Positions 1-45,128 of a stretch of DNA of 45,128 nucleotides are shown here, piece after piece. Under the pieces are notes generated by a model, which had not been told where the DNA came from, made no database searches, and saw only the letters and a program-made list of their open reading frames with translations. The stretch is from contig JAAYFF010000016.1 in NCBI GenBank assembly GCA_012728375.1, forward strand, positions 1 to 45,128, written 5' to 3'. The stretch is from Bacillota bacterium (GTDB taxonomy: Bacteria; Bacillota; Dethiobacteria; DTU022; UBA8154). A program made the translations under genes and the position numbers. Positions within the stretch are counted from its first letter, which is position 1. Each line of letters begins with the position of its first letter.

Positions 1-463
1 CAGGAGCGCTGACCTTGATCAGATAGTATTCCTCCCCAGGAAGCAGCATAACCAATTCATCAATATAGAACCGCTCCTGGAGGAGATAGACATAAGCGAC
101 ATAGACTTCATGGACTGGATCATCATCGGAGCCGAGACCGGCAACAGGCGGGACAAGGTAAAGCCGAAGCGGGAATGGATAGAGGCAATTGTCACTGCAG
201 CCAGAGCTGCCGAAATCCCGGTCTTTATGAATAGCAGCAAAGAGCTGGAGAAAGTCTGGGGCAGGGATTTAGTACAGGAGCTCCCTGGAGGACTGATACG
301 GCCGGAGGATAAACCAATCCCTCACTGCAAGAAATGTGAGAGTTGCAAAATAACCCAGGAAGGCAAGCGAGGGAGCCGGCACGATTGCATGAAGGTAGGC
401 AAACACGTACCAGGAAGATATGCAAGGACCAGCCCGCCCTGGTGCCCGCTCCGGAGCGAATAA
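1..463 (+). CDS. DUF5131 (phage Gp37/Gp68-like) family protein, 5'-truncated by window edge
   Basis: The reading frame is open from the first bases of the window, so the N-terminus lies outside. The visible part runs through a segment like FINIEPLLEEID, then DWIIIGAETGN and a VPVFMNSS-like strand. This is the pattern of the DUF5131/phage Gp37-Gp68 family, which resembles the radical-SAM-like fold and is common in phages and mobile elements; its biochemical role is not settled. The last 50 residues are rich in Cys (CKKCESC, then a further Cys-His region), perhaps a metal site. The stop lies 20 bp before the next gene, which has a clear GGAGG, so the two are probably co-transcribed. Family assignment is fairly confident, function unknown. 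Confidence 0.7.
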   Translation, partial: RSADLDQIVFLPRKQHNQFINIEPLLEEIDISDIDFMDWIIIGAETGNRRDKVKPKREWIEAIVTAARAAEIPVFMNSSKELEKVWGRDLVQELPGGLIRPEDKPIPHCKKCESCKITQEGKRGSRHDCMKVGKHVPGRYARTSPPWCPLRSE

Positions 464-483
464 TAAACGAGGAGGAATGAAGG

Positions 484-759
484 ATGAAAAAGAACATTTA
501 TCAATTAGCATGTTTTTTGCAGAATGAGGAGAATACCAATGCCATATCTACAGTTGATCTCCAAGAGGATATCGAAGTGACCAAAGAGGAAATCTTGTCA
601 TTACTGGCTGAGAAAATAGGCAAAATGGCAGCAGAGGACAAACTCAACAATCTTACAACTTCTGTGTATGACCAGGGCTACATCGATGGAATCAGAGCGG
701 GCGCGCAGCTGATAAGATTAATTACCGGAGACACCGACACCATCAAAATAACGGCTTAA
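484..759 (+). CDS. Small acidic hypothetical protein of the phage-like cluster
   Basis: A 91-residue ORF with an ATG start 6-8 bp after a GAGGAGGAATG-type ribosome site. The product is acidic, probably helical and has no signal peptide or membrane segment. I do not recognise the family. It sits between a DUF5131 gene and a phage replication-initiator-like gene with short spacers (20 and 23 bp) on the same strand, so it is most likely an early-region gene of a prophage or integrated element. Confidence 0.65.
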   Translation: MKKNIYQLACFLQNEENTNAISTVDLQEDIEVTKEEILSLLAEKIGKMAAEDKLNNLTTSVYDQGYIDGIRAGAQLIRLITGDTDTIKITA

Positions 760-782
760 TATTTGAAAAGGAGGCTAACAAG

Positions 783-1163
783 ATGAGCAAAGCATGTATA
801 ACACCAGTTTTTCAAAGGCAGATGGAGCAAATGCGTAATATAAAGGACCTCATTTTTGATAATGATGCCATGGGAGAACTCCCGCCATTAACCAGGTTAT
901 TATTTGCAGGCCTCTGGACCATGGTCGATGATAAGGGACGCATGGAGGACAATCCCAGGAAGATTAAGAAGGTTATAATGGGATTTGACGACGTGAGCGC
1001 CGGCCAGGTTAATGAAATGCTGCAGAGCCTGCACGATAGACGCTTTATCGTGCGATACAGCGTAAATGGCAGCAGCTATATTCAGGTAAATAACTTTAGT
1101 AAATACAGGAACCGGCAACTTTACAGAAGGTGCAGTCAAATACCAGCGCCAGAGTTTCAATAG
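783..1163 (+). CDS. Phage replication-initiator N-terminal (winged-helix) domain protein, short form
   Basis: The 126-residue product starts at ATG after AAGGAGG. Residues about 35-110 follow the pattern of phage replisome-organiser/DnaD-like N-terminal domains: an ARLLFxGLW-type helix (here TRLLFAGLW), DDKGRMEDNPRKIK, a helix-turn-helix, then FIVRYSVNGSSYIQVNNFSKY. In complete family members this domain is followed by a variable linker and a C-terminal domain for helicase loading. Here the protein stops about 15 residues after the NFSK motif, so the C-terminal part is missing. The sequence directly downstream carries an 11-bp iteron-like repeat. Either this is a naturally short origin-binding protein or the 3' part was lost by a frameshift or deletion. 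Confidence 0.65.
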   Translation: MSKACITPVFQRQMEQMRNIKDLIFDNDAMGELPPLTRLLFAGLWTMVDDKGRMEDNPRKIKKVIMGFDDVSAGQVNEMLQSLHDRRFIVRYSVNGSSYIQVNNFSKYRNRQLYRRCSQIPAPEFQ

Positions 1164-1207
1164 GTATTTTAATCAGATGTCTGATGTAGTATAATAGCAG
1201 AATACAG

Positions 1208-1273
1208 AGCACTAAAAGAGCACCAGAGATGCACCGGAAAAGCACAGTAATAGCACAGTGCCAGTACGGTGCA
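1208..1273 (+). repeat. Degenerate 11-bp direct repeat array (iteron-like), about six units
   Basis: The motif AGCAC (or a near match) recurs with exact 11-bp spacing, starting at 1208, 1219, 1230, 1241, 1252 and 1263. The last unit is AGTAC and the third is TGCAC. The array lies about 45 bp after a replication-initiator-like gene and next to an AT-rich stretch (about 1165-1205). Repeats spaced by one helical turn are typical of initiator-binding iterons at phage and plasmid origins. A second possibility is that it is the relic of a repetitive linker-coding part of the same initiator gene. Confidence 0.55.
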
Positions 1274-1311
1274 AAGTGCTTATTTTCAGGAAAGAGGAGG
1301 TAACAAAGAAC

Positions 1312-1644
1312 ATGGACAGACAAGCTGTTTATATATACAAGCTTCCGGATGAGGAAAGTTTCACCGGCATAGCTCTGGACGTACACATGCACAAAGGCAA
1401 CCTCCGCTATTTTGATACCAATAGAGGCCATGAGATCCCGGGAAAGATTGCAGAGGAGACCGAGAAGGGATTTGCTTTCATATCTGAAGGATACATGCCG
1501 GGGGAATGGCAGTTCAAGGTATTAACAATCGAAGAGTTCAAGCGTAAGTATTATAAGCTGGTTGAAGGCGGACAGACGCTGGCGGACAAGATAAATACCA
1601 CAGATGATCTCCACCAATGGTACCGGATGGAATTCAAAATTTAA
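1312..1644 (+). CDS. Hypothetical protein of the phage-like cluster
   Basis: A 110-residue ORF. I chose the ATG at 1312 because AGAGGAGG lies 9-10 bp upstream; a longer upstream frame has no ribosome site and runs into the repeat array. The protein begins MDRQAVYIYKLPDEESFTG, has no membrane segment, and contains a GYMPGEWQFKVLTIEEFKRKY stretch near the middle. I do not recognise the family. It is followed after 17 bp by another small gene with its own ribosome site, which suggests one transcript. Confidence 0.6.
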   Translation: MDRQAVYIYKLPDEESFTGIALDVHMHKGNLRYFDTNRGHEIPGKIAEETEKGFAFISEGYMPGEWQFKVLTIEEFKRKYYKLVEGGQTLADKINTTDDLHQWYRMEFKI

Positions 1645-1661
1645 ATGAAAGGAGCAACGGC

Positions 1662-1862
1662 ATGAAAGATGATAAGCGATACAATAAGCCATTCTCGCAC
1701 CCACGCTGGCATGAACCGATCGGCGGGAAGGTCGTCGGCTATAAAAAGTTATCTGAAGAGGAGCAAAAAAAGGTGCATGAAGATGCACTGGCTGTATTAA
1801 AAAGCATGGGGATAAAAATAAAGAACGATGAAGATGTTTCGCATGAAAAAGAAGAAAAATAA
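1662..1862 (+). CDS. Small basic hypothetical protein, last gene of the phage-like cluster
   Basis: A 66-residue ORF starting at the ATG at 1662 after GAAAGGAGC. It is highly charged, with Lys/Glu-rich ends and a central PRWHEPIGGKVVGYKKLSEEEQKK segment. It has no recognised domain. No integrase, attachment site or terminator is visible between it and the purine operon, so the boundary of the element cannot be placed exactly. Confidence 0.5.
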   Translation: MKDDKRYNKPFSHPRWHEPIGGKVVGYKKLSEEEQKKVHEDALAVLKSMGIKIKNDEDVSHEKEEK

Positions 1863-1948
1863 GCTCACTATTTTATGCAAAACAGGAAATCATCATGGTA
1901 GCAATATGGAAGCAAAAAGAATTATAAACTATAAAAATGCCAATAATT

Positions 1949-2051
1949 TTGACAATATGAATAATAGGAATAACAGAAAACAATAGGAATAACGAAGAAT
2001 AAAACTTTAACAATAGAGTGGGAATAGTAAGGGGAATAAATAAAGGAGGCT
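1949..2051 (+). promoter_or_regulatory. Upstream region of the pur operon: TTGACA box and 12-bp direct repeats
   Basis: The AT-rich leader before purE has a perfect TTGACA at 1949-1954, but no good -10 at normal spacing. AATAGGAATAAC occurs twice (1963-1974 and 1982-1993, 19 bp apart), and a weaker relative, GGAATAGTAAGGGGAATAA, lies at about 2023-2041. The ribosome site AAAGGAGG precedes purE. No classical PurBox or purine riboswitch core was found. The repeats may be an operator, but this is inference only. Confidence 0.3.
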
Positions 2052-2055
2052 TGTT

Positions 2056-2568
2056 ATGGCAAAAGTTTGCGTAGTAATGGGCAGCGATTCCGATCTAAAG
2101 GTTATGTCTTCCTGCCTGGAAGCACTGGAGAAGTTCCAAATTCCCTTTGAAGTGCGTATTTCCTCAGCGCACCGCCTTCCTGAGGAGACGGCAGAACTGG
2201 CCAGAAGTGCCGCTTCAAGGGGTGTGAAAGTTTTCATCGCCGGAGCGGGTGCGGCAGCGCACCTGGCAGGGGTTATCGCTGCGCTGACGACGCTGCCCGT
2301 CATTGCCGTCCCGCTAAGCGGCTCTGCTTTGGAAGGACTTGATGCCCTTTATGCCACTGTCCAAATGCCCAAGGGAATCCCAGTGGCAACGGTTGCTGTA
2401 GACGGGGCTTTTAACGCGGGGGTTTTGGCCGCGCAGATTTTAGCCCTCCATGATCCGGAGCTGAGCAGCAAACTTGTTCACTATAAAAAAGAGCTCGCCT
2501 CACAGGTGAAAGAGAAAAACCGCCGGCTGCAGGAGCTTGGCTATCGCGCCTACCTGGAGCAAAGCTAA
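2056..2568 (+). CDS. purE: PurE, AIR carboxylase / N5-CAIR mutase
   Basis: The 170-residue product has the PurE hallmarks: MGSDSDLKVM near the N-terminus, the SAHR motif (ISSAHRLPEET), the GAGAAAHLAG loop and VQMPKGIPVATVAV. PurE makes CAIR in de novo purine synthesis, either from N5-CAIR together with PurK (class I) or from AIR and CO2 (class II). No purK is seen here, so the class cannot be fixed. The AHLPG motif usual in class I reads AHLAG. It is the first gene of the pur operon, with AAAGGAGG before the ATG. The usual partner purC survives downstream only as a 3' fragment. Confidence 0.93.
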   Translation: MAKVCVVMGSDSDLKVMSSCLEALEKFQIPFEVRISSAHRLPEETAELARSAASRGVKVFIAGAGAAAHLAGVIAALTTLPVIAVPLSGSALEGLDALYATVQMPKGIPVATVAVDGAFNAGVLAAQILALHDPELSSKLVHYKKELASQVKEKNRRLQELGYRAYLEQS

Positions 2569-2654
2569 ACCCGGATAAATTAGCATTCAGGAAAGGCCGG
2601 GACAGTACGGGCGTTAGCCCGATGCGAGGGCCCAGGGGAAGACCGCAAGGGTAA

Positions 2655-2831
2655 ATGAAATATTGCAGGATCATCTTAAAAAGGTTAATATTGTTTTGTA
2701 AGATCTTAAACTGGGGTTTACGGTTTTGGTATGCCTCTTCCGAAGAGAAGCCGGATAAAGACAGGTTTCGCCGTGATCTGGGAGGAGTAACAGAGGCTTA
2801 TCAGGAAGTGCTCCGAAGATTTAAAAAGTGA
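2655..2831 (+). pseudogene. purC: 3' remnant of purC (SAICAR synthetase)
   Basis: From about 2718 the frame encodes [18 protein letters not shown] and then [19 protein letters not shown] before TGA at 2829-2831. This matches the conserved end of PurC (CRFWD...[14 protein letters not shown]...AYQEVLRRL). The preceding roughly 200 codons, including the ATP-binding and catalytic parts, are absent: upstream in frame there are only about 20 unrelated codons and then a stop at 2652. The fragment lies where purC would be expected, between purE and purF, so this is a deletion relic. A functional purC must be elsewhere if the pathway works. Region 2569-2654 is G/C-rich with a GGGC-GTTA-GCCC hairpin and is otherwise unexplained. 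Confidence 0.75.
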
Positions 2832-2905
2832 TCCCTATAGTTCTTCTTAGCAATGCAGAGCAATTTATATGTCAAAAGAAACGGCTCCTGGAAGGGGGAA
2901 GTTTG

Positions 2906-4291
2906 TTGTCGCTTGTAGCGGATTCAGGATTGAGGGGTAAGCTCAAAGAAGCCTGTGGAATATTCGGAGTATATGCTCCCGGGGAAAATCTTTTTCAGGT
3001 TGCAAAATATGCACTTTTAGCCTTACAGCACCGCGGCCAGGAGAGCGCCGGGATCGCCATCAGCGATGGCCGACAGATTCATTTGAAAAAAGGGATGGGG
3101 TTGGTTTCAGAAGTTTTTAACCATTATCGAGGTGCTCTCAAGGAGATTAAGCCAGTGGCGGCGACGGGTCATGTCCGCCATTCGACCTCCGGGGGGACAT
3201 CGCCGGAAAATGCACAACCGCTTCTGGTCCGTTCCCGTCAAGGCTGCCTTGCTGTAGCGCATAACGGTAACCTGATTAATGCGGCTGAACTGAGAAAGAA
3301 GCTGGAAAAGGAAGGGTCTATTTTTCAGACAACAACAGACAGCGAGTTAATTACCCACCTTGTTGCCCGATATGGATACAAGGAGCTGGAAACCTCCTTA
3401 AAAGTTGTCCTGCCCTATATTCACGGGGCTTATGCTTTTATTTTTATGACGGAGAACAAGCTGTTTGGAGTGCGGGATCCTTATGGTATCCGGCCCTTAT
3501 CTTTGGGATTGTGGAACGGGCATTATGTTTTGGCTTCGGAAACATGTGCTTTTGATACGATCGGTGCGAAGACGATCCGGGATATTGAACCCGGAGAAAT
3601 GGTCGTTATCGATGAGAATGGTTTAAGAAGCATGCAGATTCTTCCCTTCAAGAGAAACGCGCTTTGCATTTTTGAATTTATTTATTTTGCCCGGCCGGAC
3701 AGCAATATAAACGGGATGAATGTGCACCTGGTGCGCAAGGAACTGGGCCGTCAGCTTGCCAGGGAACACCCTGCGGATTGTGATATCGTTACAGGGGTTC
3801 CCGATTCGAGCCTGGCAGCGGCTTCCGGATTTGCGGAAGAGCTGGGGCTTTCTTATGAAACGGGCATGGTCAAAAACCGTTATATCGGCCGGACTTTTAT
3901 CCAGCCCACGCAAAAAATCCGGGATATTGGCGTGCAATTAAAATTAAATCCCGTCCAAAAAGTAGTGGAAGGAAAAAGAATCGTGGTCGTGGATGATTCT
4001 ATTGTCCGGGGAACAACCAGCAAAAAACTGGTGGAAATGTTTTTCAGGGCCGGAGCCAGGGAGGTCCATCTGCGCATCAGTTCATCTCCGGTTATTTCTC
4101 CCTGTTACTATGGTATTAACACTCCCACTTATGAGGAACTTATCGGTTATAAGAGAAATGCGGAAGATATTTGCCGGGATATCGGTGCTACAAGCCTGGG
4201 TTATCTCAGTAAGGAAGGAATGTTCAAGGCTGTGGGGATGACGGAAAATGAACTCTGTCTGGCCTGTTTTACCGGTAATTATCCAATTTGA
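2906..4291 (+). CDS. purF: PurF, glutamine PRPP amidotransferase
   Basis: This is the first committed enzyme of purine synthesis (PRPP plus Gln to phosphoribosylamine). The N-terminal nucleophile glutaminase begins at the conserved Cys of [12 protein letters not shown], about residue 17 with the start used here. That implies a short propeptide that is cleaved, as in B. subtilis PurF. The PRPP loop is [13 protein letters not shown]. The four Cys ligands expected for the B. subtilis-type [4Fe-4S] cluster are visible: ALCIFEF, SPCYYG and the terminal CLAC. I chose TTG at 2906 because GGAAGGGGGA lies just upstream; a GTG at 2828, overlapping the purC stop, is possible but has no ribosome site. 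The stop overlaps a potential TTG of the next frame, showing tight coupling to purM. Confidence 0.93.
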
Positions 4292-4308
4292 TAAGGATGG
4301 TAGAGTTA

Positions 4309-5355
4309 ATGACACAAGAAGGATTTGACTACAAGAGCGCGGGCGTGGATATTGAGGCGGGGGAACAGGTGGTGCGGGATATCAAGGAGATGGTGCGCAC
4401 TACTTTTCGTCCGGAAGTGCTGACCGAACTGGGCGGCTTTTCCGGCCTCTTTCAGCCCCGCCTGCAACTTTACCGAGAGCCGGTCCTGGCCGCTGCTACC
4501 GACGGTGTGGGGACAAAATTGAAGCTGGCCTTTGAGATGGGCAAGCACGATACAGTGGGCATAGATCTTGTGGCCATGTGTGTAAACGATCTCCTGGCCC
4601 AGGGGGCAGAGCCGCTCTTCTTTCTGGATTACCTGGCAGTAGGCAAAATTAATAACGAAACTGCCGTGGAGATCATCAGCGGGGTTGCCGAAGGATGCCG
4701 GCAGGCAGGTTGTGCCCTTTTAGGAGGCGAAACGGCTGAAATGCCCGGCTTCTATCCTCCCGGGGAATATGATCTGGCCGGCTTTGCAGTAGGCATAGTG
4801 GAAAAGAAGCAAATTCTCCCCAGCAAAGAGCTGTTTCCGGGAGATCTTCTAATCGGGCTTGCTTCCACGGGACTGCACAGCAATGGTTTTTCCCTGGTCC
4901 GCAAAGTATTGCTGGAACATGCCGGGCTTTCCCTGCGGGAGCAAATTCCCCGCCTGGGTTGCCTTCTGGGAGAGGAGCTCTTAAAACCGACCAAAATTTA
5001 TGTTCCCCTTGTTCTGCCCCTGCTGAAAGAGAACAGCATTAAAGGAATTGCTCATATTACCGGCGGGGGTATTACGCTGAACCTTCCCCGTATTCTTCCG
5101 CATGGAATAATTGCTGTTGTGGAAAAGAATTGCTGGACCGTGCCTCCTGTTTTCCGTTTAATTCAGGAAACGGGTCCGGTAGCGGAACAGGAGATGTACC
5201 GGACTTTTAATATGGGAATCGGTATGATTCTGGTCGTTTCTCCCGCTTCGGCCGCGGGTGTTCTTAAGCAATTGGAGGCAGCAGAATGGCCTGCCTGGGA
5301 AATAGGCCGGCTGGAAAAGGGCGATGAACATAGTAGCGAGGTTAAAATTGTTTAA
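4309..5355 (+). CDS. purM: PurM, AIR synthetase (FGAM cyclo-ligase)
   Basis: A 348-residue product that closes the imidazole ring (FGAM to AIR, using ATP). Family motifs are present: [13 protein letters not shown] at the N-terminus, [49 protein letters not shown] and [13 protein letters not shown]. The length is as expected. In-frame ATG (4297) and TTG (4288) codons also exist, but 4309 gives the usual family N-terminus. The gene follows purF directly and precedes purN by 17 bp. Confidence 0.95.
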
Positions 5356-5372
5356 AGGCAGGTGAGATTGCT

Positions 5373-5978
5373 ATGCGCCTGGCGGTACTTGCTTCAGGCT
5401 ATGGAAGTAACCTGCAGGCAATCCTTGACGCGATCGAGAGGAAAGAGATCGACGGACGGGTAGAGATCGTCATTAGTGACGTTGAGGATGCTTATGCCCT
5501 GGAAAGGGCCAGAAAACACGGCATTGAAGGCGTGTATATTAATCCCCGGGAATACGAGAAAAGAGAAGATTTTGACGGGGTCATAGCCGGCCTGCTGCAG
5601 GAAAGGCAAATTGACCTTGTTATCCTGGCAGGGTACATGCGCCTTTTGTCACCTCCGTTTGTTAAGCAATTTGAGGGAAGAATTATGAATATACATCCTT
5701 CGCTTCTTCCGGCTTTTCCCGGACTTAACGGTGTCAAAAAGGCCCTTTCTTACGGGGTTAAGGTAAGCGGCTGCACCGTTCATTTTGTGGACGAAGGATT
5801 GGATACCGGACCGATTATCCTCCAGGAAGCTGTTCCTGTTTTTGATGATGATACGGAAGAATCCCTACACGAGAGAATCCACCAGGTTGAGCACCGCCTT
5901 TATCCCAAAGCTATTCAGCTTTTTATTGAACAGAAATTGCGCCTGGAAGGGAGAAGGTGTATGCGCGTTGAAAAGTAG
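5373..5978 (+). CDS. purN: PurN, phosphoribosylglycinamide formyltransferase
   Basis: A 201-residue 10-formyl-THF-dependent GAR transformylase. Motifs: LASGYGSNLQAILDA (the canonical GSGSNLQ region), GYMRLLSPPFV, the catalytic region MNIHPSLLPAFPG with the conserved N and H, and GCTVHFVDEGLDTGPII. The conserved Asp in DTGPI is present. The ATG is preceded by a GGCAGGTGAG ribosome site. The last codons overlap the start of purH by about 11 bp, which suggests translational coupling. Confidence 0.95.
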   Translation: MRLAVLASGYGSNLQAILDAIERKEIDGRVEIVISDVEDAYALERARKHGIEGVYINPREYEKREDFDGVIAGLLQERQIDLVILAGYMRLLSPPFVKQFEGRIMNIHPSLLPAFPGLNGVKKALSYGVKVSGCTVHFVDEGLDTGPIILQEAVPVFDDDTEESLHERIHQVEHRLYPKAIQLFIEQKLRLEGRRCMRVEK

Positions 5979-7524
5979 AAAAGCGTTGATCAGCGTTTCC
6001 AATAAGACGGGAGTCGTTATTTTTGCCCAGGAGCTGGCAATGATGGGCTGGGAAATTGTCTCGACGGGAGGAACTGCCCGTTCTTTGCGGGAGGCTGGTG
6101 TTAACGTAAAGGATATCAGCGAACTGACGGGCTTTCCGGAGATTCTCGACGGCAGGCTGAAAACCCTGCACCCAAAAGTTCACGGCGGCATTTTGGGGCG
6201 CCGCGATCTGCCCCTTCACGGTGAGCAGATGAAGGAACAAGGGATTGAAACTATCGACCTGGTGGCAGTAAATCTTTATCCCTTTCCCGAGGTTATTGCC
6301 AGGAAAGATACCACTCTGGAAGAAGCCATTGAGAATATTGACATCGGCGGCCCTGCCATGGTCAGGGCCGCCGCAAAGAACTACCGTGACGTGATTGTCG
6401 TGGTAGAACCCTCCTCATACAGCATGGTTGTGGAGGAGCTGCGCCGCAGGGGCGATGTTTCCCCTTCAACCCGCTTTTGGCTGGCTGTTCAGGCCTTTTC
6501 TCATACAGCTTACTATGACAGTATTATTAGTAATTATTTGCGGCAGAGGCTTGACGATGAAAAAGAAAAGTTTTTTCCTCCGACAATTACTTTTCCGTTT
6601 GCTAAAGCGCAACAATTACCTTACGGGGAAAATCCTCATCAAAATGCGGCTTTTTATCGCGAACCGCTCCCTGCCCCGTCATCGTTGGCCTCCGGCAGGC
6701 AGCTCCAGGGAAAAGAACTTTCTTTCAACAATATTTACGACCTGCACATCGCTTGGGAGCTGGTCAGGGGGTTTGAACAGCCCGCAGCCATTGCAGTTAA
6801 ACATGCCAATCCCTGCGGTGCGGGCTTAGCTCCGACTTTGGCGGAGGCCTGCCGGAAAGCGTGCCATAAGGACCTCGAACCCTTTCGGGAAGGAGTTCTG
6901 ACATTTAACGGGGAAGTGGATGAGCAGACAGCAAGACTGGCATCAAAACTGTATCCGGATGCTATCGTTGCTCCGTCCTTTTCTGCAGAGGGTTTAAAAA
7001 TTTTTGCCGCAAAAAAGGATATCCGGCTGCTGGAAGTTCCCCTGGAACAGCCGCATAAGATAGCGCCGGGGTATGATTTTAAAAAAGTCAGCGGCGGTCT
7101 TTTGCTGCAGAAAGATCAACCGGAGGTCCTTGCTCCTGAAGAATGGACATGCGTAACCGGGAGAAAGCCTACAGAACAGGAAATGCGTGATTTGTTTTTT
7201 GGCCTGATGATTGTTCAACATGCCAAAACCAGCGCTGTTGTAATTACTAAAAGGCTGCAGGCTTTGGGTATAGGTGCCGGGCAGTTGAGCCTCGTTGATG
7301 CGGTAAAAATTGCCTTAGATCAAGCCGGCCAAAACGCCAGGGGAAGTGTGATGGCTTCCGATGGCTTTTTACCTTTTAAAAACAGCGTGGAAATTGCCGC
7401 AGCGGAAGGAATCACGGCTATTGTCCAACCGGGTGGAGCTAAAGGGGACGAGGAAGTAATTGAGGCCTGTGAAAAGTATAATATTGCCATGTTGTTTACC
7501 GGAAGACAGCATTTTAAACATTAA
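5968..7524 (+). CDS. purH: PurH, bifunctional AICAR transformylase / IMP cyclohydrolase
   Basis: The 518-residue product carries out the last two steps to IMP. The N-terminal MGS-like cyclohydrolase domain (KALISVSNKTG, STGGTA, LHPKVHGGILGRRD) occupies about residues 1-200. The C-terminal transformylase domain has PYGENPHQNAAFY, SFNNIYDL and the catalytic AVKHANPCGAG. I chose TTG at 5968, preceded by GGGAGAAGG; the open frame extends further upstream but there overlaps purN in another frame. The length matches the B. subtilis protein (about 512). Confidence 0.95.
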   Translation: MKSRKALISVSNKTGVVIFAQELAMMGWEIVSTGGTARSLREAGVNVKDISELTGFPEILDGRLKTLHPKVHGGILGRRDLPLHGEQMKEQGIETIDLVAVNLYPFPEVIARKDTTLEEAIENIDIGGPAMVRAAAKNYRDVIVVVEPSSYSMVVEELRRRGDVSPSTRFWLAVQAFSHTAYYDSIISNYLRQRLDDEKEKFFPPTITFPFAKAQQLPYGENPHQNAAFYREPLPAPSSLASGRQLQGKELSFNNIYDLHIAWELVRGFEQPAAIAVKHANPCGAGLAPTLAEACRKACHKDLEPFREGVLTFNGEVDEQTARLASKLYPDAIVAPSFSAEGLKIFAAKKDIRLLEVPLEQPHKIAPGYDFKKVSGGLLLQKDQPEVLAPEEWTCVTGRKPTEQEMRDLFFGLMIVQHAKTSAVVITKRLQALGIGAGQLSLVDAVKIALDQAGQNARGSVMASDGFLPFKNSVEIAAAEGITAIVQPGGAKGDEEVIEACEKYNIAMLFTGRQHFKH

Positions 7525-7560
7525 TCTAGCAAAGCGAGTTTAGCTGAAGGAGGAGATCAA

Positions 7561-8841
7561 GTGCGCGTACTTGTTGTTGGCGGCGGCGGAAGGGAACATG
7601 CTCTGGTGTGGAAACTGGCGCAAAGTTCCGCAGTGCGGGAAATTTTTTGTGCCCCAGGAAATGCGGGGATTGCCTCCCTGGCCCGTTGCATCCCCATAGA
7701 AGCGGATGAGAATGAAAAGCTACTGGATTTTGTCCGCTCGCAGGACATTCAACTTACGGTTGTCGGCCCGGAAGCTCCCCTTATGGCCGGGCTTACGGAT
7801 CTGTTCAGGGAAAACGGGCTCTGCATTTTCGGCCCCTCCCAAAAGGGCGCACTTCTGGAAGGAAGTAAAAGCTGGGCAAAAGATTTTATGGTGCGGCACA
7901 AGATCCCCACCGGAGATTTTAAAGTTTTTAGCTCCCCCAATGACGCGCTCAGCTACCTGCAGAAGGCCTCATACCCGCTGGTGGTAAAGGCCGACGGCCT
8001 TGCCGCGGGCAAAGGGGTCATCATTACCCGGGACTTTAGCGAAGCTGCTTTGGCGGTGAAGCGAATTCTGGAGCAGAAGGAATTCGGCAGTTCAGCAGGA
8101 GAAAAAATAGTAGTGGAGGAGTTTCTGGAAGGGGAGGAAGTGTCCGTTTTTGCTGTAACTGACGGCACTACCTACGTAGTTTTTCCGCCTGCCCAGGACC
8201 ATAAGGCAGCCTTTGAAGGGGATACCGGGCCGAATACCGGAGGAATGGGCGCTTATTCTCCGCCGCCTGCTCTCACTCCCGAGCTCGAAGAGGAAGTCAA
8301 CAAAAAGATATTTGACGCTGTGATCTCCGGTTTTCAAGCGGAGGGTATCGACTATCGGGGTGTGATCTATGGAGGGTTAATCTTAACCTCCCGGGGTATA
8401 AAAGTTCTTGAGTTCAATGCCCGCTTTGGCGACCCGGAGACACAGGTAATTCTTCCCCGGCTGAAGTCGGATCTTTTTCCGATCCTCTATGGGGCTGCCA
8501 AAGGCGATCTTTCGTCCCTTGCCCCGCCGGTATGGCATCCCGGTGCAGCAGTCTGTGTCGTTATGGCTTCAGAAGGATATCCGGGGAAATACGAAAAGAA
8601 TAAAGTAATTTACGGGTTGGAAAAGACGAAAGAAATGGAAAATTGTTTTATCTTTCATGCCGGAACGGCTTTCCAAAATGACCGGATCGTTACCTCGGGG
8701 GGCAGGGTTCTAAACCTGACTGCCTGGGATTTTTCCCTTGAAAACGCTGTTAAAAGGGCTTATGATCTAACCGGGAAGATCGAATTTGAAGGGATGTATT
8801 ACCGGAAAGATATTGCTTACCGGGCGCTTCAACGGAAATAG
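7561..8841 (+). CDS. purD: PurD, phosphoribosylamine-glycine ligase
   Basis: A 426-residue ATP-grasp enzyme that joins glycine to phosphoribosylamine. It starts at GTG after AAGGAGGAGATCAA. Visible motifs are VVGGGGREHAL at the N-terminus, VVGPEAPL, VKADGLAAGKGV (ATP-grasp nucleotide site), GGMGAYSPPP and EFNARFGDPETQ. It is the last gene of the pur operon and is followed by a strong terminator. Confidence 0.95.
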   Translation: MRVLVVGGGGREHALVWKLAQSSAVREIFCAPGNAGIASLARCIPIEADENEKLLDFVRSQDIQLTVVGPEAPLMAGLTDLFRENGLCIFGPSQKGALLEGSKSWAKDFMVRHKIPTGDFKVFSSPNDALSYLQKASYPLVVKADGLAAGKGVIITRDFSEAALAVKRILEQKEFGSSAGEKIVVEEFLEGEEVSVFAVTDGTTYVVFPPAQDHKAAFEGDTGPNTGGMGAYSPPPALTPELEEEVNKKIFDAVISGFQAEGIDYRGVIYGGLILTSRGIKVLEFNARFGDPETQVILPRLKSDLFPILYGAAKGDLSSLAPPVWHPGAAVCVVMASEGYPGKYEKNKVIYGLEKTKEMENCFIFHAGTAFQNDRIVTSGGRVLNLTAWDFSLENAVKRAYDLTGKIEFEGMYYRKDIAYRALQRK

Positions 8842-8942
8842 TGCGGCTGCGGAGACGCTGTTGCCGCCTTTGCAGCTTCACTTATACTTTTACTTTTGAG
8901 CAGTTTTTAAGTGTTGGAACATAGAGATTTATGCAGTTTTCG

Positions 8943-8986
8943 CCGGCCTTTTTAGATTGTGAAAAAATGCCGGTTTTTGTTTTTTT
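8943..8986 (+). terminator. Rho-independent terminator after purD
   Basis: CCGGC-ct-TTTTT pairs with AAAAA-at-GCCGG around an agattgtg-type loop, followed by TTTTTGTTTTTTT. It separates the pur operon from ligA. Confidence 0.8.
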
Positions 8987-9001
8987 CGGGAAGAAATGAG
9001 T

Positions 9002-11034
<2,033 letters not shown>

Positions 11035-11048
11035 GGCTTTAACCCGGG

Positions 11049-11315
11049 CTACGGATGCCTTGGGTGCTCCTTGACCAGCTTGATGGCTTTGGTTATTGCC
11101 CCAATAATGTCTACATATTTTTGCATTTCCAGAAGATCGGCCCGGGCATAACTGGCGCCTTTGTTAGTGACGACGTAACGGGGAGGGAGGCTGTTCAAAG
11201 CGATGGCTGCAATGTCCAGCCGGCACTGGTCACAGGTGCAGATGTCCTCTTTGACAATAAATTCGGAGACTGCCTGCAGAACAGAATCCTCCATTAAATT
11301 ATGTAAAACGGGCAT
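11049..11315 (-). CDS. comFB: ComFB-family protein
   Basis: An 88-residue product on the opposite strand to its neighbours, with AAGGAGGAGAAG before the ATG. It has the family pattern NLMEDSVLQAV, then the CTCDQCRLDIAAIALNSLPPRYV motif with three Cys, and no membrane segment. ComFB was named from the B. subtilis competence operon. Related proteins in cyanobacteria have been reported to bind c-di-GMP, but the role in Clostridia is not established. It lies convergent with ligA (15 bp between the stops) and divergent from gatC. Confidence 0.85.
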   Translation of the reverse strand: MPVLHNLMEDSVLQAVSEFIVKEDICTCDQCRLDIAAIALNSLPPRYVVTNKGASYARADLLEMQKYVDIIGAITKAIKLVKEHPRHP

Positions 11316-11441
11316 TTTTAACTTCTCCTCCTTAACTTAAAAATAATTTAAAAATTATCCTGCTTTACCATGGGTATTCGGCAAACTTATTTATTTTCCT
11401 GCCCGCCGGCCGGATCATTCCAATAATAAGAGGTGAAAAAA

Positions 11442-11744
11442 ATGAATGTAAGCCGGAAAGAAGTTGAATATGTTGCATCGCTGGCCAGACTGGACCTTGC
11501 GCCGGAAGAAAAGGAAAAAATTTTTCAGCAGTTCAATGTGATTCTGGATTATATTAACCGGTTAAAGGAGCTGAATCTTGCCGGAGTCGAGCCGACAACG
11601 CACGTTCTGCAGCTAAAAAATGTTTTTCGCAAGGATCGCAGCCAAGAAAAAGGGGGAGAGTTGCTGGCGGAAGTTCTTAAAGAGGCGCCGGATAAGGCCG
11701 GGAGGCTTTTTAAAGTTCCGCCGGTTATCGAAGAAGAGGGGTAA
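11442..11744 (+). CDS. gatC: GatC, Asp-tRNA(Asn)/Glu-tRNA(Gln) amidotransferase subunit C
   Basis: A 100-residue product of normal GatC length: VSRKEVEYVASLARLDLAPEE, then FNVILDYINRLKELNLAGVEPTTHVL. It wraps around GatA and GatB as a structural subunit. The ATG at 11442 is preceded by AAGAGGTG; a GTG at 11433 lies inside that ribosome site. It is followed after 13 bp by gatA. Confidence 0.93.
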   Translation: MNVSRKEVEYVASLARLDLAPEEKEKIFQQFNVILDYINRLKELNLAGVEPTTHVLQLKNVFRKDRSQEKGGELLAEVLKEAPDKAGRLFKVPPVIEEEG

Positions 11745-11757
11745 AACGGAGGAAGCG

Positions 11758-13251
11758 ATGATGAACTATTATTATAAAATGTCGGTAGCAGAGGCTGCCA
11801 GGGCCCTTCAAAACAAGGAGATCACCTCCAAAGAATTGACGGAGTCCGTGCTGGAGCGCATCGAGGAGGTGGAGGAAGATATCAGGGGTTTCGTCACCCT
11901 CCTTGACGGGGACGAGGTGCTGCTGGAAGCCGAAAAAATTGATCAAGCCCGGGTTTCGGAGGAGCCCCTTCCCCATCTGGCAGGTATTCCCATGGCTTTG
12001 AAAGATAATCTTTGCACCCGAGGGGTCCCGACAACCTGCGCCTCCAAAATGCTGCAAAGCTATTGCCCGCCATATGATGCCTGTGTTGTGGAAAAACTAA
12101 AGGAAAGCAGGACGATTCTCATGGGTAAAGCCAATATGGACGAGTTTGCCATGGGGTCGTCCACGGAAAATTCAGCATTTTTTACGACCCGTAACCCCTG
12201 GGATACAACGCGGGTACCCGGAGGTTCCAGCGGGGGGTCGGCAGCGCTGGTTGCCGCGGGAGAAGTTTTTTTCGCGCTGGGGTCGGATACCGGGGGATCC
12301 GTGCGCCAACCCGCTTCTTTCTGTGGAGTGGTCGGCCTGAAGCCTACGTACGGGCTCGTTTCCCGCTTTGGCCTTATTGCTTTTGCTTCCTCCCTGGATC
12401 AGATTGGGCCGCTTACCAGGGATGTCCGGGATTGCGCGATGGTTATGGAGATTATTGCCGGTCATGATCCCAGGGATTCCACTTCTGCACCGAAAGAAAA
12501 AGAGAAGTACACGGAATATTTGGGCAGGGACATCAAAGGGTTTAAGGTAGCCCTTCCCAGGGACTGTTTTACAGAGGGCCTGGATGCAGAGGTAAAAAAA
12601 GTCGTCATGGGGGCTGTGGGAAAATGTACGGCCTTGGGGATCGAAGTAGAGGATGTTTCCATGCCGCATATGCAATACGCTTTTCCCGCCTATTATATCG
12701 TGTCTACATCAGAAGCGTTCTCCAATTTGGCCAGGTATGACGGGGTGCAGTATGGGTACCGGGCTGACGGAGCCGGAAATTTTGTATCTCTTTACAAAAA
12801 GACCCGCAGCGGAGGTTTTGGTCAGGAAGTAAAAAAGCGAATTATGCTGGGAACGTATTTCCTGAGCTCAGGTTATTATGATGCGTATTATTTGCAGTCT
12901 TTAAAAGCCCGCACCCAAATTCGAGAAGAGCTGCAGAAAGTGTTCCGGGACTACGATTTTATCGTTACCCCGACTTCTCCAACCGTTGCTTTTCAGGTGG
13001 GGGAGAAGGGGGATGACCCTCTGACAATGTCTTTAAGCGATATCTATACCATTATCGCGAACCTGGCCGGAGTGCCGGCCATCTCCATACCGTGCGGCTT
13101 TGTTGGGGGGATGCCGGTAGGACTTCAGGTAATGGGTCGTCCTTTTGAAGAGGGACGTATCTTTCAGTTTTGTTATGCCCTGGAGTGCTTGCTTGGGGTG
13201 AGAAACCAGTTGCCGGAAACCGGCGTCAAAAGGGGCGGTACAGTTGTCTAG
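11758..13251 (+). CDS. gatA: GatA, amidotransferase subunit A
   Basis: A 497-residue amidase-signature enzyme that releases ammonia from Gln for transamidation of misacylated tRNA. The Ser-cisSer-Lys triad is visible: Lys82 in MALKDN, Ser157 in PGGSSGGS and Ser181 in [11 protein letters not shown]. Two ATGs are adjacent (11758 and 11761) after GGAGG. The end overlaps the gatB start by 8 bp. Everything needed for activity seems present, in contrast to the damaged gatB. Confidence 0.95.
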
Positions 13252-14155
13252 TGCCTTTGAAATTATTATCAGCCTGGAAGTTCAGGCTGAACTCCTGACA
13301 AAAAGCAAGATGTTTTGTTCCTGCCCAAACAGTTTCGGGCAAAAACCAAATACCAATATCTGTCCGGTATGCCTCGGCCTTCCCGGTTCTCTTCCCGTTT
13401 TAAACGAGAAAGCCCTGGATCTGGCGCTTACGGCTGCCCTGGCTTTAAATTGTGAAGTTTCTTCTTTCAGCAGATTCGACCGTAAGCATTATTTTTGCCC
13501 GGATCTACCCAAGGCTTACCAGATATCCCAGTATGAGTTTCCCATCGCCAAAAACGGGTACCTTGATATAATCAAAGAAGGGGAAAAGATTCGCCGCATC
13601 CGAATTGACCGGCTGCATCTGGAGGAAGATGCCGGAAAACTGCAGCATGACGGTTCCGCTTCTTATGTGGATTTTAACCGCTGCGGGGTTCCCCTAATGG
13701 AAATTGTTTCAGCCCCTGATCTGCGTTCACCGGAAGAAGCCCGTCTTTTCCTGGAGTCTTTAAAAAGGATCCTTTTGTACACCGGGGTATCGGATTGCAA
13801 AATGGAGGAGGGAAGCCTTAGGTGCGACGCCAACATTTCCCTCAGGCCGGCCGGTTCCCGTGAATTCGGGGCAAAAGTGAAGATCAAGAATATGAATTCT
13901 TTTAAAGCGGTACAAAAAGGATTGGAATATGAGGCCGCCCGGCAGGAAAAACTGCTGAGCGCGAGGAATGTTGTTTATCAGGAAACAAGGATATGGGACG
14001 GAGAACGGGGGATTACCCTGGAGATGCGGGGCAAAGGGGAGGAAAAGGACTATCGCTACTTTCCCGATCCCGACCTTCCGCCTTTGGATATCTCACCCGG
14101 GCGGGTGGAAAGAGTAAGGTCCGCCTTAAAACTTCGGGCGGGGGAGGTTTATTAG
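13244..14155 (+). CDS. gatB: GatB, amidotransferase subunit B, C-terminally truncated
   Basis: The protein has 303 residues; complete GatB is about 475. The catalytic kinase-like cradle domain is recognisable ([88 protein letters not shown]). After that the sequence departs into a short tail and stops one base before the fumarase start. The helical and YqeY-like tRNA-binding domains are therefore missing. In addition, the near-invariant GLEVH near the N-terminus reads SLEVQ, replacing the His expected to help bind the active-site metal. The start is TTG at 13244 inside gatA. It is likely non-functional or altered, and a second gatB may exist elsewhere. Confidence 0.85.
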
Positions 14156-14998
14156 TTGAGAGAAATTCATGTTCAAAAGATTACTGCCGCTGTGGCAGAG
14201 CTGTGCCGTAAGGCCAATTACTTTCTCGGTGAAGATGTTGTCGGTGCCCTGCAGAAAGGTTTGCAGGAGGAGGTTTCTCCCGCGGGAAGGGATGTTTTTA
14301 GACAGTTGTTGGAAAATGCCCGCATAGCCCGGGAGGAAGAGGTGCCCCTTTGCCAGGATACCGGAAGTGCTGTTCTTTTTGTCGATCTGGGACAGGAAGT
14401 GTTGCTTACCGGGGGCGATTTTAACGAGGCAATAAATGAGGGGGTCCGGCAGGGTTACCGGCAGAGTTTCTTGCGGAGCTCCATTGTTTCCGATCCCCTG
14501 GAGAGGGTCAACACAGGGGATAATACTCCTGCTATTGTTCAACTGCGGATTGTTCCAGGGGAAAAGATCAAGCTTACCCTTGCTCCCAAGGGCGGTGGCA
14601 GTGAAAATATGAGCGCTGTCCGGATGCTTACTCCCGCGCAGGGAGCCGAGGGATTGGTTGATTTTGTTGTGGAAACCGTCACCAGGGCGGGGGCCAGCCC
14701 TTGTCCGCCTGTCGTGGTGGGAGTCGGCCTGGGGGGCAATTTTGAAATGGTAGCTTTGCTGGCCAAAAAGGCTCTCCTCAGGCCCCTTGGAGAGCCCCAT
14801 CCAAAAGCCGTTTATGCCCGGCTGGAAAGGGAAATACTGGAAAAGATAAACAAAAGCGGCATCGGTCCCCAGGGTTTCGGCGGCAGGATTACTGCCCTCG
14901 CGGTTCATCTGGAAACAGCTCCCTGCCATATCGCCAGCTTGCCGGCTGCGGTAAATATCAACTGCCATGCGGCGCGCCACGCGCAGATAGTGCTCTAG
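14156..14998 (+). CDS. fumA: Class I fumarate hydratase, alpha subunit
   Basis: A 280-residue subunit of the oxygen-sensitive two-subunit [4Fe-4S] fumarase (or closely related tartrate dehydratase), interconverting fumarate and malate. Three candidate cluster Cys are visible: Cys66 in PLCQDTG, Cys183 in SPCPPVVVGVG and Cys270 in NINCHAARH. Other motifs are NTGDNTPAI, KGGGSENMS and GGNFE. The start is TTG, with GGGGGAGG within the tail of the truncated gatB, so expression may depend on the upstream gatCAB transcript. The beta subunit is not adjacent: a YbaK-type gene lies between. Confidence 0.9.
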   Translation: MREIHVQKITAAVAELCRKANYFLGEDVVGALQKGLQEEVSPAGRDVFRQLLENARIAREEEVPLCQDTGSAVLFVDLGQEVLLTGGDFNEAINEGVRQGYRQSFLRSSIVSDPLERVNTGDNTPAIVQLRIVPGEKIKLTLAPKGGGSENMSAVRMLTPAQGAEGLVDFVVETVTRAGASPCPPVVVGVGLGGNFEMVALLAKKALLRPLGEPHPKAVYARLEREILEKINKSGIGPQGFGGRITALAVHLETAPCHIASLPAAVNINCHAARHAQIVL

Positions 14999-15098
14999 CT
15001 GCTCAGGAGGCTGGAGGTTAGGAGCCGGGGAGCCGGAATTAAACCTTAATAGAACTTTTAACAACATTTAAATATTTGCCGTCAAGCAGGAAAAGTAC

Positions 15099-15126
15099 TT
15101 GTTTAAGCCCGCCAATATACTATATT
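15099..15126 (+). promoter_or_regulatory. Possible promoter before the YbaK-type gene
   Basis: TTGTTT (15099-15104) and TATATT (15121-15126) are 16 bp apart, in an AT-rich 141-bp gap after the fumarase alpha gene. The gap itself has G-rich repeats (GGAGGCTGGAGG, GGAGCCGGGGAGCCGG) near its start. Confidence 0.3.
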
Positions 15127-15139
15127 TTGGGAGTAGATC

Positions 15140-15604
15140 ATGAAACAATATGAAGAAAAACTTAAAAATTATATAACAGCCCATAATATACAGGCTGAGC
15201 AATTAATATTTACCAAACCATGCCATACCGTCAAGGAAGCGGCAGATGCCGCCGGCGTTTCCCCTGAAGATCTTGTGAAAAATATCTGCATGATTGACGG
15301 CAAAGGCAATTTAATTGTTGCTATTGTCAAGGGTGAAGACAGAGCGAGTACATCAAGAGTAGGCAAGGCTTTGCAGACGGATAAACCCAGAATTGCCGGG
15401 GAAAGCGAGGTCCTGGAAAAGACGGGGTATCCTGTTGGCGGCGTTCCGTCCTTTGGCTATGAGGCTACTTTTCTGGTGGATCCGAAGGTTCTGGAAAAAG
15501 AAATCGTTTATACCGGCGGCGGCTCTACCCATTCCCTGGTACGGATAGCAAGCCGGGAGTTGCTCAGAGTAAATAAAGCTACTGTGGCGAGGATAAGAAA
15601 GTAA
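15140..15604 (+). CDS. YbaK/EbsC-family aminoacyl-tRNA deacylase
   Basis: A 154-residue protein of the YbaK/ProX editing family, which hydrolyses mischarged aminoacyl-tRNA (Cys-tRNA(Pro) or Ala-tRNA(Pro) for the best-studied members). Family patterns: TVKEAADAAGVSPEDLVKNIC, then IVAIVKGEDRAS, a conserved GYPVGGVPSFGY segment and VYTGGGSTHSLVRI near the C-terminus. The substrate cannot be read from sequence. Its place between the two fumarase subunit genes is odd and suggests insertion. Confidence 0.85.
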   Translation: MKQYEEKLKNYITAHNIQAEQLIFTKPCHTVKEAADAAGVSPEDLVKNICMIDGKGNLIVAIVKGEDRASTSRVGKALQTDKPRIAGESEVLEKTGYPVGGVPSFGYEATFLVDPKVLEKEIVYTGGGSTHSLVRIASRELLRVNKATVARIRK

Positions 15605-15652
15605 AGAAGCAATCGGAAAGCACAATACGAAGGAAACTTGGGGTGGTTATTC

Positions 15653-16207
15653 GTGGAGGCCAAACAAATGCGTGCTCCATTGACGGACAGCGATGTGGAG
15701 AAAATGCATGCCGGCGATACGGTTCTCATTTCCGGCGTTATTTACACGGCCAGGGATGCGGCACATCAAAGACTGGTGGAACTCCTGGACAAGGGGCACG
15801 CCCTTCCCGTTGATTTAAAGGGACAGATTCTCTACTATGTGGGACCCGCGCCGGCAAAGCCGGGACAAGCCATTGGTTCAGCCGGGCCGACGACCAGCGG
15901 CAGAATGGATCCCTATACTCCTGCTCTCTTGCAATATGGGGTTAAAGCTCTCATTGGCAAAGGAAGCCGCAGCCCGGAAGTCCGCAGAGCCCTGCAGAAT
16001 TTTAAAGGAATTTATCTGGCCGCGACAGGAGGAGCAGGTGCCCTTCTGGCAAAAAAGATCCTGGCCGCAGAAATCGTTGCCTATCCAGAATTGGGACCCG
16101 AAGCTATCCGCCGCCTGGTGGTAAAGGACTTTCCTGCCACGGTAATTAACGACATTTATGGGAAGGATCTTTACGAAGAGGGGCGTAAGTCTTACGCAAA
16201 ATATTGA
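15653..16207 (+). CDS. fumB: Class I fumarate hydratase, beta subunit
   Basis: A 184-residue partner of the alpha subunit encoded at 14156-14998. Family motifs: LRAPL-like start (MRAPLTDSDVEKMHAGD), LISGVIYTARDAAH, YYVGPAPAKPG, IGSAGPTTSGRMDPY and IGKGSR. I chose GTG at 15653 because GGGGTGG lies 6 bp upstream; ATG at 15668 is the alternative. The two subunit genes are normally adjacent; here they are 650 bp apart. The 3' end overlaps the longest nth frame. Confidence 0.9.
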   Translation: MEAKQMRAPLTDSDVEKMHAGDTVLISGVIYTARDAAHQRLVELLDKGHALPVDLKGQILYYVGPAPAKPGQAIGSAGPTTSGRMDPYTPALLQYGVKALIGKGSRSPEVRRALQNFKGIYLAATGGAGALLAKKILAAEIVAYPELGPEAIRRLVVKDFPATVINDIYGKDLYEEGRKSYAKY

Positions 16208-16853
16208 AAGGGGAGTAGGGCAGCTGAACAGCCGAATAAAAGAAATTTTGCGCATCCTTGCTGAAGAATATCCCCATGCGAAAACAGAATTGCATTATAA
16301 CAATCCTTTCCAGCTCCTTGTGGCGGTAATCCTTTCCGCTCAGACAACGGACCGGCAGGTGAACAAGGTAACAGATAAACTTTTTGCACAGGTACAGGGG
16401 CCTGCAGATATTCTGGAAATGGGGCTTTTCCGCCTGGAGGAACAATTAAAAAGCCTAGGCCTTTTTCGCCAGAAAAGCCGTCAAATCATGGAAACCAGCC
16501 GCATACTTCTGGAGAAATACGGGGGAAAGGTTCCGGATACCCGGGAGGAACTGGAAAGCCTTCCCGGTATCGGCCGCAAGTCTGCCAGTGTCATTCTCAG
16601 CACCGCGTTTGGTGTGCCGGCTCTTGCCGTCGATACCCATGTGGCGCGGGTAAGCCGCAGATTGGGCCTGACAGGAGGAGGCAATCCCTTTGCCGTAGAA
16701 GAGGATCTCTGCCTGCTTCTTCCCCCGGACCTCTGGACTTTGACACACCACCGGCTCATCGCCCACGGCCGGAAAATTTGCCGCGCAAAAAATCCCCTCT
16801 GTGATAAATGCGCACTCTCTACCCATTGCCCTAAAAATATTGTAACTGCTTAG
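16158..16853 (+). CDS. nth: Endonuclease III (DNA glycosylase/AP lyase)
   Basis: A base-excision repair enzyme for oxidised pyrimidines. The helix-hairpin-helix LPGIGRKSA carries the catalytic Lys (141 in this frame), and VDTHVARVSRRLGL carries the catalytic Asp (159). The C-terminal Cys pattern C-x6-C-x2-C-x5-C binds the [4Fe-4S] cluster. The residue numbers are 21 higher than in E. coli Nth. The true start is therefore probably nearer CTG at 16224, which has AAAGGGGAG 8 bp upstream, than ATG at 16158, which has no ribosome site and lies inside fumB. The longest frame is given here. Confidence 0.92.
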   Translation: MGRIFTKRGVSLTQNIERGVGQLNSRIKEILRILAEEYPHAKTELHYNNPFQLLVAVILSAQTTDRQVNKVTDKLFAQVQGPADILEMGLFRLEEQLKSLGLFRQKSRQIMETSRILLEKYGGKVPDTREELESLPGIGRKSASVILSTAFGVPALAVDTHVARVSRRLGLTGGGNPFAVEEDLCLLLPPDLWTLTHHRLIAHGRKICRAKNPLCDKCALSTHCPKNIVTA

Positions 16854-16868
16854 AGTTTAGGTTTTTTA

Positions 16869-17471
16869 TTAAAAGGTTTTGGCAATTTCAACTGCTTCTT
16901 TTATTGCGTTGTTAACAATTTCAGCTGCATCATTCCCAACCATGTCTAAGCCTTCGGCGCAAATGCTGATCACGTTTTTTATGCCATACAGTACACATAA
17001 GGCTTTTATATAACGTTCTCCCATCTCAAGCTCTTTCGTAAAACCATGGCTATATTCCCCGCCACGGGTAGTTATATAAAGTAGTTTTTCTGCTTTGCAC
17101 AACCCAATGGGCTTGTCGTTTTCATAGCCAAAGGTTATCCCCATTACCGAAATCTGTTCTATGTAAACTTTTAATACAGCCGGAAAACTCAAATCCCAAA
17201 AGGGCGCTGCAATTATAATCTTATTTGCAGCTGCAAATTGTTTTGCAAGATTAAAGAGTTCGTGCTCTAAATTGTTTTCCTGTAATAATTGCTCTCTTAG
17301 AGCTAAGGTCTCACCGGTCAGACAATTCAACGCTAAATCATACAAATCCAAATGGGTTATGGAGTCTTCAGGATTTAGTTTCTTATATTCTTCAAGAAAT
17401 CTCCTTGTAATTTTCAAGGTTCGGGATTGTTCCCCTCGTGCACATGCATTGACAAATAGAATCTTATTCAT
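16869..17471 (-). CDS. Flavodoxin-fold NAD(P)H-dependent oxidoreductase (AzoR/quinone reductase-like)
   Basis: The 200-residue product starts after GGAAAGGAAATG. It has the family pattern of FMN-dependent NADH-azoreductases and NAD(P)H quinone reductases: KILFVNACARGEQSRT at the phosphate loop, IIIAAPFWDLSFPAVLKVYIEQI, and TRGGEYS near the flavin ring. It is probably cytosolic and acts on quinones, azo compounds or flavins; the substrate cannot be inferred. It is convergent with nth, with 15 bp between the stops, and its 5' side faces a 292-bp gap (17472-17763) in which I see no clear promoter or RNA element. Confidence 0.8.
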   Translation of the reverse strand: MNKILFVNACARGEQSRTLKITRRFLEEYKKLNPEDSITHLDLYDLALNCLTGETLALREQLLQENNLEHELFNLAKQFAAANKIIIAAPFWDLSFPAVLKVYIEQISVMGITFGYENDKPIGLCKAEKLLYITTRGGEYSHGFTKELEMGERYIKALCVLYGIKNVISICAEGLDMVGNDAAEIVNNAIKEAVEIAKTF

Positions 17472-17763
17472 TTCTTCATTTCCTTTCCAATGGTGTTATG
17501 GTTATTAATGTTCTTTTTGCTTGCAAGCCGGGACTTAAGGTGATAAGCGGTAACCCATTGGTTCCAACGGTCTATGATTTAGCTTTTAAACACTAATTTT
17601 CCTTTATGAGTTTGCTAAAACTTTCATCGTTTTTTTATGCTGGAATTATTTTTTCTTCCCCAAAAGGATAATTTAATTTTGAGGAGAACTTAATTAAATA
17701 TTTTCAGACATTCGGGCCTTTAACGAGCATTTTACGGCAGCGAGGCCAATGGGGGGGAGAATT

Positions 17764-20226
17764 GTGCTTGCAGAGAAACGGCTGAAACCTGAAATGGTTT
17801 TCAAAGAATGTGACACCAATCTTTTTGACTTTGAGACAACCGAGGAAATACCTTCGCTGGAAAGTATAATCGGCCAGGACAGAGCGGTTAAGGCCATGGA
17901 GTTCGGCCTGAAAATAAAAAGGCACGGGTACAATATTTTTGTTACCGGCTTGACGGGGACGGGCAAAATCAGCTATGCAAGATCCAGCACCAAGGAGGTG
18001 GCTGAAAAACAGCCCGTTCCTGACGATTGGTGCTACTTGAACAATTTTAAGAATCCTGACGCCCCTATTGCCGTTAACCTCCCGGCCGGTTTGGGCAGCA
18101 TTTTCGCCCGGGATATCGCTAACCTTATCGAAGAATTAAATGAATCTATACCAAAAGCATTTAATACTGATGAGTACGAGCGACAGAAAGGAGCTATTCT
18201 TAAAGAGTTTCAGGAGATTCGTTCAACTCTGATGGAAGAGCTCAACAATGCCGCCATGGAGAAAGGGTTTATCATTAAACGCAGCGGATCAGGATTTTTA
18301 AGTATTCCTTCCCGGGACGGAAAAGAGTTAAGCGAGGAAGAATTTAACAAGCTGGGCAAAGAAGAAAAAGAAGAAATGGAAAAGATGTCCACGGAAGTAC
18401 AGCTTAAGGCTATGGAAATTGTCCGGCGCATCCAAAACGAAGAAAAAAAAGTAAAGGAGAAATTCAGGGAACTGGAGCATAAAACCGGTCATTTTGCCGT
18501 AGATTATCTAATTGATGATCTCCAAGAAAAGTATAAAGATTATTCCATGGTAGTACAGTACCTGGAAGCGCTGCGGGAAGACGTGCTGGAGAATCTGAGC
18601 GATTTTAAAGACGACGAAGACGAGAAACAGCTCCCATTCCCCTGGCTGAAGCGCTCCGGCCAGGAAACCGCCGCAAAAAAATATTTTGTCAACCTGATTA
18701 TTGACAACGGGGAAACCAAAGGCGCACCGGTTGTGGTGGAAACCAATCCAACCTATTACAATCTTATCGGCCGGATAGAATATGAAAACCATTTTGGAAC
18801 CTTGAACACGGATTTTACCATGATCAAAGGAGGCGCGCTTCACAAAGCCAATGGTGGTTATCTTATTCTCCAGGCCAAAGACGTGCTGCTCAATTTAGGG
18901 TCCTGGGAAGTGCTGAAGAGGGTTCTGACCAACAAAGAAATCCGCATTGAATCCATTGGGGAGCAGTACGCCATCCTGCCCATGGCTTCACTGAAACCCC
19001 AGCCCATCCCTTTGGATGTTAAAGTGATCCTCATCGGCAACCCCTTCCTTTATTACCTTCTTTATACACATGATGAAGATTTCCGCAAACTGTTTAAATT
19101 GAAGGTGGATTTTGAGACGGTGATGGATCGTTCGCCGGAAAATATCCGGCATATGGCCAATTTCATCTCCACCCACTGTCAGAGGGAAGGGCTGAGACAT
19201 TTTGACCGCTTGGCTGTGGCCAGGGTTGTGGAGTACAGCTCACGCCTCGCGGAGCATCAGGAGAAGTTGACCACCTGTTTTAACGAGATTGTGGAGGTCC
19301 TCTATGAGGCCGATACCTGGGCGATGATTGACGGCAGCGATATTGTGTCGGGCAGGCATGTGGAGAAAGCTATCAAGGAAAAAGTCTTCCGTTCCGATAA
19401 ATACGAGCAGAAGCTTCAGGAAATGATTGCTGAGGGGCAAATCTTGCTCGACCTGGAAGGCGAAAAAATCGGCCAGGTAAACGGTCTGGCCATACTGGAT
19501 ATGGGGGATTATAGTTTTGGCAAGCCTTCCCGCATTACTGCTGCAACTTACCTGGGCCGCAGGGGGATTGTCAATATTGAAAGGGAAAGCAAGATGAGCG
19601 GGCGCATACACGATAAAGGCGTGCTGATCCTCAGCGGCTACCTGGGACAGAAATATGCAACGGAAACACCCCTGACCCTTACGGCCAGTATCTGCTTTGA
19701 GCAGTCCTATGAAGGTGTCGATGGAGACAGCGCCTCCAGCACCGAGCTTTATGCCCTGCTCTCCAGCCTGGCCGGTGTTCCCCTGAAGCAGAACATAGCT
19801 GTAACAGGCTCCGTCAACCAAAAAGGAGAGATACAGCCCGTTGGGGGTATAACCAGAAAGATCGAGGGCTTTTTTGCTTCCTGTAAGCTGAAGGGTTTAA
19901 CCGGGGAACAGGGGGTTATGATTCCCCGGAGAAATGTCGTAAACCTGATGCTGGAAGAAGAAGTGGTCCGTGCCGTTAAAGAGGGAAAATTTCATATTTA
20001 TGCTGTTGACACCGTTGATGAGGGAATAGAGATTCTCACGGGGATCCCTGCCGGGGAGCGGGGCGAGGATGGGCGCTACCCCGAGGGGACAGTCAATTAC
20101 CTCGTTCAGAAAAAGCTGGAAATGTACAACGACCTCATCGCCAACAAGGGCAAGGAACAGGAAAAGGCTGAATCCCAGGGCGGCGAGAATGCTGCTCCGG
20201 AGGAACCTGCCCAGGGCAAAGTTTAA
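17764..20226 (+). CDS. Lon-like ATP-dependent protease (PF13654 AAA_32 / S16 type)
   Basis: The 820-residue product has an AAA-type ATPase in the N-terminal half, a coiled, Glu/Lys-rich insert (about residues 130-260) and a C-terminal S16 protease domain. The catalytic Ser is in DGDSASSTE and the Lys lies further on in the QKGEIQPVGGITRKIEGF region. Walker A reads GLTGTGKIS, with Ile where Thr or Ser is usual. This is not the housekeeping Lon. The family is widespread in Clostridia and proteobacteria and is poorly characterised; protein quality control is the likely role. GTG at 17764 is chosen from GGGGGGA 6-7 bp upstream. It is followed after 42 bp by trmL. Confidence 0.88.
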   Translation: MLAEKRLKPEMVFKECDTNLFDFETTEEIPSLESIIGQDRAVKAMEFGLKIKRHGYNIFVTGLTGTGKISYARSSTKEVAEKQPVPDDWCYLNNFKNPDAPIAVNLPAGLGSIFARDIANLIEELNESIPKAFNTDEYERQKGAILKEFQEIRSTLMEELNNAAMEKGFIIKRSGSGFLSIPSRDGKELSEEEFNKLGKEEKEEMEKMSTEVQLKAMEIVRRIQNEEKKVKEKFRELEHKTGHFAVDYLIDDLQEKYKDYSMVVQYLEALREDVLENLSDFKDDEDEKQLPFPWLKRSGQETAAKKYFVNLIIDNGETKGAPVVVETNPTYYNLIGRIEYENHFGTLNTDFTMIKGGALHKANGGYLILQAKDVLLNLGSWEVLKRVLTNKEIRIESIGEQYAILPMASLKPQPIPLDVKVILIGNPFLYYLLYTHDEDFRKLFKLKVDFETVMDRSPENIRHMANFISTHCQREGLRHFDRLAVARVVEYSSRLAEHQEKLTTCFNEIVEVLYEADTWAMIDGSDIVSGRHVEKAIKEKVFRSDKYEQKLQEMIAEGQILLDLEGEKIGQVNGLAILDMGDYSFGKPSRITAATYLGRRGIVNIERESKMSGRIHDKGVLILSGYLGQKYATETPLTLTASICFEQSYEGVDGDSASSTELYALLSSLAGVPLKQNIAVTGSVNQKGEIQPVGGITRKIEGFFASCKLKGLTGEQGVMIPRRNVVNLMLEEEVVRAVKEGKFHIYAVDTVDEGIEILTGIPAGERGEDGRYPEGTVNYLVQKKLEMYNDLIANKGKEQEKAESQGGENAAPEEPAQGKV

Positions 20227-20268
20227 AAAAGGTCCGGATTTCAAAAATTAAACGAGGTCTACCGAGTT

Positions 20269-20733
20269 ATGCATATCGTTCTTGTTGAACCAGAGATACC
20301 GCAAAATACGGGAAATATTGCCCGTACCTGTGTAATGACCAATTCAACGCTCCACCTGGTGGGCAAGCTGGGCTTTTCTCTGGAAGATCGTTATCTGCGC
20401 CGGGCCGGCCTGGACTACTGGAAGCACCTGAAGCTTTACAGATATGCCGATTTTGATGAATTGAGGCGGTCTTACCCGCAAAACGCCTTTTATTTTCTTT
20501 CGACGAGGGCCAGGGGAAAAATTTACACAGATGTAAGATTCGGCTTTGAAGATTTTCTTGTTTTCGGCAAAGAAACTGCCGGCCTGCCGGATGAGATGCT
20601 GGAGAAATGGCAGGACAGATGCCTGCGCATCCCCATGGTGAAGGGTATCCCTCGCTCACTCAATCTGGCCAACAGCGTCGCCTTGGTACTTTATGAAGCC
20701 CTGCGGCAGCAGGGCTTTCCCGGGATGGCCTGA
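20269..20733 (+). CDS. trmL: TrmL, tRNA (cytidine/uridine-34 2'-O)-methyltransferase
   Basis: A 154-residue SpoU/SPOUT methyltransferase of minimal TrmL length. Motif 1 is VEPEIPQNTGNIARTC, motif 2 is VFGKETAGLPDEML and motif 3 is RIPMVKGIPRSLNLANSVALVLYEALRQ; together they form the knotted AdoMet site. TrmL methylates the wobble nucleotide of tRNA-Leu isoacceptors. The length and motif spacing fit well. Confidence 0.93.
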   Translation: MHIVLVEPEIPQNTGNIARTCVMTNSTLHLVGKLGFSLEDRYLRRAGLDYWKHLKLYRYADFDELRRSYPQNAFYFLSTRARGKIYTDVRFGFEDFLVFGKETAGLPDEMLEKWQDRCLRIPMVKGIPRSLNLANSVALVLYEALRQQGFPGMA

Positions 20734-20751
20734 AAAATGGTTAAACAGGTG

Positions 20752-20779
20752 TTGACAAATTTGCAGATGATACTTTATT
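20752..20779 (+). promoter_or_regulatory. Promoter of the T-box transcript
   Basis: A perfect TTGACA at 20752-20757 and TTTATT at 20774-20779, spacer 16. It lies 20 bp after trmL and just ahead of the T-box leader. Confidence 0.55.
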
Positions 20780-20789
20780 ATTGAACTTA

Positions 20790-21017
20790 ATAAAAGCTAT
20801 GACCAAGAGCCAGTAGCAGGGATATTGAATCAAACAGAGAGCTTTCGGTTGGTGCGAGAAAGCAGGATCTCGGTACCCTGTGAATTCGTCTTGAGAGCTG
20901 CACACTGAACGGCGAAAGCCCAGTAGGCGGTGCCGGGTTCTACCCGTTACTGTAGAGGAGCAATGGTAGTTGCTCGCTGAGGTTGTTAAATACAACGAAG
21001 ACAAGGTGGTACCGCGA
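20790..21017 (+). promoter_or_regulatory. T-box riboswitch leader, apparent UUC (Phe) specifier
   Basis: The diagnostic T-box GGTGGTACCGCG lies at 21006-21017. Upstream, CAGGG pairs with CCCTG in stem I, and just 3' of this comes TGAA-TTC-G. This is the usual context of the specifier codon, facing an AGTA strand of a loop-E motif. So the codon is read as UUC, phenylalanine. The TGGT of the antiterminator bulge would pair with an ACCA 3' end, that is discriminator A, compatible with tRNA-Phe. Uncharged tRNA would stabilise the antiterminator and turn on the ABC transporter genes behind it. T-box class is near certain; the specifier call is my reading of the fold. Confidence 0.9.
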
Positions 21018-21023
21018 TTAAAT

Positions 21024-21049
21024 CGCCCCTGTTACACAGGGGCGTTTTT
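21024..21049 (+). terminator. T-box-controlled terminator
   Basis: CGCCCCTG-ttaca-CAGGGGCG followed by TTTTT, directly after the T-box sequence. It ends the transcript when the cognate tRNA is charged. Confidence 0.9.
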
Positions 21050-21081
21050 AAATGCTTTAAAAATTTATGGAGGGGATACTT

Positions 21082-22089
21082 ATGAAAAAGCATGTCAAAA
21101 TTTTTATTCTGTTGCTGTCTGTCATGATTTTGTTAGTTGCAGGGTGTTCAGGAGGAACGGAAACGGGAATGGGAGCGGAAACAGAAACGGAAACGGGAGG
21201 CGACAAAAAAAGCATTGGTATTATTCAATATGTCGACCATATCGCATTGGACTCCGCAAGAGAAGGGTTTATCGCTGCTCTTAAAGATAATGGTTATATA
21301 GAAGGAGACAATATAACCATCGATTATCAAAACGCCCAGGCTGATGCGGCAAATTTGTCAACTATCAGTGACCGGTTTGTCAGCAATAAGGTCGATTTGG
21401 TGCTTGCTATTGCAACCCCTGCAGCCCAATCTATCGCCGGCAAAACAACTGAAATTCCCATACTGGGAACAGCAATTACCGATTATGTGGTAGCGAGATT
21501 GGTGGATTCCAATGAGGCTCCCGGCGGTAATGTCAGCGGAACTACGGATATGAACCCCATTAAAGAGCAAATTGATCTGCTGGTACAACTGGTTCCCGAT
21601 GCTCAAACAGTCGGGGTACTCTATACATCAAGCGAAGACAATTCCATTTTACAGGCGCAGCTTGCCAAAGAAGCAATTGAAAAATTAGGGCTGACTTACG
21701 TTGAAGTGACCGTTTCCAATTCAAATGAAGTGCAGCAGGCGACGCAATCCATTGTTAATCAGTGCGATGCCATTTATATTCCCACTGACAATATATTTGC
21801 ATCCGCGATGCCGATAGTGCACGGTGTAACATCGGAATCCAAGACCCCTGTCATTTGTGGTGAAGCGGGTATGGTAAACAATGGAGGGCTGGCTACCTTG
21901 GGTATCAATTATTATGATTTGGGTTACCAGACCGGTTTGATGGCGGTTAAAATTTTTAAAGGAGAAGCAGAACCCGCTTCCATGCCTATTGAATCCGCCA
22001 GCGGTTTTGATTTTGCCATTAACGGTACTGTAGCCGAAGAAATAGGCTTGGAAATACCGGCTGAGTTGCAGCAATATATTATTGAGTAA
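21082..22089 (+). CDS. ABC transporter substrate-binding lipoprotein (PF04392, TrpX-like)
   Basis: A 335-residue lipoprotein: Lys-rich start, hydrophobic stretch, lipobox LVAGC with Cys22 as the lipid anchor, then a Gly/Glu/Thr-rich linker of about 20 residues (near-repeats of ETETG). The mature part matches ABC_sub_bind: IGIIQYVDHIALDSAREGF, NAQADAANLSTI, IATPAAQ, VSGTTDM, AIYIPTDN, and GLATLGINYYDLGYQTG. This family includes TrpX, the predicted tryptophan-uptake binding protein of streptococci. Control by a T-box supports an amino-acid ligand, here perhaps phenylalanine or a precursor. The ATG at 21082 follows GGAGGGG. Confidence 0.88.
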   Translation: MKKHVKIFILLLSVMILLVAGCSGGTETGMGAETETETGGDKKSIGIIQYVDHIALDSAREGFIAALKDNGYIEGDNITIDYQNAQADAANLSTISDRFVSNKVDLVLAIATPAAQSIAGKTTEIPILGTAITDYVVARLVDSNEAPGGNVSGTTDMNPIKEQIDLLVQLVPDAQTVGVLYTSSEDNSILQAQLAKEAIEKLGLTYVEVTVSNSNEVQQATQSIVNQCDAIYIPTDNIFASAMPIVHGVTSESKTPVICGEAGMVNNGGLATLGINYYDLGYQTGLMAVKIFKGEAEPASMPIESASGFDFAINGTVAEEIGLEIPAELQQYIIE

Positions 22090-22181
22090 ACTAAGATACT
22101 TTTTTCATAATTCAGTTGAACTCTTTATTTGAGGACAAAAGTTGTTATTCATTGTTACCCGTATAACAGTAAACAGTTTAT

Positions 22182-22210
22182 GGCAGCTCGCCGTAAAAAA
22201 GCGAGCTGCC
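22182..22210 (+). other. Strong stem-loop between binding-protein and permease genes
   Basis: GGCAGCTCGC-cgtaaaaaa-GCGAGCTGCC is a perfect 10-bp stem with a 9-nt loop. It has no T-run after it, so it is more likely an mRNA processing or stability element than a terminator. It could give higher levels of binding protein than of the membrane parts, a pattern common in ABC operons. Confidence 0.6.
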
Positions 22211-22274
22211 GTTGCTGTCCGGTATATTATTTTGTTTATTTTGATTTTATGCCGGTAGTGTTAGAATATTGGAA

Positions 22275-23213
22275 ATGAGTGGTGTTATGCTGCAGATCAT
22301 TTTAGGTGCCGTTATGTTGGGTCTTTTATGGTCAATTATGACAATAGGCGTGTACATTACCTACCGGATTTTGGGTATTGCTGATCTGACAGTGGAAGGC
22401 AGCATTGCCATGGGCGCTGCTATTGCCGCACAGGCTATCTACTGCGGTATCAATCCGTATGCAGCAACCCTTCTCGCTCTTGGCGGCGGAATGGCAGCGG
22501 GGCTGATAACGGGTTTGTTGCATACAAGGCTGAAGATCCCTGCATTGTTATCAGGCATTTTAACGATGATTGCCCTTTATTCGGTAAACTTGCGGATACT
22601 GGGGAAAGCCAACCTTTCGCTGCTGCGCATGGACACCGTTTATACAGCTTTTAAAGACATGGGTCTGGATAAAATAGCTGTGTTTGTCAATCTAGGAATA
22701 AGCCAACTAATTCCAATAATTGCTTTGGGCTTGATCTGTGTCCTTGGAATTATCGGGATTTTATACTGGTTCTTTGGAACAGAGACGGGCTGTGCTGTTC
22801 GTGCCACCGGTGACAACCCCCAAATGTCCCGGGCCCAGGGTATTAATACAAATAATATGATTATACTGGGGCTGATTATCAGCAATGGATTGGTGGCTGT
22901 CAGCGGTGCCCTGATTGCACAGCAGCAAAACTTTGCCGATGTGCAAATGGGTATCGGGTCTATTGTTATCGGACTGGCCTCCGTCATCATTGGCGAAGTT
23001 CTGTTCGGGAAAAGGAGCTTTTTCAGCCGCCTGATCTCTCTTGTTCTCGGTGCGATAACCTATCGCGTTATCATTGCCTTTGTCTTGGAAATAGGCATGC
23101 CTGCCAATGATTTGAAACTGTTTACAGCTATTACTGTAGCCATTGCTTTGGCATTACCGGTGTTTAAATCTTACCTTCGTCCCATTGCCAAGAGCGTTAA
23201 AGGGGGGATGTAA
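22275..23213 (+). CDS. ABC transporter permease (TrpY-like)
   Basis: A 312-residue membrane protein with about eight hydrophobic segments, of the branched-chain-amino-acid/sugar type permease superfamily. Recognisable stretches: TYRILGIADLTVEGSIAMGA, GLLHTRLKIPALLSGILTM, ATGDNPQMSRAQGIN (the coupling-loop-like segment) and ISNGLVAVSGALIAQQQ. The start is unsure: ATG at 22275 is used, TTG 22269 and ATG 22287 are alternatives, and no strong ribosome site is seen. The stop is 1 bp before the ATPase start. Confidence 0.88.
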   Translation: MSGVMLQIILGAVMLGLLWSIMTIGVYITYRILGIADLTVEGSIAMGAAIAAQAIYCGINPYAATLLALGGGMAAGLITGLLHTRLKIPALLSGILTMIALYSVNLRILGKANLSLLRMDTVYTAFKDMGLDKIAVFVNLGISQLIPIIALGLICVLGIIGILYWFFGTETGCAVRATGDNPQMSRAQGINTNNMIILGLIISNGLVAVSGALIAQQQNFADVQMGIGSIVIGLASVIIGEVLFGKRSFFSRLISLVLGAITYRVIIAFVLEIGMPANDLKLFTAITVAIALALPVFKSYLRPIAKSVKGGM

Positions 23214-23214
23214 G

Positions 23215-24009
23215 GTGCTGTCGGTGCGCGGGGTATATAAAACCTTTAATGCCGGGACTGTAAATGAAAAAACCGCTTTACGGAATATAAACCTTACCCT
23301 TGAGGAAGGCGATTTTGTAACTTTAATCGGGGGTAACGGTTCCGGCAAATCAACTTTGCTGAACTGTATTGCCGGGGTTCATGCAGTTGACGAAGGGTCA
23401 ATTATCATTGAAAATGTTGAAGTTACCAGGCTTTCGGAATATAAACGGGCAGAACTCCTGGGGCGTGTTTTCCAGGATCCGATGGTTGGAACTGCTGCCA
23501 ATATGGGAATCGAAGAAAATTTAGCCCTTGCTTACAGGCGCGGAAAGAAACGCGGTCTGAAGTGGGGTATTACCCATAAAGAGAGGGAACTTTATAAAGA
23601 GCTGCTAAAGCCCTTGGATTTGGGGCTGGAAAATCGCCTCGGTGTCAAGGTCGGCTTGCTGTCCGGCGGCCAGCGCCAGGCTTTAACGCTTTTAATGGCC
23701 ACGCTCAGAAAACCGAAGCTCTTGCTTCTGGATGAGCATACCGCGGCCCTTGATCCTAAAACAGCTGCCAAAGTGCTGGAGTTGACCGATAAATTCATCA
23801 AAGAAAGCAGGCTCACTACTTTAATGGTTACCCATAATATGAGGGATGCCATTAGATATGGCAACCGTTTAATAATGATGCATGACGGCAGCATCCTATT
23901 GGATATAAAAGGTGAGACCAAACAACAATTAACAGTGGAAGATCTTTTACAGCGCTTTGGCAAGGCCAGCGGTGAGCAATTTGCCAATGACCGCGCCCTG
24001 TTGTCTTAG
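23215..24009 (+). CDS. ABC transporter ATP-binding protein (TrpZ-like)
   Basis: A 264-residue ATPase that would energise the binding protein/permease pair upstream. Walker A is GGNGSGKSTLL, the Q-loop region is VFQDPMVGTA, the signature is LSGGQRQAL, Walker B is LLLLDEHTAAL and the switch His is in MVTHNMRDA. It starts at GTG 23215 with GGGGGGA inside the permease end, so translation is coupled. A terminator follows. Confidence 0.92.
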   Translation: MLSVRGVYKTFNAGTVNEKTALRNINLTLEEGDFVTLIGGNGSGKSTLLNCIAGVHAVDEGSIIIENVEVTRLSEYKRAELLGRVFQDPMVGTAANMGIEENLALAYRRGKKRGLKWGITHKERELYKELLKPLDLGLENRLGVKVGLLSGGQRQALTLLMATLRKPKLLLLDEHTAALDPKTAAKVLELTDKFIKESRLTTLMVTHNMRDAIRYGNRLIMMHDGSILLDIKGETKQQLTVEDLLQRFGKASGEQFANDRALLS

Positions 24010-24091
24010 CGCAAAGATAACCTGCTTTTGTAAACATTATCTGTGGCAGTGCTGCCGCCCAGTTTGCCATCATATGAAAAAAAAATAACCT

Positions 24092-24119
24092 ACCGCCCTT
24101 TTGGGGCGGTTTTGGTTTT
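24092..24119 (+). terminator. Terminator after the ABC operon
   Basis: ACCGCCC-ttttg-GGGCGGT followed by TTTGGTTTTG. It closes the T-box transporter unit before the purL promoter. Confidence 0.75.
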
Positions 24120-24173
24120 GCCGCAGAAAAAATGTTGAAAAAAGATGAAACAATGTTCCGCGGCTTTCTGCTG

Positions 24174-24182
24174 TGATATAAT
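24174..24182 (+). promoter_or_regulatory. Extended -10 promoter of purL
   Basis: TGATATAAT is a perfect extended -10 (TGnTATAAT). The -35 position has only a weak TGTTCC. It lies 70 bp before the purL start, so purL is likely transcribed separately from the main pur operon. Confidence 0.5.
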
Positions 24183-24251
24183 TATACGATAGAAAGAAAC
24201 TTTCCCTTCAGGCGGATTTTGTATTCATTCTGGTGAACAGGAGGACTAGTC

Positions 24252-27200
24252 TTGTCAAATACTGTTAGAAGAATATATGTGGAAAAACGCAGAGGTTTTG
24301 ATATTGAAGCCCAACACCTTCTCCAGGACCTGAAAGAAAACCTGCAGATCAGGGGGCTAAAGGATCTGCGCATGGTAAACCGTTACGACATTTCGGGAAT
24401 TACAGAGGAAGAGTATGCCCTGGCTAAGGACCTGGTTTTTTCCGAGCCGCCCGTAGATCTCGTTTATGACGAAGAACTGCCGGTTGACCCGGAAGAAAAG
24501 GTCTTTGCCGTGGAATATCTTCCCGGACAATTCGACCAGCGGGCGGATTCTGCGGCACAGTGCGTGCAGATCCTGACCCAAAAAGAACAGCCGCTGGTGC
24601 AGACGGCCAGGGTTATTGTTCTTCAGGGTGATCTTACTTCGGAGGATCTGGACAAGATAAAAAACTACTGTATAAACCCCATTGAATCAAGGGAGGCTTC
24701 CCTGGAGAAACCGGAAACCCTGGAGATGGAGACAGTTGTTCCGGAAGATGTGGCCGTTCTAACCGGGTTCACCTCCATGGGCCGGGAAGAGCTTCAGGCA
24801 CTGCTGGAGGACCTGGGGCTGGCCATGAACCTGGAAGACCTGCTTTTTTGCCAGCAGTACTTCCGGGATACGGAAAAAAGAGATCCCACGATTACGGAAA
24901 TCCGCGTCCTGGACACTTACTGGTCCGACCACTGCCGACATACGACCTTTATGACCGCAATTGAAGAAGTGAAGATAGATGAGGGACGGTTTACCGCTCC
25001 TGTTAAGGCAGCTTATGAGGAATATCTCGCTTCCAGGAGGTACTGTTACCGCGAGGAAGAGGCGGAGCGAAAAATTTGCCTCATGGATATCGCGCTCATG
25101 GGGATGAAAGAGCTGAAGAAGAGAGGAAAACTTGCAGACTTGGACGAGTCTGACGAAATAAATGCCTGCAGTATCATTGTGGAAGCTGAGGTGGACGGCC
25201 GCCGGGAAGAATGGCTGGTCATGTTTAAAAATGAAACGCACAATCATCCGACGGAAATCGAGCCCTTCGGCGGCGCGGCTACCTGCCTCGGGGGAGCGAT
25301 CAGGGACCCCCTTTCCGGGAGGGTTTATGTTTACCAGGCTATGCGCGTCACCGGCAGCGGTGATCCCCGGGCGAGAGTTGAGGATACCCTTCAGGGCAAA
25401 CTCCCCCAGAGAAAAATTACAACCGGAGCCGCGGCCGGTTTCAGCTCTTACGGTAATCAGATTGGGCTTGCTACCGGGCAGGTGGTGGAGGTTTACGATC
25501 CCGGCTTTATCGCCAAGCGCATGGAGATCGGTGCTGTCATCGGGGCAGCTCCCCGGAAAAACGTGGTCCGTAAAAAACCCGCTGCGGGGGATGTGATCCT
25601 GCTGGTGGGCGGGAGAACAGGCCGGGACGGCTGCGGCGGGGCCACCGGCTCTTCCAAGGAGCATACCGTAGACTCTCTTTTCACCTGCGGCGCAGAGGTA
25701 CAGAAGGGGAATCCTCCCACGGAGAGAAAGATCCAGAGATTATTCAGGGACCCGCGGGCTGCCACCCTGATTAAAAAATGCAACGATTTTGGGGCAGGCG
25801 GTGTCTCCGTGGCTATCGGGGAACTGGCCGACAGCTTGGAAATTGATCTGGATGCCGTGCCAAAGAAATATGAGGGGCTGGACGGCACCGAACTGGCCAT
25901 CTCCGAATCCCAGGAAAGAATGGCCGTGATGGTGGCACCGGAGGATGCGGAAACGTTTTGTCGGCTAGCCCGGGAAGAGAACCTGGAGGCCACCGTGGTC
26001 GCCAGGGTGACCTCCAGCGGAAGGCTGCGCATGAATTGGCGGGGAAAAACTATTGTGGATCTCAGCAGGGCTTTCCTGAACACCAGCGGTGTGCGCCGGC
26101 AGGCGAGTGTCCGCGTCCTTCCGCCTGACGAGCAAAGCTGTTATTTCCAGACACTGCCGGAGGACGTGGCCGCGGAGCTTCCTGATCTGCGCAAGGCCTG
26201 GCTGGCTAATCTGCGGGATCTCAACGTCTGCAGCCAGAAGGGGCTGGCGGAGCGTTTTGACAGCACCATTGGAGCCGGGACCATTCTCATGCCTTTTGGG
26301 GGAAAATATCAGGAGACACCTGCCGAAGGGATGGCGGCGACGCTTCCGGTCCTTGACGGGGAAACCCGGACAGCAACCATTATGGCCTTTGGCTATAATC
26401 CCGCGCTGGCTAAATGGAGCCCCTTCCACGGAGCGATGTTCGCAGTCGTGGAAGCGGTGAGCAAAGTCGTGGCTTTGGGGGGCGACTGGCGCAAGATCCG
26501 CCTTACCCTGCAGGAATACTTCGAGAAGCTGGGGGAAGACCCGGCCCGCTGGGGCAAGCCTTTCAGCGCACTGCTTGGCGCTTTTTACGCCCAGAAGGAG
26601 CTGGAGATCCCGGCCATCGGCGGAAAAGACAGCATGTCCGGCACCTTTATGGACCTGCATGTTCCGCCTACCCTGGTTGCCTTTGCTGTAACTGCTGTGG
26701 ATGCCGGCAAAGGAGGGAGCAAAATTGTTTCCCAGGAATTTAAAAAAGCAGGGAGTAAGGTTGTCCTGCTGCCGGTTCCGATGGACGAAGAAACGCAGAT
26801 TCCTAATTTTAACCAGATGAAGAAAAATTTTACTCTTGTCCACCAGCTGATCTCAAAAGGGTTGGTTTTAGCTTCCCATACTGTGGGGATGGGCGGGATC
26901 GCCGCGGCGGTCAGCAAGATGGCCTTTGGAAACAGGGTGGGAATGGTTTTCAGCGAACGCCTTGACCCGAAGGATCTCTTTATGCCGTCCTACGGCTCGC
27001 TTATTTTAGAGATGGACGAGAGCGTTGACCTCGAAGGTGAATTTGCCGGCGTGCCCTATCTGCTCCTCGGCCGTACCTCCGGCGAGGAACAAATTACCGT
27101 CCGCGGCACGGCAATTTCCCTCCGGGAAGCCGGCGAGGAATGGCACAAACCCCTGGAGAAAATTTTCCCCAACAGCACGGAAACCATGCAGAAGGCACCC

Positions 27201-28052
27201 CCGCGGATCTTTTTTTCAGGGGGAATCGCCGCCCGGCCGCGGTTTCAAACAGCCCGTCCCAGGGTTTTTATTCCCATATTTCCGGGGACCAACTGCGAGT
27301 ACGACTCGGCCCGGGCTTTTGAAAAAGCGGGAGGCCTGGTGGAGACCGTGGTAATCAACAACCTTACTCCAGCGGATGTTGAAGCCTCCATTAAAGCTAT
27401 GGAAAAGAAAATAAAAGAGGCTCAGATCATCATGATCCCCGGCGGGTTCAGCGCGGGGGATGAACCGGAAGGCTCGGGAAAATTCATCGCCGCGGTATTC
27501 CGCAACCCCCGCATCAAAGACGCGGTTACGGAGCTGCTCGAGAAAAGGGACGGACTGATCCTGGGGATCTGCAACGGTTTTCAGGCCCTCATCAAGCTCG
27601 GCCTGCTCCCTTACGGGGAGATAAGAGATATAACAGAAAAATCCCCGACGCTGACCTTTAATACCATCGGCCGCCACGTTTCCCGCTTGGTCCGCACCAG
27701 GATAACCTCGGGCCTTTCACCGTGGTTTCGCCATGTAAAGGTCGGAGATATTCATACTGTCGCGGTTTCCCATGGAGGGGGAAGATTTGTGGCTGAAGAA
27801 GGGCTTCTGCAGGAGCTGGCACTAAAAGGACAGATCGCCACCCAGTACGTGGACCTGGAGGGCCGGCCCAGTTACGACTTTGACTTTAACCCCAACGGAT
27901 CATACTGGGCTGTTGAAGGCATTACCAGCCCGGATGGGCGCATCCTGGGCAAGATGGGCCACTCCGAGCGCACCGGTCCCCTTGTGGCTGTCAATGTTCC
28001 CGGGGAAAAAGACCAGCGCATCTTTGCCGCGGGAGTTGAATACTTTAAGTAG
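24252..28052 (+). CDS. purL: PurL, FGAM synthase, large single-chain (clade II) form
   Basis: A 1266-residue enzyme converting FGAR, Gln and ATP to FGAM. It has the N-terminal PurS-like part (VRRIYVEKRRGFDIEAQ), two AIR-synthase-type halves (DTYWSDHCRHTTF, NETHNHPTEIEPFGGAATC, GGKDSMSGTF) and a C-terminal glutaminase. In the glutaminase, Cys1107 sits in LGICNGFQ and the His in VAVSHGGGRF. The architecture is that of the clostridial long form rather than separate PurS/PurQ/PurL. The start is TTG, 6 bp after CAGGAGGA. It lies 15 kb from the other pur genes. The product feeds PurM. Confidence 0.95.
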   Translation: MSNTVRRIYVEKRRGFDIEAQHLLQDLKENLQIRGLKDLRMVNRYDISGITEEEYALAKDLVFSEPPVDLVYDEELPVDPEEKVFAVEYLPGQFDQRADSAAQCVQILTQKEQPLVQTARVIVLQGDLTSEDLDKIKNYCINPIESREASLEKPETLEMETVVPEDVAVLTGFTSMGREELQALLEDLGLAMNLEDLLFCQQYFRDTEKRDPTITEIRVLDTYWSDHCRHTTFMTAIEEVKIDEGRFTAPVKAAYEEYLASRRYCYREEEAERKICLMDIALMGMKELKKRGKLADLDESDEINACSIIVEAEVDGRREEWLVMFKNETHNHPTEIEPFGGAATCLGGAIRDPLSGRVYVYQAMRVTGSGDPRARVEDTLQGKLPQRKITTGAAAGFSSYGNQIGLATGQVVEVYDPGFIAKRMEIGAVIGAAPRKNVVRKKPAAGDVILLVGGRTGRDGCGGATGSSKEHTVDSLFTCGAEVQKGNPPTERKIQRLFRDPRAATLIKKCNDFGAGGVSVAIGELADSLEIDLDAVPKKYEGLDGTELAISESQERMAVMVAPEDAETFCRLAREENLEATVVARVTSSGRLRMNWRGKTIVDLSRAFLNTSGVRRQASVRVLPPDEQSCYFQTLPEDVAAELPDLRKAWLANLRDLNVCSQKGLAERFDSTIGAGTILMPFGGKYQETPAEGMAATLPVLDGETRTATIMAFGYNPALAKWSPFHGAMFAVVEAVSKVVALGGDWRKIRLTLQEYFEKLGEDPARWGKPFSALLGAFYAQKELEIPAIGGKDSMSGTFMDLHVPPTLVAFAVTAVDAGKGGSKIVSQEFKKAGSKVVLLPVPMDEETQIPNFNQMKKNFTLVHQLISKGLVLASHTVGMGGIAAAVSKMAFGNRVGMVFSERLDPKDLFMPSYGSLILEMDESVDLEGEFAGVPYLLLGRTSGEEQITVRGTAISLREAGEEWHKPLEKIFPNSTETMQKAPPRIFFSGGIAARPRFQTARPRVFIPIFPGTNCEYDSARAFEKAGGLVETVVINNLTPADVEASIKAMEKKIKEAQIIMIPGGFSAGDEPEGSGKFIAAVFRNPRIKDAVTELLEKRDGLILGICNGFQALIKLGLLPYGEIRDITEKSPTLTFNTIGRHVSRLVRTRITSGLSPWFRHVKVGDIHTVAVSHGGGRFVAEEGLLQELALKGQIATQYVDLEGRPSYDFDFNPNGSYWAVEGITSPDGRILGKMGHSERTGPLVAVNVPGEKDQRIFAAGVEYFK

Positions 28053-28100
28053 CAAATGTGATACCCGCATCGGGGTAAAACCGATGTAAATCTGAATTAG

Positions 28101-28137
28101 AATAGCCCCGCGGTTAGCCGGGGCTATTTGGTTTTTT
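28101..28137 (+). terminator. Terminator after purL
   Basis: AATAGCCCCG-cggttagc-CGGGGCTATT followed by TGGTTTTTTT. Confidence 0.85.
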
Positions 28138-28192
28138 TCGATAACAATATCATACACACTTATAGGTTATCGGCGCTGTATCTTTACAGTAG

Positions 28193-29065
28193 TTATCTTA
28201 TGCTTTTGCGAACAGGGATCCAAACTTCACTATAAGCGTAGTCTTTTTTCTGTTCATCCATTTTAGTAAAAGAAAAAACCGGGGCATTGATTACTTCATA
28301 ATCGGAAGAAGGAAGCCATTCCGAATATATTTTTGCCATTGTTTCTTGCAACGTAGAAGGAAATGGTCCTTCATTTGGGAAGATTGCCCAGGTACAGGCT
28401 TCAACCGGCACTTTTTCTAATTGATCGCTTACTTTATTTTCAGTCGTTAAAACACCTATCAAGTGCGTTAAATATCCTTCTTCTTTTAAGAAATTCGCGT
28501 CAGCATCATAAGAAGCATTAACAATTTCATAAGGCTCTATATTTTGCAGGGAATGCATTTCTTCCCTTTGTTCCTCCGTTATGCTCTCTGCGAGCTTTAC
28601 AATCTCCATATTAACGCCTTTAAATTGCATGGGAACACGTTTACTAACACCGACTAAATTAAACGCTGGTTTGTCTTCAATTCTAAATTCCATAGAAATT
28701 CCTCCCTTGACGGTTATGACAAATGAAAGTTTGGGAAACGATTTGCTTATTCCTTTTTTTATTACCTCGGAGGGTAAAAAACCGCTCCATTTTTTAAATG
28801 CTCTTGTAAAGCCGTCTATTGACTGATAACCATATTTAAAAGCAACATCCGTTACTTTTTCTCCTTGTAATAAATCTTTATTGGCTTCCGACAGTTTTCT
28901 GTTCTTGATATATTCACTAAGCGTCAGACCTGAAAGATAAAAAAATATCTTTCTAAAGTGATAGTCAGAAACCCCGGCATATTCAGAAATTATCTCAAGC
29001 GACAGATCATCATCGGTTAAATGCTCTTCAATATAGTCAATCACATGATTCAATTCTTTTAACAT
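28193..29065 (-). CDS. AraC-family regulator with C-terminal GyrI-like effector domain
   Basis: A 290-residue protein. Residues about 1-105 form an AraC/XylS two-helix-turn-helix DNA-binding domain: LSLEIISEYAGVSDYHFRKIF, then KVTDVAFKYGYQSIDGFTRAFKKW. The rest (about 120-290) is a GyrI-like small-molecule-binding domain, seen in SoxS/Rob-type and BmrR-like regulators: PAFNLVGVSKRVPM, CTWAIFPNEGPFPSTLQETMAKIYSEWLPSS. Such proteins often control multidrug or stress genes. No target gene lies next to it. The start follows AGAGGAGTAAG. The adjoining 29066-29334 is AT-rich with no gene. Confidence 0.88.
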   Translation of the reverse strand: MLKELNHVIDYIEEHLTDDDLSLEIISEYAGVSDYHFRKIFFYLSGLTLSEYIKNRKLSEANKDLLQGEKVTDVAFKYGYQSIDGFTRAFKKWSGFLPSEVIKKGISKSFPKLSFVITVKGGISMEFRIEDKPAFNLVGVSKRVPMQFKGVNMEIVKLAESITEEQREEMHSLQNIEPYEIVNASYDADANFLKEEGYLTHLIGVLTTENKVSDQLEKVPVEACTWAIFPNEGPFPSTLQETMAKIYSEWLPSSDYEVINAPVFSFTKMDEQKKDYAYSEVWIPVRKSIR

Positions 29066-29334
29066 TCTCTTACTCCTCTCAATATCTGCATAATACCAAA
29101 GTTTTTTTAACGGTGCTCGACTTTTTTTATATAAAAATATCGAATCAATAAGAGATACATTATCTCAATGATAGTGTCCCTTTTAGTACTTTAGTCATTA
29201 ACGATTATATACCTGCAGTTAGAACTTTAATCGATCTGTTCCCTTTTCCTTTCAAGTTATAACGAGTAGCTTGCTTGTATTGTATGCCGAAACGATGTAT
29301 GATATTTCCATACGGGATCTGTCGAGGTGAAACC

Positions 29335-29493
29335 ATGGGATACATTAGCGAAAAAGAAGCTCAAAATGGGGGGATTTCGGTTAGGCAGGTGCAAGTACTG
29401 TGCAAGCAGGGGCGGATAGACGGCCTGTTTCGCTCAGCGATGTATGGGGGGCAATACCGAAAGTGCAAAAAAGCCGATAGATGGTTGCTCTGA
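29335..29493 (+). CDS. Small HTH (excisionase/MerR-like) protein, probably frameshifted
   Basis: A 52-residue ORF after GAGGTG. It begins MGYISEKEAQNGGISVRQVQ and continues VLCKQGRIDG, the pattern of short helix-turn-helix DNA-binding proteins that usually go on with RFG..WAIPKDAxKPxDGR. Here the expected continuation is scattered over the other two frames: WGAIPK in one, AKKPIDG in another. This suggests small indels around 29440-29480. The intact version is often found beside helicase or mobile-element genes. It is likely a decaying regulator of the downstream helicase locus. Confidence 0.5.
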   Translation: MGYISEKEAQNGGISVRQVQVLCKQGRIDGLFRSAMYGGQYRKCKKADRWLL

Positions 29494-29518
29494 GGCTTAA
29501 TAGAGAACCAAAAAGCAG

Positions 29519-29588
29519 TGGAAAATGACAAGCCCAGTTTTATGCATACTCAATAGTGTGCGATGGAGTAGGACAACATCATTTTCCA
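29519..29588 (+). repeat. 10-bp perfect inverted repeat in the helicase leader
   Basis: TGGAAAATGA (29519-29528) and TCATTTTCCA (29579-29588) are perfect complements separated by 50 nt, ending just before the AATGAGGTG ribosome site of the helicase gene. In RNA this would be a long-armed hairpin next to the start; in DNA it could be an operator. Confidence 0.5.
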
Positions 29589-29604
29589 AAAATGAGGTGT
29601 ACAC

Positions 29605-32600
29605 ATGGAAAGCAGAGAAAAAGTTATTGCTTTATACAAATATATTATGGAACTGTGCGCTCTGAAGTATCGAGTCGTTACTGATGTAGAAAAACAATAC
29701 TGGGTGTGCTATTTAAAAGACATCCCCGATGACCCGGAAAACATATCGATTTTCTATCGGGATAGAGTGGAAGAAGAAACGGACGATGACACTGTTTTGC
29801 TCACGGTGAAAAAACCGGATTTTCAACGTTGCCCGGCTCCACCCACTGTTTTGACAGAGTGGCTGGAGCCGGGTTGGGATCATTTTACAAATAAAGTTAA
29901 AGTCAAAAATATACTATCCAAAAGTGTTTCCAAAAATGTCGGCGATAAGGAGCAGGAACCCGAATATTTCGGCAACTCAGAGCAACGGGTAAAGGCATTT
30001 GAAAAATGGAACGCTCAAAGAAGCATTTGGGCCGAGAAACAGCGCATTATTTACAGAACACGACGTTTCTTCGCACAGTTGTTTCAAATATATACCGACT
30101 TAGAACGTGAGTCGGAGACGCTGGAGTTGATGGTCGGAAACGGGATTATTAAGGAAATCGGTAACAACGCTATAAACCATCCAATACTGCTCAAGCGCGT
30201 AAAGCTTCAGTTTGACGCCGAAGCAAATGTAATCAGTATCCATGATACAGACACGGAGCCTGAGCTTTATACTTTGCTTTTACAGGATATACAAGAGATT
30301 AATCACAGCGCAATAAAGCAGCTAAAAGAAGATTTGCACGAAAATTTTTATCATCCGTTGGATCGCAATGATTCGCCGGATTTTCTGAAGATTTTGACGC
30401 ACAAGCTCTGTTCTGACAGCCGATTCATTACTGAGGAGAATGACAAACTCGACAGCGAAGATAGGCTTATTATGACTTTGAATCCGGTATTTTTTGTCCG
30501 GAAGCGCATTGGCGGAACGCTGAAGACAATCGAAGAAATCATAATGAACATAGAAAATACCGGCTATGTACCCGGACATCTTCTGAATTTGGTAGACGGA
30601 GGCAAAGTCGAGATTCCAGAGGACGAGTACGAGCCAGCAATTGAGGAGCAGCTTGCTGCCCTAAACGGTGAAAGCCTGTCCATCTTGCTCTCAAAGGAAG
30701 CGAACAGGGAACAGCTCGAAATCGCCAAACGTATAGAGCATTACAATGCAGTTTTGGTACAGGGACCTCCCGGGACCGGAAAAACTCATACCATTGCAAA
30801 CCTGCTTGGACATTTTTTGGCACAAGGTAAAAGTGTTTTAGTTACCAGCCATACCAAAAAGGCTCTCGCGGTACTTAAAGAAAAAGTGCCGGACGAAATC
30901 AAGGGTCTGTGTGTTTCGGTTCTGGATGACACCAATCTGGATATGGTTCGTTCTGTAGATAGTATTTCGGAGTATATGTCAAGACATACGGCGAACGAGT
31001 TGAAAAAGCAGGTGGAATCAGATAAGCGGCAACGTGCGGAAATCATCAAACAACTTGCCGACATCCGAAAAAAGATTTATGTCATTAAATACAAAGAATT
31101 TGAGCCTATCGTTTACAACGACGGCAATAGCTATTCGCCCGCAAATGCTGCTGCATTTGTCAATGCTAATGCAATGGAGCTATCATACATACCCGGAAAA
31201 GTAAAACTATATCACTCTCTACCCATTACCACTGAGCAGCTTATCAGGCTTTACCGCAGCAACGCCGAATTGTCGGAAGCGGAGGAACGTGAGCTGACCT
31301 ATGATATTCCCTCACCAGATAGTATACCGTCCCCCGCAGAGTTCACTAATGATTTATGTAAAGCCGCAGAATGTATAGCGGCAATTGATAGAATGGCAAA
31401 AGAACTAAACATTCAAATCGATATCGATATATCTAACAAGACTCTAAACATTAATGACGGGGTTATTTCTGTTCCGTTTGTACAAAATCCGTTTGCAGAG
31501 AGATTGGAACAACTCTCGCAATATGTTAGCACCTTCAAGAGTATTGACGGATGGATGATCTATGCGGCAGCAGATGGTCGCAAGGGCGGCGGATACCGCC
31601 AGAGATGGGAGATGCTTATAAGCGCTATTGAGGACACGGCAACTTGTGCCGACGCTATCGTCACGCAAATGCTTGGGCGCAGCATTGTGATCAAGCCTGA
31701 AATTACATTGACACAGCTATCGTCGTATTTAGAAAATGTTCTTAAACTTTTCCAAAAGAAAGGAAAGATTACCAAGCTCGATTTGCTGTTAAATAAACCG
31801 CTGAAGGCGGTACTGTCAGTTATAAGCATTAACGGGGTACCAATTGCGTCGGAAAGCGATTGCAGATTGGTACAGCATTATCTAACGCTTCAAGAGAAAA
31901 GAAATCAGACTGCCTTGCTTTGGAACGAGTTGATGGCAAAGCACGGCATGCCAGAGTTTTTTTCGCTGGGCGACGAGCCTGAACATATCGGGTTGCGGAT
32001 GATATCAAATATCAGGCGCTATCTAGACTGGTATCAAAATGAATATGCCCAACTGGTGCAGCTTGTAAAGCAAGCAGGGCTGAATGCCGACGCTATTTTT
32101 TGTGAATCAGAACTGGACTCTGAGTTAACGCGTACCCAAAAGATACTTGGCACAATCCAAAAGAAACTCTCCCGGTACATTGACCTTGCCAATCATTTAA
32201 TCACATTATGTGGCATCGAGGATCGTAAAACACAGGCGATCCGCACTCTATCCGAAGGAGAGCGCAAGTATTCTTCTATCTGCAATTTGCTTATCAGTGC
32301 TATTGCAAGCAACAAACCGGAAAACTACGAGCGATACTATCAGCAGTTATCCGAACTGTACTCTAAATATTCGCTCAAGGTAATGCGTGAAGAAATGCTA
32401 GCATTAATAGAACCTGTTGCGCCAGAATGGGCAGACGCGATCAGAAACCGCGTGGGAATCCACGGAGATGTAAACTGCCCGCAAACAATTGAAAGTGCGT
32501 GGAAATGGAAGCAGTTTGCCGGAATCATCGACTCCATCATAGCCGAACCATTTGAAGAACTTCAGCACAGAGCGGTTATGCTTGGGAACGAGCTGCGCCG

Positions 32601-34233
32601 AATTACAGCAAAGGTTGCAGTCAATAGTGCGTGGTATCATCTGATGCTCCGTTCAGAGCGCGATCTGGATATGAAGCAGGCGTTGCAGGGATGGAAGCTC
32701 ACGGTAAAGAAGATCGGTAAAGGGACCGGCAAGAATGCGCCCGCTCTTAAGAAGCAGGCTCGAGAGCTAATGGCCAAATGTCAGAAAGCTGTTCCTGCTT
32801 GGATCATGACAGTCAATAAAGCCATGGAAAACCTCGACCCAGCCAGTAACACCTTTGACGTCATCATTGTTGATGAGGCCAGTCAATCCGATATTTCGGC
32901 GCTTGGCATCGTCTATATGGCAAAAAAGATCATTATCGTGGGGGATGACAAACAAGTCAGCCCTATGGCGGTAGGCATAGATATCGGCAAGATGAACGCG
33001 CTGCGCGATATGTATATCAAGGATATCATACCCAACTGGCATTTGTTTGACGCAAAGACATCACTCTATGATATTGCGGGGACGACTTTTCAGCCGCTGA
33101 TGCTGCGTGAGCATTTCAGGTGCCTTCCGGATATTATCGGTTATAGCAACAAGCTGTCCTATGACTTTAAAATCAAACCGCTGCGCGGTGCCGGAACCAG
33201 TCGAATATCTCCTTCCATTGTAAAGTTCAGAGTTAAAGACGGAAGACGAGAAGGCAGACAAAAGATAAATACCAAAGAAGCAGAAACAATTGTCGCTTTA
33301 ATGATGGCCTGCATAGAGCAAAAAGAATACGAAGGCATGACTTTTGGTGTAATTTCGCTCTTGGGTGACGAGCAGGTGCAAAAGATACAACAAATTATCC
33401 TGCAAAGGATCGACCCTGCTGTTATTGAGCAGCGGCGCATCCTGTGCGGTAATGCTTCACACTTCCAAGGCGACGAGCGTGACGTGATATTTCTTTCGCT
33501 TGTTGACAGCAATGAGGGCGATGGTCCGCTCAGCATGGCTGGAGAAGGCGCTGATCAATCGAGAAAGCAACGCTATAATGTCGCAGTCAGCCGCGCCAAG
33601 GATCAATTATGGGTGGTACATTCTCTTGACTATACAAAAGATCTTAAAAGTGGTGACTTGCGCCGCGATTTGCTGGAATATGCAGATAATCCTAAGGCAT
33701 TTGCTCAACTTACAGAAAAAGTCAAGGCGGAAGCAGAGTCCCCGTTTGAGGAAGCCGTCGCCAAGGCACTTATTGCTTCCGGCTATCATCTCGTGCAGCA
33801 ATGGGAAGTAGGCGCTTACCGCATCGACATGGTCGTGCTGTATAACGGCAGCAGTGTTGCCATAGAGTGCGACGGCGAATCGTTTCACAGTGGTGATGAA
33901 AAGGTTCGCGCTGATATGGAACGACAGGCCATCTTGGAGCGAATCGGTTGGCGGTTTATCCGTATTCGCGGAAGTGAATATTTCAGAGACCCCGAAAAGA
34001 CAATGGAAAGAGTTAAACGCGAATTAAACGAATATGGTATTTTCCCCGAATCAATTTTGAATGAACCTACGGAGCAACCTGCGTCCGCGCTGCTTGACCG
34101 CGTTAAGATACGTGCCGAGCAAATTTTGGATGAATGGCACTCGCGGAGCAATGATATTATTGATATCCCATATGAACCAGTCACTCCAACTACGTCGGAG
34201 CGAGTGACTACGCTACTTCAGAAAAAGGGCTAA
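29605..34233 (+). CDS. Large SF1 (Upf1-like) helicase with C-terminal PDDEXK/DUF559-type nuclease
   Basis: The 1542-residue protein has an unassigned N-terminal region (1-370), then Walker A GPPGTGKT (387-394) and SHTKKAL (motif Ia). A long, mostly helical insert follows (about 450-1050). Next come Walker B IIVDEASQSD (Asp1090-Glu1091), VGDDKQVSP (motif III), LREHFRCLPDII and YNVAVSRAKDQL (motif VI, about 1324). Residues about 1378-1490 form a Vsr/DUF559-like domain with RIDMVV (Asp1408), AIECDGESFH (Glu1421, Asp1423) and WRFIRIRGSEYF. The architecture (AAA_11/AAA_12 plus REase_MTES-like nuclease) is common in defence islands. I infer a nucleic-acid-targeting defence or maintenance role. The start ATG follows GAGGTG. 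Confidence 0.85.
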   Translation: MESREKVIALYKYIMELCALKYRVVTDVEKQYWVCYLKDIPDDPENISIFYRDRVEEETDDDTVLLTVKKPDFQRCPAPPTVLTEWLEPGWDHFTNKVKVKNILSKSVSKNVGDKEQEPEYFGNSEQRVKAFEKWNAQRSIWAEKQRIIYRTRRFFAQLFQIYTDLERESETLELMVGNGIIKEIGNNAINHPILLKRVKLQFDAEANVISIHDTDTEPELYTLLLQDIQEINHSAIKQLKEDLHENFYHPLDRNDSPDFLKILTHKLCSDSRFITEENDKLDSEDRLIMTLNPVFFVRKRIGGTLKTIEEIIMNIENTGYVPGHLLNLVDGGKVEIPEDEYEPAIEEQLAALNGESLSILLSKEANREQLEIAKRIEHYNAVLVQGPPGTGKTHTIANLLGHFLAQGKSVLVTSHTKKALAVLKEKVPDEIKGLCVSVLDDTNLDMVRSVDSISEYMSRHTANELKKQVESDKRQRAEIIKQLADIRKKIYVIKYKEFEPIVYNDGNSYSPANAAAFVNANAMELSYIPGKVKLYHSLPITTEQLIRLYRSNAELSEAEERELTYDIPSPDSIPSPAEFTNDLCKAAECIAAIDRMAKELNIQIDIDISNKTLNINDGVISVPFVQNPFAERLEQLSQYVSTFKSIDGWMIYAAADGRKGGGYRQRWEMLISAIEDTATCADAIVTQMLGRSIVIKPEITLTQLSSYLENVLKLFQKKGKITKLDLLLNKPLKAVLSVISINGVPIASESDCRLVQHYLTLQEKRNQTALLWNELMAKHGMPEFFSLGDEPEHIGLRMISNIRRYLDWYQNEYAQLVQLVKQAGLNADAIFCESELDSELTRTQKILGTIQKKLSRYIDLANHLITLCGIEDRKTQAIRTLSEGERKYSSICNLLISAIASNKPENYERYYQQLSELYSKYSLKVMREEMLALIEPVAPEWADAIRNRVGIHGDVNCPQTIESAWKWKQFAGIIDSIIAEPFEELQHRAVMLGNELRRITAKVAVNSAWYHLMLRSERDLDMKQALQGWKLTVKKIGKGTGKNAPALKKQARELMAKCQKAVPAWIMTVNKAMENLDPASNTFDVIIVDEASQSDISALGIVYMAKKIIIVGDDKQVSPMAVGIDIGKMNALRDMYIKDIIPNWHLFDAKTSLYDIAGTTFQPLMLREHFRCLPDIIGYSNKLSYDFKIKPLRGAGTSRISPSIVKFRVKDGRREGRQKINTKEAETIVALMMACIEQKEYEGMTFGVISLLGDEQVQKIQQIILQRIDPAVIEQRRILCGNASHFQGDERDVIFLSLVDSNEGDGPLSMAGEGADQSRKQRYNVAVSRAKDQLWVVHSLDYTKDLKSGDLRRDLLEYADNPKAFAQLTEKVKAEAESPFEEAVAKALIASGYHLVQQWEVGAYRIDMVVLYNGSSVAIECDGESFHSGDEKVRADMERQAILERIGWRFIRIRGSEYFRDPEKTMERVKRELNEYGIFPESILNEPTEQPASALLDRVKIRAEQILDEWHSRSNDIIDIPYEPVTPTTSERVTTLLQKKG

Positions 34234-34261
34234 ATAAAATTCAGATATGATCCAAAAGCGT

Positions 34262-34295
34262 AAAAGCCCATAGTTTCACTAACTACGGGCTTTTT
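34262..34295 (+). terminator. Terminator after the helicase gene
   Basis: AAAAGCCC-a-TAGTT pairs with AACTA-c-GGGCTTTT around a short loop, with TTTTT at the 3' end. Confidence 0.85.
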
Positions 34296-34478
34296 GCCTT
34301 TTTAAAGCTGTAAATTAAGTTATAACATCTAGGCACTGCTAATTTCTGTTTTACACAGTCTGACGGGGTGCCTTGACATCCGAAAAACAAACCCTAAAAT
34401 TAAAATGAATAATATTGACGTAAGCAGCTTTTTGAAATACTATCTATATTAATTCATAAATAGGGTATACAAATATTA

Positions 34479-34498
34479 TATAATAAATCTACAGGAGG
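34479..34498 (+). promoter_or_regulatory. Probable pckA -10 box and ribosome site
   Basis: TATAAT at 34479-34484 in a very AT-rich stretch; the -35 is not clear. AGGAGG at 34493-34498 precedes the ATG. The region 34296-34430 before it holds no gene that I can recognise. Confidence 0.35.
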
Positions 34499-34505
34499 AA
34501 GAACA

Positions 34506-36110
34506 ATGAACTATAATAATAATAAAATCAGCATTGAAAAAGAGGTAGAATTAATTAATACCGCAAAGGTGCATTATAACTTACCTATAGCAAAACTTGT
34601 AGAGATAGCGTTGACCCGACATGAAGGAAAACTGACCTCCAGCGGTGCCTTAAGCGTTAGGACCGGCAAATATACCGGCCGTTCACCAAACGATAAATTC
34701 ATTGTTAACGACGGAGAGGTTTCCAAGGACATCTGGTGGGGCGATATCAATAAACCTATGAGCCAGGAAGCCTTCCAAAATATATATAACAGGCTTCTAG
34801 CTTATCTACAGAACCGTGAACTATTTGTTTTCGAAGGTTATGCCTGTGCTGACCCCAATTATCGCTACCCTATCAGGTTTATCAACGAAATGGCCTGGCA
34901 AAATATCTTTGTTCGGCATCTTTTTTTAAAAATGGAACCTGCTCTGCTAAAAGGATTTAAACCCTCCTTAACAGTTATAGCAGCTCCGAACTTCCAGGCC
35001 GACCCCAGCATAGATAAAACAAACTCCGAAGCTTTTATCATTATTAATTTCTCCCGGAGGCTAATTCTTATTGGAGGAACGCACTATGCCGGTGAAATTA
35101 AAAAGTCGGTTTTCTCGGCATTGAATTTCCTGTTGCCCCGGCAAAATGTACTATCCATGCATTGTTCCGCAAATATGGGAAAAGAGGGCGATGTAGCACT
35201 GTTTTTTGGCCTTTCCGGAACGGGTAAGACCACCCTTTCCGCAGATCCCGAACGCTTCTTGATCGGCGATGATGAGCACGGCTGGTCTGAAGAAGGCATC
35301 TTTAATCTGGAAGGCGGCTGCTATGCCAAATGTATCAATCTTTCCCGGGAGCGTGAACCCCAGATCTGGGATGCCATTCGCTTTGGCAGCGTGGTGGAAA
35401 ATGTTGTTGTAGATCCTGTTAGCGCTGAAATAGACTTTAATGATAGCAGTATCACGGAAAATACCCGGGCAGGGTATCCCGTGGAATACATTTCCGGCTC
35501 TTTAATTCCGGGAGTCGGCGGCCATCCCCGGGTAATCATTTTCCTTACTGCAGATGCTTTTGGAGTAATGCCCCCTGTAGCCAAATTAACCGGGGAGCAG
35601 ATTATATATCATTTCTTGCTGGGCTATACCAGTAAACTGGCCGGGACGGAAAGAGGTATTACCGAGCCGGTCGCAACTTTTTCTACCTGTTTTGGGGCTC
35701 CTTTTCTTCCTCTAAATCCCCAAATCTATGCGAGAATGCTGGAAGAAAAAGTATCCCGGCATCAGACGGATGTTTACCTGGTTAATACGGGTTGGAGCGG
35801 CGGAGCTTACGGAACGGGAAAAAGAATCGAACTTAAATATACCCGGTCTATTGTAAGTGCTGTTATCAAAGGGCAGCTTAACAGCGTCGAGTATGATCAA
35901 GATCCGTTTTTTAACCTGATGATTCCCCGGGAGTGTCCCGGAGTTCCCCAAGAAATATTGCATCCGGAAAATACCTGGAAAGACCGGAATGCCTTTCAAA
36001 AACAGGCCGGCCATCTGGCAGACCTTTTTGAGGATAATTATTCCAAACTGAAGTCAAGCGAGGAGCTGCGGGACTTGTTAGGTTCCTCCCGTTCCTCGCG
36101 CTTAAAATGA
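34506..36110 (+). CDS. pckA: PckA, ATP-dependent phosphoenolpyruvate carboxykinase
   Basis: A 534-residue enzyme interconverting oxaloacetate and PEP with ATP/ADP. Motifs: RTGKYTGRSPNDKF, the Walker A-like kinase loop GLSGTGKTTLSADP, the metal site LIGDDEHGW, ARAGYPVEYI-like segment (TRAGYPVEYISGSLIPG), and TFSTCFGAPFLPL. Full family length, so it is the intact copy. Its 3' end and the sequence after it are repeated, with deletions, at 43052-43247. Confidence 0.95.
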   Translation: MNYNNNKISIEKEVELINTAKVHYNLPIAKLVEIALTRHEGKLTSSGALSVRTGKYTGRSPNDKFIVNDGEVSKDIWWGDINKPMSQEAFQNIYNRLLAYLQNRELFVFEGYACADPNYRYPIRFINEMAWQNIFVRHLFLKMEPALLKGFKPSLTVIAAPNFQADPSIDKTNSEAFIIINFSRRLILIGGTHYAGEIKKSVFSALNFLLPRQNVLSMHCSANMGKEGDVALFFGLSGTGKTTLSADPERFLIGDDEHGWSEEGIFNLEGGCYAKCINLSREREPQIWDAIRFGSVVENVVVDPVSAEIDFNDSSITENTRAGYPVEYISGSLIPGVGGHPRVIIFLTADAFGVMPPVAKLTGEQIIYHFLLGYTSKLAGTERGITEPVATFSTCFGAPFLPLNPQIYARMLEEKVSRHQTDVYLVNTGWSGGAYGTGKRIELKYTRSIVSAVIKGQLNSVEYDQDPFFNLMIPRECPGVPQEILHPENTWKDRNAFQKQAGHLADLFEDNYSKLKSSEELRDLLGSSRSSRLK

Positions 36111-36184
36111 TAATAAATTTGCTATCTCTTCCGCTGCTCTTACCATGAGGGCTTGGGAGTTTTGGAAGAGACTTGGAACAATTT
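36054..36184 (+). repeat. pckA 3' end and flank, duplicated at 43119-43247
   Basis: From TCAAGCG inside the last pckA codons to GGAACAATTT, this segment is nearly identical to 43119-43247, with scattered substitutions and small indels. A second matching block is 35739-35799 with 43052-43112. Right after the repeat ends, sequence specific to the PadR/FtsW insertion begins. Confidence 0.85.
36102..36184 (-). pseudogene. C-terminal tail of an unidentified convergent gene (copy 1)
   Basis: On the minus strand this encodes QIVPSLFQNSQALM followed by AAEEIANLL and a stop within the end of pckA. The same tail, in longer form, is at 43171-43500. Only about 25 codons remain here; the rest was replaced by the PadR/FtsW segment. 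I do not recognise the family. Confidence 0.45.
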
Positions 36185-36201
36185 GCAAATTTAATTTGTT
36201 A

Positions 36202-36254
36202 TTGACATATATAGATTGTCGATATATAATGCATATATAGATAATCTATATATA
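36202..36254 (+). promoter_or_regulatory. Strong promoter with overlapping dyad operator for the PadR operon
   Basis: TTGACA (36202-36207), 17-bp spacer, TATAAT (36225-36230): a consensus promoter. TATATAGATT (36208-36217) and AATCTATATA (36243-36252) form a perfect 10-bp inverted repeat spanning the -10 and the start region, and a second AT-rich dyad lies between. The placement suggests autorepression by the PadR protein encoded next. The ribosome site AGGAGGG follows. Confidence 0.7.
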
Positions 36255-36266
36255 GGAGGGACAGAT

Positions 36267-36611
36267 TTGGCAATTGATAAAAGCCTTGTAACGGGAAGTA
36301 CAACCATGTTGATATTAAAGCTCCTTGAAGAAGCGGATATGTACGGCTATCAAATGATTGAGGAACTTAACAAAAAATCAAAAAATGTTTTTGAGTTAAA
36401 GGCGGGGACACTATATCCACTACTTCATACTTTAGAGCAAAAAGAACTGGTCACTTCCTATGAACAAACCGCAGATAATGCAAGGGTGCGGAAGTACTAC
36501 AGCATCACCAAAAAAGGTCACAAATATTTATGTGATAAAAAAGAGGAATGGAAAACATTTATTTCTGCAGTAAATGATGTTTTAGGAGCTGCAAATTATG
36601 CAACAGCCTAA
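36267..36611 (+). CDS. PadR-family transcriptional regulator
   Basis: A 114-residue winged-helix regulator: ILKLLEEADMYGYQMIEELN, ELKAGTLYPLLHTLEQKELV, RKYYSITKKGHKYL. TTG at 36267 follows AGGAGGG; further upstream codons in frame lie inside the operator. It overlaps the next gene by 14 bp. PadR proteins of this short type usually repress their own operon and respond to a membrane or small-molecule signal. Confidence 0.9.
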   Translation: MAIDKSLVTGSTTMLILKLLEEADMYGYQMIEELNKKSKNVFELKAGTLYPLLHTLEQKELVTSYEQTADNARVRKYYSITKKGHKYLCDKKEEWKTFISAVNDVLGAANYATA

Positions 36612-37986
36612 TAACGTAATTGAATATTTAGAAACCGTGCGTCAACAAATTCGGTGGAAAAAGGCACAACCGGTTATTTTAGAGGAAATCGAGAATCACT
36701 TAATTGACCAAAGGAATGCTTTCTTAAAGGAGGGTTTTGATGAGACAACGGCAACTGATAAGGCAATTGCCGAGATGGGAGACCCTGTTGTTGTGGGTGA
36801 GCAACTTGATAGAACACACAGACCAAGGCCAGATTGGACTTTGCTTACACTAACGGGCATGATGCTTCTTTTAGGGCTTGTAATTCAATTTTTTATTAGT
36901 TCTACCATTGATGGTGTAGGTCCCTTTGGAAAACAAGTTTTATGGGCAGGTATTGCATTTATAGCTATGTCAGCTACATATTTCGTTGATTTCACAGTCA
37001 TTGGGAAATACCCTAAGATCATATTCTTTGCACTCTGTGTAGTAACAATAGCTTTTTATTTCTCTGCAGAAACAATTAATGGCAGAGCAACAAATACTAT
37101 TTATCCACTGCTGCTGTTTCCAACAGCCTTTGCCGGGTTTATATACAGTATGAGAAATAAAGGCTATACCGGGCTTGTTCTTTGCGGGGCAGCTTTTGTT
37201 ATACCAGCCTTTCTGTCCGTAATTGTGCCCAGTTTAACAGTCCTTTTTTTGCTGAGTGTTTCATGTCTTATAATTTTGACAGCTGCTGTTTTGAAAGGCT
37301 GGTTTAGCGTAAGAAAACTACCGGCTATGCTAATTCTGTATATCCCAACTGCTGTCGTTTTATCGATGCCTTTTTTCATGAGTATGGGTGATGGATATAG
37401 AGCAAAGAGATTGCAAGTCGTATTTAATCCTTCCCTTGACCCTATGGGAGCGGGATATATAGGAACTCTTATCCAACGAGTTCTGTCACATTCACAGTAT
37501 ATCGGCGGGGGCTCACCTATAGATTGCTATGGAGCTTCTAACGTATCGCAGATTTTACCTGGAATTAATACCGATTTTTTGTTAACCTATTTGATCTACA
37601 GATTTGGGTGGATTGTACTTTTAGGTATTATTGCATTATTTGCTGCTTTTATTATTAGAGCGGTTATTCTATGTAAGAAGCAGAAAAGCGTACTCGGCTT
37701 TCTAACTTCTACTGCAATTGTTTCAACGTTCGCAGTACAATGCACCGTATATATAGCTTCAAATTTAGGGTTTTTGCTTTTTTCTCCGCTGTCATTGCCA
37801 CTCATCTCTTATGGAGGGAAATTCCTCATTACAAATATGCTCCTAATCGGACTATTGTTTTCAGTATTTCGCACAGGTACATTGGTAAGGGATAAAGCTG
37901 GTTCTGCATCGACGTATCTTAACCATTTTATTGAATATAATAATGGGCAAATTATTATTAATCTAAAGACCTGGCTTATCAAATGA
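36598..37986 (+). CDS. FtsW/RodA/SpoVE-family membrane protein with N-terminal HAAS-like domain
   Basis: A 462-residue protein. The first 75 residues are a soluble helical domain (VRQQIRWKKAQPVILEEIENHL, then EGFDETTATDKAIAEMGDP) like the HAAS domain that pairs with PadR regulators. About ten membrane segments of the SEDS fold follow: GINTDFLLTYLIYRFGW and PLISYGGKFLITNMLLIGLLFSVFR match FtsW/RodA signatures, though the usual GGSS reads GGKF. SEDS proteins polymerise peptidoglycan glycan strands or act as partners in this. A PadR-controlled SEDS paralogue may respond to cell-wall stress. The C-terminal tail after the last helix looks unusual and might be changed by the insertion. Confidence 0.8.
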   Translation: MQQPNNVIEYLETVRQQIRWKKAQPVILEEIENHLIDQRNAFLKEGFDETTATDKAIAEMGDPVVVGEQLDRTHRPRPDWTLLTLTGMMLLLGLVIQFFISSTIDGVGPFGKQVLWAGIAFIAMSATYFVDFTVIGKYPKIIFFALCVVTIAFYFSAETINGRATNTIYPLLLFPTAFAGFIYSMRNKGYTGLVLCGAAFVIPAFLSVIVPSLTVLFLLSVSCLIILTAAVLKGWFSVRKLPAMLILYIPTAVVLSMPFFMSMGDGYRAKRLQVVFNPSLDPMGAGYIGTLIQRVLSHSQYIGGGSPIDCYGASNVSQILPGINTDFLLTYLIYRFGWIVLLGIIALFAAFIIRAVILCKKQKSVLGFLTSTAIVSTFAVQCTVYIASNLGFLLFSPLSLPLISYGGKFLITNMLLIGLLFSVFRTGTLVRDKAGSASTYLNHFIEYNNGQIIINLKTWLIK

Positions 37987-38031
37987 ATAAAAATTATGAA
38001 GGTTGCTGACCCATGAAAACTATATATTATA

Positions 38032-38072
38032 AAAAGACGGAAACCTCAAATTTATATGGTTTCCGTCTTTTC
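38032..38072 (+). terminator. Terminator after the PadR/FtsW operon
   Basis: AAAAGACGGAAACC (38032-38045) and GGTTTCCGTCTTTT (38058-38071) form a perfect 14-bp stem ending in T-rich sequence. Confidence 0.85.
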
Positions 38073-38129
38073 GTATGGTTTTGTGGCATGGTTCAGTAAT
38101 TTGCCCTATGAACCGTGCCTAAAGTCGGT

Positions 38130-38249
38130 GCTTTTTCTTTTCTCCCCAGTTGTGTATACTAAAAAGAAATAATGACATAAGAGGGTAGCTGTGGGTAAAA
38201 AGGAAAAACCGCCTGTTACAACAGGTGAAATCATTCAACTGCGGATCGA
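38130..38249 (+). repeat. Duplicate of the rlmD promoter and 5' end (copy 1)
   Basis: About 120 bp, roughly 95 percent identical by eye (five differences) to 43522-43641. It contains the shared upstream region with TATACT, the GAGGGTA ribosome site and the first 20 codons of the methyltransferase gene. Confidence 0.9.
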
Positions 38250-38262
38250 GAATAATGGATAA
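38191..38262 (+). pseudogene. rlmD: 5' fragment of rlmD-like gene
   Basis: GTG start followed by GKKEKPPVTTGEIIQLRIE, the same as the intact gene start at 43583, then NNG and a stop. The homology breaks at 38249, and unrelated sequence leads into the histidine kinase. It is a duplication scar and could at most make a 23-residue peptide. Confidence 0.85.
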
Positions 38263-38369
38263 CGCGTATCAATGGGGGCCATTTTACGAGGCACTCGACG
38301 ACAAATTGCTTGTATACAGTGATAAGCGGGATGGAACATTGTAGTGGATTGGGAAGGCGAGGCAGGGAT

Positions 38370-39758
38370 ATGCAAATTAAAGAGATTTGGCCGTTTTTGC
38401 TTCCGGGGGTGTTGCTTCAGGTTTTGATGCAGATCCTCTACATTGTGGAGAGCGTGAGAGAAGATAACCGAAAGCCGTTGCATCGCACCCTATATATCTT
38501 ATCTATTGCTGTTTTCGGCTTAGCCGCCATTGCCTTTCATCTATTCCGTGCCGAAAAAATGCCGCCCAAGGATACCTCTACTGCCGAAGTGGAAAGGGCT
38601 AACCACCTCACAAACAAGGGTATTTTTTTTCTTCTTCTGATTTCTTTTCAAGTGATGGGACTGCATATGCTGGCGGAGAATGCTGGAACTGCAGCGTATA
38701 TGCCCTTGCTTTGGTTGCTGACAATCTCTTTTCTCATTATGCTCCTGTACAATCTGCTTCCCGAAAAAAAGAGACTTATAACCGAACCCCTTTTACCGAT
38801 GCTGCAACTTATCTTATGCATTCCAATTCAATACCTGGATGTTTCGGGGGACAATTTATTTCTTTCCATCATTGCGGGCTTCAGCGCAATTAATCGCGCA
38901 CCGCTGCTCCGAGCGAAGGTGTATGGGATCGGTGCCCTGGGTGCTTATCTTTTGGGCAGCACGACAAGAACAATATTTTTATCCCAAAGCACCGAAATGA
39001 GTGACCTTGTGCGGTATTTTTTCGTCAACACGATTGTGGTTCTTCTTGCGCTGCTCGCGTTTTACACATTAAAAAAACAGATGATTACAAGCGTTAGGTT
39101 GGAGTCCGCCCTCCGCACGGTCAATGAACAATCCGAAAAACTGAAAGGTTTAGCCGTAATCGAAGAACGAAACCGCATCGCTGCCGAAATGCACGATACG
39201 GTCGGCCATACTCTGACCGCAGCTGTACTGGCATTGGAAGCGGCGGAGGGACTCGTATCGGAGCCACAGGCGGCGCAAAAACTGCGTCAAGGAAAAGAAC
39301 AGGTACGGCGCGGGCTTTCGGAGCTTCGTGCTTCCGTCAAAGTGGTTCGGGCGGGAAACGAAACAGATTTCGCAGCCGCCCTCAGTCGGCTTTTGCAGGA
39401 AATCCGGTCTGATACCGGACTTGATATTCATATCGTTATGGAATCAGAGATCGCCTTACCCCCGCTTAAAGCGGGCATTCTGCTCTCAGTGGTCAAGGAG
39501 TGCGCAACCAATGCGATCAAGCATGGGCACGCAACTGAGGCGGACATCCTGATTGGCCAGCATAATGGACAGTTGCGGTTTGCCTTTACCGATAATGGCT
39601 TTGGAACCGGTACGATAAAATCCGGCTCCGGGCTGTCCATCATGCGGGAGCGCGTACAAAGCGTGGGCGGGACGCTGGAAATAGAAAGTGCGCCGGGAGA
39701 AGGATTCACCATCAGCCTTATTATCCCCGCTGCACAGAGAAAGGAGGATGCAGAGTGA
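38370..39758 (+). CDS. Sensor histidine kinase (HisKA_3, NarL-type partner)
   Basis: A 462-residue kinase: about six to eight hydrophobic segments in residues 1-235, then the dimerisation/phosphoacceptor helix EERNRIAAEMHDTVGHTLTA with the conserved His, and a C-terminal HATPase with VVKECATNAIKHGHA (N box), FTDNGFG (G1) and GSGLSIMRERVQSVGG (G2). The architecture is like DesK/LiaS-type membrane-sensing kinases. ATG at 38370 is chosen because it starts the first membrane segment properly; GTG codons further upstream are in frame. The stop overlaps the response regulator start. Confidence 0.9.
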   Translation: MQIKEIWPFLLPGVLLQVLMQILYIVESVREDNRKPLHRTLYILSIAVFGLAAIAFHLFRAEKMPPKDTSTAEVERANHLTNKGIFFLLLISFQVMGLHMLAENAGTAAYMPLLWLLTISFLIMLLYNLLPEKKRLITEPLLPMLQLILCIPIQYLDVSGDNLFLSIIAGFSAINRAPLLRAKVYGIGALGAYLLGSTTRTIFLSQSTEMSDLVRYFFVNTIVVLLALLAFYTLKKQMITSVRLESALRTVNEQSEKLKGLAVIEERNRIAAEMHDTVGHTLTAAVLALEAAEGLVSEPQAAQKLRQGKEQVRRGLSELRASVKVVRAGNETDFAAALSRLLQEIRSDTGLDIHIVMESEIALPPLKAGILLSVVKECATNAIKHGHATEADILIGQHNGQLRFAFTDNGFGTGTIKSGSGLSIMRERVQSVGGTLEIESAPGEGFTISLIIPAAQRKEDAE

Positions 39759-40396
39759 ACCGGATCAAGGTGCTGCTGGCGGATGACCAAACCATCATCC
39801 GGGACGGGCTGCGCGCGCTGCTGGAAACAAATCCTGATATTGAAGTGGTTGCTGAAGCAAAAAACGGTATGGAGGCTTATGAACAAACGAGCATCCATCA
39901 CCCGCAGGTCGTTCTTATGGATATTCGAATGCCACAAATGGGAGGCGTGGAGGCCACGCGCCTGATCAAGCAAGATTTCCCCGAGACGGCGGTTTTGGTA
40001 TTAACGACCTTTGATGACGATGAATCCATCCTCGGCGCCATTACCCATGGCGCTTCGGGGTACCTGCTCAAGGACATCAGCGGTGCGAAATTGTCCGAAG
40101 CCGTTCGTGACGCCGTGCGGGGCAGCGTCATTTTACCGGGGAACATCGCCGCAAAGATCACAAAACATATTGGCAAGCAAAGACGGGCTGAAACATCGCT
40201 TTCGGACTTTACCCAACGTGAGCAGGATATCATTCGTCTGCTGATGCAGGGGAAAAGCAATCAGGAAATCGCGCAGACACTTTTTCTAACTATCGGCACA
40301 GTCAAGAATTATATCAGCCAAATCTACCGCAAGGCAGGAATCACCGACCGGGCTAATGCCATATTGCACTTTAAGGAATTAGGATTTAAGGTATAG
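39755..40396 (+). CDS. NarL/LuxR-type response regulator
   Basis: A 213-residue partner of the kinase, with start GTG overlapping its stop (GTGA). Receiver domain: VLLADDQTIIRDGLRALLE, phospho-acceptor Asp in VVLMDIRMPQMGG, switch region LVLTTFDDDESI, Lys in LLKDIS. The C-terminal LuxR helix-turn-helix is LTQREQDI-like (FTQREQDIIRLLMQGKSNQEIAQTLFL, then GTVKNYISQIYRKAGI). Likely targets are the membrane-protein and transporter genes just downstream. Confidence 0.93.
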   Translation: MNRIKVLLADDQTIIRDGLRALLETNPDIEVVAEAKNGMEAYEQTSIHHPQVVLMDIRMPQMGGVEATRLIKQDFPETAVLVLTTFDDDESILGAITHGASGYLLKDISGAKLSEAVRDAVRGSVILPGNIAAKITKHIGKQRRAETSLSDFTQREQDIIRLLMQGKSNQEIAQTLFLTIGTVKNYISQIYRKAGITDRANAILHFKELGFKV

Positions 40397-40407
40397 GTTT
40401 TTTAGCG

Positions 40408-40432
40408 ACGGGAGCTACGGCTCTCGTTTTTT
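40408..40432 (+). terminator. Terminator after the two-component operon
   Basis: ACGGGAGC-tacg-GCTCTCGT (one G-T pair) followed by TTTTTTA. Confidence 0.7.
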
Positions 40433-40458
40433 ATTACCTCATATATGACTCCGGTAAC

Positions 40459-40488
40459 TTATCATATGACCACTCATTCCTCTATACT
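40459..40488 (+). promoter_or_regulatory. Possible promoter of the small membrane protein genes
   Basis: TTATCA (40459-40464) and TATACT (40483-40488), spacer 18. The imperfect -35 would fit activation by the response regulator encoded just upstream; this is inference. Confidence 0.35.
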
Positions 40489-40565
40489 GAACATGGAAAA
40501 ACCGGGAATAGTGTTCAAAGGCATCAATTGTTTTACCACAAATCAATTAAGGGAGGTCGAATCGC

Positions 40566-40745
40566 ATGAAAAAGCAAAAGGTGTCAAAATTTTGGAATAT
40601 GGGTACAGCCATCGGGTTGTGCACCGCCGTCAGTATTGTACTGGGGGCATTGCTACAAAATGTGGTGATGTGGCTGTGCATAGGTGCCGGCATAGGCGTG
40701 GTGCTCGGAGCGATTTCCGTAAATAAAAAATTGCAAGACAAATAA
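40566..40745 (+). CDS. Small two-helix membrane protein
   Basis: A 59-residue ORF starting at ATG after GGGAGGTCG: KKQKVSKFWNMG, then GTAIGLCTAVSIVLGALL and WLCIGAGIGVVLGAISV hydrophobic helices, and a KKLQDK tail. A longer overlapping frame (40445-40726) lacks these features and looks like a shadow. Small proteins of this type often precede ABC exporters in bacitracin/lantibiotic-responsive loci. Not assigned to a named family. Confidence 0.65.
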   Translation: MKKQKVSKFWNMGTAIGLCTAVSIVLGALLQNVVMWLCIGAGIGVVLGAISVNKKLQDK

Positions 40746-40773
40746 CCCATTAAAATAAGGAGGTTTTTACATT

Positions 40774-40986
40774 ATGAACGAGTTTGTAATTACAAAGGAT
40801 ATGCTCCTGATTCTCTCTCCGCTTATTCTGCTTCAGCTTGGTCTGGCGGTGTACTGCGGTGTTAAAATCTTCAGGGAAGGTGTTCAAAACCTGAACAGGT
40901 GGGCATGGCTTTTCATCTGCCTGCTTGTCGATGTAATCGGCCCGGTTTTATTCCTTCTTGTGGGAAGGAGGAAGGAATGCAAATGA
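40774..40986 (+). CDS. PLDc_N-domain small membrane protein
   Basis: A 70-residue product after AAGGAGG: a hydrophobic helix (MLLILSPLILLQLGLAVYCG), VKIFREGVQNLNRWAWLF, and a second helix VDVIGPVLFLLVGR. This is the phospholipase D N-terminal (PLDc_N) type of small protein. Such genes commonly sit directly before an ABC-transporter ATPase gene, and here the stop overlaps (ATGA) the start of an ATPase fragment. Confidence 0.8.
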   Translation: MNEFVITKDMLLILSPLILLQLGLAVYCGVKIFREGVQNLNRWAWLFICLLVDVIGPVLFLLVGRRKECK

Positions 40987-41235
40987 TTACGGTAAAGGGG
41001 CTTGTAAAAGATTTTGGCAGCTTCCAAGCATTAAAGGGGCTAGATATCTTCCTTACTAAATGTACAGAGCTGGACGCCCTCCGGCTTGTTGGTGGAAGCG
41101 CAAAAGCTCATGCCGTCGGTTGCTCCATCTTTATTTCTTCCCCTGATCGTGACAATTATGTTCATGATATTCATGATGGCGTTGGCTTTGCCAGGGCTCA
41201 GGCGTATGGAGTGGAATGTCCGTGTTGCACATTGA
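40983..41235 (+). pseudogene. Collapsed ABC transporter: ATPase start joined to permease end
   Basis: From ATG 40983 the frame encodes MITVKGLVKDFGSFQALKGL, the standard first strand of an ABC ATPase, and then loses all homology at about 41048; Walker A, signature and Walker B are absent. From 41044 a different frame encodes a permease-like tail: SGLLVEAQKLMPSVAP, then a hydrophobic FLPLIVTIMFMIFMMALALP helix, ending at TGA 41233. One internal deletion of probably more than 1.5 kb would explain both. The transporter is therefore dead, while its two-component system and accessory genes survive. Confidence 0.75.
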
Positions 41236-41256
41236 AAGATAGAAGGAGATGCGGAT

Positions 41257-42741
41257 ATGCAAAATACAGTATTATTCAAGGGTCACAAAATATGGGCCTG
41301 GTTTATCCTTTTATCCATCTTAATCAGTTTACTTCTTGCCTTGTTCTCCGGCAGTCTGCAAATCAAGCGGGCTATGCGTGCCGACGTGCCGCTTAACGAA
41401 TTTAAGGCGCATATGGATGAGCGTATTCCCGCCCTAATGAAGCTGTATGAGATACCGGGTTGCAGCATCGCGCTTGTGAAGGACGGCGAAATCGTATGGA
41501 CTGAGGCGTTTGGTTATGCGGATGTGGAAAGCGGCAGGAAGTTGACAGTCGATACGCCTATGAGCGTGCAGTCTATTACAAAATCCGTTACAGCCTGGGG
41601 GATAATGCGGCTTGCGGAAAAGGGTTTAATTGACTTGGATGCTCCGGTATCGCAGTATTTAAAAAGCTGGCAATTTCCGCATTCGGGCTATCCGACAGAA
41701 AAGATTACGACACGCCAGCTTTTAAGTCACACTGCGGGGATGCCACTGGGCGATTTCAACCATATCTACGCCCCTGGCGAGGCAATGCCCTCTAACTGGG
41801 ATGTGACGACCAAGGAGGCGGTGCCCACGCGCGAGGCAGGGGCGGGATTTGCCTACTCCAATGTGGGTTACAATCTTCTGGAAATTCTAATAGAGAATGT
41901 CACAGGGCAAAGCTTTTCAGAGTATTTGCGCTCGGAGGTATTTCTACCGCTGGGCATGGAAAGCGCCACCTTTGAGATAGACTCAGCGGCTACGCCTTAC
42001 CCGCCTACGGGATATAACCTTAGCGGAAAGTCGGTACCGGTCTATCTCTATCCCTCAAAGGCTTCCGGCGGCCTGTTTGCTACAGCACATGATATTGCGC
42101 GCTTTGCGGCAGCGGGCTTGAAAGAAAACCCTGTTCTAAATACCAAAAGTGTTGAGCAGATGTATCAGCCCGAAAGTTATAAAATCGGAATTTACGGTTT
42201 AGTATTTGAGGCATATGGATTGGGTCATTATATTGAAAAGCTGCAGAACGGTTTGAGCAGCGTTTCCCACGGCGGTCAGGGCAACGGCATCATGACGCAT
42301 TATCAATCTGTGCCGGAAACAGGCGATTCTATCGTGATTCTCACAAACAGCCAAAGGAGCTGGCCGCTTATCGCCTATGTGCTCAGCGATTGGGCGCAGT
42401 GGCGAGGCTTCTCGTTTGTTGGTATGGGAAAGATTATCTGGGGGCATTACGGGCTTTGTGCGGTCATCGGTATACTGATCTCTGCAAGTTTGCTCATGAT
42501 ATTGAGGCTGATTGTTGACTCCTATTGGCAAAGGCGGACCGGATTCAGAGTGCTTCGAGCTGGGACGGCAGTTATTCTGCTCGGAGTTCTAATCCGGTGC
42601 TTTTTTCAAGAGTATTTGTTTGTTACTTCGGTTTTTCCGGTTTTGTCTGTGTGGCTTGGGGGCTCGGTGTTTGGGTTCTCCATCGTGCTGCTGTTGTCTG
42701 CGTTGTTACCCGCATGCTCAAGAAAGCAGGATAAACTCTAA
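41257..42741 (+). CDS. Membrane serine hydrolase (beta-lactamase / penicillin-binding protein-like, PF00144)
   Basis: A 494-residue protein with an N-terminal membrane anchor (about residues 8-28), then a class C beta-lactamase/PBPX-type domain. The nucleophile is in SVQSITKSV (SxxK), the Tyr-Asn motif in AYSNVGYN, and HGG in SHGGQGNG. The C-terminal 110 residues hold three or four hydrophobic helices. Such proteins act outside the cell as D-aminopeptidases, esterases or resistance factors; true beta-lactamase activity is not implied. The ATG follows AGAAGGAG. It lies in the remains of an ABC transporter locus and probably shares its regulation. Confidence 0.85.
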   Translation: MQNTVLFKGHKIWAWFILLSILISLLLALFSGSLQIKRAMRADVPLNEFKAHMDERIPALMKLYEIPGCSIALVKDGEIVWTEAFGYADVESGRKLTVDTPMSVQSITKSVTAWGIMRLAEKGLIDLDAPVSQYLKSWQFPHSGYPTEKITTRQLLSHTAGMPLGDFNHIYAPGEAMPSNWDVTTKEAVPTREAGAGFAYSNVGYNLLEILIENVTGQSFSEYLRSEVFLPLGMESATFEIDSAATPYPPTGYNLSGKSVPVYLYPSKASGGLFATAHDIARFAAAGLKENPVLNTKSVEQMYQPESYKIGIYGLVFEAYGLGHYIEKLQNGLSSVSHGGQGNGIMTHYQSVPETGDSIVILTNSQRSWPLIAYVLSDWAQWRGFSFVGMGKIIWGHYGLCAVIGILISASLLMILRLIVDSYWQRRTGFRVLRAGTAVILLGVLIRCFFQEYLFVTSVFPVLSVWLGGSVFGFSIVLLLSALLPACSRKQDKL

Positions 42742-42805
42742 TGTTAGATTCAATTTCAGGGGTGCAGCTTCGTGGAAAAAGGAACTGCCCCAAGGAGGAT
42801 TGACC

Positions 42806-43168
42806 ATGAAAAGTGCGATAAATCGATATCCAATCATCCCATTTATACTGCGGTATATTGCCCTGCATACACTGACCTATCTGTCTTTCGGAATTTTTTT
42901 TATGTTAATCAGCCAATACGCTCGATTGAGGGCTTTCTGTATACTCGGTTTTCTTTCAACCCGCTCATCGGATATCCTGAAATCGCCCTGCAAATGCTTG
43001 CGTTTTCTTGGCTATTCTGCCACTGGCAGGGAAAAACGCAACACAAGGATACTGGAAGAAAAAGTATCCCGGCATCTGACGGATGTTTACCTGGTTAATA
43101 CGGGTTGGAGCGCTGCAGTCAAGCGCGGAGCTGCGGGACTTGTTAGGTTCCTCCCGTCCTCCCGTTAA
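42806..43168 (+). pseudogene. Chimeric pseudogene: frameshifted membrane protein fused to pckA fragment
   Basis: ATG at 42806 follows AAGGAGG. The first 45 codons give a membrane-type start (PFILRYIALHTLTYLSFGIF), but the sensible continuation (RFSFNPLIGYPEIALQML, AFSWLFCHWQGK) is in another frame, so there is a frameshift near 42905-42920. From 43052 the frame runs into an internally deleted copy of the pckA 3' end (LEEKVSRH, DVYLVNTGWS). The gene therefore lost its own end when the duplication junction formed. Confidence 0.7.
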
Positions 43169-43247
43169 AATTATAATAAATTTGCTATTTCTTCCGCTGC
43201 TGTTTCCATGAGGGCTTGGGTGTCATGGAAGAGCCTCGGAACAATTT
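43052..43247 (+). repeat. pckA 3' end and flank (copy 2), with internal deletion
   Basis: 43052-43112 matches 35739-35799 with one visible difference, and 43119-43247 matches 36054-36184. The 254 bp between these blocks in the intact gene are missing here and replaced by CTGCAG. Confidence 0.9.
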
Positions 43248-43500
43248 TCCCGGGTAAGACAACCGCACCTTTTGCTGCGGCAGTACTGCTCATCAACTTG
43301 ATGGCCTGTTTGCCGTATTTTAACAATAATACAACCGGAGCAAAGAATCAAGGAAATTTCCAGTCAACTCTGTGTCCAAGCAATTTATAAGCCTGCTTAT
43401 AGGCATTGCCGATGTTTTTTATAATAATTTTTTCAAATGCTGCGGTAACCACCGGCATTGGTGCTTCCGTATCGTCCGTCGCGGATATAACCTTGGAAAA
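43171..43500 (-). pseudogene. Remnant of an unidentified gene convergent with pckA (copy 2)
   Basis: On the minus strand one frame reads ATDDTEAPMPVVTAAFEK, then NAYKQAYKLLGHRVDWKFP, an in-frame TGA at about 43348, and on with APVVLLLKYGKQAIKLM, KGAVVLPGKIVPRLF and QALMETAAEEIANLL to a stop at 43171. The tail is shared with 36102-36184. It looks like the C-terminal third of a cytosolic protein of about 200-300 residues; I do not recognise the family. The N-terminal part is missing, having run into the rlmD promoter region. Confidence 0.5.
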
Positions 43501-43521
43501 ATGAAACAGGGAAAAGCCTGC

Positions 43522-43641
43522 GCTTTTTCTTTTCTCCCTAGTTGTGTATACTAAAAAGAAATAATGACATAAGAGGGTAACTGTGGGTAAAAAAGAAAAA
43601 CCGCCTGTTGCAACAGGTGAAATCATTCAACTGCAGATCGA
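43522..43641 (+). repeat. rlmD promoter and 5' end (copy 2, intact gene)
   Basis: Matches 38130-38249. It includes a TATACT (-10-like, 43547-43552), GAGGGTA and the start of the intact methyltransferase gene. Confidence 0.9.
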
Positions 43642-44959
43642 TAGCCTCAACCACAACGGGGAAGGCGTCGGGCGCATAAGCGGTTATGCCGTGTTTGTAC
43701 CGGGGGCGCTGCCGGGGGAGTTAGTGCAGGCCAAAGTTATCTCCCTGCAGAAGAACTATTGCCGGGCGCTGATAGAATCTGTCACCCAGACATCCCCTGA
43801 ACGTCTTGAGCCTATTTGTGACCAGTACACAGCATGCGGCGGCTGTCAGCTTTTACACCTTGCTTATGGTGAACAGCTGCGTTTAAAACAAAAAACCGTG
43901 GAAGATGCCCTTTGGCGGATCGGCGGCCTCCAGATACCCGTGCGGCCAACCATCGGCATGGATGAGCCCTGGCACTACCGCAACAAAGCCCAGGTTCCGG
44001 TCGCTGTTCAAAATGGTGAAATTCTTGCCGGGTTCTATGAAAAACGCAGCCATAACATTGTTAATCTTAAGCGCTGCCACCTTCAGCATCCGGACAATGA
44101 TCAGGTTGCCCATGCCGTTCGCCGCATCCTTGGAGAGCTGAAGATACCTGCCTACCAGGAAAACACACACACCGGCCTGGTGCGACATATCCTGGCCCGC
44201 ACTTCTTTCTCCACCGGCAACATCCTGGCAGTCATCATAACCAACGGCCGCACCTTCCCCCGGAAGGAAGAGTTTGTTGCAGGCCTGCGCCGGGCAGTTC
44301 CCAATATTACCGGAATAGTCCAGAACATAAATACACGCAAAGGCAACACCATCCTTGGCCCTGAAGAAATCATCTTATGGGGACAACCCTGGCTGATGGA
44401 GACGCTTGACGGCCTTCAGTTTATAATATCCCCCCGCTCTTTCTTTCAGGTCAATCCCCTGCAAACAGAAGTCTTATACCGCAAAGCCGTGGAGTATGCC
44501 GCCTTGACCGGCAGCGAGACTGTCTTTGACCTCTACTGCGGCAGCGGGACTATCTCGCTCTTTTTAGCCCGCGGTGCATGCAGAGTTATTGGCGTTGAAT
44601 CAGTTGAAGCAGCCATTAAAGACGCCAGAGAAAACGCAGCACTGAATGGGATTACAAACGTAGAATTTCATGCAGGGCCTGCAGAAAAGATAGTCCCCAC
44701 ACTACTTAAAGAAGGCGAAAAGGCCGATGTAGTTGTAGTCGACCCACCCCGTAAAGGGTGCGATGCTGCATTACTGGATACAATGGCCAAAATGCAGCCG
44801 CAAAGAATCGTCTATGTTTCCTGCAACCCCGCCACACTAGCCCGGGATTTGAAAATACTTCATCAAAAAGGGTACATACCATTAGAAGCCCAGCCGGTGG
44901 ACATGTTCCCGCATACGTTCCATGTTGAGTGCGTAGTATTGATAACACGCAATATATAG
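43583..44959 (+). CDS. rlmD: RlmD-type 23S rRNA (uracil-C5) methyltransferase (TrmA/RumA family)
   Basis: The 458-residue product begins with a TRAM domain (EIIQLQIDSLNHNGEGVGRI, about 12-70). Cys79, Cys85, Cys88 and Cys165 are placed as the [4Fe-4S] ligands of RumA. The Rossmann methyltransferase domain has FQVNPLQTE, FDLYCGSGTISLFLA, VDPPRKGC and the catalytic Cys in YVSCNPATLARD. It methylates a uracil in 23S rRNA (U1939 or U747; Firmicute members may do both). The start is GTG after GAGGGTAACT. A 5' fragment of the same gene lies at 38191. Confidence 0.92.
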   Translation: MGKKEKPPVATGEIIQLQIDSLNHNGEGVGRISGYAVFVPGALPGELVQAKVISLQKNYCRALIESVTQTSPERLEPICDQYTACGGCQLLHLAYGEQLRLKQKTVEDALWRIGGLQIPVRPTIGMDEPWHYRNKAQVPVAVQNGEILAGFYEKRSHNIVNLKRCHLQHPDNDQVAHAVRRILGELKIPAYQENTHTGLVRHILARTSFSTGNILAVIITNGRTFPRKEEFVAGLRRAVPNITGIVQNINTRKGNTILGPEEIILWGQPWLMETLDGLQFIISPRSFFQVNPLQTEVLYRKAVEYAALTGSETVFDLYCGSGTISLFLARGACRVIGVESVEAAIKDARENAALNGITNVEFHAGPAEKIVPTLLKEGEKADVVVVDPPRKGCDAALLDTMAKMQPQRIVYVSCNPATLARDLKILHQKGYIPLEAQPVDMFPHTFHVECVVLITRNI

Positions 44960-44996
44960 TGATTTGAAAAAGATGGCAATCAATATATCTTTTTAG

Positions 44997-45051
44997 CCCC
45001 CCAAAGAACTTGGAGAAAACACGTTTAATATGTTAACATTTTATTGGGGGG
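44997..45051 (+). repeat. Inverted repeat before the transposase (CCCCCCAA / TTGGGGGG)
   Basis: CCCCCCAA (44997-45004) and TTGGGGGG (45044-45051) flank 39 nt of AT-rich sequence directly upstream of the IS3-type ORF. It may include the left terminal repeat of the IS or form a leader hairpin limiting transposase expression. The other end of the IS is outside the window. Confidence 0.5.
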
Positions 45052-45060
45052 TAGGTTTTA

Positions 45061-45128
45061 ATGAAAAACAACAAACAGTATAGTGATGAATTCAAAGAGC
45101 TGATTATTAAGGAGTGTCAAGAAACAGG
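45061..45128 (+). CDS. IS3-family transposase OrfA, 3'-truncated by window edge
   Basis: Only the first 22 codons are visible: MKNNKQYSDEFKELIIKEC and QETG. This is the typical start of the helix-turn-helix OrfA (transposase_8/IS911-like) subunit, which binds the IS ends and is normally extended to OrfAB by frameshifting. The rest lies beyond the window. Confidence 0.7.
   Translation, partial: MKNNKQYSDEFKELIIKECQET

Follow-up and report, generated by a model that had tools for sequence, protein, structure and literature searches.

A stretch of 45,128 nucleotides from a Bacillota bacterium (contig JAAYFF010000016.1, here called the window) contains a gene for a large helicase-nuclease fusion which is probably a horizontally mobile anti-phage (anti-invader) gene, the defensive role being read from the genomic neighbourhood of its relatives and from its mobility. 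It belongs to a widespread, horizontally moving family of UPF1-like helicases carrying a Vsr-type nuclease; an anti-phage role is most likely for the family, and its member in the window is truncated. Defence islands repeatedly contain large helicase-nuclease fusions with DUF4011 and a Vsr-type nuclease, for which we know of no mechanism. An earlier note on this DNA had proposed the gene as a defence candidate; both the contrast in neighbouring genes and the horizontal transfer described below speak in favour of this.

The reading frame starts with ATG and comprises 1542 codons without internal stops (Table 1). Reading frame, Pfam matches and AlphaFold core agree with the earlier description as a 1542-residue SF1 helicase with a C-terminal PDDEXK nuclease, and the SF1 motifs, claimed to be complete, can all be read directly in the sequence: N367/Q370, the Walker A motif GPPGTGKT (K393), DEAS (1090-1093), GDDKQ (1113-1117), EHFRC (1169-1173), QGDERD (1288-1293) and VAVSRA (1326-1331). 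Pfam models AAA_11 and AAA_12 score above cut-off, and K393, D1090 and E1091 are invariant in 67 of 67 aligned relatives. Residues 345-1542 are modelled confidently by AlphaFold (pLDDT 87.4), and a Foldseek search with the core returned SETX as best match (E 9e-11), followed by UPF1 (2e-10), with Sen1, DNA2 and SMUBP-2 also found. By its motifs and RecA core the protein is a member of the SF1B UPF1-like helicases.

Table 1. Features of the helicase-nuclease gene and its surroundings (positions in the window; residues in the 1542-residue protein).
Feature	Position	Strand	Basis or remark
SF1B (UPF1-like) helicase with C-terminal MTES_1575/Vsr-like PD-(D/E)XK nuclease	29605..34233	+	1542 aa
N-terminal region, residues 1-345	29605..30639	+	confidently folded (pLDDT 86.8 for 1-385)
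Putative remote DUF4011-like domain, residues ~143-269	30031..30411	+	hhalign prob 86.3, E 4.8e-6
First RecA-like domain, part 1, residues 366-440	30700..30924	+	Walker A lysine K393 at 30781-30783
Long, mostly helical insert, about residues 441-1055	30925..32769	+	between motif Ia and Walker B
Remaining helicase core, about residues 1056-1360	32770..33684	+	DEAS, GDDKQ, EHFR, QGDERD and SRA motifs
MTES_1575 (Vsr-like) nuclease, residues 1381-1474	33745..34026	+	PF18741, 104.6 bits vs gathering cut-off 38.2
Nuclease residues D1408; E1421; D1423	33826-33828; 33865-33867; 33871-33873	+	conservation among relatives
Segment common to window and G068 (L042)	29143..34229	+	about 89-95% DNA identity; flanks unrelated
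Decayed (frameshifted) HTH_17-like regulator gene	29332..29540	+	intact in L042, L043
Perfect 10-bp inverted repeat	arms 29519-29528, 29579-29588	.	absent as conserved feature in relatives
3' junction, end of homology to L042	34229..34233	+	alignment with L042
Stem-loop then T-rich stretch, probable terminator	34254..34302	+	sequence reading; not listed by pattern scan

Vsr-type nucleases are classed among the DNA-cutting enzymes. The C-terminal domain is assigned to the MTES_1575 REase family (PF18741) by its profile score and its D...E-x-D residues. The Vsr/DUF559-like nuclease with Asp1408, Glu1421 and Asp1423 that had been recognized earlier is thus borne out by the profile match and by the conservation of these residues, which are present in 61, 59 and 60 of the 67 relatives, respectively. 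Four relatives (L054, L056, L067 and L074) keep the checked helicase residues and have lost nuclease residues, and such losses count against the anti-phage reading.

No PDB fold match was found for residues 1-385 (best E 0.11, TM < 0.2), nor did a PDB sequence search with the family profile give a match for the N-terminal region. A BFVD match of the N-terminal fold to a phage 'AAA domain protein' (TM 0.25) was rejected as probably a fragment of a relative. The Pfam scan of the 1542-residue protein gives no DUF4011 match, yet in an hhalign comparison with the N-termini of PDC-S37 proteins, where a clear DUF4011 domain is present, residues ~143-269 align with a score far from that of the reversed and 20 column-shuffled control profiles (prob <1). 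This stretch may be a DUF4011-like domain of remote similarity. Some 600 residues long, the insert is nearly all helix with a few short strands in the AlphaFold model, in agreement with the very long helical insert between motif Ia and Walker B noticed from the sequence; homology of its sequence to the PDC-S37 insert was not found (score 23, controls 11-19). The statement that N-terminal region and insert do not match a named system is supported in part: neither a full-length match nor homology of the insert to that of PDC-S37 is found, but the N-terminus has the stretch that aligns with DUF4011, and a long helical insert after Walker A together with a fused Vsr nuclease has been described earlier for CnuH (see below).

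A close copy of the gene occurs at locus L042 in genome G068, which represents a different class of the same phylum. DNA identity is 94.5% over 29201-34229, with 59 bp more at 29143-29201, and a block of about 130 bp within the shared segment occurs in L042 only. For the window PurL, on the other hand, there is no DNA match in G068, and identity in protein is 28-38%. Because the gene copies are 94% identical whereas PurL is so divergent, the window-type gene appears to have moved horizontally between classes. The flanks of the G068 copy have no close match to the window's genus, and this speaks against a simple misbinning out of that genus, although in a draft genome such as G068 the contig could be misbinned.

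The same copy shows what the window locus has lost. The earlier view that the protein is a single-protein system which stands alone is untrue of the closest relatives, which carry genes for an HTH protein and a PC4-type ssDNA-binding protein in the same unit. An intact HTH gene lies upstream of the helicase gene in L042 and L043, and the upstream HTH gene of the window, correctly recognized as decayed, is frameshifted. In L042, L043, L046, L062 and L185 the helicase gene is overlapped, or followed within 25 bp, by a PC4-type gene about 80 codons long; in L061 this gene comes before the helicase gene, which gives six loci with an adjacent PC4 gene; at the control loci described below there is none. 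The PC4 fold binds single-stranded DNA (YdbC). The closest relatives are thus seen to combine HTH, helicase-nuclease and PC4 genes in one apparent transcription unit, which in L043 is located directly behind a tRNA-Thr gene. Beyond the 3' junction the L042 reading frame continues for about 135 more codons, encoding a small domain with the pattern DxRxxGGxxWV, and is followed by the PC4-like gene. About a dozen relatives have this C-terminal domain, for which nothing convincing was found in Pfam or PDB. Since homology to L042 stops at 34229, the window copy lacks about 135 C-terminal residues and the PC4 gene, of which no remnant was found in the window. This natural truncation suggests which parts may be dispensable. 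Other natural family members stop at about the position of residue 1513 and lack the extra domain.

Such losses raise the possibility, which we find doubtful, that the window copy no longer functions and is a remnant in decay. The frameshifted HTH gene and the missing 3' end and PC4 gene would fit this, as would a higher dN/dS on the window branch than on the G068 branch (0.30 vs 0.18), although this difference is not significant (p = 0.14). The 1542 open codons, the presence of all catalytic residues and the natural members that lack the extra domain argue in the opposite direction. Moreover, pairwise dN/dS between the window gene and the G068 copy is 0.20 along the entire gene, and such a value despite the losses suggests that the window gene was under purifying selection until recently, or still is. 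With motor and nuclease kept, the window copy may be partly active, uncoupled, or in early decay. In-frame stops are present inside the helicase gene of L045 (G195) and L052 (G402), so decay of the helicase gene is not unique to the window.

The preferred reading as an anti-phage gene draws on the neighbours of the relatives. Up to two nearest genes per side of 26 relatives, identified with a custom ORF caller, provided 102 proteins for a PADLOC scan, and 102 proteins taken from elsewhere in these or related genomes served as controls. Tallied per family and not per gene, 153 PADLOC families matched among the neighbours and 14 among the controls. The best neighbour scores, at the level of full members, were for DrmD (E=0), HKD-Snf2 (1e-271), PglZ (2e-208), JetA (2e-108) and BrxA (5e-78), whereas the best control score was 1e-34 and control matches were mostly to general helicase or ATPase families. 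The relatives adjoin BREX, Wadjet, McrBC, type I and type IV restriction, and HKD-SNF2 genes, and the controls adjoin none at comparable scores, in keeping with the proposed enrichment near defence genes. For example, PglZ and BrxA genes adjoin L051, a gene for a type IV-like enzyme adjoins L110, and L059 has McrBC and type I restriction-like genes (type I by sequence reading only). Downstream of the helicase gene, both L049 and L061 have an HKD-SNF2 gene followed by DUF4391-like and type III methylase-like genes, the last two assigned by reading only. Against the anti-phage reading, in the window itself no other recognizable defence gene is present near the reading frame, and the PADLOC results for the nearest genes tested are unconvincing.

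Defence of the host has to be weighed against a function as cargo that serves the mobile element itself, in replication or in exclusion of rival elements, which we regard as unlikely. Family copies occur on 14 IMG/VR contigs, three near-full-length matches were found in a plasmid collection, and the tRNA gene just upstream in L043 also suits an element. Two of the three plasmid-collection matches, however, are records over 2 Mb, and the neighbours of the copy on a viral contig (L185), an HsdR-like gene (by sequence reading only) and the PC4 gene, resemble defence cargo. Excluding rivals is itself a defence activity, and to that extent this explanation overlaps with the anti-phage reading.

No full-length match to the profiles of named systems (PDC-S37, ProA, Hhe, Mokosh) was obtained, so that the protein falls outside these systems. 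Closest in layout is PDC-S37, a phage defence candidate of PADLOC comprising DUF4011 helicases, on which no publications were found. It has a DUF4011-type region, an SF1 helicase with a long insert and an MTES_1575 nuclease in the same order; the family profile aligns with it over 1022 columns, and the insert is at the same place. In contrast to true members, which score up to 1584 bits, the window protein reaches 214 bits, over helicase and nuclease only; the DUF4011 similarity is remote, no sequence homology is seen between the inserts, and the clade is separate. Hhe (NF042953; PADLOC Hhe) and ProA (NF058533) are also helicases with an MTES_1575 nuclease end, but the scores of 164.5 and 209.4 bits, respectively, compare with NCBIfam equivalog cut-offs of 2000 and 1500, and Pfam finds neither HEPN nor canonical DUF4011 in the window protein. 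Mokosh proteins (MkoA/MkoC) share the SF1 helicase core (114-135 bits), without a match beyond it; in Pfam the window protein has neither of the NERD and PLD domains that are listed for Mokosh, and possesses MTES_1575 instead. Hna, an exonuclease for ssDNA under the control of ATP and a phage SSB (PMC13381803), is similar in working principle only, as are Hachiman and DNA2: in each a motor is coupled to a nuclease that senses DNA intermediates. Their domain order and families differ, and no membership is claimed.

The order of parts is also found in CnuH of type III-B CoCoNuTs, compared here by its published description as a UPF1-like SF1 helicase that carries a large helical insert behind Walker A and a fused Vsr-like nuclease (PMC11090510). 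Unlike a type III-B CoCoNuT, the window has no McrB (NxD motif), McrC or CnuA among the genes examined. McrC matches in the window's genome (G000) lie on other contigs. L059 was rejected as a CoCoNuT, its McrB having an ordinary NxxD motif. As proposed for the CoCoNuT helicases, the window-type protein could act on RNA or ribosomes and abort infection, with no cutting of phage DNA. Its UPF1/SETX/Sen1-like core and the layout shared with CnuH would suit such an activity, which we nevertheless hold to be somewhat less probable still than a role as element cargo: McrB and McrC genes were not found near the window copy, the nuclease is of a DNA-cutting class, and the PC4-type partner favours single-stranded DNA over RNA.

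The family is widespread and patchy in distribution. It is present in about ten phyla, and near-full-length members (matches > 400 bits) occur in 24 of the 398 genomes sampled from the phylum, ~6%. The nearest members found within the window's taxonomic family share no more than about 28-40% identity with the window protein. In a tree built from the helicase and nuclease columns, the family and PDC-S37 form separate clades on opposite sides of starred branches, and the phylum labels require 20 changes where the minimum is 10. The 2023 PADLOC and June 2026 NCBIfam libraries contain no dedicated model for the family, which as far as we found has no name of its own. L048, L054 and L056 adjoin one kind of tRNA cluster. 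A housekeeping helicase-nuclease of the DNA2/RecD kind for DNA repair or replication, located in accessory DNA by accident, is highly improbable. In its favour, DNA2 and SMUBP-2 are among the closest folds, and three genomes of family f33 have copies beside one kind of tRNA cluster whose placement looks stable; the patchy presence, the number of phylum changes, the transfer between classes and the defence neighbours all oppose it.

For an anti-phage helicase-nuclease, the following course of action is proposed. The UPF1/DNA2-like motor would load on single-stranded nucleic acid of phage DNA that is invading or replicating; the single strand is probably held or marked by the PC4 protein. Sensing or gating would fall to the DUF4011-like N-terminal region and the helical insert, and ATP-driven movement would bring the Vsr-like nuclease to cut DNA. 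Tentatively, the intact form could be a new three-part defence system of an HTH regulator, a DUF4011-like/SF1B helicase-Vsr nuclease with the DxRxxGGxxWV domain, and a PC4 protein that loads or licenses it on phage replication intermediates, with the window copy as a natural deletion variant in which motor and nuclease are left. The PC4-type partner leads to a concrete prediction, i.e. ssDNA-dependent activation.

Several smaller statements about the surroundings also stand. The terminator downstream of the gene is probable, with a stem-loop and a T-rich stretch, and the perfect 10-bp inverted repeat upstream exists; it was rejected as an operator because inspection of the alignment by eye shows no conservation in L042 or L043. 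The existence of an accessory stretch is confirmed: in two same-genus genomes (G003 and G004) PurL and an RlmD-like gene are near each other, and in the window a variable stretch of 15.5 kb lies between them (28060-43580). Copies of 35733-35799, 36048-36184 and 38121-38249, all short and 90-95% identical, are present at 43046-43641; they include a scrap of the PEPCK gene and represent a collapsed duplication. A gene for a beta-lactamase-family serine hydrolase (41257-42741) also lies within the variable stretch.
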